Shown here: positions 1 to 64,000 of the stretch, one piece after another
Numbering within the stretch: the first letter of the stretch is position 1
How the letters are laid out: each line of letters opens with the position of its first letter
Assembly (NCBI RefSeq): GCF_032854445.1
Contig: NC_088295.1
Coordinates: 10,153,385-10,217,384 of the forward strand
Reading direction: 5' to 3'
Origin: Liolophura sinensis
Lineage: Eukaryota > Mollusca > Polyplacophora > Chitonida > Chitonidae
DNA: 64,000 nt
Program-made: the position numbers and the translations under genes
Notes under the pieces: model-generated
What the model was told of the DNA's origin: nothing
What the model saw: only the letters and a program-made list of their open reading frames with translations
The model's database searches: none

Positions 1-36
1 GAAAACCATTCACTGGGTCCAGTTTTAAACCTGTTC

Positions 37-92
37 TCGCCACGATATGGGTGCAAAATTGCCGACGTGGCGTTAAGCCATACTCATTCATT
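37..92 (+). mobile_element. 3' end of a SINE (family 3)
   Basis: The stretch has a CACGATATGG motif followed by a GGCGTTAAGCC motif and an ATTCATT tail. A second diverged copy with the same order of motifs lies at about 47484-47545. This matches the 3' ends of tRNA-derived SINEs I associate with mollusc genomes. The 5' part is outside the window or too diverged to delimit. Confidence 0.5.
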
Positions 93-1141
93 TCTGTACA
101 TTGCACACTTTGGTGCTAAGCTCCAATACATTGCACACTGTGCAGCAAGGCTGTTGACCAGTACATTGCATACTATGCTGCAAAGCTTGTCCTTATTTCA
201 ACTGTCACATCAATCATTCAATAAATCAAAAAGAATAAATTTGTCTTGCAAATGTATTGTGCAGCATGTGACCTATATCTTAAGGTGGGGGAAACGTAAA
301 AACTACATTAAGTTTAGATGAAAAAGTCCGAAAAGTTAGTTGTAAATGTGGTCTTCAATATTTGTTTCGATTTTTCTTTAAAAGAAAAACGTGTTAAACC
401 TCGATTTAGATCATATTTATATTTTTAATATATTCATAAATATTATCATAATTCAGATTAAATGCATATGTTTGGATATAAAACAACAAATTAACATTCG
501 AATATATTTACTAGACATGCAAACACATCCTTATTTAGAACATTATAATACAAAGACGATAAATCGAAAAGGTGGTCCCAAATACCCACCACACAAAAAT
601 ATTTTCGAATACCCTTTTTTCTTGAGAAAAAAGATGGAAATAAATATTAAAAACCAAATTTGCAAATAAGTTCTGACGCTCTTTCATCTGATTTTGGCAT
701 CATTTTTATGTTTTCTCCTCCTTTAAGAAAACGTTGGAGGGGTGGAATTGTTTTTTGTTGTTGTTTTTTTACATGCCGAGGTGTAAGCATGTATCGATTC
801 CCAAGAGGTTGTTGTGACAGGTCATTGGCTGTTCATGTAAATTAGACAGGTATGGACTTCCTGTACCAGGTTTTTCTTTTTGGCGTAGGTCACGACAATC
901 TTAGATTCAAACAAACTTAATTATCTTGTTTCATAATTACATATCCAAAATAAGGTTAGGCTATTATAAATTTACACACCAGTATATATAATATCGCTCC
1001 AAAATGTCAGAGAAACCTTTGGTTTTCCATTGTTTATATCCTATATAAAGCAGCGTGTCTTGAGCTCATAGAAACCTTTGTTTATCCATTCTTTACCTTA
1101 CGTAAATAATCAAATCAGCAACAGATGGCCACGAAAATCTA
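93..1141. other. AT-rich non-coding sequence
   Basis: I see no convincing gene here. Short open frames are low-complexity and match nothing I know. Short direct repeats of a 'TACATTGCACAC' type occur at about 110-170. Confidence 0.6.
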
Positions 1142-1391
1142 CACTCAAAAAATTCATCTGTTAATTTTAAGTCTGTTGCATGAGTGATGCTGGAATGTAT
1201 TCTGCTATTACAGTAGACCATTCTGTTAAATATAACACACATATTCTATTAATTCCAGATAAAGATTCCATTTAACTAACATCATGTTGTGTTGAAATTG
1301 ACGGAATATTGTGTTATAATAACAGAATACATTCTAGCATCACTCAGACAACAGACTTTCTGTTAAAATGAACGGATTGATTTTTCAGTGT
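1142..1391. mobile_element. Foldback (MITE-like) element
   Basis: Two arms of about 65-70 bases are imperfect reverse complements. The left arm, about 1147-1212, reads through GAGTGATGCTGGAATGTATTC; the right arm, about 1311-1376, reads the complement of GAGTGATGCTAGAATGTATTC. The ends look like CACTCAAAAA and TTTTTCAGTG, as in terminal inverted repeats. The middle has no coding potential. This is a non-autonomous DNA-transposon-like element; I could not identify a target-site duplication. Confidence 0.65.
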
Positions 1392-1721
1392 TTGATTCAC
1401 TTTTCTCCTGTACTCTACCTGAAATATCTAAATGCAGGAAAACCGGCATGTGGTTATCAGTTCTTTATCCCATACATTTTCAGTTCACCAGACATTATTC
1501 TGCATGAAGTGTTGTTTCAGCAGCTCTGTAATCCTTTAAACCCATGGAAGCTATTGGTACTCAATTCTTTTTTCTACATGAAATACTGCATCAACAGTCC
1601 AGGAAAACATTTGGTTCTCTTTTCTTTATTCTTCGTAACGTATCGATCAAAAGCATCAAAGTCGTAGTTCATCATTCTTTATTTTTGTTGTATTGTTAAG
1701 AAGCATAGAAAGTAAAACGAG

Positions 1722-1850
1722 AGCTATGACAACGTGCTCGCGGGCAAATGATCACGCGTAACAGGTAAATCCGACCTCTTTATCAGTTAGGTTTTTTAGG
1801 GTAAATTCTTAAATAGTTGCAACTTACACTCTCACCCTCACCATGGCTTC
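1722..1850 (+). repeat. Interspersed repeat R3, diverged copy
   Basis: It shares a fixed order of motifs with copies near 7.6, 23.4 and 37.0 kb: a 'GGTAAATGGTCACATGTAACCGG'-type block, then 'AATCCGGCCTCTTGTCAG', then 'TTAGGGTTTTATTCTAAC', then 'CTTAAATAGTAGCAACTTACA'. This copy is degraded but keeps the last block at about 1808-1830. Confidence 0.55.
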
Positions 1851-1965
1851 CGAATAATTAAGTAAAAATGTCGTTATTGTCATTACTATTTATTAGACAT
1901 CACCGGTCTGGAATTATTCAAGGTGCTGCGCTGTCAAAACATTTAATAAACAAAAAACCCGTCCT

Positions 1966-2055
1966 GCGACAACGGTGTAAGCGTTGGCAAATGGTGACAT
2001 GTAATCGGTGAAATCTGGTGAAATTTGGGCTCTATTCTAATTGTTCACGATGTAC
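1966..2055 (+). repeat. Interspersed repeat R3, partial copy
   Basis: It contains the GCAAATGGTGACATGTAATCGG block and a 'TCTATTCTAATTGTTCA' block of R3, about 240 bases after the previous copy. It is truncated downstream. Confidence 0.45.
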
Positions 2056-2329
2056 ATAAGACCTTACCTATCGATATCTTCTACATGGCAAACAATTGTG
2101 CCCCGGAGAGCAATCATTTTGATCAACCCTACAATTGTGCAGACTTTATCGTGATATTACTGTGCCTGCTGTTTTATAAGGATTGCTTAATGATCATGGG
2201 GTCATTATGTGCAACACCTGCGCGTAACAGACAACTAAGGATCATAGCGTTACACAACCTGATTCCTGTTGCCAGATACTGTGTCCTCTTTCAAAATGCT
2301 ATTCTTAAGACCACTGAGCTTTAACGCTG

Positions 2330-3420
2330 TATGCTAAGAAATGTTTCATTCTTGGTGGTCAAATTTCTGGGTGGAGTACATCTGGATTCCAACTTCACAC
2401 CTCATTTTTGAAGAGGCAAATACGGAACTCCACACACAAGCCATCACGTCAGCTTATCACCACGCTAAAGGTAATGCGATCAGCTTGATCAGCTGGTTAG
2501 CTGGCGGGTTCTGAATTACAGTGTGCACAAGCACACATCGTGTGTGCACAAGTAGCACACATTTTTTCTTGGATGAGATTTTCCACATTCTGACCAGGTG
2601 ACGTTTTGATTGACCCGTTAATAATTCATCTTCACCATCTCAAACTCCCTTCATCTAAATCTGGGTCAAGAACGGCTTACTCAATAATTTTAGTGTTTTG
2701 TTAATAAAATTTACTCACTATAGGTTTTATTTCATCCTCTTCATGCTTAAGTTATACTATTGTTAGCAGTTAGGTGTTGTTGGACTCAGACTTATCAATG
2801 ACCCAGATCGTTGACGAATTGTCGTGAACTCTGAGAGGACACACTTGCGTCAGTGTGACCGATATGACCCCTACCAAATCACTGCTATAACGTTTTAACC
2901 CGATGAACCGTCATTGAAACTGATGCAAAATTCACAAAGATCGACACGACGCTTAAAATGTAAAAATGCGCACGTGCTTGAACACATAGGCGCAATGACC
3001 GCTTTTTGGAGCATCATACGTCACGGATTTTGAAGGGACTTCCCCTTTGAGCTTCGCAGAAATAACTCTGTACACAAAGCTGTACCTACTGTGACCATGT
3101 ATTGTGGGGTGAAGGTATATCCTTAACACAACGTCTGTGAATATTTGATGTGACATAGCCAAGTATACTTGGTGACATGCAACGAACCTCTCATGGGTCA
3201 GCATGCCCCAGATGTGATGCGACGCGCTTGTACATCTAGACATTCTTTAATTCTTTGCCGTTAAAACCACTTCCGAGTTGCAATGCATGAATGAGTACAA
3301 TTATAGGTGAGTTGATATTTTTATGTGCCATACTTGACTACTCAAATCGTGATGTTAAGTGAAACATTCGTTAAAGAAAGGGAAATTTAATTAACTAAGG
3401 TAGGAAAAGGTGATCAGTGG
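2330..3420. other. Non-coding sequence, no feature seen
   Basis: I see no exon with flanking splice sites and no recognisable repeat apart from a short GTGTGCACAAG duplication at about 2520-2555. Confidence 0.5.
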
Positions 3421-3454
3421 GGAGAGAGGATGCAGAGCGAGAATAGGGAGCTGC

Positions 3455-3740
3455 GGTACATGTCGGGGCTGCGGATCGGTTACGCGGGGCTAAGATGCGT
3501 AGCTGCGATGGATGTCGGGGTTGCAGAGCGGCTACGCGGGGCTAAGATGCGTAGCTGCGATGGATGTCTGGGCTGCGGAGCGGCTACGCGGGGCTAAGAT
3601 GCGGAGCTGCGATGTATGTTGAGGGTGCTGAGCGGTTACACGGGGTGATGGATATCGGGGGTGCGGAGCCGCTACAGGGAACAAGGATGCGAGCTGCGAT
3701 GCATGGCGGGAATGCAGAACAGGCGTGTGGGGCTGGGATG
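3455..3740. repeat. GC-rich tandem repeat, unit about 52 bases
   Basis: About five units built on CGGCTACGCGGGGCTAAGAT and GCGTAGCTGCGATGGATGTC follow each other and decay towards the right. The base composition is much richer in G and C than the surrounding AT-rich DNA. The open frames on both strands across it come from the repeat and not from a gene. Confidence 0.8.
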
Positions 3741-3749
3741 TGGGGCTGA

Positions 3750-6020
3750 TATGGAACAAGGAAAAGAAACAGGAAGAAATGTTTGGGGCAAGAGATACTT
3801 GTAGGCACAAAATGTGTAACTGTATATCTTTATATACCACATAATAAGACACAAGTGATAAAAACAAAAGTGGAAACGTGTCTAAATAAACATATTTTGA
3901 TCTCTTTTATCTCATGTAAGTTATATGCATAAATAGTAAGATACAGAGGCTGTATTTTATTTGTCACACATCTTGCAGGGATGTGACTCGGAGATCGTAC
4001 TCTCGGACTCGTTTGATACAGATAAGCTCATGTGATATCCTTCCTTCCCCGGTAACCACTGGTGTTTATTGTTCGCCAAATATTAACCACATCACAGACA
4101 CGCAAATTGTTGAGTTTGAAGAGATATCTACCCTAATATCATCCAACATGATTCCCTTCTGTGATATATATGCAGAAAAAAGGAAATCTAATTACCCAGC
4201 GCTCAACAATGCTTTGTGACGACATATCCGGTGAAGTATAGGGCTTACACCGTGAGAATAATTTTTACTTTGGCTGCATTGCTAAAATATGCCTAGTTTT
4301 CTGATGACGTCATAAAGGTCAACAGTATAACTAAACCAAAGGTGGGAGTTCTTTTTAAATCCTGGCGTGTTTATCCCATGTGCTAGAAAACCACGTGCCT
4401 ACAATACCGATAGGAATAGGTATGTTTTCTTCTTAATATACTTGTTGGCTTAAACAGTGCCGAGTCTGGCAGTAGAGGCTAATCAATCATTACAACATGA
4501 CACATTATCCAGGCTGCGGTCTTTCTACAGTGTAGATATAACTAATACACAAACTGTAGGCATTTGTTGTATTATTGATTTCAGTTGTTCAGTGTAAGCA
4601 AACTACTATACCATCATGTAATTTGTTCAACAACGTACATAAATAGTAGAATATATTCGTAGCAGGAGAGCTTATATTCTTTCGTTCTTACTAGTTTGAC
4701 GCTATGATTAGGCATGCACCCGTTGTGGCAATTGTACATTTTTTTCTCAGATACTGAGTTTACAATTTGCAAAGTTAGAATTATTAGAAGATTGGGCTCT
4801 TTTCCCCGAGAGCACATATGTTCACGTGAAAAGTTTCACTCATGCAGGATGAAACGCCGCAGCAAGACTCAAAATACCCACGCTTAGCATTTGAACAGAG
4901 GGTTTTGCAACCTGTTGATAGAAGACGAGGGGGCCTGATTCACAATTATCCTGAACAGAATGGCCTGTGTGTAGATATTGATGTATACATCGTGTAGCTG
5001 TGGGAGATCCTCCGAAGGTAAACTTCTTCTCATGGGACTGATGTTTTAGGTTGTTTTGAAAATGCGTCTTATGATTGTCCCTTTGGGAAAATCTTCCATG
5101 GTATACGAGTGGTATACGAATGTCAGACTTGAAGCTTAAACTTGCCCAATTTTCTTCATTGTAGAAACATTTATGACCATCACCATAAATGTAATTTAAT
5201 TATGATTATTTAAAATATATATACACTTAAAGCATTTGTTGTATCTTTCTGCCTTCACTGTTGATTGTTTCTCTTAATATATGAAACATTCCTATTTTCT
5301 TACATATTTTCTTAGTTCTTTGGTGGTTTGTGTTGACAGCTATTTTTAAAACTGGTCTTACGAGTATTGATGCGGTACGTGCTCTATGGCTATTTCGATG
5401 CCTAGTTTTATTAAACGAAACGCAGAAGCATGCCTTGTCTATAAATGAAATCGTTGAACCAGTTTATTATGAGATTATTTTTAAAATAATATTAACCCGG
5501 CTTGTTAAGATGACGATTACGTATTCACTTTTGCTGTTTGATGCAGGATATTATGTTGTATAAACACATAAGATTGACTCAGTATTTATGAATGATTAAT
5601 TTTTAGCTTTGATTACCTGTTATTCTATTACAGTGATTTCCGGTGGGAAAACTTTTCAGCCTGTAAAGGTTATGAACGCAGTGAAGGTCTATGACATGTA
5701 TTAACATTACCCTTATATATAATATCTTTTTTTTTCTAATTTCAATTTCCTTATTTATTTTTCAGGTTCAGGGCTGGGCATCTGAGACACAGTAAGTGCA
5801 ATTACATAAATGCATCTGGCTGGGAATATTATAACAATAACAAACCGTCCAAAAGGGCGTTATTCTCATTGTCTATATCAACTTTCCATTTCTCACAATT
5901 TCTCTGAGTAAATTAATCTCCACGTCTACTGGGAGGAAGGTTTTAATAACAAGTAAATTTAGTCAAAACTTTCTGAGACAAAACACACCGGTACCAGGTG
6001 TTTGGATAGTTGCTCACGCC
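3750..6020. other. Non-coding sequence, no feature seen
   Basis: AT-rich DNA with no supportable exon, RNA gene or repeat family. Confidence 0.5.
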
Positions 6021-6026
6021 GTCGTT

Positions 6027-6112
6027 GAACACCATGTGTATGAACACCATGTGTACGAACACCATGCGTATGAACACCATGTGTACGAACACCATGTGTA
6101 TGAATACCATGT
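6027..6112. repeat. Short tandem repeat, 15-base unit
   Basis: About 5.7 copies of GAACACCATGTGTAT with single-base variants (GTGTAC, GCGTAT, GAATACC). The unit is a multiple of three, so both strands stay open across it; I do not regard it as coding. Confidence 0.9.
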
Positions 6113-6637
6113 GGCCAATTCCACAAAGCCATTTCTGACGTGTCAAAATCTGAATTACGATACGATTTTAGAGCTTATTTTCGTTCCCCAGAACCTAGAA
6201 TTACCACCACATTATAAATGTTACTTTAAAACAATACGTCAAAAATTTCAACTCAAAGCATTGTATCGAGGCTTTTAATTTCACTTTAGCCAGAACTGGC
6301 TTTATGGAATTGTCCGCTGCTGTTCTAACCGGCCCTTTATCCAAGTCTGAGTGTCCGACAGTTTAGCGTTATATAGATGATATGTCTAAAGTGCACAATC
6401 CAGTCCTAATGTTACAGAAACAAAGCAGGAAAAATTTACAAGAACGAATAAATATACCACTGGTTTTTGAAAAATTTTAGCCAAACTCAGCAATGTAGTT
6501 GTCCAAAGTTGAAGTTGTTTTAATATGATTTCATGTTAAATGTGACGACAACACAGCATTTTGAGTAATTCTGGATCAATGACGTCAAATAAATTGCAAT
6601 TAACATCGCAGCATTTTTTTAAACCTAATTCTGCCTG

Positions 6638-7415
6638 TGGGGCGTGTAATTTGCTACTATTTATGCATTTACATGAACAATTAGAACAAAATCCTAATTG
6701 AGGTAAATTGACCAGAGGCCGTATTTCACCGGTTACGTGTAACCATTTACCAGCTATCACACAATAATCACTGCTCTGGTTTTTCTCTCTATGCTATACG
6801 TCTATCACAGTGTCGTCGCTGCTCTGGTTTTTCTTTATATGCTGTACGTCTATCAAACTGTTGTCGCAGGTCTGGTTTTTCTCAATATGCTGTACGTCTA
6901 TCACAGTGTCGTCGCTGCTCTGGTTTTTCTCTATATGCTGTACGTCTATCACAGTGTCGTCGCTGCTCTGGTTTTTCTCTCTATGCTATACGTCTATCAC
7001 AGTGTCGTCGCTGCTCTGGTTTTACTCTATATGCTTTACGTCTATCAAACTGTTGTCGCTGCTCTGGTTTTACTCTATATGCTGTACGTCTATCAAACTG
7101 TTGTCGCAGGTCTGGTGTTTCTCTATATGCTGTACGTCTATCACAGTGTCGTCGCTGCTCTGGTTTTTCTGTATATGCTGTACGTCTATCAAACTGTTGT
7201 CGCAGGTCTGGTGTTTCTCTATATTTTGACGTCTATCACAGTGTCGTCGCTGCTCTGGTTTTTCTCTATATGCTGTACGTCTATCAAACTGTTGTCGCTG
7301 CTCTGGTTTTTCTCTATATGCTGTACGTCTATCAAACTGTTGTCGCTGCTCTGGTTTTTCTCTATATGCTGTACGTCTATCAAACTGTTGTCGCTGGTGT
7401 TTCTCAGTATTTTGT
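6638..7415 (-). repeat. R3 element with an amplified internal 48-base minisatellite
   Basis: The reverse complement of 6638-6762 is the conserved R3 core. It runs directly into about 13 copies of a 48-base unit (6763-7410) built on GCTCTGGTTTTTCTCTATAT and GCTGTACGTCTATC. Two unit types alternate irregularly: one ends TCACAGTGTCGTCGCT, the other TCAAACTGTTGTCGC(T/AGG). Other R3 copies carry only one such unit next to the core (about 7630-7650, 37012-37035, 43485-43515), so the array was amplified inside the element. The long hydrophobic open frame here is a by-product of a unit length divisible by three. Confidence 0.8.
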
Positions 7416-7621
7416 CCGTCTTAACTATAAAGTTCATATTTAATATTCTGTTGGACAATTTTATAGGCTAAGTACGAAATTGAAGACTTGGCCTAGGTAA
7501 AATCTTAAAACAGTTTCGAACAACCTGACCCTGGAGAGAAGAACACATGTATTTTTAAACTAAGCAATTCACTGGCTATAAGCCCTATGTCACTATAATA
7601 ATACAAGGTGGGGAAAAAGCC

Positions 7622-7775
7622 AGATCAGTGACTACAGTGTCATAGTCGGTAAATGGTCACATGTAACCGTGGAAATCCGGCCTCTTGTTTATTCACCTCT
7701 GTTAGGGCCCAACTGAACATGTAAGTGCTTAAATAGTAGCAACTTATATGCTCCCTACCACTATAGCCTTTCCAC
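7622..7775 (+). repeat. Interspersed repeat R3, near-complete copy
   Basis: It reads single unit (CAGTGACTACAGTGTCATAG), GGTAAATGGTCACATGTAACCG, the CCGGCCTCTTG block, and CTTAAATAGTAGCAACTTAT. It lies about 210 bases from the inverted array-bearing copy. Confidence 0.7.
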
Positions 7776-8960
7776 CGTGCTAACGTGGTGAAGTTGGCAC
7801 CAGAGTCCAGCATAACGTCAATTTTGATTGACGGCTCGTATAATTGTGTTGATTGTCTTGATTGACGCCTTGTGATTACCGGCCCGGAACGACCATATTG
7901 GTTGACTGCTGTTATGGGAATGACTGCATTGGAAGTAAATATAGATTTCGTGAGGTAGATGACTCATAGTTTTGTGTGTTTAACTGGATACGGTCATACC
8001 TTCATCTGGCTAACGTTGAATAGTGGACATTCAATTAATTAAATTATTAATTCCAGACTTCAAGCTCAAATATTTTCGTCACAGGTGCACACGGGCGTAA
8101 TGGGACAGGTATAGTGCTTCGCGTGGAACAACTAAAGATCAGTTTTCTGAAGAGATCTAATTACAAGTACATTACCGCACTCACCAAATTTGTACTATTT
8201 TCTACAAATTACTTCTTTCTTTGTCTTACTTTTGACATGAAACATCTCGTGTCAGAAAACAAGGGCAACAATTAAGTTATTGAAGAAATATTTGGTTTGC
8301 GTTCGATATAGCTGGGGGATTGGTGGGCATATGTGCCATAAAAGGCACATATATTTCGAACCGAATTAAGTAAAAAGTCATCTGAAATAATTCGGAGAAA
8401 TCAAAAACATTTTGTAGGAAATGAGTAAGATAGGCAGCATGACACAGAGTGATGCAGAGTGATGCAGTCTGCCACTATCAAACCAGATTTCACATCAAAT
8501 AGGCATAGAATGTCCATCAACGTATGAAATGTAAAGGCAAAGTTTTGACTCTTCCGGTCACCTGACATTTACTACGACAGGTAAGTGTTGGCGTACTTTG
8601 AGAAATCACAAGGTTTACTGGATGGTTAAATCATGACAATACCGTGAGACCTGACCAGTTTTACTGTCTAAATATATTTCAACCTAGCCTACTGGCTTTC
8701 CAGTATATGTCACAACGGTGTGACTGTAATACTGCCAGTATAGCGTTAAACAGCAATGTTTCATTAATTCTCGTCTATTTAATAGTACGAAGCACCCACA
8801 TCACGGTTCAGGTCTTCAATGTTAAATTAAAAGTTTTAATATATATATAATTTGAACAGAATATATCGCTACCTGGGAGTAGAAGTAGTCAACAGTTTCC
8901 AATGACGTGGAAAGGACATACGTCATATCCGATGGTTCATATCCAGACGTAGTTCCACTA
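7776..8960. other. Non-coding sequence
   Basis: No exon or RNA gene seen. A short GTGATGCAGA duplication lies at about 8440-8466. Confidence 0.5.
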
Positions 8961-8964
8961 AACA

Positions 8965-9190
8965 ATGACAAGGCATATCAGTATTATACACATTACCTAG
9001 TATAAGATGACAAGGCATATCTGTATTATACACATTACCTAATAAAAAAATAACAAGGTATACCTGTATTATACACATTACCTGGTATAAAATGACAAGG
9101 CATATCTGTATTATGCACATTACCTAATAAAAAAATAACAAGGTATACCTGTATTATACACATTACCTGGTATAAAATGACAAGGCATAG
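8965..9190. repeat. Tandem repeat with alternating 42/43-base units
   Basis: Five to six units share a CTGTATTATACACATTACCT core. They alternate between a version ending GGTATAAAATGA and one ending AATAAAAAAATAA, making a higher-order unit of about 85 bases. Confidence 0.85.
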
Positions 9191-11620
9191 CTGCAGGGGT
9201 AGGGGTATTAGATCTAAGAGAAAAATATATTTAAAAAAAATGTAAAATTTAATATTTCTAGAATTGAAATCTTTGTTAATTGAAAAAATACAAAAAATGT
9301 TAGCTCTCGCTGCACGTATCATTTTAGTCAATGTCACTTCTTAGTCAAGGTTAACAAACATCCCGTCCTTATGTTAGTAATATATGGATCGCTTGTCTAT
9401 TTTTACCCTATGCAGCGATTCATTGAAACGCTCTAAATGTTATTAATTCAGACTTAAAACCCCAGTGATAAGGGGGGGTTGGGGGGTGGTTATAGTACGG
9501 GGAGATCGACCTGTAAATAAACCAACCAATTGGAGCTCAGAAACGGCGAAGTGTGTGGATGATTGGTTGTGAGGAAGGCGTATCTTACAAGCGACTTCCT
9601 TGACAAGGCATTGTGAGATGGTAAACCAACCTTTCAGGTGTGATAAAAATAGATCCACCGACACGATTTTACCTTGACAGCCCTAAAAGTTACCAGTGTG
9701 TGTGCCCCTTCACTTCCCCCACCCCCACTCTCTCACACACACACAACATACCTGCCCTATAGGATTCTGAACCTCCTTAAAAATAATAACAAGACAAGAC
9801 GCAAGTTAATACCTTGCCATTGCCATGATGACGTAATGCCTGAGAGGCTAAGATGCCTTGTGTGAGTGGTATGATAGCAAAATGGAGACACATATCATAG
9901 ACAAGCCACTTTTTATCTGCTTAGAGTTTTACTTCGCGGAAGGGAGAAAATGACGTCATTGATGGTAGAAGAAATTGAACATTCATCTATTTGACCGGCA
10001 TGTTACGTACGTGGCTGATCTTTGTACGATCATGTGATATAGGTAATGTGTTAATCCGGTTCGGGCTTTACTTGGTGGAATGGAAATTTTTAAACCGACG
10101 TGGTATAGAAAATCAAACTTATGCATATGACGGGATTTTATCATGACGTAAACATGCCCAAACAATCACATGGTATAGACGATGTGTAATTTATATCTGA
10201 TTGGTGCTTTATACGTTACCTGTACGGAAATGAGGCATTTATATTGCAACATTGTATAGACGGTGTGTTTACACATCTGATCGGGGTTTAATGTGACGGA
10301 ATGGAGATGCTTTTATAGTGGCACTGCATAGACAGTGTACATATACTTATTTATCTGTCTGCATTTACGTCGCACTCAAGAAGAGGTCCTATATTCTGAG
10401 GCGTTCAGACTAGTACGTTGAAACTACAAGCCTATAGATTGCAGAGAGAGTTTGTAGAGAGAGTGACGCCTTAACTGCTGAGCAAATGAAGACCCCTGGT
10501 ATAGAGAAACAACTTTTAGTGGATATGATGAAGAAATTTATCTGGATACCGCAGGCAGTGGATGAAATTATTTTGTGACAGTCTCGTGGTGATTCTGAGA
10601 GACAGGTGTGGTCATGGTTGTATGATTGTGTAACTACAGAATCTTCACAGCTGTGTTAGCTTTTAAGGCATTAGCTCACTGTGGTAAAGTGTATGAATTA
10701 ACTATTTACAACAATATGATGAGTTCATTCAACAACAACTAAATAGGAAGGAAAACTCCCTAACAATCTCAATGAAAGTTTTCATTTTAATTTGCATAAC
10801 ACTGACTTTGTCTGTGTTACGGGAATGATATGCTCCATATTGTGTGAGAATAACAAGGGAAATAGGTCAGATGATGTAAAGGGAGATATTTACAAGCCTG
10901 TGGCGTAATCACTATACAGATGTATCACACGGGTTAGATTACCGGCCAAACTGTAGTGTACTGTCCCAGTTTTGTTCACGTGGGCTGAGGAACCAATTGC
11001 AAGCTTCGTGCGACTACGGATGAGTGGTCCGTGTAAGTTTACAAAGTATAAAGTATATGCCCCTTTGTTATGTCCTTATTAGTCTTGCTGAACTCTCTTC
11101 GCAATGACCTTTAGTTCAGTTTTTGCACTGAGAAACTTCACTGTGTTCTGAAAAGGACGTTACTCAGTGCTACACGGCATATGAAAGATACACCTGTGTA
11201 TCAGGGTTAATTTGTGGAATTCATGTGTAGAAATAGTGGTCTATTTTATCCGTTTTTGGGATGACAGAATCTAATTAACACTTGTTTGTCTAATAAATAC
11301 CATCTCACCCGAATTACCTTAGGGTTTGTGTATTTCTTGGGTCACACATACCCTTCTGGATGTATAAAAATATTTTAAATGGTATATAAACATAACAATA
11401 AAATATAAATAAGATATCTTTACAACCAAACAACATTCTTTGATGTTGATTTCACTGGGGAAATATGTCTCCATCAGGACTCCTCAGGTTATTCCCCTTG
11501 TCCACTGACCTGGAAATGTCTGCATAATGTTAGACGGTCACGTGTTAGTATTGATTGAAGCATACCTTGACACAGACCTATTTGTTCTTTTTCTACGAAA
11601 CGGGCCGCTCTCTTCCTAGA
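9191..11620. other. Non-coding sequence
   Basis: Contains a G-rich run at about 9472-9489 and a CT/CA-rich tract at about 9712-9747. I see no gene. Confidence 0.5.
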
Positions 11621-11624
11621 ACTG

Positions 11625-11830
11625 TGACGTCACTCTGTGCTATCATATGATTGGTCAATGTCGTATAAGCGGCGAATCCTTAGGTTCTGAGACCGATTAT
11701 GAATGGGCAGATGTTACATTACGACGGCGAAGAGGAAAACCAAAGTATCCTGTTAATCACATTATAAGCAAGTGACGGACAGGTAGAGGGTGAGTATAAA
11801 TACGGCCTATGATATCACAACAGCTTGCAC
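11625..11830 (+). promoter_or_regulatory. Candidate TATA promoter with CRE and CCAAT sites
   Basis: A perfect CRE (TGACGTCA) lies at 11625-11632, an inverted CCAAT box (ATTGG) at 11650-11654 and TATAAATA at 11795-11802. Initiation would be expected at about 11825. No coding exon or clear splice donor follows that I recognise, so this could be a 5' non-coding exon, a non-coding RNA promoter, or chance. The spacing of CRE and CCAAT to TATA (about 140-170 bases) is wider than usual. Confidence 0.3.
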
Positions 11831-14800
11831 AGATGCACTGCAGGCAGCCTCATCTACCTGAACAATTGTAGCCTTGATGGAACATCGTCTGTTCAGCTGT
11901 CATTCTAGTCCATGTATATATCACATTCACATTTGTGCATTTCTATAGTGTCTTTGGCTGTATGTTGCTTATGTCAGAGACGGAGTCCTCAAGAAACGGA
12001 TTAATCCAAATCTGTGCTGACAGAAATATTTGCCATCTAAGTTGTATATCAAACGGCAGACATCTTTTGTTTCCATTGGCCATTAGCCAGTCTATTTGTA
12101 GCAATATTATATTCTCAGTGTTGACAGAAAGAATTTGGGTGCACACATACTCCATTAAAGTAATTAACATCACCCCTGTTGGTAAATAATGCACCACAGT
12201 GCTAGCCGTTAGCAATTTCAACACCATGTTGTTCTAGATCGGCTAAATGTATCTGATATTTTGAGACGGCCCCCGGAAAATCGGTCAATTTACCTTTCCA
12301 TCGACCGTAAACGACACGCACTGATTAGGTGTTGCCCTTTCCCAATTAACCTACCTGTCTACGATTGGGTTTGTTATGAAATATGCACTACTTGTCTCTA
12401 ATATAATAGTCGTCTTAGTAATACAGTCGTACACACCAATCTAGCCCGAAATATACGTTTGTCTGCTGACAATCGGATGATAGGCCCATACATGCATGCC
12501 TTGTTCTTTATGACGCTAAGAAAAAAAATACTGATTTTCAAAGCGTTCTGTATACCTGTATTGGTATATAAAAGGTATATAAGTTTTTTAAAATATCCCA
12601 TGTTGAATATGTAATTTAATTTAAACAAGAGAGCAAGTTCTTAATTATTGATTTATACTGGAGTCTTGTTTTCTCAGTTTCAAAATATATATTTTGTAGT
12701 TACACCGAAAATCTTAAATGAAATTTACGAATTGTCACCTTGAAGTGTTTATTAAATGTTATTTATATAGTGTGTGCTTCTTTAGTTCCAAAGTTCATGA
12801 TATACTTTCATAAATTGTAGGAGACCGAAGTGTAGGCCTATAGTCATAGAATAACAGGGCAAGAAAAAAATTCATAATAGCTGTAGGACATGTATACAGT
12901 TGTTGTGAAATCACCTGGTAAAATGTTCCAACTCGAAACAACATTTAATTTTATTTGGGCTTTATTGTGTTCAAGACAAGATTCAGACATAATTATATTT
13001 TACATTAGCTGCTACAGGCTACCTATGTAAAAAAAGTCAATGAAATATGAACAGCTTGGAAGAATTTGTGTAACAATAAAGACGTTTGTGTGGCGTTGTC
13101 ATTCAGGTCACATGTTTTCACAAGCGCTTTTCATTTCTTAAGAGATATTTAGAGACTGGTTGTACCATAATGACATGAAGTAAAGAAATGATAACCTAGT
13201 GCCCCCTTGTTCAGCTTTTCCCCATTTCTTATATCAATATGGGGGGAAAAACAGTTTGTCTAAGATGATCCTTGTAGTCAACATTTCCGTATAACTTATT
13301 TTGATATGCGTCAGGCTGTTGTTTCCAAATATTCATATTTCTATCATCTTTCACTGGGCTCACTTATATTGTGTATGCATATACAGCGAATGGCTTTGAT
13401 TCAGTATGATTGTGTCACTTAGGAACGTACCTCATTTTCAATAAAGCCATATTCAGCGACATTTAGACTGTGGAAGATGGTCATGAAAAATATGACTTCA
13501 AAAAATCAGTTAACAACATGAAATTCAATAATAAAAAATTTTAACTGAAAAAAATAAATAATAAAATATTTAGCGGCTACCACACCATTTGAAGCTGTCG
13601 TGAACACCTTCGTCTTAATTTTCTGTTTGAGCAACATTCCTGCAACTAAAAACTCCTTCAATCCAAAACTAGAAGTTCCTCGTTAGGACTTGCCTTTCGT
13701 AGATCTATACTTAACATGTTAGCTAGCCTACAGTTTTATTTTCCGCGCCATGTATCACGATGCTGGTTAATCCCATGATGAAGGCTTGATATGAACCTAA
13801 GTAGATGGGTATTAAACGAAACCGCCCATAACTGTCTTTGCCAGGTATATGAACTGGGTGGACTTTTCAAAATTTTCCCACGTGGTTGTTAATTTCGTAG
13901 TTATTTTTGTTTTTGTCGTTTTGTTGTTGTTGTAGTTGTTTACCCGATATGATAGCCTACACAGGCCACAATTTACACCCTATCCAAAGTTACCACGGTT
14001 AATCGTGTTTAGAGGAATGGTAAGCGAGTATTTTAATTCTGTCAAAAAAAAAAAACAGCAACATAATCTAGAATTTAAAAACTGGTCTTGTCACATACAC
14101 GATTAGGCCCTTATTAGCAATGTAAATTAAGAAAGAATAGAGTTCCAGTTTATACTCGTCGATTTTTTGCGGAATAAAAGGTGAAAAGAAAACAAAAACT
14201 TACATGGAATCCAGGACCAGGGTTTGAAATTATATACAGCACTGCATGAACTCATCAACAAAAGATTGTTGATCTGGCCATTCTTTTGTTATTGTGGCTA
14301 CATAAACCTTGATTTTTGACTGTATTCTATTTTGAATGTATCTATGTATTTATTTAATTTTCTTAATTTACCTGTCCAATTATTATCGCTGATAAACTTT
14401 TGTTCTCAAATTAAAGTAATTATTTGAAACGTAAATTTTAAAAAAGTAAAACTTATCGCTGAATCAGAGATTTCTTAACTTTTTAGAAGTTGCGTATGGA
14501 TGCGTAATTTTTGTCTATGTAAATTTACCAATGAATTTAGTTTTCAAACTTAGGGTTTCTTCAGAAAATGTATAATCAGTACATATTTCTATGTTTACAA
14601 CAAACTTACAGTAATGTAAAAATACAAAGTACACAGAAATACAGTTTTTACAATCCCTTTCCGCAAAATGTGTCAGTTATATAGGGCGACCTGATCAAAT
14701 GTAGGGGATCATCACATATTTACGATAAAATTGTTCACAGCATACACATACACAATTTCCGTGGTTAAGGCTACTTTAAGTGGAATGGCGTAAAACACCA

Positions 14801-15640
14801 ATCAAATAAATAAATAAATAAATTTTAAGTGTGGTAAACATAAAAAAATATATTTGGCATATCTTGCCCAACTTTCAAGTTTGCCAATTTACATTGTATT
14901 TTGAGATATACCTTTGTTAGCAAATTAGCTTCACATACACGCTCATGAAGAACAAAACTAGAGAAATTGTGTAAAAAAAACACCTAACAGAATAACTAGG
15001 CCTTGTACAATGATATATTCTGTATATAAAAATGGTGAGAGGCCTATCTATGCTTTCAAATAAGAGTAACATATATAGCTTTATAGTTGCTAACAATTCA
15101 TTTCTGACTGTTCTGGAATTTTGTGCATATTTATGTCTTAAGGGAAAAGGTTATTCTAATAACAAAAATGCATCCACAAAAATGTAGCTCCTTTCTTACT
15201 ATTTTGTTCATAATGTGATGTGATTACATTTGTATGTATCTTTTATACACTTTTTTAACAAACTGTTAATTTATAATAAAATGAAAAGAATTAAGTCGTA
15301 CATTAAAAGTGTGTTTTATTTTTAAAAATCAGAATATTATAAAATTATTATATAAATTTTGTTTGTATAATTATTAAATATAAATAAAAATGTTAGTAAA
15401 CACACACATGTTTGGATTTCAATATTTAATATAGACCGGAAACCACAGAATACCTTACACTTACAACAAACCGTAATGTTGTGTTAAACCAAAAGAACAA
15501 AGTGTAAACTTATGCATCGTTATAGGCCTATAATATCTATGTAAGAATGAAATGACAATGTGGGTGTAGTTTATATCTCATGGAAAAAATTGGAAATGTT
15601 TTATATTAAAACATGACACTTTATAACAAAGTGTCAAAGT
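11831..15640. other. AT-rich non-coding sequence
   Basis: Very AT-rich, with poly-A and poly-T runs especially in 14.3-15.5 kb. Contains one SINE 3' fragment (listed separately). No gene seen. Confidence 0.5.
14790..14824 (+). mobile_element. SINE family 2, 3' tail only
   Basis: GGCGTAAAACACCAATCAAA followed by AAATAAAT repeats is the exact 3' end of the family-2 SINE seen complete at 46829-47093 and 47919-48191. Confidence 0.7.
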
Positions 15641-16262
15641 GTGATGTAGTGTTAGGCCTATGTCCCAAAGATAATAGTGTCTTATTTTATATTTTGTATT
15701 CCAGGGATCACCGTGTCTCTTGAAGACAGAATTACAAAAAAATATGATGTAGTTTTATGTCTCAAGGATAAGAGTATGTATAAGGCAAATTTACAAAAAG
15801 GTGACGTGGTTTTATATCCCATGGATCACCGTGTCTGTTATAAAGTGACAAAATGTAACGTAGTTTTACATCTCAACTCTGACAAAATATGACAACTGAG
15901 CATCAGGATTTTGAGTTTTCCTTTTCGAAAGTTAAATAAGACAGTGTATAAGAATTGACAGGAAAACATAGGTATGGTTAAAGTCACTCGGTCAGGACAT
16001 TGGGCCTTGTGCGGGCTGGGACAAAATGTGACAAAGTCACTCGGTCGGGATATCGGGCCTTGTGCGTGCTGTGACAAAATATGACAAAGTTAACAAAAGT
16101 GTGGCGACAAAATACATCTTACATGTACATGCTGTTAAGTATAAAATATCACACGTGACAAAGTTATCAAAACTTTTGTGGCAAAATATAACAAAAACAT
16201 ACACTTCACAAGTATTTGCCAAAGGGTAAAATATCACATTCGACAAAATGTCACAAACCCAT
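15640..16262. repeat. Degenerate tandem repeats
   Basis: Several diverged units of about 60 bases with GATGTAGTTTTATGTC and GGATCACCGTGTCT motifs are followed by two better-conserved 53-base units (about 15979-16085) starting AAAGTCACTCGGTC, then by GACAAAATGTGACAAAG-like remnants. The open frames across it are not credible genes. Confidence 0.6.
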
Positions 16263-16920
16263 GATATTCGTCAGCATTTTATGCAGTAAAACCAGAAAAC
16301 TGGTAGGTCTGGGATTTTCTGGTCTATGTTCCTGAGCGTTCCCGTCCAAATAATGCAGGTGTACACAGAAGGGTTGCTTTGTGGTTCTGTGTGCGATAAA
16401 AAGTTAATGCTCTTATCACCAAAAATGTTCTTATGTTTTTGGAAGTTTTAAGGGAAATTTCTCCTTCAAGAGATGTTTACTGCTTTACCTCAGTTGGCAT
16501 TTTTACACTGTCTGCCATGGTGACCTTTTAAAAGACAAAAAAAAAATGGTTTTCAAGAAAAAAAGAGCACCAGTGCAAGACGTCAGAGTTGTATATTGAA
16601 ATTTTTGAGTACGAAACCAGTGGAAACGGGCATATAATTTTGACCAGCTGTGGATACAAGAAGACATGAAGCTGCTGGTCCATTCAGCTGTGAAGATTCC
16701 TGAGCATCACAAAAAAAACAGGACAGAGTGCTAAATATTAACTAGTCTTGATTTTGTTAACTTCCTGTTTGGTCACATTTTTTTCTAACTACTTCAGATT
16801 TGTCAAATAATTTGATTGCCGTCAGAGTGAGTATATTTTTCAGTTTATCAGAACGCGCTATGCGTTTGTGTCGTACATACACTACACGCGCATGCGGATT
16901 GCCTCGCACCCAAAAGAATC

Positions 16921-17127
16921 CGCTCATTGGTGGATGAGATGTACTGACGCTAACTAGTATATAGGGGGCGTACCCGACTCGCCTTGATCATGGCCTGTAA
17001 TTTCGTGTTATTTTTGACTGATTCTGAGTGTCTGCTATCCTGCAGTCGAGCGACATTCTCCGACTGGTTCGCCATTTCCAGGTAGCCAAATATCACGGAC
17101 AACCGTGACAAATACATACAGTTTCAG
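16921..17127 (+). promoter_or_regulatory. Candidate promoter and 5' non-coding exon
   Basis: Within a locally CpG-containing stretch there is ATTGG (inverted CCAAT) at 16926-16930 and TATATAG at 16958-16964. About 135 bases after the expected start lies a strong splice donor, TTTCAG followed by GTAAGTGT, with GT at 17128. I infer a first non-coding exon from about 16990 to 17127. No downstream coding exon is visible until 42 kb, so it could be an alternative distal promoter of the Notch-ligand-like gene, or it could serve a non-coding transcript. Confidence 0.35.
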
Positions 17128-17129
17128 GT

Positions 17130-18470
17130 AAGTGTAGTTTGGCTCCACTTAGCGTGATTCCGATGTTCCACCAGTGAAAAAAATGCTTTGACACAAATCG
17201 TTTCATGTGCGCCAGCCAATCAAAGATAAACGTTTTGAACATGTGGCACGTTGGTTATCTCCCAGGGAACCCAGCGGGTTTCCCCCAATGTTACCACCAT
17301 TTACCCTTCATACTAGGTGACTAAAGTAATTACATGCGGTGAACCTTTCACTTTCGCACACTCAAACCGCACGACCAGGCTTGCCACCCCATGTTGTATG
17401 CTTGACATATTGCCTACATAAGAACAAGTCTTACCCGAAGAAGACTTTCTGACGTTGTATCCATGCTGCTCTGCGTTCTTCCTCAGAGCTCGCGCACACG
17501 TGGGCACCTCAATCGGCAGCATGGAAGGGGGTTACTATCGCACGGGGATCCAACGAATTCTGTGTACGATGAGAGCTACACGACCGTTGCCATGTGAGTT
17601 CAACAAGCTATTTGTCAAGCTAGTTGTCGGCAAACAACTTCTGTTTTCAATATGCATTGTTTTTGCATGGTTTTACCCTCGTGCGCTGTGGTGACTGACA
17701 TCGACATCGAAATATTACCCGATATATTGTATACTCAACAACAGCAGCGCCTAAAATGTCTCATCGAGCCTTTGCATGCGCATTTCATACTTTATAGAGA
17801 ATGGTTTTTGTTCAGTTATATAATTCTTACATGGGACTTGGACACATGTCGAGAATTAAATCAGAAAATACCGGTTTTGTTTTGATTTGAGTTTTGCCCT
17901 GTTAGATAGTTCACGGAACTGTGGAGTTGTGTGTTATCAGCCAGTAAATACTGGTAATTTGAGAAAAAAAAATGATGTAACGTACTTAACCTGTCAATCA
18001 GTAGAATGCTACCACTGCAAGAATTATACCTGCTATGAATTATCTCTCGTGTTATTTCAACGCTGACAACTGTACATTATAACTCACTTGCTGGTAAAAT
18101 GCCAATTTGTTATCTCCATACTTGTGTGAACTCTAATCAATGCCCAGCTATTGCTGAATGTCCTGTAAAATGGCCGAAACGTGAGATTAGCTTTACACCG
18201 TGGCGCAGGGTTCTGTCCTGTCTTCCTTGAATGCATAGCAATTTTCCTTTTTACATGTTCAGTCTTCCACCTGGTCTTAATGTTACCTATATACAGTGGA
18301 TTTGTATTTTTTCCATTTCGGCAAATGTGAAAATAAGAGTTTCTTCCATTTTGCTGACAAAATTACTGGTTGCCATCTTATTCTCCACTGCACGCTGATC
18401 GTTTCAGTAGCCATTTACACCGTTTTTTTGCCAGGCTTTGTTAAGTTAGTGGCCTAGTTGCGATCTAGTA
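17130..18470. other. Non-coding sequence
   Basis: No supportable exon or repeat family. Confidence 0.45.
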
Positions 18471-18472
18471 CG

Positions 18473-19690
18473 GGAACAATTGTGTCAGGCTGGAGACTCC
18501 GTTGTGAGATTGTGTAGTGACGATTGTGTCAGGTTGGAGACTCCGTTGTGAGCTTGTGTAGTGACGATTGTGTCAGGCTGGAGACTCCGTTGTGAGCTTG
18601 TGTAGTGACGATTGTGTCAGGCTGGAGACTCCGTTGTGAGCTTGTGTAGTGACGATTGTGTCAGACTGGAGACTCCGTTGTGAGCTTGTGTAGTGACGAT
18701 TGTGTCAGGCTGGAGACTCCGTTGTGAGCTTGTGTAGTGACGATTGTGTCAGGCTGGAGACTCCGTTGTGAGCTTGTGTAGTTACTATTGTGTCAGGCTG
18801 GAGACTCCGTTGTGAGCTTGTGTAGTGACGATTGTGTCAGGCTGGAGACTCCGTTGTGAGCTTGTGTAGTGACGATTGTGTCAGGCTGGAGACTCCGTTG
18901 TGAGCTTGTGTAGTGACGATTGTGTCAGGCTGGAGACTCCGTTGTGAGCTTGTGTAGTGACGATTGTGTCAGGCTGGAGACTCCGCTGTGAGCTTGTGTA
19001 GTGACAATTGTGCCAGGCTGGAGACTCCGTTGTGAGCTTGTGTAGTGACAATTGTGTCAGGCTGGATACTCCGTTGTGAGCTTGTGTAGTGACGATTGTG
19101 TCGGCCTGGTGCCTCCGCTGTGAGCTTGTGCAGTTACTATTGTGTCAGGCTGGTGGCTCAGTTGTAAGTTTGTGTAGTGACGATTGTGTCAAGCCGGTGT
19201 CTCAGTTATGAGCTGGTCCGGTTAATATTGTATCAGGCCGGTTGGTCAGTTGTGAGTTTGTGCTGTGACCAATGCGCCATTCTGGTGATTGAGTTTGTGA
19301 CCACTGTGTCAGTCTTGTGCTGCGAGCTTGTGCGCTGACCATCTTGTCATTTGGTGGCTCAGTTATGAGCTTATGCGGCGATTATTGTGTCATTGGTGAT
19401 TCAATTTTGAGCGTGCGCGGTGACCATTGTATGAGACACGTGCCTCACTTGTAAGCTTGTGCCAGGCCGGCGGCTCAGTTGTGAGCTTGTGTAGTGACAA
19501 GTGTCAAACTTGTGCAGAGACTATTGGGTCAACCTGGTGGCTCAGTTGTAAACTCGTCCAATAACTGTTTTGTGAAGCCGGTGGCTCAGTTATGGGCTGG
19601 TCCGGTGAATATTATATCAGGCCGGTTGGTCAGTTGTGAGCTTGTGCAATAACCATTGTGTCATTTGGTGTCTCAGTTGTGTCGGGTCGA
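18473..19690. repeat. 44-base minisatellite with a decay gradient
   Basis: About 15 nearly identical units (GACGATTGTGTCAGGCTGGA then GACTCCGTTGTGAGCTTGTG then TAGT) fill 18473-19140. To the right about a dozen progressively diverged and length-variable units continue to about 19690, recognisable by GTGTCA..GGTGGCTCAGTTGTGAGCTT-like motifs. Confidence 0.9.
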
Positions 19691-22600
19691 TGACTCAGGT
19701 CCGCTCCTTGCGCTGTTTCCTAGCGCTGTTTTTGAAAATAGTGTCCAAAACTGCGAAAACTAAATTATTTGAATCCATAAACATGGCACTAGCGTGTTTT
19801 CTGGAAGGGAAGCGTTGGAAGGAAATTCCAACCTCAAGCACTGGTGGATTCACTTGGTGTGCAAGAGTAGATTTCTAAATGTTTGTTTTGAGTTAACATC
19901 ATGCTCTTCTGAACCCGATTGACAAGAATTTCAGTTATATCAAGTAAGTACAATCGTACTATTACACTATAAGGTAAATTCGCAAGATTATATAATCTAA
20001 AATTTTTCAAACAAATATGACAAAGCTATCCAATAAATCATTTAGAATTATAGTTTATGTGACACACATATATAAGTCACGTACCGTATTATTTTAATGT
20101 GTGCGGCTATTAGCATGTAGTTTATGTGTTATAGGGGTGGGGAGCTAAATTCATTTTAATGTTTCAGAGTAATGTTTTCGAGCAGATCAAAATAATTGGT
20201 TTATTGCTAACATTTTGGAACTTGAAGCTGCAATCGAGGATGTCGACTATTGTGGTTTTATGATGTGCTAACATCCATAATAAATGTTTACATCACGTTA
20301 TGGCATATAAGGACTTCTAGATGTAGTGTTACAAGCTCACATCATTGCAAATATAGAAGTATAGAGGGCGCTACTGACTAATAGAACATTCGCCCTGCAA
20401 GTTTATATCTGAAAATGACCAGTGGACATTTACCGTACACAAACAATGTGCGGTGTGTATATCAGCAATTCTAAGTCAAGAGATTGGTCTGGTACATGGA
20501 GAGGGCCAGTGGTTTAATCTGGGCCTCCGCTGTCTTCCACCCATAAACCTGTCCGGGGTCACATAGTTGAAGAATTCATGAGGACAGCTTTACACGCCAT
20601 TCCGATAAATAAATAAATAAATAAATAACTGAATCAATCAGTCAACCAATCAACCAGTACATCTGTAATTATAAAAACAAAGTCTACACTTTATAAAAGT
20701 ATTATCGGGAGGAAGCTTGTTTGTTTTGTATAACAGTTATCATAAGTATACACATAAATTCATAACGACAATACTCTGTGATGAAAAGTGTCTAATATGC
20801 TATTACGCTTTTAACAGACCTTGAAGAATGTGTTTTCATTCGATCATTGGAGTGTTGTGAGGACCTGTGCTTCGATCTCCATTCTTGTTCTCCTTCCTTA
20901 TATTAAAGAACACGTTTTCTTTTAAAGCTCCAATGATTTATAATATATTCTGGATTGTCATTCAAGATATTTTGCCATTACGCTATCTTATTCTTATGTG
21001 AAACATAAGACTAAAATTATTCCTGCAACATTCGTACAAGCTCTCATGTGATCTTGGGGTATACGTGTAATTTTTAATATGATCAATTCGATTCCCCAAG
21101 ATAAAAAATCGGAAACGTGTTAAACATAACTGTCAATACAGCATGAGAGTTAAATGGTGAGAATAAAACCCATTAAACTTGTTTTAACTGAGATAAATAT
21201 CGTGAATAAATGTAAACGTTGCTAATAGCATGCTATGGATTTTTCTGTAACAAGAGATCAGCACACATGTACCCATGTCTCGGGAAGAGAGCGTTACCAA
21301 ATAATTTTCACATTTAAAGACCCTCCCTTTCTACTATGATACTACAGTTTATCAAACTCAAGGATAAGCTGAAATTAAATGATGGTTGGGTTAGATTAAG
21401 CTTTCGATCTGCCTGCTAAATTTCATTGTAATATAATGGAATTTAAGTTTGATGAACGACTTTATACACAAGTCAAAGTAAACCAGAAGAAATATAATAA
21501 TCAGTAAAAATAATTTCCGTACCGTAATAAAGCTATGAGTAGACGATTAAGCCCAGAAAATATTCACAAGCTTGGGATATTAAGTATTAAGTAACACAGG
21601 GATATTAAGTAACAGTCAGATAAAAAAAAATGGAGGCTTAAATAGGGGCATAGTTCGTAATGTTTAATCTGACTTGGTATAAATAAGGGTCATGAACTGA
21701 TAAACGCCACAGTAACGAAGTGAAACAATTTGGAAGCGTAACGTCATTATAAATATGTCAGTCTCAGTAATAAAAATTGAACTCATTTTCTGAATTTAAA
21801 ACCAAGTAACGTCAGCTTTCCTTCTTTTAAATACATTGTGACCTAGCTGTTTTAGGAGTTACACGTATATGTTTTCAATTTAATTGGATGTTTTCTGAGC
21901 CATGCCCATGATGAGAAATAGAAATCTGCATATGTATATGATTTGGTTAAGGATGAAGGAAACTTAAAACGGATGTTCTAATATATTTCTTTTACATTAC
22001 TATGTTAACGCATTCTAATTTTTTTCTAAATTATAAATTTATGAAAACAAACTCTTAAAAAAAGTAGTATCTTAAAAATGACTATATTATCTTGCAAAGG
22101 CAAAGTAGGTAGGCTTAAATACAACAATTAGGAATTATGAAAATGACAGCAGGTACTATTCATTGTGTGTAACTCCAATACGATCTTTGAAATTTACTTT
22201 AAACTCTACAACACGGTGTTAAACTGTAGCAAAGAAAAATACCTGGCAACAAATCAAAAATTGCCAACAGGATACAACTACTACAAACAGGAAATATATT
22301 TTATATTTGTGTAATTTATTTTTTTTTATTTTTTATTTATTAGTATTTTTGGCAGTTTAGGCTTTTAGCTAAATATAAATATCGCTCATTGTATTTAAGG
22401 AACTGCAACAGTGGGTCGGTATTCTTTCTTCTGAGTTTATGCATGTGGTATAAGTAAGATCTATACTGGCGTCTTCATCCCCCACAAGGGAGTCATTTGA
22501 GCCACTGCAGTATATACAACCAATAAGTAAGACTGGAAGACAATAACGTCTTCATCATGTGCAATCAAGTTTGAAGCTTGACGTCGTTGAATCAGCACTT

Positions 22601-23180
22601 AACGAAACCAGATCGGATCGAAGATGGATGCTCACAGGGGAACCATACCCAGACTGAGGTGTTTGGTAACAGGAGGGCAGTTTTCTAAAGCTCCCTATAC
22701 ACAGGTAAGCTGTGTCATCTTGTGGCCACCATTGTCCCTTCATAGTAAGGCTCAAAATTATACCTGCTCAGAAAAACTGAATCCCGACAATGGTGGCTTT
22801 TGTCCTTGTGCCATTTCTCAGAAGTTGCTATCTGGAGCAGCGTGTTTTCTCCCTGGTACCCAGCAGCTATTCCTATTGGCTGACGACCCAGACGTTGGCC
22901 AATGAAACAGTCGGTTGTTAACAAAGACCGCTATATGTGGTATGTGTTAAGAACTCTCACTGGATATTGTATGAGGTATGGTGATTGATGTTTGTAAGTG
23001 AGAGAACCTATCGTTACAGCTTCAGAAGGCTTCATCTGAACTCTTACCGAATATTCTGTGAACGATTTCCCCTGTGGCCTTGCATAACAGGAAACACAGG
23101 TTAAAAAGGAACAGGTGAGATTGTGTCTTGCTCATGATAAGCGTGTCAGTGAAACCTCGGGCTGCATGTGACTTAGAACA
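19691..23180. other. AT-rich non-coding sequence
   Basis: A possible diverged SINE-like segment ending in AAATAAAT repeats lies at about 20504-20625. I see no gene; short frames at 22.5-22.9 kb on both strands match nothing I know. Confidence 0.45.
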
Positions 23181-23184
23181 TACC

Positions 23185-23437
23185 GGGGCCCCGTGGTCGA
23201 GGTAGTTAGTGTGCCAACTCGCCGCCATGACCCAAGAGCCTATCACCAATGCGGCCGTTGTTAGTTCAAGTACATCTCCGGCGTACGTGGGAAGGCCTTG
23301 CCAGCAACCTGTGGATGGTCATGCGTTTCCCCATGGATGTGTCCGGTTTCCTCCCATCATAATTGTAATTGTGTGTAGTACAAATGAAATATTCTTCACT
23401 ACAGCGTAAAACATCAGTCAAATAAATAAATAAATAA
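23185..23437 (+). mobile_element. SINE family 2, near-full-length, diverged
   Basis: A tRNA-like head (GGGGCCCCGTGGTCGAGGTAG, then ATGACCCAAGAGCC, then GTTAGTTCAAG as a box B remnant) is followed by the family body with GTACGTGGGAAGG and ends with GCGTAAAACA and (AAAT)n. The order matches the intact copies at 47919-48191 and 46829-47093. Confidence 0.8.
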
Positions 23438-23439
23438 CA

Positions 23440-23545
23440 CCTTAAACCTGGTCTCTGGTCAGTTTATCTCAGTTAGGGTTTTATTCTAACTGTTCAGATC
23501 AATACTTAAATAATCGCAGTTCCATGCCCCCAATGTGCTCCACGG
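23440..23545 (+). repeat. Interspersed repeat R3, partial copy
   Basis: CTCTGGTCAGTTTATCTCAG, TTAGGGTTTTATTCTAACTG and CTTAAATAATCGCAGTT blocks match R3. It directly abuts the tail of the preceding SINE. Confidence 0.65.
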
Positions 23546-24221
23546 ATTAAGCAGAGTTAGTTGTATATATGCAGTGATTTTAATTGCAATTTACTCTAAA
23601 CACAGTATTGTTATCACATTAATTCAATAATCACACGAAAACTGTGCAGAGGGCCTCTGGAATGCTTAGTCCTCAAGAAGAAGCATGGTTTGTGCAAGAA
23701 TACAACTACACTGACGCAGGACTACGGCATTAGTATAAACTGGCAGACTGTATAAGTATCATACGAAGCGGAAAATTTGCATACTCGAATTAACCAGCAG
23801 TATTTACCATTGTATGTGTTTTTCCCTGGTTTACATCGACTGACGATTCTCCTTTATGGGAATCTGTTGTGTTACAGACGCGGTGTTAAACGAGTATGGA
23901 AAGTGTCGGTAAGCAAGGAATATGTAAAAAAAAGTACTTTCGTTCAAGATAGAACGCGCTGGTAGGGTTTTAAGGATTTTAGATACTATTATTTAGATTA
24001 CTGTGGAAAGAAAGAGCTTTTAATTTTTGTCCATGAAGCAGTTCTATTTATACGCATGTATATATCTATATACATATATCTATGGACGCTCTACATGCAC
24101 ATACATCGATAAAAGGAAACTTTAAGAAAGAGCAGAAAGCACATATGTAAGTACCCATGTCGCCGGAAATATGTATTCATGTCAAATAAAAATTTATTTA
24201 TATTTATCGATCGAAGTAATT

Positions 24222-24396
24222 GATTTATTTATTTTTTTATTTATTTGATTGGTGTTTTACGCCGTACTCAAGAATATTTCACTTATACAAGGGCGGCCAG
24301 CATTATGGTGGGAGGAAACCGGGCAGAGCCCAGGGGAACCCACAACCATCCGCATGTTCCTGACACCCCTTCCCACTTACGGCCGGAGACGAAGCG
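24222..24396 (-). mobile_element. SINE family 2, 3' portion, reverse
   Basis: Starts with (ATTT)n and TGATTGGTGTTTTACGCCGT, continues through CATTATGGTGGGAGGAAACC and stops near CGGCCGGAGACGAAG. The head is missing on this strand. Confidence 0.8.
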
Positions 24397-24416
24397 AAGT
24401 AATTTAAAGTGGTTAG

Positions 24417-24545
24417 CCGAGGGGGTTAGCCAAGTGGTAAGTGTGCCATCGCGGCGCAATCACCAGAAGTCTCTTTCCAATGCGGTCCGTGTGAGTTCAA
24501 GTCCATCTCATGCTGGCCTCCTCTACGGCCATCGTTACAGTAGTG
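24417..24545 (+). mobile_element. SINE family 2, head portion, forward
   Basis: The tRNA-like head (GTTAGCCAAGTGGTAAGTGT) and GTGAGTTCAAGTCCATCTCA match the 5' half of the family; the 3' half is missing. It lies about 20 bases from an oppositely oriented 3' half. Confidence 0.65.
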
Positions 24546-27187
24546 TGTGTGTGACAAGGTGAGGATGTGTGTAACATAGGAATAAATCGTATTCGTCATA
24601 GCATACTTTTGACGCTAGTTTACTGTACTAAATGAAGAAGGTCAGGAAAATACATGAAGAATCTTAGGACCTTTAAGTACTTGGATGTATTGAAAAATAT
24701 TTGATTAGTAATTTCCAGGAATGTATAAAAACTGCCAAAAGTTTGAGACTGGTTTAAAGAGCACTTACGGGTTTTAGAATGAATAGTTTTATTTTATTAT
24801 GGTTTCACGATATCAGTTTACACCAATATATTGTAGGTATATTTATGAAGTTCATTAAAGGCTGTATGAAGTGTAATATTTCTTGAATATAGCCGTAAAC
24901 AAAAATGGATCAATCATTCGGTTGTCACGGTAGGGATCACAAACTTGAATCACCACTAGATTCACTACACCCAAGTGATTTGTCCCCTAACTTTACAGTA
25001 AAACTCCATCCTCAAACGTAAACCGAAACTTACCAATTAAGATGATTAAATAAATAACTACTGCTACAGTTTTTCCACGAAAATGAATATAGCCGATTAT
25101 TACCTGTCAACATGTGATCAGGCATAGAAGAACTATACTTATAGACTTTACATATTTATAGAAAAATGAAGTTTTTGGTTCTCCAATTGGGAAAGAATAA
25201 TTGCGATTAATAATCATTAAACTCTCTCAAAGTAAATGTTGCCCTTGCATTTAATATAGTCCTCTGGTTGGCCTTACCCTTGTTTGAAATTTCACTGTAT
25301 ACAGCGCATGGCCTGAACTCTACTCAAACGTGTTCTTTTTTTGTTGTTGTTGTTTGTATCTTTTTTGTTGGGTTTTTTGGGGGTGTTTTTTGTTCCAGTA
25401 TGGTGCAATCCTGCCAACGCTCGTGCATTGCTTGCTCCGGTAACATCCTGTATTTCACAAGCTACTGTTCTTTCTAAGTCACGAGGCGTTGTCAGGCGGA
25501 TACGTTGAACAGTCGAAGATGGACACCCGTCCACATTTGTGCCTCTATCTTGGACGTAATCTGGCGAGGAAACTGATCCCGTCTGAGGTCAGTTTTTTCC
25601 GTGTGTATTTTAAATGGTAAGTCCTTTCATTCTTTGGAGGAATTACAAATGACATGTGACACTCTTTGCCTTTGTCTATGATGTAAGACTTGTGTAATTG
25701 TTGGCGTAACTAGAATTCCACCCTTACGAGCATTTGTTGCCTTGGGGATTGTGTGAAGAACCTTATGTATGCCTGGTCTAATATGTTGTGTTATGTTAGA
25801 CCTTTTCAGTTCATGACAACTTTAATAGTTTCACTGAATTTCCCCTGCAATAACTGAACTGCGTGAGTCTACAGACATTAGTATACCTTACATTCTTGAC
25901 TCTAATTATGCCTGACTGTTCACTTTCATGCTACACATGTACAACAAATTTACCTATGAAAAGAAATTTGGTATATGAATTGTAAGCACATTGTTAGCAG
26001 AACCCTGGTGATTATATACATAAAAATCACGTATTTCCTTTTTGTGAGCCAACTGGTAGCATCCGCCCTTCCAAACTGGATTCCTCTGGGCATATATAGT
26101 TTTTCGCGCGTATAGTCATGGAATGTTATCTAGAAATTATAGTTCAGTACTTTGTGCATGAGAAAAGGCAGTATCCAGGTCACATTATGGATGGTTGTAT
26201 TGGACAACACGTATTGAAGAAATTAACTATAGACCCAAATTTTCCCAAAAAATAAAATAATAAATATAAATCCCATGGTCATGCAACACAAATCATGCAT
26301 ATTTGTGTAGTACCTATGCCAGAAAATAAAACATTGTGGTCGGTTACATTCACGAGATATAATCCAGATTGTCTACTAAGCCCAAATTTAAAAATTAAAA
26401 AAAAAATCCTAACTGTTTGGATCCGGGATGTATGTAAGAGAGCGTATCTTTAAAAAAAAATTTAGCATATAACGGACAAAGCATCATTTTGTGTATTTTA
26501 TGTTTTTTCTCAGTTAAAGCACTTATTTCGGAAACTACAGCACGTTTTCTTTCAGAAAATCACACAGATATGTGGAAAGTCTGTCCCAATGGACTTAACA
26601 TTCCTCTCGATTCGGAATTTTACGGGCACAGATAGATGATTTGTAAACTTCCACTGGCCCGTAAAGTCCCGCCTTCATTGGAGTGAAAATCATCCCAGAT
26701 AACATGTTGATGTACTTCGAAGACGGGGTTTGCCTGGAAAATTGTGGAATAATCATTATATTTCTTTTCTTTAAGTGTAATTTTTCAATCACAAACAGCC
26801 ATCTCTTTGTTATATTCGTAGAAATTTCTGTCACTCTTGAAACAGAAGATGAAGTATAGTGTTACGCACAGCTGAGAGCTTAAAATGTTTATAGAATACA
26901 GTAATATTGATTTTACTCCCTGTTTTATCTTTTTATTTTCTTCGATGAATACAACAGTATTAAAACATCTGTTTGACAGTTGCTCATGTACATTGCATCA
27001 ACTATCCCTCGCTTACCGTAAAGTCTATTTCATTCACAAACCCGTTCCAAGTGTACAGATCTGTTGTCGAAAACTCAGCATTGCTGAATATACCATGACA
27101 GGTCACGGCATAGTATTGATCTAGATTGTGAAAAAACTAGAAAAAGTTTTGGGACAGATTGACAGTACCTTCCAGCTAGTCTATATG
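24546..27187. other. AT-rich non-coding sequence
   Basis: No exon, RNA gene or repeat family that I can support. An open frame on the minus strand at 25292-25534 is unrecognised. Confidence 0.45.
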
Positions 27188-28866
27188 TATGTAATTTATG
27201 TGCATGTTCTTTGAATTTAATTGGTTGTGATACAAATGTAAACTTATATTCCAGTTTTTCCGAGAAAACTATTCATGAGGGTCGATAGTAATTTTTACTG
27301 GCAGACTGACGAGTGAGATACAGACACAATATACAAACAAAAACCTGTGGACATCTCATACAAGTTGTATCATCTCAAAAATAACGCGTAACACACAAGA
27401 TTTGTGTATATTCGGTAACACTTACAGCCGAATACCCTTTTAAACATATACATCCAAAGGGTGTCATCTTGTCAGTGCGAAATAATCTGACATATAAAAG
27501 TGTTGACTTTGGTTGATTCACCAGCATGCTCATTTACAACATCAATACAGCCTTCAACCATATATATGCATAAATTCGTTTTTTATTGTTAATGTGTTTC
27601 ATGTGATTCCCAGTACTATTCCCTAAGCTATGTTATCACCCAAAATTGTAAAATTCTAAAAATTTGTGTCTATATTTTGTAATATCCATAGATATCCGAT
27701 ATTGTCAAATGAAACAAGCTCTGGTAACTGCCAGAGGCAATAATCACTTTGTTCCAGAGATCCATATGGATGAGTGTCAGTTTAAAAAAGAGAAAAGAAA
27801 ATCCTATGTTAGATGGACATTTTTGACGGAATTCAAATTTATTGGTGTCCTGTATTATCCCATGATGACATCTTGTTGTCTTTGAGGGTTCGACAGTGTA
27901 ACAGTTTTTTGTTGGATTCTACCGAGGTTGGCACCAGTAAGTGTCGAGTGCTTGTCCCATGATCTATCCGTCTGCTCTGGCTTCTTGATTTGACATGTTT
28001 GGTTTCGTCAGGGGTCTTGCTTGCCATGCATGCAGATAGAATCGTCATACTGGCCTGCAAAATCCCTAAAGAGCTAATCACTGCGACTTTCTGTGATGTG
28101 CATGTATGTAATCAGCCTTTTTATTATGATTTCTTGGTATATGTTGTAAGTTTGAGCTGTAGGCATATCTGATTGCGGCATGCTACAGAATATATGTAAT
28201 AATGAAATTTAGACGAAATTTTTTTTAATGATGTCATTATATGACAGATATGTGCATTTATGGTTTGGACAGTAGATCTTCTTGATGCTAACATGATTTT
28301 CTGTATTCATAGTAACTTTGAAGAATAGGCCTATTCGATGATGACACGGTATATGGTGTATGTATGCTAAGTTGCATGGAGCTACACTTCTATAATTTAT
28401 AGAAAGTTTCCACGTAAAACACGTCGCTTTATTGCACTACAACGATGTCATCTGCGAAAAATTTCATTTACGAAGTTTTGTGGGAAAAGAACACATCTAT
28501 TTTATGATGATAGGCTGTGATATAGTAGTTTGCTTGAGGCAAGCTTGATTTAGGAGAAGAAACGAAGGTATGTTCGCTGATGACACGCCTGTGCTGTACA
28601 TCCGATAGATACAAAGAAAATGCATCATGAAGAGGAGGTGTATGTGCTAGATTCTGTCGAGTAGGAATATTCACTAATGACGCATTATGCTCTACTTGAT
28701 AGATCTAAAGAGAAGGCATACTAACTGATATTCGCGTGTTGTATGTGTGATATATTCTGAAGAGAAGACATATGTTGTATGTGAGAAATGTACAGAAGAC
28801 ATATTCCCTGATATTCACAAGAGGAGGAGGCATTTTCACCGATATTTAGGCCTACTCGTTGCATGT
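27188..28866. repeat. Left copy of a gap-flanking 1.68-kb duplication
   Basis: This block is almost identical to 29067-30755, and its right edge coincides exactly with the start of the N run. Differences are mostly single-base length changes in short runs, such as TTCTTTGAA against TTCTTTTGAA. I read it as an unmerged contig overlap or an uncollapsed second haplotype and not as a biological duplication. Its last 300 bases contain degenerate repeats with GAGAAGGCATATTCACTGAT motifs. Confidence 0.9.
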
Positions 28867-29066
28867 NNNNNNNNNNNNNNNNNNNNNNNNNNNNNNNNNN
28901 NNNNNNNNNNNNNNNNNNNNNNNNNNNNNNNNNNNNNNNNNNNNNNNNNNNNNNNNNNNNNNNNNNNNNNNNNNNNNNNNNNNNNNNNNNNNNNNNNNNN
29001 NNNNNNNNNNNNNNNNNNNNNNNNNNNNNNNNNNNNNNNNNNNNNNNNNNNNNNNNNNNNNNNNNN
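28867..29066. other. Assembly gap, 200 N
   Basis: A run of exactly 200 N, a conventional placeholder length. Open frames crossing it are meaningless. Confidence 0.99.
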
Positions 29067-30755
29067 TATGTAATTTATGTGCATGTTCTTTTGAATTTAA
29101 ATTGGTTTGTGATACAAATGTAAACTTATATTCCAGTTTTCCGAGAAAACTATTCATGAGGGTCGATAGTAATTTTACTGGCAGACTGACGAGGTGAGAT
29201 ACAGACACAATATACAAACATAAAACCTGTGGACATCTCATACAAGTTGTATCATCTCAAAAATAACGCGTAACACACAAGATTTGTGTATATTCGGTAA
29301 CACTTACAGCCGAATACCCTTTTAAACATATACATCCAAAGGGTGTCATCTTGTCAGTGCGAAATAATTGACATATAAAAGGTGTTGACTTTGGTTGATT
29401 CACCAGCAATGCTCAATTACAACATCAATACAGCCTTCAACCATATATATGCATAAATTCGTTTTTTATTGTTAATGTGTTTTCATGTGATTCCCAGTAC
29501 TATTCCCTAAGCTATGTTATCACCCAAAATTGTAAAATTGTAAAAAATTTGTGTCTATATTTGTAATATCCATAGATATCCCGATATTGTCAAATGAAAC
29601 AAGCTTCGGTAATCTGCCAGAGGCAATAATCACTTTGTTCCAGAGATCCATATGGATGAGTGTCAGTTTAAAAAAGAGAAAAGAAAATCCTATGTTAGAT
29701 GGACATTTTTGACGGAATTCAAATTTATTGGTGTCCTGTATTTACCCCATGATGACATCTTGTTGTCTTTGAGGGTTCGACACTGTAACAGTTTTGTTGG
29801 ATTCTACCGAGGTTGGCACCAGTAAGTGTCGAGTGCTTGTCCCATGATCTATCCGTCTGCTCTGGCTTCTTGATTTGACATGTTTGGTTTCGTCTGGGGT
29901 CTTGCTTGCCATGCATGGCAGATAGAATCGTCATACTGGCCTGCAAAATCCCTAAAGAGCTAAGCACTGCGACTTTCTGTGATGTGCATGTATGTAATCA
30001 GCCTTTTTATTATGATTCCTTGGTATATGTTGTAAGTTTGAGTTGTAGGCATATCTGATTACGGCATGCTATAGAATAGATGCAATAATGAAATTTAGAC
30101 GAAATTTTTTTTGATGATGTCATTATATGACAGATATGTGCATTTATGGTTTGGACAGTAGATCTTCTTGATGCTAACATGATTTTCTGTATTCATAGTA
30201 ACTTTGAAGAATAGGCCTATTCGATGATGACACGGTATATGGTGTATGTATGCTAAGTTGCATGGAGCTGCACTTCTATAATTTATAGAAAGTTTCCACG
30301 TAAAACACGTCGCTTTATTGCACTACAACGATGTCATCTGCGAAAAATTTGCATTACGAAGTTTTTGTGGGAAAGGAACACATCTATCTTATGATGATAG
30401 GGCTGTGATATAGTAGTTTGCTTGAGGCAAGCTTGATTTAGGAGAAGAGACGAAGGTATGTTCGCTGATGACACGCTGTGCTGTACGTCCGATAGATACA
30501 AAGAAAATGCATCATGAAGAGGAGGTGTATGTGCTAGGATTCTGTCGAGTAGGAATATTCACTAATGAAGCATTATGCTCTACTTGATAGATCTAAAGAG
30601 AAGGCCATACTAACTGATATTCGCGTGTTGTATGTGTGATATATTCTGAAGAGAAGACATATGTTGTATGTGAGAAATGTACAGAAGACATATTCCCTGA
30701 TATTCACAAGAGGAGGAGGCATTTTCACCGATATTTAGGCCTACTCGTTGCATGT
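29067..30755. repeat. Right copy of the gap-flanking duplication
   Basis: It begins at the first base after the N run with the same TATGTAATTTATGTGCATG as position 27188 and ends with the GGCCTACTCGTTGCATGT that abuts the gap on the left. It is about 10 bases longer than the left copy because of small indels. Confidence 0.9.
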
Positions 30756-32180
30756 ATGATATATTTAGAAAAGAAATGCTTATTTGCTGATGATGTACGT
30801 GACAGATCTAACGAGAAGGCATATTCACTGACATTCACATTAACAGGGGGAATTTTCACCAATATTTATATGTTGTATAAGCGATAGACAACAGCCACCT
30901 CCGTGGCTACGGTCTGCAGTGTGGGGTCAGTATTAAACAATGTCTGTTTTGTATAATCCCTGTCATAATTAAGTTCATCGTTGAGACAGCAGATATAATT
31001 TTTGTATGCTGTCAGTAGTTGGAATGTAATCTAAACTAACAATAAAGCATGGCAGTATGACTTCCTCAGCCGTTTTTGTTGTTTTCTAATGATCGGTAGA
31101 TTAAGCAAGTACCGGTAGATCTGTCACGCACGTGGCGAGTTTCTGTGGTCCCCCGGTTCTCTCCGGTTAAAGCGAAAGACAACTAAAGTGTGAATTATGG
31201 TAGGCTTCTGACGGTACCTGACGGGTATCTTGGAACTCTGATGTCACATCACTTTTTTCCAGAAGGAAGGAATTTTGGGGAATCGTTTATCAGCAGCCTT
31301 TTACTCATGGGTAAAAAGAGTTATGCCAATATTCAGTTTCGTGACTAGAATTGGAAAAACTTCCTGTGACGTGAGAGTTCCTAAACTCTGACAGTATGGT
31401 CCATAAAGCTCACCTTAGAATTTAAATGTTTGAACGCCTTTAACTCTTCCCAAAAATATATATAAAAAATAAATGAAAGTATGTTTATGCATAGTTTGAA
31501 GTGGTCTATTTAGTGAAGCCTACATCGATGTTTAGCGGTCTTTCCCTTTAATTCCACCAAGAAACCACTCTAAAACAGGATCAACCCTACTGCCTTCGTT
31601 GAGACATCTACACTAGCATAATATACGGCCATTTTGTCTCCCCCCGCCCCCTCCGGTATGAGCAGTTCTCGTCGTGTATTCAGTAATTTCAAATTTTAGT
31701 CTAATTGGATTGATCAGATCCGGATGCAACGGCAATAAAAAGAAGGCCGCTGTATTTTGCTCAAATGTCGTTGATTTCTCTCTACATAAATTGTTATAAA
31801 AGATACTGTTTATGAATTTATAGCTTGCAAATGGATAAATATCTCTTTGTACAGCTTTGTGTGCCTGAAAGCGGATATATTTTGCAACATAATATGTAAT
31901 AAATAAAAAAAACCAGCAAGACACTGTAAAATTTCATTTAAATATAACACATCTAAACTGACAGATAGGATGATTGGGAATAATAACGAGGCTGACTTCC
32001 GAAATACTTCCTTTTGCTCAAAAAATTCCTTGTGGCCGATGCTCTTTACCTTGAAGCCTTATGATGTGAATGACTTTGAATGTATTATTTCAAATCATTT
32101 GACTAAATCGACTTGTAAAAGAAAATAAAGGCCCAAAGGTGACGTCCAATTCTAACTCCACATACAAACTATGTGCATGT
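30756..32180. other. Non-coding sequence
   Basis: The first 130 bases continue the degenerate repeat that ends the duplicated block. No gene seen in the rest. Confidence 0.45.
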
Positions 32181-32326
32181 AATTTATTTATTTATTTATT
32201 TCTTTGATTGGTGTTTTATGTTGTACTCAAGAATATTTCACTTATACAACCAGCATTGTGGTGGGTGGAAACTGGGCAGAGCCCGGGGGAAACCCGCTAC
32301 CATCCGCATGTTGCCGACAGAACTAG
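32181..32326 (-). mobile_element. SINE family 2, 3' half, reverse
   Basis: (ATTT)n, TTTGATTGGTGTTTTATG, CATTGTGGTGGGTGGAAACT and GGGCAGAGCCCGGGGGAAAC identify the family. It is truncated before the tRNA-like head. Confidence 0.8.
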
Positions 32327-33430
32327 GTGTACTATTCTTAAAAATATATACTTCAGTTCAAACGGATATATGTAAACTAAAGGAATATTTATAAGCAGAT
32401 GTTTAAATAAATCCACATAATGTAACTAAATAAGATTATAATTTTATTGGTATATTAAGCCAAAACGGTTCTCAAATATGGTTTATAATATGCCCAACCA
32501 AATTGTTTATTATTTGCGCCTAAAATCCACTGCTAGTAATTGTGCTCTTTACTGTCAATATGCAGCAACCAAAAATGACTAAACTGTAGCAAGGATATCG
32601 ATGGTGGGTGCGTACAAAATACAAGCTAATAAAATAGATTTAGATTTTTTTAAAATGGAAATTGCGTTTCAGATGTTAATGCAATTTGTAATACTGCAAT
32701 TTCTAATAAATGTATTTTTAAGGGAGTTTTCAGCATTACTTTTAATCATATTTTCCCTGATTGAGCAAGGTCCTTTAGAAATACGTCATCCTGGCAGTTG
32801 CAAATTTTAGATGTTACAAAACTACCACTCTAAAAGTTTGTAACCATTATACTGCATTTTTATTACAAATTGCGTTGTAGAATGGCTAGCAAAACAACAC
32901 AAGCCTAGCCATATACTTCGATCTGACCAGGAACTGTAGACGCAAGGGTCAGAAATGCAGGTAAGTCTGACTGCCGAATGCGAACTATACCGAAGCCCGA
33001 CTTGCAAACCAAATACGACTAATTAAACTAGCCGGTAGACAAATACTTATAAATGTTTTTCTTAAATAAATGTTAATGGATTGTACAATGGAGGCTGGAT
33101 TTCACCCTTTTAGGTGTGGCCATCTGTTTTTCACTATCGGCTCTGTCGTCGTTTCACTGGTTTTAGTCTTCATGCTATGGTTTTTTTTTTATAGTGTGCA
33201 CTGAATTCACCTTGTTCACAATATCCAGGGAAGGACGCCTTAGAAGGGTGTCAAATATCAAGTGGCATCAAACCACGTGTAACAAACGCCAGTATTTCTT
33301 CTTTCTATTTCGTTTTCGTCACGAAATATTAAAAGCACGTTCTCGAGAAATCTCTCGAGTTCATACCGGCAACTACAGGGTAATCTCACGAGCTTCTCTT
33401 TAAAACGATACAGTGAATATATATTCGCGC

Positions 33431-33500
33431 GATGGACTCGATTGGTATTTTGTGCCGTATGTATACTGAAGAATATTTCACTTCCATGACGGCGGACGAA
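33431..33500 (-). mobile_element. SINE family 2, short diverged fragment
   Basis: GATTGGTATTTTGTGCCGT and GAAGAATATTTCACTTCC followed by GACGGCGGAC match the 3' end of the family in reverse. Confidence 0.55.
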
Positions 33501-34631
33501 TCAAATTATGTCTCCTTATTTTGTGTATCTAAACATATCCGTATCGGTGCGTCCATGGCTAACACTTATCGTTTGCCTTCTAATGAAATTGGCTGATACT
33601 TTTTGGGCTATATGTGATATGTACAAGTGACGATACATAAGGATTCGTCGCTATTTATTTACCATCATTATTTGAATAAAAGCATTCTGGCTCGTAACAT
33701 ACGCGTTCAGTACAGTAGTGAGAATGTAACTCTGACTTCAAAGCAATAAGGATCGATGTTTGACCTTTTTGTGAAAAACAATTCTTTCGGTGTCAGATTC
33801 CTTTGTCAGGTTTCTTCAGAATTTCTAAAATTTCTTTCATCGTTATCTCACCTTCAAGACATAAAACTCTATTTCGTTTAATTTATAAAATTCTCGCAGA
33901 TCTAAATCGCTTGATACTATATCCGCTTCAACTAATTACTTGTATGTAAAAAAAAACTTTTTGGTTAATTATCGCTATTTATTTTTGGTTTTTATACACA
34001 GTATTGGTATATTTGCTAGGTTTCTTTGTTCTAAGGTGAAAAAATAGTGTTGATTCTCTCTGTGTTATGTTCAATCTTTTTGGGACCTTGTCCTTATTCC
34101 GTCAGTCTGTTTGTCGTAACTCTTTAAAAATTTTATTTTGTATCCGTTTATATATCCGGTTTTCAGTTGTCTTTATATTCTTTCTGCACTCAGACTACGT
34201 TTTCCATGTCTCTCTTTTAATGCTGTTGAAAATTCGATGGTTCTCCTCGCCTTTTATCTCTAAAAGTAACATTTCAGAAGAATACAAGTGGGGATTTAGT
34301 GTTAATGTGTAGTGTAATTTGTCCGTCGGATCCGTTATTAAATGGTTCTTTGTAAGGTGTTTTTAATTTGCTTGACACATTTTATAATTTTGATTAAGAG
34401 TTATTAAATTTTCAGACTCACCTACGTCTATACATGTACTTTAAATTTCACTGAATTTGTCGATGCTCTTTTAGAATGAATGAATAAATTGAATGATTAT
34501 AGCTTAAGGCCAAACTGACAATATTTCGGCCATACCGTGTGAATGCTCTTTTAAATAGATGATCCCCAAAATTCACCTTAAAAACTAACTGCTTGTGGAC
34601 TTCATTCTCAAGTTTTTATTGCTTAGGATTT

Positions 34632-34796
34632 ATTTATGTATTTATTTATTTCATTTGAGTTTTTTACTCAAGAATAATTCACTTATACGACGGCGGCCAG
34701 CATTATGATGGGATAAAACGGGCAAAGCCCGGATTAAACCCACGACCATCCGCATGTTACTGGCAGGCCTTCTCACGTAGGGCCAGAGAGGAAGGC
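34632..34796 (-). mobile_element. SINE family 2, 3' half, reverse
   Basis: (ATTT)n, ACTCAAGAATAATTCACTTA, CGACGGCGGCCAGCATTATG and CCACGACCATCCGCATGTTA match the family; the tRNA-like head is absent. Confidence 0.8.
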
Positions 34797-37004
34797 ATTG
34801 AAAGAAGTAATAATGCGCAGTATTAACTGATGTGTATGTATATGCCATAGTTTGCAAAGGTCTTTTCTTTGAAGCATATTTTATTTTGGACGTTATATTT
34901 TCAGCTCGTACATCACCACGTATTAAGGACGTTACTGAAGCAATTTTGCAAGCCTGTATAACATTGCACAAAGTACATTAGTTATGTTTACACGTAGCAT
35001 ACATGCATACACTACACTCACATTTCACCTCAATTAACACAGAATTCGTGCCCATTTACCGGGTAAATTATAATTTTATACATGCAGCTAATATATCCAG
35101 TGCATTATGAAGTGTAGTAATATCTGCTGACATTTATGCAAGTATATATAGAGTCTATATAGAAATATGCTTCTGTTTCACATAACTGTTTTATAAATTT
35201 GGTCATAGGGGAAGAAATCAAAGGTAATTCACATGTAAAACGGTTAAAAATAAATCCCAAGGGGCAAGAACACATCATAAAAAGGTGTTTTTCACGTATA
35301 TCAGTGTATAAAAACAGATATCAGTTTGAACCTCCACGAGTTAACCCTCTTCGCACATCCTGGGCAGCTCTTTAGATTTACGAATCCAAAGGCTCTTTTG
35401 AGTGAAACCTATAGTATTATAGGATGTAGACAGACAGACTGTGCATATCCAAAGGGAGCCAGTGAAAAGACGCTAATAAATATATCTAAAAGTGTTTAAT
35501 AAGTGGCAGAGTTAAAGATATTAGCGCTGTTTCCATTATGATACATATTTAGTAACTATATCAGAAGAAGAATGTATGAGAAAGTTTTTAGTTATTATAT
35601 TATTTAAGTTTAATAAAAAACCTTCTTTAAAAACAAATTAAGCTGAACTATTTCTGGATAATCATATGTGAAGCCTTTTATGACAGACTTCTTTGAAGTT
35701 TTGATATGGGAAAGTATTGTAAGCGGAAATGGACTAAAAAGAAATATGTTATGTTTCTTTATCTAATTCTTAATATGACTGAGTAAGAAAATGAGGTAAG
35801 TAATTAGTAGTTTTCAGTGGCATCATTAAAAAAAATAATGTGACATGTCTTAATAACGCACCGCTTGTGTCAATTAACATATTGTTGTAGCTTACATTTG
35901 TGGAAAGTTCTTAATTCTTCCTGAAGAGTTTAATAATTGAACGTTCAACAAGTCTATATACTCAGAGCATTACAAACAATGCATACACTGTTGAATTACC
36001 TTCAGAATAATTTACTCCATAAAGCGATTTTTCCCCAAAACAATGACATTTACTTGAATTATTGAACAGGGAATATATATGTATTTTCCGTTTCAAAACT
36101 AAACTTCACTGTTATCCTATACTGGAGGACCCCTACAGCTTACATTTATAATAGTGTAAATAAAATCAAAGTATATCCGACCATACATAGGTCTACAGGA
36201 TTGGCAATTAGTTAAATGTTTATATTTGTTAGCTTTAATTTTTTTTTATACATTGAGAAATTAAAAGTGTTGCATTAAATCTATGCAAATTTAGACAGTA
36301 GTAATTAAGGTTTCAAGTCGATGAAATATTGTCCTAAAGACCTTTTTCGTGATAATAAAAGGCGTCAGAGTTCCTTGCAATTTGTGTATGGTTAAATCGA
36401 AGGTTTACTAGTTGTACCCAATAGTGGAAGCAATAACATAAAATTCCGAGGATATTAAGATCTATATAGAAGTCAATGCGTCATTCCTTGTAGTTCTGGT
36501 TTCAGATTCAACTGACACGCTGGATTTCAATTTCGGGTTAACTGTTAGACTGATGTAATGCCTGTGTAAGTAACTTGTTAAGCTGCCTTATAATGGCTGA
36601 CTTATGGTTACTGTTATTTGACGGAGATCCGTATTTCTTACACACGCATACACAACATAAATGGTATAAGGCTGCCTTTACTCGTGTAAATAAAATATTT
36701 TTCTGTACTAGGTAATTACATGTGCAAGGGTATTCCACCGCCTATCACTATTTTTTTTCCTGTCAGAACGAGGAGGCGGGAGCCACTTTAAGGTTTGTTG
36801 CTTGTATAGCCTAATACAATATCTTGGCATTACCTTGAAAGATATCAAGGATTTCAAAAGTAAACATCTAGAGCTTCGGAGTGGCATTAACTGAGTTCTT
36901 CTTCATACTTCACAGGTAAAATTATAAATGTTGTCGGAGATAAGGCCAGCTAATTGTATTAGACAGACAGACTGAGAAATAGAAAAGATTAGATCATGGA
37001 GACT
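34797..37004. other. AT-rich non-coding sequence
   Basis: No supportable gene or repeat family. Confidence 0.45.
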
Positions 37005-37140
37005 AAAACCACAGCAGTGACGACATTGTGATAGTTGACAAATGTTCAAAAGTAACCGGTGAAATCTGGCTTCTTGTCAGTCTACCTCAGTTATCGTTTT
37101 ATTCTAACTGTTCATGCACAAACTTAAATAGTAGGAGAGA
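37005..37140 (+). repeat. Interspersed repeat R3, near-complete copy
   Basis: One 48-base-type unit (CCACAGCAGTGACGACATTG) precedes the core blocks AGTAACCGGTGAAATCTGGC, TTATCGTTTTATTCTAACTG and CTTAAATAGTAGGAG. It shows the ancestral layout with a single unit. Confidence 0.7.
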
Positions 37141-37647
37141 TAGAAAAAGGCTTTTAATATACAGATTTCGTTAACGCTCATTGATCAATCCCACTGAGGG
37201 ACCGACACAAGTCAATATCCAGAATAACACTAACAACCAACCAGCAGACAGAGTTTGGGAGACGGAAGAGGAGAGAGCGAATTTACAGTCTGTATCCAAC
37301 CTGTTTCTATGAACGGTAAAATAACTTCTGTAGTTTAGACACAAGTTATGTGTTTTGTTTTGTGTTATTTCATAACCCGAAGAAACCTAAGCTGTCTACA
37401 AACATCTTTCAGCACTCTTACCGCGAACTCTGTATAGCTGTTCACCTAAAGACATGAGAATAAATCCTGTGGCCGGGTGTAGGGCAGAAATGCTTTCACA
37501 TTTAGTATCAGACAAGACTGGAATCCTCAAACATGTATATAATTCCTTAAAACTGTTATTACTCAATTTAATATAATCATTTTAATATAATCGAAGTTAA
37601 AACCATCTCTCGTCTCACCATGAGATCAAGTAAGAGAGGCGATAAAC

Positions 37648-37936
37648 AGCCCCTTGATTGCAAATATGCAAATGGTTGATAACAGGAAAATCCCATTGGG
37701 CAGATCGGCGATACAGGAGTGCGGCCAGTGGTATTCCTATTACAGTCCCTGGATTGCAAACATGCAAATGGTTGATAACAGGAAAATCCCATTGGGCAGA
37801 TCGGCGATACAGGAGTGCGGGCAGTGGTATTCCTATTACAGTCCCTTGATTGCAAACATGCAAATGGTTGATAACAGGAAAATCCCATTGGGCAGATCGG
37901 CGATACAGGAGTGCGGGCAGTGGTATTCCTATTACT
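37648..37936. repeat. Three tandem 96-base units
   Basis: GATTGCAAA(T/C)ATGCAAATGG recurs at 37656, 37752 and 37848, with nearly identical sequence between. The third unit ends early at TATTCCTATTAC. The unit length is divisible by three, which keeps frames open on both strands; I see no sign that it is translated. Confidence 0.9.
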
Positions 37937-37939
37937 CTA

Positions 37940-38690
37940 TGTACCTGTGTAGCAAAGAAAAGAGATGCCTGGTGTTAAGATGTACACGCTATAGTGTCTG
38001 CATGGACGTTGTGTCGTTAAGCAACATAGTCCTGCTTAATTCATACAAGAGTATAATGTGTTAAATTGGAAATTCAAAAATTTGTTTCTGTTATCTGATA
38101 GAGTATTTGCCTTTGAGGGTTGTTTCATGCCATTTAGAATTTAATTTCCATTGCATTTGAGAGTAGGTTGCAAACGTATGAAGGCTCTTTTCCAGGATCA
38201 AAAGTTATCTATACAATGCAGCATCCTCGAAGCTTCTGTTATTTGGCCTTCTCAGATGATGAGACACCACCCTGAGTAATCTCCCTTTAACCTTACATGA
38301 AGCCGCTGAATGCACGCCATCCTGACCCAGATATTTGTCCCTGCAATATCATATACAGAAAGTAAAGCTACCCTAAAGTTTGAAAAATAAAAAAAAACAC
38401 AGACACGTTCGATAAAACCAATACTCGGACCTTAAATTTCTCACAATGAAACATTCTGAAAAGTCAAGAAAACTTTTAACATTTTTGGTATTTATATATT
38501 CACAAGCTCATGAATTCTAAATATGGATTTTCATCCTTTTCGCGGATGTATTAGTTGACTGACTAAAACATAAATGTAATATTTGTTTTGCACGACCAGA
38601 AAAATGGCTCTTCTAAAAGAGTTGAGGATTTATACCAAAATTCTGCACATTGTTTTGTTTAGTACAAAATCCACATAATGATATACTCTA
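37940..38690. other. Non-coding sequence
   Basis: No supportable feature. Confidence 0.45.
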
Positions 38691-38694
38691 GATA

Positions 38695-39645
38695 TGGTCT
38701 ATTTCCGACGCCTCCTATACACATTGCTTCATTTAGAGCACCATCCATAGAGTAACATACCTGGAATATTGTCAACTTCCAATTCCACCTATACACATTG
38801 CTTTATTTAGAGCACCATCCATGGAGTCACACAACTGGAATATTGTCAACTTCCATTGGCACCTATACACATTGATTTATTTAGAGCACCATCCATGGAG
38901 TCACACAACTGGAATATTGTCAACTTCCAATTCCACCTGTACACATTGCTTCATTTAGACCACCATCCATGGAGTCACACACCTGGAATATTGTCAACTT
39001 CCATTGCCACCTATACACATTGATTTATTTAGAGCACCATCCATGGAGTCACACACCTGGAATATTGTCAACTTCCATTGCCACCTATACACATTGATTT
39101 ATTTAGAGCAGTATCCATGGAGTTAAACTACTGGATATTATCTGTTTCCCAGGCCTCCCAAACACGCTGCATTATTTAGAACAGTATCCATAGAGCTATA
39201 CTACTGGACATTGTCTGTTTTCCAGGCCTCCCATACACGCTACATGATTTAGGAAAGTATCCATAGAGCTATACTACTGGATATTATCTGTTTCCCAGGC
39301 CTCCCAAACACGCTGCATTATTTAGAACAGTATCCATAGAGCTATACTACTGGACATTGTCTGTTTTCCAGGCTTCCCAAACACGCTTCATGATTTAGGA
39401 AAGTATCCATAGAGCTATACTACTGGATATTATCTGTTTTCCAGGCCTCCCAAACACGCTGCATTATTTAGCGCAGTATCCATAGAGCTATACTACTGGA
39501 CATTGTCTGTTTTCCAGGCCTCCCATACACGCTACATGATTTAGGAAAGTATCCATGGAGCTATACTACTGAATATTCTCTCATTTCCAGGCCTCCCATA
39601 CACGCTGCAATGTTGAGAACAGTGACATTGTCTGTTTTCAAGGCC
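38695..39645. repeat. Minisatellite with two related unit families
   Basis: The left half (to about 39115) has six units of about 74 bases with ACACATTGATTTATTTAGAG and GGAATATTGTCAACTTCCA. The right half has about seven units of similar length with CACGCTGCATTATTTAGAAC and GGACATTGTCTGTTTTCCAG. Both share the ATTTAG and CATCCATGGAG or TATCCATAGAG positions, so they descend from one unit. Confidence 0.85.
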
Positions 39646-40424
39646 TCATAACTGAAGGTTTCATTTTATTTGTGGTAAATTAGGTTTGTTATTTCCATAT
39701 CCATCGACCTGTTAAACTAAATATAGTTGCAGTCATTATAGTTAAGTATCAAAACAATATGTGCATACTCTGGTATATTTTTGGTGTCAGACGAGAAGCA
39801 AATATCCTCAAATCTAACTGAATGACCTTAAACTCTAAAATTTACTGCGGATTTGTAATAAATGAGATTTAACCCGAACGAGAGTAAAGTTCTGATGGAC
39901 TCGTCATCTAACAGCTGGGAGACTGACCTGTCACCATCCTCGAAAAGCGGAAGTTAGCAATTCTAGTCTCATCCTGACCTAGATGGCGGTATATGACCTC
40001 ATATATACAGCTACATCACGTGGAAATGAAATCATGCAACCTGGTTATATATATTAGCCACTTTTGTTTTTATTTCAAGCGAAAGACCCTGATTTTCGGC
40101 TTTTATTTACGAGAATTCAGATGCCCAGAAAATATATTGTGTATATGCTCTCTATGGACCATTGTTTAGTAAACGAAGCATTAACGAAACGTAAAAGGCG
40201 TAGCTCTTTGTAAGCATTAAGGAAGATACTACGCAATACAGTAATCAATTTCACTATAGGCAAAGGATTGCTTTCGTGTTATTATTATATTTTTTTTGGA
40301 AAATTACGTTGTGAAATATGAGTTTAAGAATAGGATATCGAAGCAGCCTCGTTGAAGAAAGGTTTTGTTTCCATGCATGAAATATTTTTATAAGATTTTT
40401 TATTTCAAGTATTATGAGTATATT

Positions 40425-40590
40425 TATTTCATTTATTTATTTGACTGGAGGTTTACGCCGTACTCAAGAATATTTCGCTTATAATACCGCGACCAGAATT
40501 ATGATGGGTGAAAATCGGGCAGTGCCCGGACTTAACCCACGACCATCCGCAGGTTGCTGGAAGACATTCACTCGTACGAGAGGAAGCGAT
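40425..40590 (-). mobile_element. SINE family 2, 3' half, reverse, diverged
   Basis: TTTACGCCGTACTCAAGAAT, CGGGCAGTGCCCGGACTTAA and CACGACCATCCGCAGGTTGC match the family in reverse; the head is missing. Confidence 0.75.
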
Positions 40591-41700
40591 CGTTAAAATT
40601 TTTTTAACTTGAGAAAAAAAATCAAGAATTATAAAAGGCTCTAGCACCTGTTTGGATACGATTAGGCAAGTATATTGAATGACGGGTTGAAAACAGGTTA
40701 ACAGTGTCCTTTTCAGATATTGACAATGTTAAACAAACAACGTTCAATCGACCTGTATGAAGGTTGGGGTGCTGTCGTATTACATGTAAAAGATGTTTGG
40801 CACTCACTGCATACATACCAAATGGGTTACAGGTACCGGAAAGTTATATTTCTCTTATAAAACTATAAAACTGAAGTCTTATGTTTTAAAGATTTTTTAA
40901 GCATTATTTTTTGTTTTATCCGCTCATGTCATTCTGAGTCTAAAAGTTGTCCACAAGAACCATCATTATGAAATGGTGTTTTGACACACTGTTTGGCCTC
41001 GTTCTGACAATGTATCCAAAGTGACCTACATATCCCAGAAAATGTTACTCATAGACATATGACCGGCAAATATTATTTTCTAACCCATCGCTACATCTAA
41101 AAAAGCATATACTGGCGCCAGCAATGGCGATGTACATGTATTTGTTCTATATTTCGAAATAGCTTCGATTCATATACGGATGTTTTATTGAGTTAAGACC
41201 CAAGTTTTATCACGTCAGTCTTTATTCAATACAGACTGTTAATGCTGTAGTTTTCTCTTGCTACTTTGTCAGAAATTAAAAACTCTCATCCGGTAGTGTT
41301 TGATATACTATATTTGATTTGTACTTTGTTTTGAACAATCCAGTGCGTGTTCTATCAACCACAGAGCTGTGCCTATATACAGTGCTGATAAAGGCCAGTC
41401 TTATAAGGTTCATCTTTGTCATGTTCAAAGCGTGAACACAAAAATAAATCTGTGAAATTAGTATCACCTAAGAATTGTAAAGATAAATCAATTAAGCTGT
41501 GGTTATGTAAAAAATTTGGCGACTTAAGAGTGATCAAACAAATCAATAAATCACTTTCGTTATAGGACGCTGCAACAATTTATAAATGTCAAGCTCTAGT
41601 TCCGGTTTTGGTAGACAGTTTTCTACTTCTGAACAACAAAGGACGCAAATGGACCTTGGAGCAGGAGAGTTTAAATTGCGAACGTGTTATATCGCCACGG
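40591..41700. other. Non-coding sequence upstream of the Notch-ligand-like gene
   Basis: No supportable gene. Confidence 0.45.
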
Positions 41701-41707
41701 TTAACGG

Positions 41708-41998
41708 TATATAAGTGTTTTTGTAACGCTCTAATGACACCGCTTGAGGGCCACGCTGTTGACTATCATTGCTCTATGCCATAGTGAAACCAGAAACTGC
41801 TGGTATTTCCAGCTGGTAAAGGTTAAATTGCCTGACATTGTTCTCTCAGCTTTATAACTGCCTGCGCACTCCGAACTCGACTCTCTCCGGTAGTACTTTA
41901 AGAGTGGTCCTTGAAGCTGCTTTAGTTTGGATGAAACGTTGAGGCCTTCTGATTTAGAGGTAAATAATCAGCCTGAGTGGACCCAACTAGCTGGTACA
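41708..41998 (+). promoter_or_regulatory. Candidate proximal promoter and 5' UTR
   Basis: TATATAAG at 41708-41715 is a canonical TATA box and would place initiation at about 41740, giving a 5' UTR of about 260 bases before the ATG at 41999. A second weaker TTTATAA lies at 41851-41857. No in-frame coding continues upstream of the ATG that I recognise. The exact start is not determinable here. Confidence 0.4.
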
Positions 41999-42055
41999 AT
42001 GCGGATGCTTATGTGGAACTCTCTGCGAATTGGAATAATACTGAGTTTGGCGAAG
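41999..42055 (+). CDS. Exon 1: signal peptide
   Basis: It encodes MRMLMWNSLRIGIILSLAK and then a donor (AAG followed by GTAAAA). The peptide has a basic N-part and a short hydrophobic core IGIILSLA, fitting a signal peptide. It ends in phase 0, which matches the phase-0 start of the next exon at 45208. Two further in-frame ATGs (codons 3 and 5) could also start translation; I chose the first. The hydrophobic core is short, so the assignment is moderate. Confidence 0.6.
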
Positions 42056-45000
42056 GTAAAATATATTCTTTACTTTTGAACCCTTTTTGCTGTCACAGTC
42101 AGAGGGAAAAGGAAAAGAGCTGATGTATTATTGATTGTAAACGTTTGTTCAAACCAGACATAGGCTTTGGTAAGCATGTATTACTTAGGATATGATGATG
42201 AAGTTGACGCCCTTAATTTGCATGTCAATCGCCTCAGCATGCATGACAGTACGCATATACAATACTGACGGATACATCCGCATTGTACCAGTCCTTTAGC
42301 CATAATCATCCATTCCTTTATTCGTGAATCTAGCAGGTTTTATGGCTTGATAAATTTGGTGCAGAATTTGACTTCCATGTTCTCATGTATTTTTCCAAAA
42401 ATTCCTCATTTGGGGGGTCTTCTGAGCCCAGTCTCACAAAGCGGCGTACCACATTTTTTTTATCGTACATGTGACGTACGATATTTTGTGCGTCGCTATA
42501 TTACCGTACCATTGTACTTTATGTGCGCTCTCCGGCCGTACGTGGGAAGGTCTGTCAGCCACCTGAAGATGGTCGTGGGTTTCCTCCGGGCTCTGCCCGG
42601 TTTCCTCCCAACATAATAAATAAATACTTTATGTGCAATTATCGTATATGTACGACATCTTTGTGAAACTGGGCCCTGGCCTGGGAAGTATACATGGTAT
42701 ATGGCCTGATGAACAACATACACAGACCCCTATGTATCTGTTCTGAAGCAAAATATGCAAGTTTAGAACTGTTCCAAAAGGGTCCAGTATATAGCATTAA
42801 CGATAACAACTGTGCATAGAGATGCGTATAAATCCGGTAAATCTGGCATGGGACAAAATCTTGCAGAGGTTGAACTGTGTATAACTCATTGAGAAAAACC
42901 TTAACGGAACTTTGAAGGACGCGACATCTGGATTAATTGAAACTGTATGTGGTTTTAATCTGACGGAGTTTTTACCCAAGCATGAAAGAAGTCGTTAAAG
43001 TCACAGTACAGCCCAACCTGCTACGTTGCCCCAGCCTCCAATACAAACTGGGTTAGATGGCCCTGTCTATGACTCAAAACAACCTAACTGACGAAATAAT
43101 ACAACATCCACAGGCACCTTGGATGAAGACGCTATTCGTGCAGCGTTCACACAACATATGGACTTACGATATCACCAGTGAATGTTAGAAATGTCGCTTA
43201 AGTAACCCCCCCCCCCCTTCTTGTAAATGATACTCAGAGCTCTATTCCAAACTGTATCTTAGATAACCGTTAGCGATAAAAGATATAGAGGCCCCTGTAT
43301 ATACAAACAGTCACCCAGAATCCCCATTAAGCTGTTAAACCTGGGCTCTTCCTGTTGTAAACACCCTGTTAAGGTCTTCAAAATTTAAGCAATGGCTTTA
43401 ACAATCACAAAGAATTGGCAAGAGGCCGTATTTCACCAGGTATGCGCGTAGCATGTGACCATTTACCAACTATCGGTCTGTCGCGCTGCTCTGGTTTTAC
43501 TGTCTACATGTTGTAGTCCTTTACATTCCATTTTTTTTTTTTGGCGAAGTTTTAAATTAGATTAAATTAGTATCTTCCATACATTTCTACAATCGTTATT
43601 AAATGTAAGAGGATAATTATTGTTGAAATTTTAAACTTTGTACCGCTGCGGCGTATGCACATTACTGTGATTACTGATACATAGATTAAAATCATTTAAT
43701 GCCGTACCAGGTCTCTCACACGGTGACTGCCCTCAAAGAAAAACCCCGAGCTCACTAAACACCCAGCCATACTCTCCTTAATTTGAATCCGTGAATTTAT
43801 CGATCAAAAGTCGGTGCATTCAAGTGAAACGCCTTATTTATTAAGCTGTTTCTTGAAACATATCGGCACTGATTATGATTTAGAAAAACAATCTAAATAT
43901 ACTGAGACACTTTTTCATTATTCAGTAAAAAATCCGATAGGTTTATCATAATCTGATGTTTTCTCTTAAATTGTATGTTGCAAAGTTAAAAAACACATGA
44001 AAAGCAACACAAAGACTATGGCTTTAGGGAAAATGAAGCAAGTTATGCCAAATGAAAAAAATCATTTTTGAGAGATATCATCGGTGGAGAAATCTACGAA
44101 AGAGATCTCATCGATGAAATGACTGGAAAATGCCTGACCAGTTTAGTTCTCCCCATTAGGTATCTGAATTCTGTGCAAAGAGTTGTTCTGACAGCCATGA
44201 CTGATGACGACACGACTGACTGCTACTTAATTTACGGACTGATAGCTGAGCCTTGAGAAAAACTTAAAGGAGAAGAAAATTTAAATATCAGTCAAATAAC
44301 ATTGAAAAGAGTATGCATTTCCTCGCAGGTGCATGCCATAAAAAACACTCTAATATGTACCTCAGGTTGATAAATTATAAATAAAGTCAGCGCCAACATC
44401 CGCTGTGGGGTAGAACGCTTCTTCCCAGAAGGTAGCGAACAGTACAGTTCGTTTTCCGCTTGACGATCGGGAAACCGGAAAGGTGAACGTAGGTTCCGAG
44501 TGGACACGAAAAAAGCCGGCAGTTTTGTTATGGACTCAGCGATTTATGCCAGCTTTGCCGTATTCAGGCTGTTGCTACGAATTTGAACTTTGATATGGAA
44601 TTCATGCCTAGAATATCCACTGTCTGCCCGGCATCATTGAAAACTGATGACCGCTTCTCTCTTGTGTGTTATCGGCTTTATTTCCCATTTGTATAATTTC
44701 TTACATAACGTTGTCTTTGGGAGCTAGTGTTAAACGTTGTTTTGGAAATGGATGTTGCGTTTATCGACTTTGAATGCCCTTTACGGACTACGAATGGCAT
44801 AGGAATGTCTGACATGACGTTTACATTTACGTGTGTGGCGAGGAAAAATCGCAAATGCAGCAGGCACCACCAGATAGAAAAAAATGTGCTCTTTTCAGCC
44901 TATAGTGTCATGTTTTTAAGTTTTCTTCTCCATTAACGCTTAAAACCATTTCTACTCACGAAGACGAAAATTGTGAAAACATAACACGTGCGATGTGAAG

Positions 45001-48000
45001 ACAAATTTTTCACAATTTAACCTTTTAGGGCGATAAACTGGAATTGTGATCCAGGGTCAACTTTGGCCATAACTCTCTTCATGGAAATGCAGCCGGAAGA
45101 ACATGTTATTGCTGTAGCGTACAGCGTGTCTGTTCGTGTAGGGTCTACTCTGTTCTTTGGTTATGCAAGCTGAGGCCTTGTGACTGTAATGCGTTTCATT
45201 TTTACAGAACATCGAACCTAGTGGAAGCTTTGAGATTCTGTTTGTGAGGTACGGCCACTCGTCAGGGAAAGGCTCTAATGGGAATTTCTGTGAGTCCTTC
45301 TCGTCGTGGATCCGACCCACAAGTGAATGTGATCCCTGGTTCCGAGTTTGTGTGGAGGCATTGCCCAAAAGGTAAAGATAACACATGCGCAATTGGTGGA
45401 ATTGACGCAGCGCTGAAGGCTGAAGGGGCACTGATAGGATAATACTGCCAGACCGACATTATGAATTGTTGATACACTATAGATTCCTGCAATGTTAGTT
45501 GCACCTATTTAAAATGATATCAGAATTTTCTTTTGGATAGAACTGAAAACTTTTTGTTAAGTGTTACCACCCACCACGCTGGAGGTTACTTAGGTGAAAA
45601 AATGTTATGACCTCAGTTTCAGCAAGAACAGCTCAAAACAATATTAGTGATGAAGCTTGAGAAAGGTGCAAGCTGACTGTGGTGGTATGACATGGTACCA
45701 GGCGAAAGTTAGAGATATATATTTCTGGGGTTGAAGTTGGCAAGCTTACTACATAAATACTAAGGAAACGAATGTGGTCCTATATAACTTATAGTTGGTG
45801 CGTTCGAAGCTTTTTGTGGTCACCACGTCTTTATGATTGCTAATAATACTAACCATGTAGCACCAAGAGCTGTTATCATCGATGACTTTACTGTATCTCA
45901 ACCGTACAGTTTGCATATAACATGTTTATGTATGATTTACTCTGAAAAAATAATAAATAAATTAAAAAATAAAATCTAATTACTACAGGTCTTTAACGTC
46001 GAACGTTAAAATATTTCACTTGTACACCTGCATGATAAATCCTTGGTTCTAAGCCCAGTCAGCATTCCTGACCTCATGAGTAAAGCTCTAATGGGCTCCC
46101 GCCATATTCCGTTATACCATCTGACCAGCGAGTGTGTTCATCAGCCTGCACAAATGTTGGACAAATTACCACCTGATGCAATGGAATGCCACATACTCTC
46201 AATGTTGCTTAAAGGCTGTGCACTTTTTTCTGCCACACACAGCACAGCAAAACCATGTGGACTGTTGAACAAAATTACTGGCGCCCTTCAAAATACCCTT
46301 CATGCCTCTTTCGGCAGGACCATTGGGGGAGTAGCTAATCCAATGCGTGTTCCATCAACCAAAGTAGGGGTAAGACCAACTCAAGTTGGAAATCTCTAAA
46401 AAAGAAAGAACGAAATCAGTATCTAGATTTTATTAATCTTTCGTCAGTAATAGGATATGTACGTCTTTTTAACGCATTACTAGTCAAAACTCTTTGCAAG
46501 TTGTAAGAAATACGCAGATAAAAGTGAAAATCCTATCCAGCCGCAGAATAAGCATATCGTTGGAGGGTTACTGTGTTGAAGAAATTATAAATCGGACTGT
46601 AGATATTTACGCAGATATCTTCAGAACATTTATATCTTTCATGCTTTGTCTTCAGGCTGGCATCCGAATCAAGATTACCGTGTACGACGAAGATGACAAC
46701 AATGACGATCATATAGATGACCTAGAGAAGTACATTTATTTCCCAGCTCCCGGTGACCACCAAATCACACTGCAAAATAGAGTGACGTGAGTAAAAGTCT
46801 CTTACAATCAACTTCAGTTTTTGTACTATTTATTTATTTATTTGATTGGTGTTTTACGCCGTGCTCAAATATATTTCATTTATACGACGGCGACCAACAT
46901 TATGGTGGGTGGAAACCGGGCAGAGCCCGGGGGAAACCCACGACCATCCGCAGGTTGCTGAAGATCTTCCCACGTACGGCCGGAGAGGAAGCCAGCATGA
47001 GGTGGACTTGAACTCACAGCGACCACATTGGTGAAAGACTCCTGGGTCATTGCGCTGCGCTAGCGCGCTAACCAACTGAGCCACGGAGTCCCCCAGTTTT
47101 TGTACTAGGTGTTAGGTACTAGTTCACGTGTGCCGGATATCCCAGAATAAATTATGATTTTACGCGGTTAACTTTAAATAGAAGAATATGAAAAATGGAA
47201 GTATACAATTACCCAGTAACTGTAAATGCTGCACTTTGTACTGATGGTGTAATGTATGCTACCCTATCGTCTCTCTGACCCTGCAGACTGACCATCAAGG
47301 TGACCTTCATCTGTGACCCGGGCTGGAGTGGCCACAGCTGTTCTGTGTATGACTACTGTCGCGACACGACATGTCACAATGGTGGCTCTTGCACATCACT
47401 GAGCAGAACAGCAATATGTAAATGTGTGCCGGGCTTTACAGGTGAGTTAGACGTCAAACCAACTAAGCTCTTATATACGCCACGATAAATGGCTGTAATG
47501 TTGCGTTGCCAAAGTGCATGGCGTTAAGCCGTAATCGTTCATACCAACTATGGTTCCATAACAAATTTGCTTTTGTCGGGATTATTTCTGTTGTATCAAA
47601 ATACATTCGTGGTAGAGTATATTATGCTTCGTGACGTCATTCCTTCAACCCCGTCGGGAGATCCCGGGATCAACCTCGGGTCGGGTCATACCAAAAACTT
47701 TAAATATGGTACTTGTAACTGCCTCTCTTGGCGCTCAGCACTGAGAGGTTAGAGCAAGGAAACAGGACTGGTTGACCCGGTGTCAGTATAATGTGACTGA
47801 GTGGGGTGTCATGTCTTGTGTCTTCGGCATGATACTTCAGTGGCGGCCGTACTTTGGCGCCATGGACTCGCCCTGCCACAAGAAAACACCGTATATGTAC
47901 ACATATCAAATGACTTCTGGGGCCTCCGTGGCTCAGTCGGTTAGCGCGCTAGCGCAGCGTAATGACCCAGAAGCCTCTCACCAATGCGGTCGCTGTGAGT

Positions 48001-51000
48001 TCAAGACCAGCTCATGCTGCCTTCCTCTCCGGCCGTACGTGGGAAGGTTTGCCAGCAACCTGCGGATGGTCGTGGGTTTCCCCCGGGCTCTGCCCGGTTT
48101 CCACCCACCATAATGCTGGCCGCCGTCGTATAAGTGAAATATTCTTGAGTACGGCGTAAAACACCAATCAAAAAAAAAAAAAAAAAAAAAAATCAAATGA
48201 CTTCTCGTCCTCAGAAAACTGCTAAGTACGACGTTAAACCCCAAGCATTCTCAAGCATTCATTCTTCTTTGGTATTGCCTTTAAACTACAGTTTCCTAAG
48301 GCCCCCAGTGGCCAGTAAGGAAGTTAAGGAGCCTGCAGTGGTCAACAGATAGCTGTGAAAGCAATTTTTTTGCCAGCACAGCCCAAATTATAGCGCACTA
48401 AGCTGGCTCCGCTTTCCCAGTATGTTCACATATGACGTCATTTCTGAATATTCAGGAACACTGACAGAAAAAATATATGAACTAGAGAGGTTATTACAAA
48501 ATGTAAAACATGCCTTAAAATGAAATTTACTGTCATCTCTTTGGTATATCATAATAAGAATTATTAAAGGCATAGTCATGATTTTTGTGGTACCCTTCCA
48601 CATATAATTTAGCACACTGTCCACTATTCCTTAGGTAAGTTTGTTGGCTTAACCCATCTACATCAACTCTTTCCGAATTGCCCGGCTATAAATGCTTTTC
48701 TTCGATGCGCTCAGAAAGGAAGGGCGGTGGGTTAGCTTTATACATTAAGAGCACCATAGACTCATGCGCGGTAAGGGAAAACCTAAGTTTTTTAAAAGAT
48801 GATGGCAGCTGTGAGACTTTTTTTCGTGGAAATTGAGCTTTCTGGCAAGGTCTACCTCATTGGAATCGTGTATTCCCCTCCTGGTACGGATATAGCTGAA
48901 TTTAATGCCCATCTATTATCAACCGTACAAATCTGCCAAAGAGAAAAAAAAAATTACGTAATCATGGGTGACATTAACATTAATCTCCTTAAAACTGACC
49001 ACCAACAACAGTCTAAAAATTTCCTAGAAATCATGACCTCACTCTTTTTCTTTCCACAAATAACCAAGCCGACAATGGTCCAATCCTGCTCTGACACTTT
49101 AATCGACAATATTTTTACTAATTTTCTCCTAACTGACATCACAGATCATTTTCCCACATTCCATATTCTAAAAGTCAAATATAAACAAAAATCACACGTA
49201 CACGAAACAAGCTTTCGCAAATTCCCCATTGCTAACAATGACACATTTTCCCGTCGAATTCAAAATGTAAACTGGGATTGTGTTTATCAAGAAACTACTG
49301 ATGTAAACATAGCAATGGCTGTATTCCTTGAAAAGTTTAGTTCACTGTATAATGAATATTTCCCATTAACTACGATCAGCGTAAATAAACAAAAAATAAT
49401 CAAACCGTGGGTAACCAACAGCATCCTGATATCGATCAATGAGAAAAATAGACTCTGCCGTCAGCAACTAATAAATAAAACTGATCGAGCGCGAAAACAA
49501 TATAGAATGTACAGAAATCGGATAAATTCCACTCTTCGCGTGGCAAGAAAAAAATATTTTGAAAACAAGTTGAACAAGTATAACAATGTCATCAAAAACA
49601 CGTGGAAAACTTTAAACGAATTGATGAACTAGAAAAACAAGGATCACTTACCCTCGTGTTTTGAAATTGAGGGGCGCAAGTCAAGAGATAAAACTGAAAT
49701 AGCTGAGGGTTTCAAAGAATATTTTAGCTCTTTGGCCTCAAATGTTGAGTCTAGTATACCTTCAGTGGAGAAAATTTTTTCAGATTATCTTGGAAATCCT
49801 AATGAAAGTATTTTTTCCTTTCTTACCAACAGACATCTTTTAATGCTCTAAAATCCTTGAAATCTAATGTGCTACTGGGCTAGATGGTATCCATATATCT
49901 ATTGTGAAACTTGTTTTTGACTATATATCGGCTCCTCTAGCCCACATCATTAATCTGTCCTTCTCATCAGGCGTCGTCCCCGATATTCTAAAAAGAGCAA
50001 AAGTGTTCCCGGTTTACAAAGCTGGTAGACACGACCTATTAGAAAACTATAGACCAATATCTATTCTTCCATGTCTAAGCAAAATATTAGAAAAACTTGC
50101 TACCAATTCTATCATTGATTATCTCGAGTCATATAACATAATTGATATTAATCAGCGTGGTTTCAGAAGGAATCATTCCACCCAGTACGCCGCCTACTCA
50201 TTATATGACAAACTTATAACCGCTAGAGAGTACAAGAATTATACTGTGGCTACCTTTCTGACTTATCAAAGGCTTTTGACACTGTCAATCATAACATTCT
50301 TCTTTTAAAAGTAGATATCTATGGCTTCCGGGACCTGTCAAAGGACTGACTGGGTAGCTACCTGTCAAACCGTACACAATCTACATACTTCAGCTTTGTC
50401 TTGTTTGAATCCACAGACGTTACATGTGGTGTGCCTCAAGGGTCGATTCTGGGACCAATCCTATTCTTATTATATATAAATACCAAAAGTAACAGACCTC
50501 CTAAATATAATACTTTTTGCAGACGATACTACCACAACTTATTCCTGTGAAAATGTTGATGAGGCTATTATCTTACGAGCTAGGAAAGCTGAACACTTGG
50601 TTCTGTGCAAACCGCCTTTCTCTATATGCTAACAAAACAAAGTATATGTTAGACATAGACGAGTAGACATAGACCACAAATTGCTGTTGCTTGACTATTT
50701 CTGGGACAGAGGTTAAACGAGTCAGGGAGTTCAAATTTCTTGGTTTTATGTTTAACGGAAAGCTAAATTGGACGCCACACATAGATTGTATTCGTAAAAA
50801 GGTCTCGAGGAATCTAGGTATACTAAACAACATTAAGGACTCGGTGAATAAAAAAACGCTTTTTATCCTTTATTATTCTTGATCCACCCTTACTTTTCGT
50901 ACGGGAATATTTGTGGGCAAACACATATAAGTCTCACTGGCAACCTCTGCAAATATTACAAAAACGTGCTATTCCAGCTGTGACTATGTCTAGGTCCCTA

Positions 51001-54000
51001 GAACACACAAATCCACTTTTTTGTACTCTTAAAATTCTGCCCTTATCTGAATTAAACATTTTCTTTACTAATATGATAATGCAGACATTTTTTTATCACC
51101 CCGAAGTATTACCACCTAGCTTTAATAATTACATTATTAAAAACGTTGACGCACGTCACTATGGCACAACACGTTGGCCATTAGATCTGTATCGAATCCC
51201 CTTTAAAAGCAATCTGTCCTATCGTTCACCTAAAGTAGCTGGCCCTCGGGAATGGAACAAAACTCCCTTCATACTTACGCAATATTCAGTCAATTTCCTT
51301 ATTCAAATCTGAACTGAAATCGTATATGCTGCAGCACTTCTTCTCCGTTTAGTCTAACACACAATAATATACTTAATAGTCGTTACTATAAGCACCTGTA
51401 TATATTATTTACTTATTTACTTTGTTCACAGGAACAGATAATCACGATGTTTATGATCACCACAGTTCACATGCCTGTATTATATATGCAAATTGTATGT
51501 TAATGGGATAGAGCAAGCTCCATGGAGCTTTATTTCCGCCAGTATGTTTCTGCATGTTTATAAGAATCTTATGTTTCGTATATTATATTGGCGAATAAAC
51601 AAACAAACAAGGTGAAAACGTCATTAAAACGTGTGAACTAAAATGTTTGTTTAGTCTTAATCTAGCTTTTGGAGACATTCCCAGTATTGTCTGCCATTTC
51701 CCAAATATTAGACAAATCGTTTTGAGTTCAATTCCTTGACGAAACCACCGCCGAATACTCACAAAAGGCAATGAGGGGGAATCGAAAAAAGATTTCTAGC
51801 ATTACAGTAGAAGCTTGAAGGCAACGTCTTGATAGGATTTCACGATTAAAGAGTGTAGCATTGATTCTCTTGTGTTTTTACAGGACCTGATTGCCAGACA
51901 GACATTGATGAGTGCAGGTCTGACCCATGCCAGAATGGTGGTGTGTGCCAACACGAAATAAATACGTACACGTGCCATTGTCAGCCGGGGTACACGGGGG
52001 ACAACTGTCAGCTGAATATCAACGATTGTGCGAATCATCAGTGTGAGAACGGTGCGACGTGTATAGATCGCATACAGCGCTACGATTGCTCTTGTGCGCA
52101 TGGTTTTTCTGGGCCACGGTGTGAGATCAATGTTGACGACTGTGCTGGGGTATATTGTGATCACGGTGGAACGTGTGTGGACGAAGTGGATGGATACACG
52201 TGCACTTGCACACCTGGATATACCGGGCTGCATTGTGGAGTTAATATAGACGAATGTCCAGGCGTCGAATGTCAACACGGTGGAACTTGTATTGACAGAG
52301 TAAACGGATACACGTGCACTTGCACACCTGGATATACCGGGCTGCATTGTGGAGTTAATATAGACGACTGTTCAGGCGTCGAATGTCAACACGGTGGAAG
52401 TTGTATTGACAGAGTAAACGGATATAGGTGTATATGCACACCTGGATATACCGGGCTGCATTGTGGAGTTAATATAGACGAATGTTCAGGCGTTGAATGT
52501 CAACACGGTGGAACTTGTATTGACAGAGTAAACGAATATAGGTGTACATGCACACCTGGATATACCGGGCTGCATTGTGGAGTTAATATAGACGAATGTT
52601 CAGGCGTCAAATGTCAACACGGTGGAACTTGTATTGACAAAATAATCGGATACACGTGTGCATGCACACCTGGATATACCGGGCTGCATTGTAAAGTTAA
52701 TATAGACGAATGTTCAGGCGTCGAATGTCAACACGGTGGAAGTTGTATTGACAAAATAAACGGATACACGTGTACATGCACACCTGGATATACCGGGCTG
52801 CATTGTGATGTTAATATAGACGAATGTTGGGGCGTCGAATGTCAACACGGTGGAACTTGTATTGACAAAGTAAACGGATACACGTGTACATGCATACCTG
52901 GATATACCGGGCTGCATTGTGGAGTTAATATAGACGAATGTTCAGGCATCGAATGTCAACACGGTGGAACTTGTATTGACAGAGTGAACGGATATAGGTG
53001 TATATGTACACCTGGATACACCGGGCCTTATTGTGAAGTTAACATCAACGAATGTTTAGGTGTTGAATGTCAACACGGTGGAACGTGCATGGACGGAATA
53101 AATGGATATAGATGTATATGCAGCGAAGGGTTTAGCGGAACACTTTGTGAAAGAAATATAGATGATTGTATTGGAATCAGATGTGAGAATGGCGGCACGT
53201 GTGTTGACGGAATAGATGGATACACGTGTCTGTGCACGGGTGCCTTCAAGGGCGTCAACTGTGAGGACAACGTCGATGACTGTGTGGGAATCAGCTGCCA
53301 ACATGGTGGAACGTGCCAAGACTTAACCAATGGATACATGTGTTTATGCTCGGCAGGCTATAGCGGGACACACTGCGAAGTGAACATAGACGATTGCGCG
53401 GTGGTTATTTGCAAAAATCGTGGAACGTGTGAAGACGGAATAGATGGATACCAGTGCTTATGTGGTAAGGGATTTCGGGGTACACATTGTGAGATTAATG
53501 TCAATGACTGCGATAGAATTATTTGCCATAATGGAGGCACTTGCGTGGACGGTGTTGACGAATATACATGCTTATGTGCGTATGGTTTCAACGGGGAAAA
53601 CTGTGAGACAACATTTGGCCGATGTACTGACACGTACTGTCAGAATGGGGGACAGTGTACTGACAGCCCCGATTCTGTTTATTGCCAATGTCCAAATGGG
53701 TACGATGGCATCCACTGTGAGATAAGTGTGAATGACATCGCTGCTGTTGTGTGTCAAAACGGAGGGACAGTACAAGGCAACAGTTCACATCACTGTCTGT
53801 GTCCACCAGGATTTACCGGATCGCATTGTGAGACTGTGGAGCAGAGTACAGGGCCAAGACCTCCATCGTATCACAATAACACCGATATGGGCAAGCTCCT
53901 GCCCTTGCCTCATACCACCACAATGGCTGATGTCACAGTAAATGACACGACATCTTCGCCAATATCTCCAGGTGAGCATTATAGCCAGACGCAGTGACAG

Positions 54001-57000
54001 CTAGTGAAATATTTGGTTGTATATGTGTATGCCGTGGTATTTACGTCATAGGACGACGAGGCGTTATTAGGCATGTATACATATACTGTGTCTTTTTGTG
54101 GCAGGGCGAGTCACTGGAGTATCATGCGAAAGGTCCCACACATGACACTCCACCCAGACACATCACACTGACACTGGGTCAACCAGTCCTGTTTTCTGGA
54201 TCTAACCTCTCAGTGCTGAGCGCCAAGCGAGGCAGAAACAAGTACCGCACCATTTTAAAAATCTTTCGTTATGACCCGTCCCGGGTTTGATCCAAGGCCT
54301 CCCGACTTAGGCCACCGAGGAGGAAGATGGAATGATAAAATGTTGAATGATAAAAAGTCCTTTTGACTTTAAACACATCCACAGTGTACCATATCTGAAT
54401 GTGTTCTCAAAAATGCCGACTGAGGACAATCCAAATTTCTAACCTTTATCAATATATTTTATAGACAGTCCGCCATGTTATCTGGGTCAAGAAGCACAAA
54501 ACGTTTTGCGTTTTCTGTTATTTTTTTTTGAAAAATATTCCATTTTGCCAACAGTTTGCATGACTGAACATCCAGGGTGTCTTTTCTGCAAAAGGTGCCC
54601 CAGATATTGTTCGCTAAAGACCATATGCCATATCGTTGTGCAACATAGACAAATTAATGGCTATCCACCACCTGGTCGACGGGGGCGTGGCCGAGAAGGT
54701 AGCACGCCAGCGCGCCGCAATGTCCCAGAAGCTTGCTATGTCACTATGAGTTCAAGTCCAGCTCATGCTGGCTATATGGGGAAGGTCTGCAGCAATCTGC
54801 GGATGGTCGTGGGTTTCCCCCGAGCTCTGCCCGGTTTCTTTCCACCATAATCCTGGCCACCGTCGATAAGTGAAGTATTTTTGAGTACGGCGTAAAACAC
54901 CAATCAAATAAATAAAATAACATAAATAAGTCAAAGGTCTGGAGGAAGAAACTCAGGTTACGATCCAAGAAGCCAAACGTTAAAACCCCAAAAGAGTTTC
55001 CTCCATACATAAAGTTAACATCTCCTCCTGGACGTAGTGGTCCCATTGTTAAAGTGCATGTACTGTATTAAACTGTATTGGTCAACTGGATATATATTTA
55101 AACAATTTCTTATGTTGCGACACTTATCACAGTGTCTTCAACAGAGAATGGGGTGAAAGTACAGACACAGTATATATATATGTATACTAACAATCAGTGA
55201 GTAAAAATTATAACAAGGGCATAAACCTTTTAAAAATAGGGTGGGTAGTGTCCAATTAGAGCTCAAGGAGGAACCAGTTTAAGTTTTCTGAGTGTTGTTT
55301 AGTTTGTTGATGTTTTTGTTCCATGTGGGTGAAAGCCTAAAACGCAGGTCGCCATTCCTGTTCAGGGAGGGGTTTCTAGCTTTCACCCATATGGCTTGCT
55401 TCACATCTCCCTCAAACTATCGGCTTTCTTTGTCTAGAACATAAACTTTTGTCTTCTTTATTTTATTTTATTTTTGTTTAATGTACTCTGCCTGGATGGG
55501 TCAAAGTATTTATTCCTACATGTACTGTAAGTTTTACCAGCGTGTTGCATGGGTAAACAACTTGATAATTCGTGGAGAAGAGCAATATTTTCACCAGCTG
55601 GAAGGGCCAGTGGAAATAATCATCTTCGAGACGAAATGTCAGACACAACACGCTGGTATCACGAATTCATCACTATGAAGAGAAATATGGACAACTCTCC
55701 TTGAATTAATATCGGTTCTTAACCAAAGCGTGCTATGTTTTCAAGCCCGCGACCCCGTAGGTATACAGAAACAAACATCCAACGCGTGAGACTGTATTCC
55801 TCGCCTGTTCGGCGAATGTGGTAGCTTATCCAAGGTGGATTTAACATTCAGAGGCCTGGAGAGGAAGCCGATATGAGCTGGATGTGAACTGACAGTGACC
55901 GTATTGTTGACACCTTTTAAAGTATATTATAATTTCATGCCATGATGAGCACTTGTTGTGTTTTTTTACTTTCTTTCTTTCTTTTACCTTTGTGCAGATG
56001 TAAGCGTCAACTGGACTATGACCGTGGAAGGGAAGGTCCCGACACTGACGGGAGTACAGGATTACATATATGACGAGTTGATAAATACAGGAGGACTGTC
56101 ACCTGCTTCCCTCCATGTCCAGGTCATGGGTACAGCCCTGGCTCATGGCACTGACGGGTGAGAGTAGAATGAACAACAGTTAGCCATGTTTTAATGTGTG
56201 GTTTTAATTTTGCTTCCTCGTGGTGATGAATATATCAAGTCTTTGTGTATATTGTTTCGTATATTTGCATATTTCTGCATTTCTGCTGAAATAGCCGAAT
56301 ATATTTTAGCCTAATATTTGCTGTTTCCAAATCATAGAAGATGGGAATATGCCGATTACTCACACGATGACATTAAACTGGAGTGTTACAACGTGTTACA
56401 AAACCTACTGAGTTTATAAAAACTGACTCTGTTTCACTGGTTTTATTGCTGTTGATAATCCTTGTTAATGCACTCTTTATGCAGACTCAACACACTTCTC
56501 TTCCGCGTATAGTACCAATAATTCAGATTTTCTTCAGTCTCACACAACAAGAACAACTGCCTTTTCTCTGAAAAAATCAGAGAAATTACGAGAATATTTT
56601 GCTGCTCTGTGCTGTTACTGAATATTTACCATTCATCTACACATTGCTCTGTTGCTTGTCACAGAATATATGTAGTTACTGTATTACTTCCTTTATAGGG
56701 TCCTGCTAACAGCTGTTAATGTCAGAGTGTCGGTCAGTAGCACCAGCCTAACAGCCGCCGAACTTCTCCACCTGTTAGACAGCCTCTCCCTCGGTGTAGC
56801 CAGTACCATGAGCCGGAAACTGTACACAGGCGATCTCATGCCCCAGGCAGGACACCAACAAGCCGAAAATGTCTCCAAGAAGCAGGTACATGATTGATTC
56901 GGCTTGTGTCCTCCAGAATGTTTTAATATACCGAACTCGCAATGTTTACAACAGCCTCAGCTTACTATTTATCGTGATCCAGGCGACATGAGTAACATGG

Positions 57001-58458
57001 GTATCTTGTTTATGCCCATATTAGCCCAAATTTATGTCCACCTGAAGCTTTCTATCATCAATAAGCGTAGGCCTACATGAAGACATCCGCCTTGTCCAAC
57101 CTCCAACAAAGCAATACTGTATGTCTTGACACAGGATCTAGGCTTTTCAGGATAGACCTGAAACATGGCACCTCTGCCAACAGTCGTGATCGCTTCCATG
57201 CAAGTATAGCAATGGGCAACCATTCTGTAGGTGTATCCTCTCTCCAAGGAGGCCCCATTTTCTGAATTGAACCGAAAAACACCTTTGTCAATGCTTAAGC
57301 AATTTCCAACATGTCCATACCAAGTACCTAGAATCCGTCAGTATAGGAGGCTTAACACTATTCAAATAGATAAATAAATAAATAAACAAATAAATAAATA
57401 AACAAATGAATAAATAAACAAATAAATAAATACAAACCATATAGCTGAAGACTAAAATGGCCTGTTAACTGGCAACAAACAAACGAATAATGACATAAAT
57501 GACACAAGGTAACAACACCCAAAGCGCATACCCGTACTAGTGTTGCATAAATTACTTTCTCGTGTTTGTACCTCACATTGCTGGCTATGGATCTTTGACA
57601 AGTCCCCCATCCATACCTGATGGCGATCCACCTCCAGAAGTAATTACTGCCTCCTATGTTCAACGTTTAGATGTACACTGTGCCAACTGTTATTAGGTTC
57701 CTGCGCAACAGTTTCAAAATATAGTCACTATTTATAGTTTACCACCTCTCAGGATACAAAGAGTAAAGGTACATTTATCCAAGGCGCCGTGACCGTGATC
57801 AACCCTGACTCTTAACTGTCGTTGTTAAATATCTTAATAAGCACCAACAGACAGTGTATGTTCTCTACATTGCCCTCTGGATTTTCTACCACTGCAGGAC
57901 TCGTCCAGCATCTACATCGCCATTGGTATTGTTGGTGGCCTGGTCGCTCTGGCTGTTGTCGGTATCTTAATCATGATGGCCAAGAGAAGGTAATTTACCT
58001 GTATTTTCTGTGGAAAAATAATCGAAACTTAAGTTTAACAATGAACAGGTGAATATTTAATTGACAGTAGGTCAATATTTAATTTATTAACAGATTGATT
58101 TTTACATAGTGTTTGAACTAACGGATTTAAATCTTACATCTGTAACAGAGAATTTCCATCTGTGAAACAAATGGATTTAAACACCACTGAATCATGAAAT
58201 CAGTCCTTCGAATAATCTGTCATTTTGTTGTTGTTTTTGTATTTGTTTAACAGAGCTAATAAGAAAGAGCTTTTGGAAGTTCCGAAGTCAGATACAGTTT
58301 CCATTAACTCGGCCGCTATAGGGGACTTCATGGAACAGCCATTTGTAATATTCCATCAGAACAGATGTTACCAGTTCTCAGACATGGAATCTCCACCCAT
58401 CGACTTTTTGCCACCTGCCGAGTGTGGGCTGACCGATGAAGAGGTTTCCACCTCATGA
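41999..58458 (+). CDS. Jagged/Serrate-like Notch ligand with reduced DSL domain (whole gene span, spliced)
   Basis: A type I membrane protein rebuilt from nine exons: 41999-42055, 45208-45371, 46656-46786, 47287-47441, 51884-53971, 55998-56157, 56699-56885, 57898-57989, 58254-58458. The last seven are phase-consistent and encode 1005 residues; the first two add about 73. Order: signal peptide, MNNL-like N-terminus of Notch ligands, DSL remnant, 18 EGF-like repeats, Jagged-like juxtamembrane region, one TM helix, short tail. Known of the family: such proteins bind Notch on neighbouring cells and need Mindbomb/Neuralized-driven endocytosis to activate it. Odd points: the DSL module, the main receptor contact, is cut to two cysteines; there is no von Willebrand C region; the tail lacks a hydrophobic C-terminal PDZ motif. 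It may therefore act as a weak, cis-inhibitory or non-canonical ligand; this is inference. Exons 2 and 3 (as found) do not join in phase, so one exon is probably unfound. Confidence 0.8.
42527..42628 (+). mobile_element. SINE family 2, 3' portion in intron 1
   Basis: TCCGGCCGTACGTGGGAAGG, ATGGTCGTGGGTTTCCTCCG and GGCTCTGCCCGGTTTCCTCC followed by ATAATAAATAAATA match the family body. It contains CGTGGGAA at 42541-42548. Confidence 0.8.
43206..43217 (+). repeat. Homopolymer of 12 C in intron 1
   Basis: Directly visible run; likely to be length-unstable or mis-sized in the assembly. Confidence 0.95.
43419..43518 (-). repeat. Interspersed repeat R3, partial copy in intron 1
   Basis: AGAGGCCGTATTTCACCAGG, ATGTGACCATTTACCAACTA and one 48-base-type unit GCTGCTCTGGTTTTACTGTC match the reverse R3 copy at 6706-6800. 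Confidence 0.7.
43519..45207 (+). other. Rest of intron 1
   Basis: No supportable exon or repeat. An open frame at 44068-44256 has no recognisable motif and no splice sites that fit the gene. Confidence 0.45.
45208..45371 (+). CDS. Exon 2: first half of MNNL (Notch-ligand N-terminal) domain
   Basis: The 54 codons contain SGSFEILFVRYGH, GNFCESF and CDPWFRVCVEALPK. The pattern, small residue-G-x-F-E-(I/L) at the start and C-D-x-(W/F/Y)-F-(R/K)-V-C-(V/L) at the end, is typical of the MNNL C2-like domain of Delta and Jagged. Acceptor TTTTTACAG precedes it and donor GTAAAG follows at 45372. It ends in phase 2, whereas the next recognised exon starts in phase 0. Confidence 0.8.
45372..46655 (+). 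other. Intron, probably containing one unfound exon
   Basis: An MNNL domain normally continues with a segment around a C-x-F-G motif and a W-P motif; neither is visible here in any forward frame. The flanking exons also differ in phase. An open frame at 46043-46399 has no recognisable motif and I do not call it an exon. Confidence 0.45.
46656..46786 (+). CDS. Exon: second half of MNNL domain
   Basis: It encodes AGIRIKITVYDEDDNNDDHI, then DDLEKYIYFPAPGDHQITLQ and NRV, ending in phase 2. It corresponds to the last strands of the ligand C2 domain: the hydrophobic-alternating strand followed by an acidic loop, where vertebrate ligands have an (L/I)-x-(V/I)-E-A-W-x-(D/S) strand. The acceptor CTTTGTCTTCAG and the donor GTGAGTAA are both strong. 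A family-2 SINE is inserted about 40 bases after the donor. Confidence 0.8.
46829..47093 (-). mobile_element. SINE family 2, full-length, with target-site duplication
   Basis: It is complete from tail to tRNA-like head (reverse complement of GGCTCAGTTGGTTAGCGCGC with a box A pattern, and GTGAGTTCAAGTCC as box B). A perfect 14-base target-site duplication, CAGTTTTTGTACTA, flanks it at 46815-46828 and 47094-47107. It lies in reverse orientation in the intron right after the second MNNL exon. The perfect duplication suggests a fairly young insertion. Confidence 0.95.
47287..47441 (+). CDS. Exon: DSL remnant and first EGF repeat
   Basis: It starts TLTIKVTFICDPGWSGHSC and continues with SVYDYCRDTTCHNGGSC. 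The strand before the first cysteine and the ten-residue C-to-C spacing match the start of a DSL domain. The remaining four DSL cysteines are absent; the chain runs straight into a regular EGF repeat (spacings 4, 5, 8, 1, 8). Acceptor CTCTCTGACCCTGCAG; donor GTGAGT; ends in phase 1, matching the next exon. CDPGWSGHSC could equally be read as the last third of an EGF repeat. Confidence 0.85.
47484..47545 (+). mobile_element. SINE family 3, 3' fragment
   Basis: CACGATAAATGGCTGTAATG, GCATGGCGTTAAGCCGTAAT and CGTTCAT repeat the order seen at 37-92. Confidence 0.5.
47600..48260 (+). mobile_element. SINE family 1, interrupted by a family-2 SINE
   Basis: The family-1 body (CCTCTCTTGGCGCTCAGCAC, GACTGGTTGACCCGGTGTCA) ends with AAGTACGACGTTAAACCCCA and an ATTC-type tail. 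It matches 63201-63565 (forward) and 54045-54325 (reverse). The family-2 SINE at 47919-48191 splits it. The tRNA-like head is worn; its left edge is approximate. Confidence 0.8.
47919..48191 (+). mobile_element. SINE family 2, full-length, nested in a family-1 SINE
   Basis: The tRNA-derived head (box A TGGCTCAGTCGG, box B GTGAGTTCAAGACC) is followed by the body with CGTGGGAA at 48038-48045 and an A-rich tail of about 23 bases. A perfect 14-base duplication, ATCAAATGACTTCT, lies at 47905-47918 and 48192-48205. Because its tail is a pure A run and not (AAAT)n and its body is close to consensus, it appears young. Confidence 0.95.
48655..51610 (+). pseudogene. Decayed non-LTR retrotransposon (LINE; endonuclease and reverse transcriptase)
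   Basis: The 5' part encodes an APE-type endonuclease C-terminus: ELPGYKCFSS, RKGGGLALYI, VYSPPGTDI, GDINI and TDHFPT (the usual S-D-H is T-D-H). After the 277-codon frame ending at 49632 come reverse-transcriptase motifs: YKAGRHDLLENYRPIS, QRGFRRNHST, DLSKAFDTVNHNILL (another frame), GVPQGSILGP (about 50427-50460) and FADDT (about 50514-50530). At least four frameshifts or stops break it. It ends in (AAAC)n at about 51594-51610. The motifs point to the Jockey/CR1 side of LINEs; clade not decided. It sits in sense orientation in the intron before the large EGF exon and looks 5'-truncated. Confidence 0.9.
51884..53971 (+). CDS. Exon: EGF repeats 2-18 and Ser/Thr/Pro-rich linker
   Basis: One 2088-base exon carries the end of EGF1 and 17 further repeats of about 38 residues. 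Repeats 2-16 have the calcium-binding pattern (D/N)-x-(D/N)-(E/D)-C with a D and Y/F between Cys3 and Cys4. Fifteen of 18 repeats in the protein have a POFUT1-type O-fucose site (C-x4-S/T-C before Cys3); only EGF2 (CRSDPC) has a POGLUT1-type O-glucose site. The Asp/Asn hydroxylation pattern is frequent. EGF5-EGF11 are nearly identical, also in DNA. EGF18 lacks Cys1 (ATC, 53737-53739) and Cys3 (GTA, 53770-53772). The end is rich in S, T and P with N-glycosylation sites (NNT, NDT). Donor GTGAGC at 53972, phase 1. Confidence 0.95.
54045..54325 (-). mobile_element. SINE family 1, reverse
   Basis: The reverse complement reads a worn tRNA-like head (GGTGGCCTAAGTCGGGAGGC, then TTGGATCAAACCCGGG), CTCGCTTGGCGCTCAGCACT, GACTGGTTGACCCAGTGTCA and GCCCTGCCACAAAAAGACAC. 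Same order as the copies at 47.6 and 63.2 kb. It begins about 75 bases after the end of the large EGF exon. Confidence 0.85.
54678..54925 (+). mobile_element. SINE family 2, near-full-length
   Basis: A diverged head (GGGGCGTGGCCGAGAAGGTA) and ATGAGTTCAAGTCCAGCTCA are followed by the family body. It ends with GGCGTAAAACACCAATCAAA and (AAAT)n. The CGTGGGAA motif is lost here (TATGGGGAAGG). Confidence 0.85.
54926..55997 (+). other. Intron sequence
   Basis: Contains a short reverse family-2 SINE head remnant at about 55850-55912 (GGAGAGGAAGCCGATATGAG). No exon seen. Confidence 0.5.
55998..56157 (+). CDS. Exon: juxtamembrane region, part 1
   Basis: It encodes DVSVNWTMTVEGKVPTLTGV, QDYIYDELINTGG, LSPASLHVQVMG and TALAHGTDG. 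The alternation strand, helix with D-E-L, strand resembles the region between EGF repeats and membrane in Jagged/Serrate (x-F-T-F-N ... C-S-E-L ... Y-S-I-Y-I). Acceptor CCTTTGTGCAG, donor GTGAGA, start phase 1, end phase 2; both match the neighbours. One N-glycosylation site, NWT. Confidence 0.8.
56699..56885 (+). CDS. Exon: juxtamembrane region, part 2
   Basis: It encodes VLLTAVNVRVSVSSTSLTAA followed by ELLHLLDSLSLG, MSRKLYTGDLMPQ and ENVSKKQ. A strand and a leucine-rich helix fit the second half of the Jagged-like juxtamembrane domain. Acceptor CTTCCTTTATAG; donor GTACAT at 56886; ends in phase 0. NVS is an N-glycosylation site. Confidence 0.75.
57366..57432. repeat. AAAT/AAAC simple repeat in intron
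   Basis: An uninterrupted mix of AAATAAAT and AAACAAAT units, most likely the remnant of a SINE tail. Confidence 0.8.
57898..57989 (+). CDS. Exon: transmembrane helix
   Basis: It encodes DSSS followed by the hydrophobic stretch IYIAIGIVGGLVALAVVGIL and IMM, then the stop-transfer residues AKRR. It is a single-pass type I helix with a GxxxG-like GIVGG motif. Acceptor TTTTCTACCACTGCAG; donor GTAATT; ends in phase 2. Confidence 0.9.
58254..58458 (+). CDS. Exon: cytoplasmic tail and stop
   Basis: It encodes a tail of 67 residues: RANKKELLEVPKSD, then DFMEQPFVIFHQNRCYQFSD, ESPPIDFLPPAECG and DEEVSTS, ending TGA at 58456-58458. Several lysines next to the membrane could accept ubiquitin, as in Notch ligands. 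The C-terminus STS has no hydrophobic last residue, so a PDZ-binding motif as in Jagged1 or Delta is absent. The tail is shorter than in vertebrate Jagged. Confidence 0.85.
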
Positions 58459-59085
58459 ATATTCAGCAGTTCAAAAAGCTTTCGAAGCTGAGCGGGTTCT
58501 TAGCGCCATGTTTATTTTTTTCGATGTAACACGTGAATGTGGTAACATTTTGTACAAGTCTTGCAACTGTTGATTTATCCTGCAGAACTGATCTGCAACA
58601 GTGGCTCCATGCCTACCTTGGATTGGGTTTTCTTTACAAAAGACTCCGCCTTCATTACAGTGTATGTACTTAACCTACAAGTATATAATTCCAGAATTAT
58701 GAAAGACTCTCCTTAAGTTTGTTTCACTTCAACAAGGCTTTGTTCAGTAGTTTAGCCCATTCTTCGAGAATATTTGTTTCCACCTGTTAATCTTGCAATG
58801 CTTTTCTTGCAGTGTGTGTGTGTTTTAGTTTATTTTCAGATAAATGATTTGTACAGCTAATATTTTGAATATATGACACACGAGGGCCTATACGTATGTA
58901 AAATATCAAATACAATTTTTTTCATCTTACCTCTACAGAGAGGGATCACTGATTCTACGAATCCATCAAGCTATCTGATGCTCACCTGTAGGCTATATAA
59001 CTATAGCACGTACAATAAGATGTATGTTTTGTATAAATTTTTACACTGTCTCAATTTTGTAATAAAATGGTGAAGATATTTGGAA
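58459..59085 (+). other. 3' UTR with polyadenylation signal
   Basis: A canonical AATAAA at 59061-59066 lies about 600 bases after the stop codon, in a T-rich surrounding. Cleavage is expected at about 59080-59090. Confidence 0.65.
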
Positions 59086-61641
59086 ATACTGTTGGATTTC
59101 TAGACTTATACAGAAGTATATAAACCCTTCACTCTTTTATCAGTGTACATCCACACGCCTTGTCAATCTAGTTGCATGATATTTTCTATCAGTGTTGTTG
59201 TTTTTTCAAGTTTTTTCCTGTTATTCTTCCATTGTTCCCGACCGAGGCCTTGGCATATGGCGGCGACAAGTGTTCGATCATGCTCTCATGTTTATTTTTT
59301 ACATCAGTTCACCGGTGTATGGCCTCTTTGTCTCCCCAAAAGGGGAAACGTCAGTTTCCTCGTATAACTTTCCAAATGTGGGAGGATTACTCTAAGCACT
59401 CCTTTTTTGTCTTCTAATCGTAAACGGAGCGCGATCATATAAATGAAAGGCCTGGAGTATATGGCGTTAAAAACAATTAAACATACTGGATTTGATAAAG
59501 ATATGTCATAAAGATCATGGAGGACAAGCGTCACAAAACGTTATCACAAGAAAGAGCGTCCATGCATGGATTCCTACCACAGGATAAAATAAGTCAGACA
59601 GGGGCACCATAAAACAAGACACCGTGCGGTCGACGAAAGCAAAAAATCGAGGCAAAAAAAGGAATAGCCATGGAAAAGCTAGAAAGATATCTGACTGTCT
59701 AGGAATTATGAAGACCCACTCTCATCGTTGAAAACACCTTTCTTAAATCCCTTTGACATTAGATTTGTCAAACCTAACTGTTTGTATAGGTTAGAATGAT
59801 CTAGAATTATATGTCCCGTCCGGTGCATCGAGAGCTTCCCAATAGTCCATCCTTCCAGTTTAGGGATATGCGTGTAATTGCTAAATCTCAAGTTTAAACC
59901 TACCCCGTCTTGGGATTAAATATTCTTGTGGTTTCAGACCTGGTTTAATTTAAGCTCGGGCTAATATCAGTCCCAGATTTAAGTCGCTTCGATGAATTAC
60001 AGAGTACTTTTCAAGTTTGTCACAAGGTTTGTTTAAATCGGGATAAGCGTACTAAGCTTCGTTGGTGCATATAGAGGCTGTACTCCTGGCGGAAGTGACT
60101 GAGATGGAAAACAACACGCAAACTTCCGACAAGATAACACGCACAATGGCTTGTGCTGTGTTTCGGGAGGTGCTTGGTCGTATTTAAGGAAATAAACACC
60201 AAATTTAGAATGAACACAACGATTTAAAATTATATTCGACCGTTATCAGGGAAACAAATATTCATTATAGGTTCAACATCCTGGACTTGTTTTCGGAAAT
60301 TCGGAAATATTTAATCAGCAATCATTTATAATATTGTGTCCGGTGTTGCTAAGATTCATACTGTTGTGCATACTTCTGATAGAGAGAATGAAAGTGTATG
60401 AGGCTTTGCTAGAAACAAAGATCGAGACAAAGTTTCTGTATTTCATGACACCACTTCCTGCCTCATCACCGTGACCCCAATGACCTCGGCGTTGTGCTAG
60501 ATTTTTGTACAAAATTTGCTAGTGTTGGCAGTGATGTAAAGTGAATGTAGAGAGCGACGTGTGTGCTGTAATGAGCATGTTCTCATATCAAAAAAAAAAA
60601 AACCCTTATCCATTCGACGAACTGGGATGTTAACAAATTTATACAACAAATATATTCTTAGGTATCGATTGGATCCTCTGGTTTGCCTGTATTTTCACCG
60701 AAGTACCCTGAGTATCACCGTTACGGTGTCCTGGAACATGTCTATCTTTACATATGTAGGCTGTAATATAGATCGTGTCTGTTTTGGCACTTAAATGCCA
60801 TTGGTTTAATGGTTTCTCAAAAGTTCAACAGTCTTTCCTCGCCTATTTTCATGAAAGGTCTTTATAAATTCCCACTTATCCCTTGCCCACGTCGCACAAC
60901 TGTGCCGATACCACCAGTGATCGATCGATTGATTAATTGGCTTTTCAGAACATGACATGAGTGGACCTGGTTGTAAGCGTTTCCCCTAAAACTACAAGCA
61001 TGGAAGTATAAGCCACGAGCATCAAATGATGCCAATATATAATTTCACCCCAGACTGATGGGAAATGCATTTAATGAAGAAGGCCTAGTTATAAACACAA
61101 ACGTAGTCCAAGAAATGTTTAACTTCTGTCTTATGACCACATTTTTAATATGAACGTAAAATGGTTTTAAAACGAAAATACTAGGTCCCAATATGATTTC
61201 AGACACTTGTGCCCAGACAGTCATAATTTCACCATTACTTAGATCATTAAATCTGTTTGACTTATCTTCTTATACAAGATCAGTCTAAACATGAATATAT
61301 CTGACTTGTACCACATAGTCAGGCGTTACGATGTTCCTCGTTTATACACGTCACGAATAGGCCTATATGGGGGGAAAACTGGATAAAACATTCTGCAAAT
61401 TTAACATGGGCATTGAGCCCATAGTCTACAACAAAGTCGGCTTTCAAAGAACCGGTAGCCTTTTGTGTACATGTTACCTTACTCCGTGAGTCAAGCAGTA
61501 GAACTAAAAGCATTCCTCAATAACTTGTTTTCATTCTGCATTTTACTACCTTTTCTCTTTCAATCTCATGTTAGGAAGAGATTGGTGGAGAAGTCGACTT
61601 TTAAACCCTGCCCTGACTTAGAGACTCAGCCATACATATAA

Positions 61642-61643
<2 letters not shown>
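59086..61643. other. Intergenic region
   Basis: Between the two genes I see no supportable exon, RNA gene or repeat family. Confidence 0.45.

Positions 61644-61724
<81 letters not shown>
61644..61724. repeat. (AT)n microsatellite, about 80 bases
   Basis: Uninterrupted TA/AT dinucleotides, directly visible. Likely polymorphic. Confidence 0.97.
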
Positions 61725-61726
<2 letters not shown>

Positions 61727-62000
61727 CTCAGTCATATACAGTATAGTCTATGCAGTAGGCCTATCGGCACTCCTTCTACATGGACTATTTTAATATAGCA
61801 TACAGAGTTCATCTAGATGAACTAGCAGTATCCGTCTTGCAAGAAACAAGAACATACATATCTGACAAGTCTCTTTTCTTTAGCTGTAGCTTTTTTTTTT
61901 TTTTGTTTTGTTTGTTTTTTTCTTGGCTTTAGCTTTTAGGCTATGGGAATGATTGCTCTCTTCGGTTCTTGCACTGAGAGGAGTTTGTCCGAAACCAGAT

Positions 62001-62012
62001 AGCGCATGCGCA
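62001..62012 (+). promoter_or_regulatory. NRF1-type site in a TATA-less promoter
   Basis: AGCGCATGCGCA matches the core of the NRF1 palindrome (GCGCATGCGC). It lies 62 bases before the ATG at 62074, with no TATA box nearby, as is usual for housekeeping-type promoters. Confidence 0.6.
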
Positions 62013-62073
62013 GCATTCCTGGCAAGTGTGGACGCAAAACATTTCCAGTTGATGCTCGCTTCAAGTGTTAAAA

Positions 62074-62095
62074 ATGTCTTTCAAAGACCTCCGTA
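62074..62095 (+). CDS. CLUAP1: First coding exon of a CLUAP1/IFT38-like gene (partial)
   Basis: ATG starts a 22-base coding exon for MSFKDLR plus the base A, ending at a consensus donor GTAAGTAT (GT at 62096). CLUAP1/IFT38 proteins begin MSFRDLRN; the split codon A-(AC/AT) would supply that Asn. IFT38 is a component of the IFT-B complex that moves cargo in cilia. The next exon, which should encode a conserved F-T-E-M-M-R-A-L-G-Y-P-R segment, is not visible up to 64000, so the gene must continue outside. Supporting context: an NRF1-type site upstream and an imperfect RFX X-box at 62196-62209. Seven residues are little evidence; this is a candidate. Confidence 0.45.
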
Positions 62096-62195
62096 GTAAG
62101 TATCCTTTGCCCAGTTTTGCTGTCGTCTCCATGATATCTCCAAGAAGTGCTTTGCAAAGTTATATGTTTAAATTGCAACTGAGAGTTTCGATGCG

Positions 62196-62209
62196 GCTTG
62201 CATGGCAAC
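62196..62209 (+). promoter_or_regulatory. Imperfect X-box (RFX-type) site
   Basis: GCTTGC-AT-GGCAAC has a perfect right half (GGCAAC) and one mismatch in the left half relative to the GTTGCCATGGCAAC consensus. RFX sites mark many cilia genes, and it lies 100 bases into intron 1 of the CLUAP1-like gene. Chance is possible. Confidence 0.35.
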
Positions 62210-62263
62210 AGCATTTGTGTATAGGCTACTGGTCGTCTGTGTGCTGTTTTATTATTGGGTGAC

Positions 62264-62421
62264 TAGTTCAATTAAATTGAACGTTGAGGTCTATTTTCAA
62301 CAATTTCTGATATTTACCCGTTAAAGCAGGTAAATATCATAAAAAGCTATATTTACCTGTTGAGACAGGTAAATATCAGATATTGTTGAGAAGAGACATC
62401 AACGTTTGATGTAATTGAACT
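62264..62421. mobile_element. Foldback element with internal hairpins
   Basis: The arms (from TAGTTCAATTAAATTGAACG and from GATGTAATTGAAC read backwards) pair over about 70 bases. The middle holds two direct copies of a hairpin: 62310-62338 and 62350-62378, both of the form ATATTTACC-loop-GGTAAATAT. Copies of TATTGGGTGAC lie on both sides (62253-62263 and 62421-62431), consistent with a target-site duplication. No coding capacity. Confidence 0.75.
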
Positions 62422-62431
62422 ATTGGGTGAC

Positions 62432-63187
62432 CAGATTTCAACATTACTTTGTAGCCTACCTGTAGATACCCACCCTTAAACATTACTGTTGGATTATGTA
62501 GATACTTTTTACCTTATCCAGATCGATTAGTTTTCAATGTATTGGCTGTCTTTGAACAGACTGTTAATTTTGTAACCATAACGCACAGTCATGACATGTG
62601 CCATATGCTCCTACATTGTAATATATACTGTTTACATGTGTAAGAAGCAGAGGTAAAAAATGCACTTGGATAATATATATAAATTCCCAAATAAAGCATG
62701 TGATCATCATAATGTCAGGAGAGGTAATTTCAAATTGACCAGATAATGAGGTTACGAGAAAACATGCGTTAATGGATAAAAATAAAGTTAAATACACAGT
62801 AGTTATTTATTTAGTTATATTTTTGATCAGTAGAATAGACCCAGTCAGCACATGTTTTAAAAATTAGATGTGCATTTTTATGAGCTGTGACAGTGTCAAG
62901 GGAGTAGTTTCAATTAAAGTGAGTCTCTCCCATTACTTCCCAGGTAAATGTGAATTCAGCTCTTGCTTTTTGTTAAATAGACACAGGTTTTTTCAATCTG
63001 TTAAGTTAAACTATCTCTCAGATCAAAGACCACCAAGAACTATGTGGAAATGTGTAGATTTCACCCTCCCCACAGAAGCCAATTTGGAGTAAACTTGAGT
63101 ATTTTAATATAGACTTTATCAGGGAAAACAGTTTTCTTGTTTTTCTCTGTCGTGTGCTTTAAAAAATGTGTTGGACGACTTCAATCT
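62432..63187. other. Intron 1 of the CLUAP1-like gene, no other feature seen
   Basis: No exon with a recognisable continuation of CLUAP1 and no repeat family. Confidence 0.4.
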
Positions 63188-63200
63188 TCCTATCATACTG

Positions 63201-63565
63201 ACCGGCCCAGATAGCACAGTTGGTAGAATGTCCGCTTCGGGACCGGTAGATCCAGGGTCAATCCTTGATCAAGCCACACCTAAGACTTTAAAATAGGAAG
63301 TTGTAACTTCCTCGCTTGGCGTTCAGCATGAAGGGGATAGTGCAACGACTGGTTGACCCGTGTCAGTATAATGGCTCAGATGGGGCGGCTTATTTTCCTT
63401 CGGTAAGTCGTCTCAGTGAAGCAGCACTAAATAAAAGAGCGGTGGAAATCCGTCCTGCAACAAAGAGGCACATTACACATACATGCACCCTAAGGATTCC
63501 TTCGTCGTCATATGACTGAAAAATTGTTGAGTACAACGTTAAACTCCAAGCACTCACTCACTCAC
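63201..63565 (+). mobile_element. SINE family 1, full-length, with target-site duplication
   Basis: A tRNA-derived head (box A TAGCACAGTTGG, box B GGTAGATCCAGGG) is followed by the family body (CGCTTGGCGTTCAGCATGAA, GACTGGTTGACCCGTGTCAG) and ends with AACGTTAAACTCCAAGCACT and (ACTC)n. A perfect 13-base duplication, TCCTATCATACTG, flanks it at 63188-63200 and 63566-63578. This is the best copy of the family in the window. Confidence 0.95.
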
Positions 63566-63578
63566 TCCTATCATACTG

Positions 63579-64000
63579 TAAAATTTAGATGTCATCTCAT
63601 TAGCTTTTGATAACTCTTCCAATGTTAAATTATCACTACCTTGCCCACCCACTTATAAAAAAAGTAGTGAGGAAAAGTCATTTATCTGGCCTATAATTTT
63701 TGGAAAGCTGGAAAGGTAGAGCACACATTAAAAACCCTGTGATGTTTTAAGCTGACCCCCATTAGAAAAATAAGGTAGCTTGATAAGTAAAGATTTTTTT
63801 TTCATCCCTCATTCTCAGCCTGCTGATAAAAAAGGTTTGTAATTTATAGAAAATTACTTTTAGAGAAATAATAAGAAAAAAATTTATCAAATGCCAAATG
63901 AATACTATGTGGTCAGATGAGTTATGCCCAATAACAAATAACAGTGAATGTGTTCATATATGGCCATCGTAGTACGTCAAGCAAATCACCTGTAGAATGT
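63579..64000. other. Non-coding sequence, probably intron
   Basis: No exon or repeat family seen up to the end of the window. Confidence 0.45.

What the first reader, a model, noticed from the sequence alone, without database searches (positions are those of the whole stretch)
47287..51930. Notch-ligand-like protein whose DSL domain is reduced to two cysteines
Seen: MNNL-like exons lead into VTFICDPGWSGHSC and then directly into a regular EGF repeat inside the same uninterrupted exon, so the missing four DSL cysteines are not merely an unfound exon. Known: the DSL module is a main Notch contact of Delta and Jagged. Inference: the protein could be a cis-inhibitor, a decoy, or a ligand with another way of binding.
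Basis: partly seen in the sequence, partly recalled or inferred. Interest (0 to 1): 0.72.

Follow-up and report, generated by a model that had tools for sequence, protein, structure and literature searches.

The report
Notch-ligand relative with collapsed DSL domain
An intact-looking gene for a cell-surface protein of the Notch-ligand family has lost nearly all of the module that grips Notch, while relatives in the same genome still have it, so it has probably left Notch activation for another task.

Summary
Exon 47287-47441 carries the last strand of an MNNL (C2) domain, one two-cysteine loop CDPGWSGHSC, then a regular EGF repeat, with no room for the other four DSL cysteines. I extended the gene to nine exons (45208-58458): a four-cysteine MNNL, the collapsed DSL, 17 EGF repeats plus one degenerate, a membrane-proximal region, one transmembrane helix and a short tail, without internal stops; no signal-peptide exon was found. 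A profile from three paralogs ranks exons A, C and D first to third of 3,496 open segments and B tied fourth, collinear. Four divergent MNNL paralogs of this genome keep C1-C5 or all of the DSL here, so by parsimony the loss is derived. The loop is chimeric: interior like the DSL C5-C6 loop, flanks like C1-C2. Published passages say these loops superimpose and that the deleted face serves trans-activation and cis-inhibition. A DSL-based cis-inhibitor is therefore less likely than a membrane protein that no longer uses the canonical Notch site. Expression, orthologs and binding are untested. New variant of a known kind, moderate interest.

The parts
45208..45371 (+). Exon A: N-terminal half of the MNNL (C2) domain, three of its four cysteines
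   Evidence: Best of 3,496 window segments with the paralog profile; acceptor ag, donor gt, phase 0 in and 2 out
46243..46369 (+). Exon B: middle of MNNL (CGLLNKITG...IGGVANPM), fourth cysteine
   Evidence: Splice signals and phase fit; 38 residues align with paralog L014 without a gap between the two; weak alone in the scan, E 4.2 with three paralogs, 0.47 with five rows
46656..46786 (+). Exon C: C2 strands with Asp-rich loop VYDEDDNNDDHIDD
   Evidence: two Asp invariant in the four aligned genes
47287..47441 (+). Exon D: last C2 strand, collapsed DSL (CDPGWSGHSC, 47312-47341), start of EGF1
51884..53971 (+). Exon E: end of EGF1, EGF2-17, one degenerate EGF, Ser/Thr-rich stretch
   Evidence: Pfam EGF E 4e-111; 17 full EGF patterns over exons D and E
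55998..56157 (+). Exon F: membrane-proximal region, first half
   Evidence: Splice frame; no Pfam match over cut-off in the spliced C-terminal part
56699..56885 (+). Exon G: membrane-proximal region, second half
57898..57989 (+). Exon H: transmembrane helix (IAIGIVGGLVALAVVGILI)
   Evidence: Highest hydropathy 19-mer of the protein, 2.87
58254..58458 (+). Exon I: short cytoplasmic tail and stop codon
   Evidence: Frame and stop
48796..50305 (+). Broken non-LTR retroelement pieces inside intron D-E; not part of the protein
   Evidence: Sub-cut-off Pfam matches to endonuclease and RVT_1 in two separate open stretches

Best explanation
This is a divergent Delta/Jagged-family type I membrane protein whose DSL core was deleted, leaving one loop that could form a single disulphide. 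Shown from sequence: MNNL ancestry, absence of the DSL core, an intact frame through a transmembrane helix and tail, and full or nearly full DSL in related paralogs. Inferred: deletion or conversion between the two similar DSL loops; a C2 domain that still binds calcium or phospholipid; an EGF rod that holds it away from the cell; and a protein that does not activate Notch through the EGF11/12 site. It most likely acts in adhesion or binds another receptor, rather than as a trans ligand or a DSL-based cis-inhibitor.
For: Spliced MNNL fits the paralog profile (65.5 bits; best of 2,000 shuffles 8.0), exons collinear in an unselected scan. All four MNNL cysteines present. D108 and D110 are invariant in window and three paralogs; by my reading of the JAG1 alignment, numbering recalled, they fall on JAG1 D140/D144, linked to calcium and liposome binding in PMC5538765 (passages). 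DSL absent. Window and four DSL-bearing paralogs are split from three canonical ligands (100/99). Loop interior 12.5 with the C5-C6 model, 1.5 with C1-C2; residue after C1 (3.5 against -2.2) and the three residues after the loop (8.1 against -2.6) favour C1-C2. EGF repeats: median dN/dS 0.33 over the 59 of 91 pairs that could be computed. PMC3415683 (passages): the C1-C2 loop superimposes on C5-C6; DSL residues F199, R201, R203, F207 serve cis and trans contacts. Precedent: DLK1.
Against: No transcript, ortholog or binding data. No signal-peptide exon found. Pfam MNNL stays under its cut-off, the genome search with Pfam MNNL does not list this gene, and the window MNNL alone finds no PDB chain. 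C2 and EGFs also contact Notch in canonical ligands, so a residual Notch role is open. DLL3, a non-activating member, did not bind liposomes (PMC5538765), so a C2 does not guarantee lipid binding. Exon E passes Pfam cut-offs for Delta/Jagged-type EGF models PF21700 and PF21795. The seven youngest EGF repeats have dN/dS 0.56; this concerns EGFs only and repeats may convert one another.
Confidence: 0.6

Rival explanations
1. Notch antagonist (cis-inhibitor or decoy): it binds Notch through C2 site 1 and EGFs, or pairs with canonical ligands, and lowers signalling.
For: C2 contacts Notch EGF12 (site 1) in canonical ligands (PMC5538765 passages). DLL3 does not bind Notch in trans but shows cis-inhibition in vitro (PMC4391858, start of abstract in the listing). 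Membrane anchor and EGF rod are kept.
Against: DSL-face mutants lose cis-inhibition as well (PMC3415683 passages). EGF1 has regular spacing, not the short DOS type (DOS spacing partly recalled). For DLK1, long called a Notch inhibitor, no Notch binding was found.
Confidence: 0.2
2. Co-ligand: it acts together with a separate DSL-bearing protein, as proposed for OSM-11 and DSL proteins in nematodes.
For: Ten separate places in this genome hold DSL matches (12 matches). DOS proteins may act as Notch co-ligands (PMC3415683 passages).
Against: No short DOS-like EGF seen in EGF1-2 (by eye); no evidence of partnership.
Confidence: 0.07
3. Decaying gene: the DSL loss is an early step toward pseudogenisation.
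For: Long branch (2.16); no signal-peptide exon found; retroelement pieces in an intron; loss seen in this gene only among nine MNNL genes found.
Against: Eight introns with GT-AG ends and fitting phases, no internal stop in 1,102 codons, EGF dN/dS below 1.
Confidence: 0.1
4. Assembly error or polymorphic deletion that removed the DSL core from one haplotype.
For: Only one assembly was available.
Against: The loop residues are chimeric and the reading frame is exact, which a random collapse would rarely give (inference); a recent exact deletion is still possible.
Confidence: 0.03

Closest known systems
Delta/Jagged (canonical DSL ligands)
   Same: MNNL with four cysteines, EGF array, one transmembrane helix, short tail
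   Different: Six-cysteine DSL reduced to two; EGF1 of regular spacing; no Pfam DSL match
Lophotrochozoan Delta-like / DSL-like proteins (PMC5356439, PMC8166818; passages)
   Same: Divergent members of an expanded family; domain variation is common
   Different: The passages seen name loss of ATEV, EGF repeats or TM, and tandem DSL; none of them mentions MNNL with a collapsed DSL
DLL3
   Same: Family member reported not to activate Notch (passages and abstract)
   Different: Counted in the DSL family; this gene lost the DSL core (DLL3 sequence not compared here)
DLK1
   Same: EGF protein without DSL, reported to act outside Notch (passages)
   Different: Also lacks C2, which this gene keeps

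Membership tests
Canonical Delta/Jagged ligand | MNNL (C2) domain | tested here: met
   65.5 bits against a paralog profile and collinear exons; note Pfam gives only 19.1 bits, under its 22.5 cut-off
Canonical Delta/Jagged ligand | Six-cysteine DSL domain | tested here: not met
   Two cysteines; no DSL match at this locus
Canonical Delta/Jagged ligand | Nine or more EGF repeats (definition in PMC5356439) | tested here: met
   17 full repeats
Canonical Delta/Jagged ligand | Short DOS-type EGF1-2 | tested here: inconclusive
   EGF1 gaps 4-5-8-1-8 are regular and exon D is under the PF21700 cut-off, but exon E passes PF21700 and PF21795 elsewhere in the array; DOS spacing partly recalled
Canonical Delta/Jagged ligand | Signal peptide | tested here: inconclusive
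   No convincing exon in the window
Canonical Delta/Jagged ligand | Transmembrane helix and cytoplasmic tail | tested here: met
Canonical Delta/Jagged ligand | Binds and activates Notch | not testable with these tools
   Needs assay
Divergent MNNL-DSL-EGF group of this genome | Groups with divergent paralogs in sequence | tested here: met
   Split from three canonical ligands with support 100/99; order inside the group unresolved, rows partly incomplete
Divergent MNNL-DSL-EGF group of this genome | Same intron phases | tested here: inconclusive
   C2 exon starts in phase 0 in window, L013, L018 and ends in phase 2 in window and L018; DSL exon fits in L012, L018, L019. But these are candidate splice sites: L012 and L018 list a second acceptor in another phase, L013 two donors, and the only N-exon donor listed for L014 has phase 0, not 2
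DLK1-type | No C2 and no DSL | tested here: not met
   C2/MNNL is present

The most novel reading that the evidence does not exclude
A stable, lineage-specific class of ligand-derived proteins in which recombination between the two similar DSL loops removed the Notch face but kept the lipid-binding C2 and membrane anchor, turning a Notch ligand into a calcium-dependent membrane-bridging protein or a ligand of another receptor.
Probability: 0.25. Interest if true: 0.62.

Novelty: new variant of a known kind. Interest (0 to 1): 0.45.

Why it matters
Canonical ligands couple membrane binding by C2 to Notch binding by DSL (PMC5538765, passages). A natural protein that keeps one and has lost the other would let the two be separated experimentally, and would show how a Notch ligand can leave the pathway. 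The chimeric loop also bears on the published idea that DSL arose from truncated tandem EGF domains (PMC3415683, passages).

Tried and rejected
An EGF-rich cluster on C13 (5.38-5.41 Mb) matched the exon C-D query. On reading it looked like a long EGF / laminin-G-like protein, judged by eye to be unrelated. The best non-self match of that query (E 1.8e-5) is an EGF stretch 5.4 kb downstream of the canonical DSL at C8:21.59 Mb, so exon D's EGF1 by itself does not point to the divergent group. Of five non-self hits with the window MNNL, four are MNNL loci (E 0.7-5.6); the fifth, on C10, was noise on reading. Exon B was first read as 46318-46369 and replaced by 46243-46369. A missing DSL exon was rejected on exon logic and by the DSL scan. 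The C-terminal part found only the gene itself and two weak hits, not followed. Signal-peptide search failed. Whether the kept pair is C1-C2 or C5-C6 is unsettled: C..C alone favours C5-C6 (21.0 against 15.9), with the three following residues C1-C2 wins (23.9 against 18.5). The PDB search with alignment A1 finds Delta and Jagged (E down to 1.6e-25), but A1 holds three DSL-bearing paralogs; the window alone finds none. Rfam gave no match in the window. Structure prediction was not run: the MNNL spans several exons and the tool asks for sequence given letter for letter by the DNA. Paper searches bearing on MNNL without DSL showed no mollusc case among the rows listed (20 of 21, 25 of 25, 5 of 5, 30 of 44, 12 of 53); only open-licence papers are held. 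PMC6040629 (passages) reports choanoflagellates with one of the two domains but not both.
Full report
WHAT IS THERE. The window is part of a 609 Mb genome (G000, contig C1:10153385-10217384). Its repeats look mollusc-like to me; this is recalled, not tested. The whole model has nine exons (45208-45371, 46243-46369, 46656-46786, 47287-47441, 51884-53971, 55998-56157, 56699-56885, 57898-57989, 58254-58458). All eight introns have GT-AG ends and fitting phases, and the product is 1,102 codons from exon A to the stop without an internal stop. No signal-peptide exon was convincing.

IS IT MNNL? Exons C and D singly gave no Pfam MNNL match (A and B were not submitted singly). The spliced sequence gave 19.1 bits, under the curated 22.5, and the window MNNL alone found no PDB chain. 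The genome-wide Pfam MNNL search did not list it. The better test uses relatives: a profile from three divergent paralogs, without the window, scores the spliced domain at 65.5 bits, and the best of 2,000 shuffles at 8.0. Because I chose exon B with a paralog in view, I also scanned all 3,496 open segments of the window. Exons A, C and D are the three best; B shares fourth place (E 4.2) with an unrelated segment; with a five-row profile the four take ranks 1 to 4. All four lie in order along the profile. In the six-frame genome search, four of five non-self hits of the window MNNL are MNNL loci, each weak (E 0.7 to 5.6). All four MNNL cysteines are kept (residues 28, 41, 48 and 60 of the model).

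IS THE DSL GONE? A Pfam DSL search of the genome gave 12 matches at ten places, none at this locus. A DSL profile from eight DSL domains of this genome gave no window segment more than 9.8 bits; exon D's best domain scores 10.3, on the C5-C6 end of the profile, and does not stand out from two minus-strand segments. Six of six control loci gave 28.6-68.4 bits, three of them outside the profile. All seven Pfam MNNL matches have a DSL match on the same contig and strand, 2 to 64 kb downstream (that each pair is one gene is inferred). Adding C6:43.97 Mb, read by hand with MNNL and DSL, the window is the one of nine MNNL genes found without a DSL. Both genome searches score best candidates only, so the list is a lower bound.

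HOW DID IT ARISE? The C2 exon and the DSL exon of the window start in the same phases as candidate exons of L018 (both), L013 (C2) and L012 and L019 (DSL). Other candidate splice sites in other phases are listed for L012, L013 and L018, and the N exon of L014 has only a phase-0 donor, so the match of intron phases is suggestive, not settled. In three paralogs (L014, L018, L019) the DSL match ends near C5, as if an intron split the DSL there; the far exon was read only in L018 and, less surely, L019. In the window the strand before C1 and EGF1 share one exon. The remaining loop scores 12.5 for its interior with the C5-C6 model and 1.5 with C1-C2, but the residue after C1 and the three residues after the loop fit C1-C2; over all 13 positions C1-C2 leads, 23.9 to 18.5, and an EGF model gives 11.3. 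With 9 and 10 loops per model these are small samples, and one of ten C1-C2 controls (C6_16.47) was misassigned. A passage of PMC3415683 says that the C1-C2 loop superimposes on the C5-C6 loop. Deletion or conversion between these two loops is therefore a natural, though inferred, route. It removes C3-C4, where the Notch-contact residues listed there lie (by recalled numbering).

WHAT DOES IT DO? PMC3415683 (passages) reports that DSL-face mutants lose trans-activation and cis-inhibition. PMC5538765 (passages) describes C2 as lipid- and receptor-binding, with D140 and D144 of Jagged1 involved in calcium and liposome binding; it also reports that DLL3 did not bind liposomes. Two aspartates of the window C2 are invariant in the four aligned genes and fall on those positions by my reading. 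The EGF array has 17 full repeats, 15 of 17 with a calcium-binding-type linker (recalled pattern); a 114-base tandem array of 8.4 copies, 91% matches, lies inside it. Of 91 repeat pairs, 59 gave a usable dN/dS, median 0.33; 0.50 for the 26 pairs with dS under 0.5, 0.56 for the seven youngest repeats (20 of 21 pairs) and 0.15 for the outer repeats (5 of 15 pairs, saturated). Gene conversion between repeats could disturb these values. I infer a membrane protein that keeps C2 and spacer functions without the canonical Notch grip. DLK1 is a precedent for a protein filed as a Notch ligand that was found to act elsewhere (PMC12216052, passages); unlike it, this gene keeps the C2.

RELATIVES AND TREE. 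A tree of eight MNNL rows separates three canonical ligands from the window and four divergent paralogs (100/99). The order within the divergent group is unresolved, the window branch is long (2.16), three rows were incomplete and exon joins were made by eye. The highest identity to the window is 29% (C7:43.03 Mb). Exon D's EGF1 taken with exon C matches best, outside its own gene, an EGF stretch near the canonical ligand at C8:21.59 Mb (E 1.8e-5).

LIMITS. One genome, no transcripts, no orthologs, no binding data. Unfound paralogs, masked stretches and gaps in G000 are possible. Domain variation among lophotrochozoan Delta-like proteins is known (PMC8166818 and PMC5356439, passages), so this is a new variant rather than a new kind.

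Noticed in passing
L013 (G000:C7:8087500-8097000): A paralog with MNNL and a DSL that also carries two further DSL matches in one long EGF-containing open frame, so DSL modules multiply in one gene and vanish in another.
   Followed up: partly
window 52162-53122: Tandem array of about 8.4 copies of a 114-base EGF unit, 91% matches; copy number may vary between individuals.
   Followed up: partly
window 48796-50305: Broken non-LTR retroelement pieces (endonuclease and reverse transcriptase) in the intron that splits EGF1.
   Followed up: partly
window 6712-7471, 37624-38064 and 38737-39648: Open stretches that by eye look like tandem repeats; no domain search was made on them.
   Followed up: no
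L014, L018, L019: The DSL match ends near C5 in these paralogs, suggesting an intron inside the DSL domain.
   Followed up: partly
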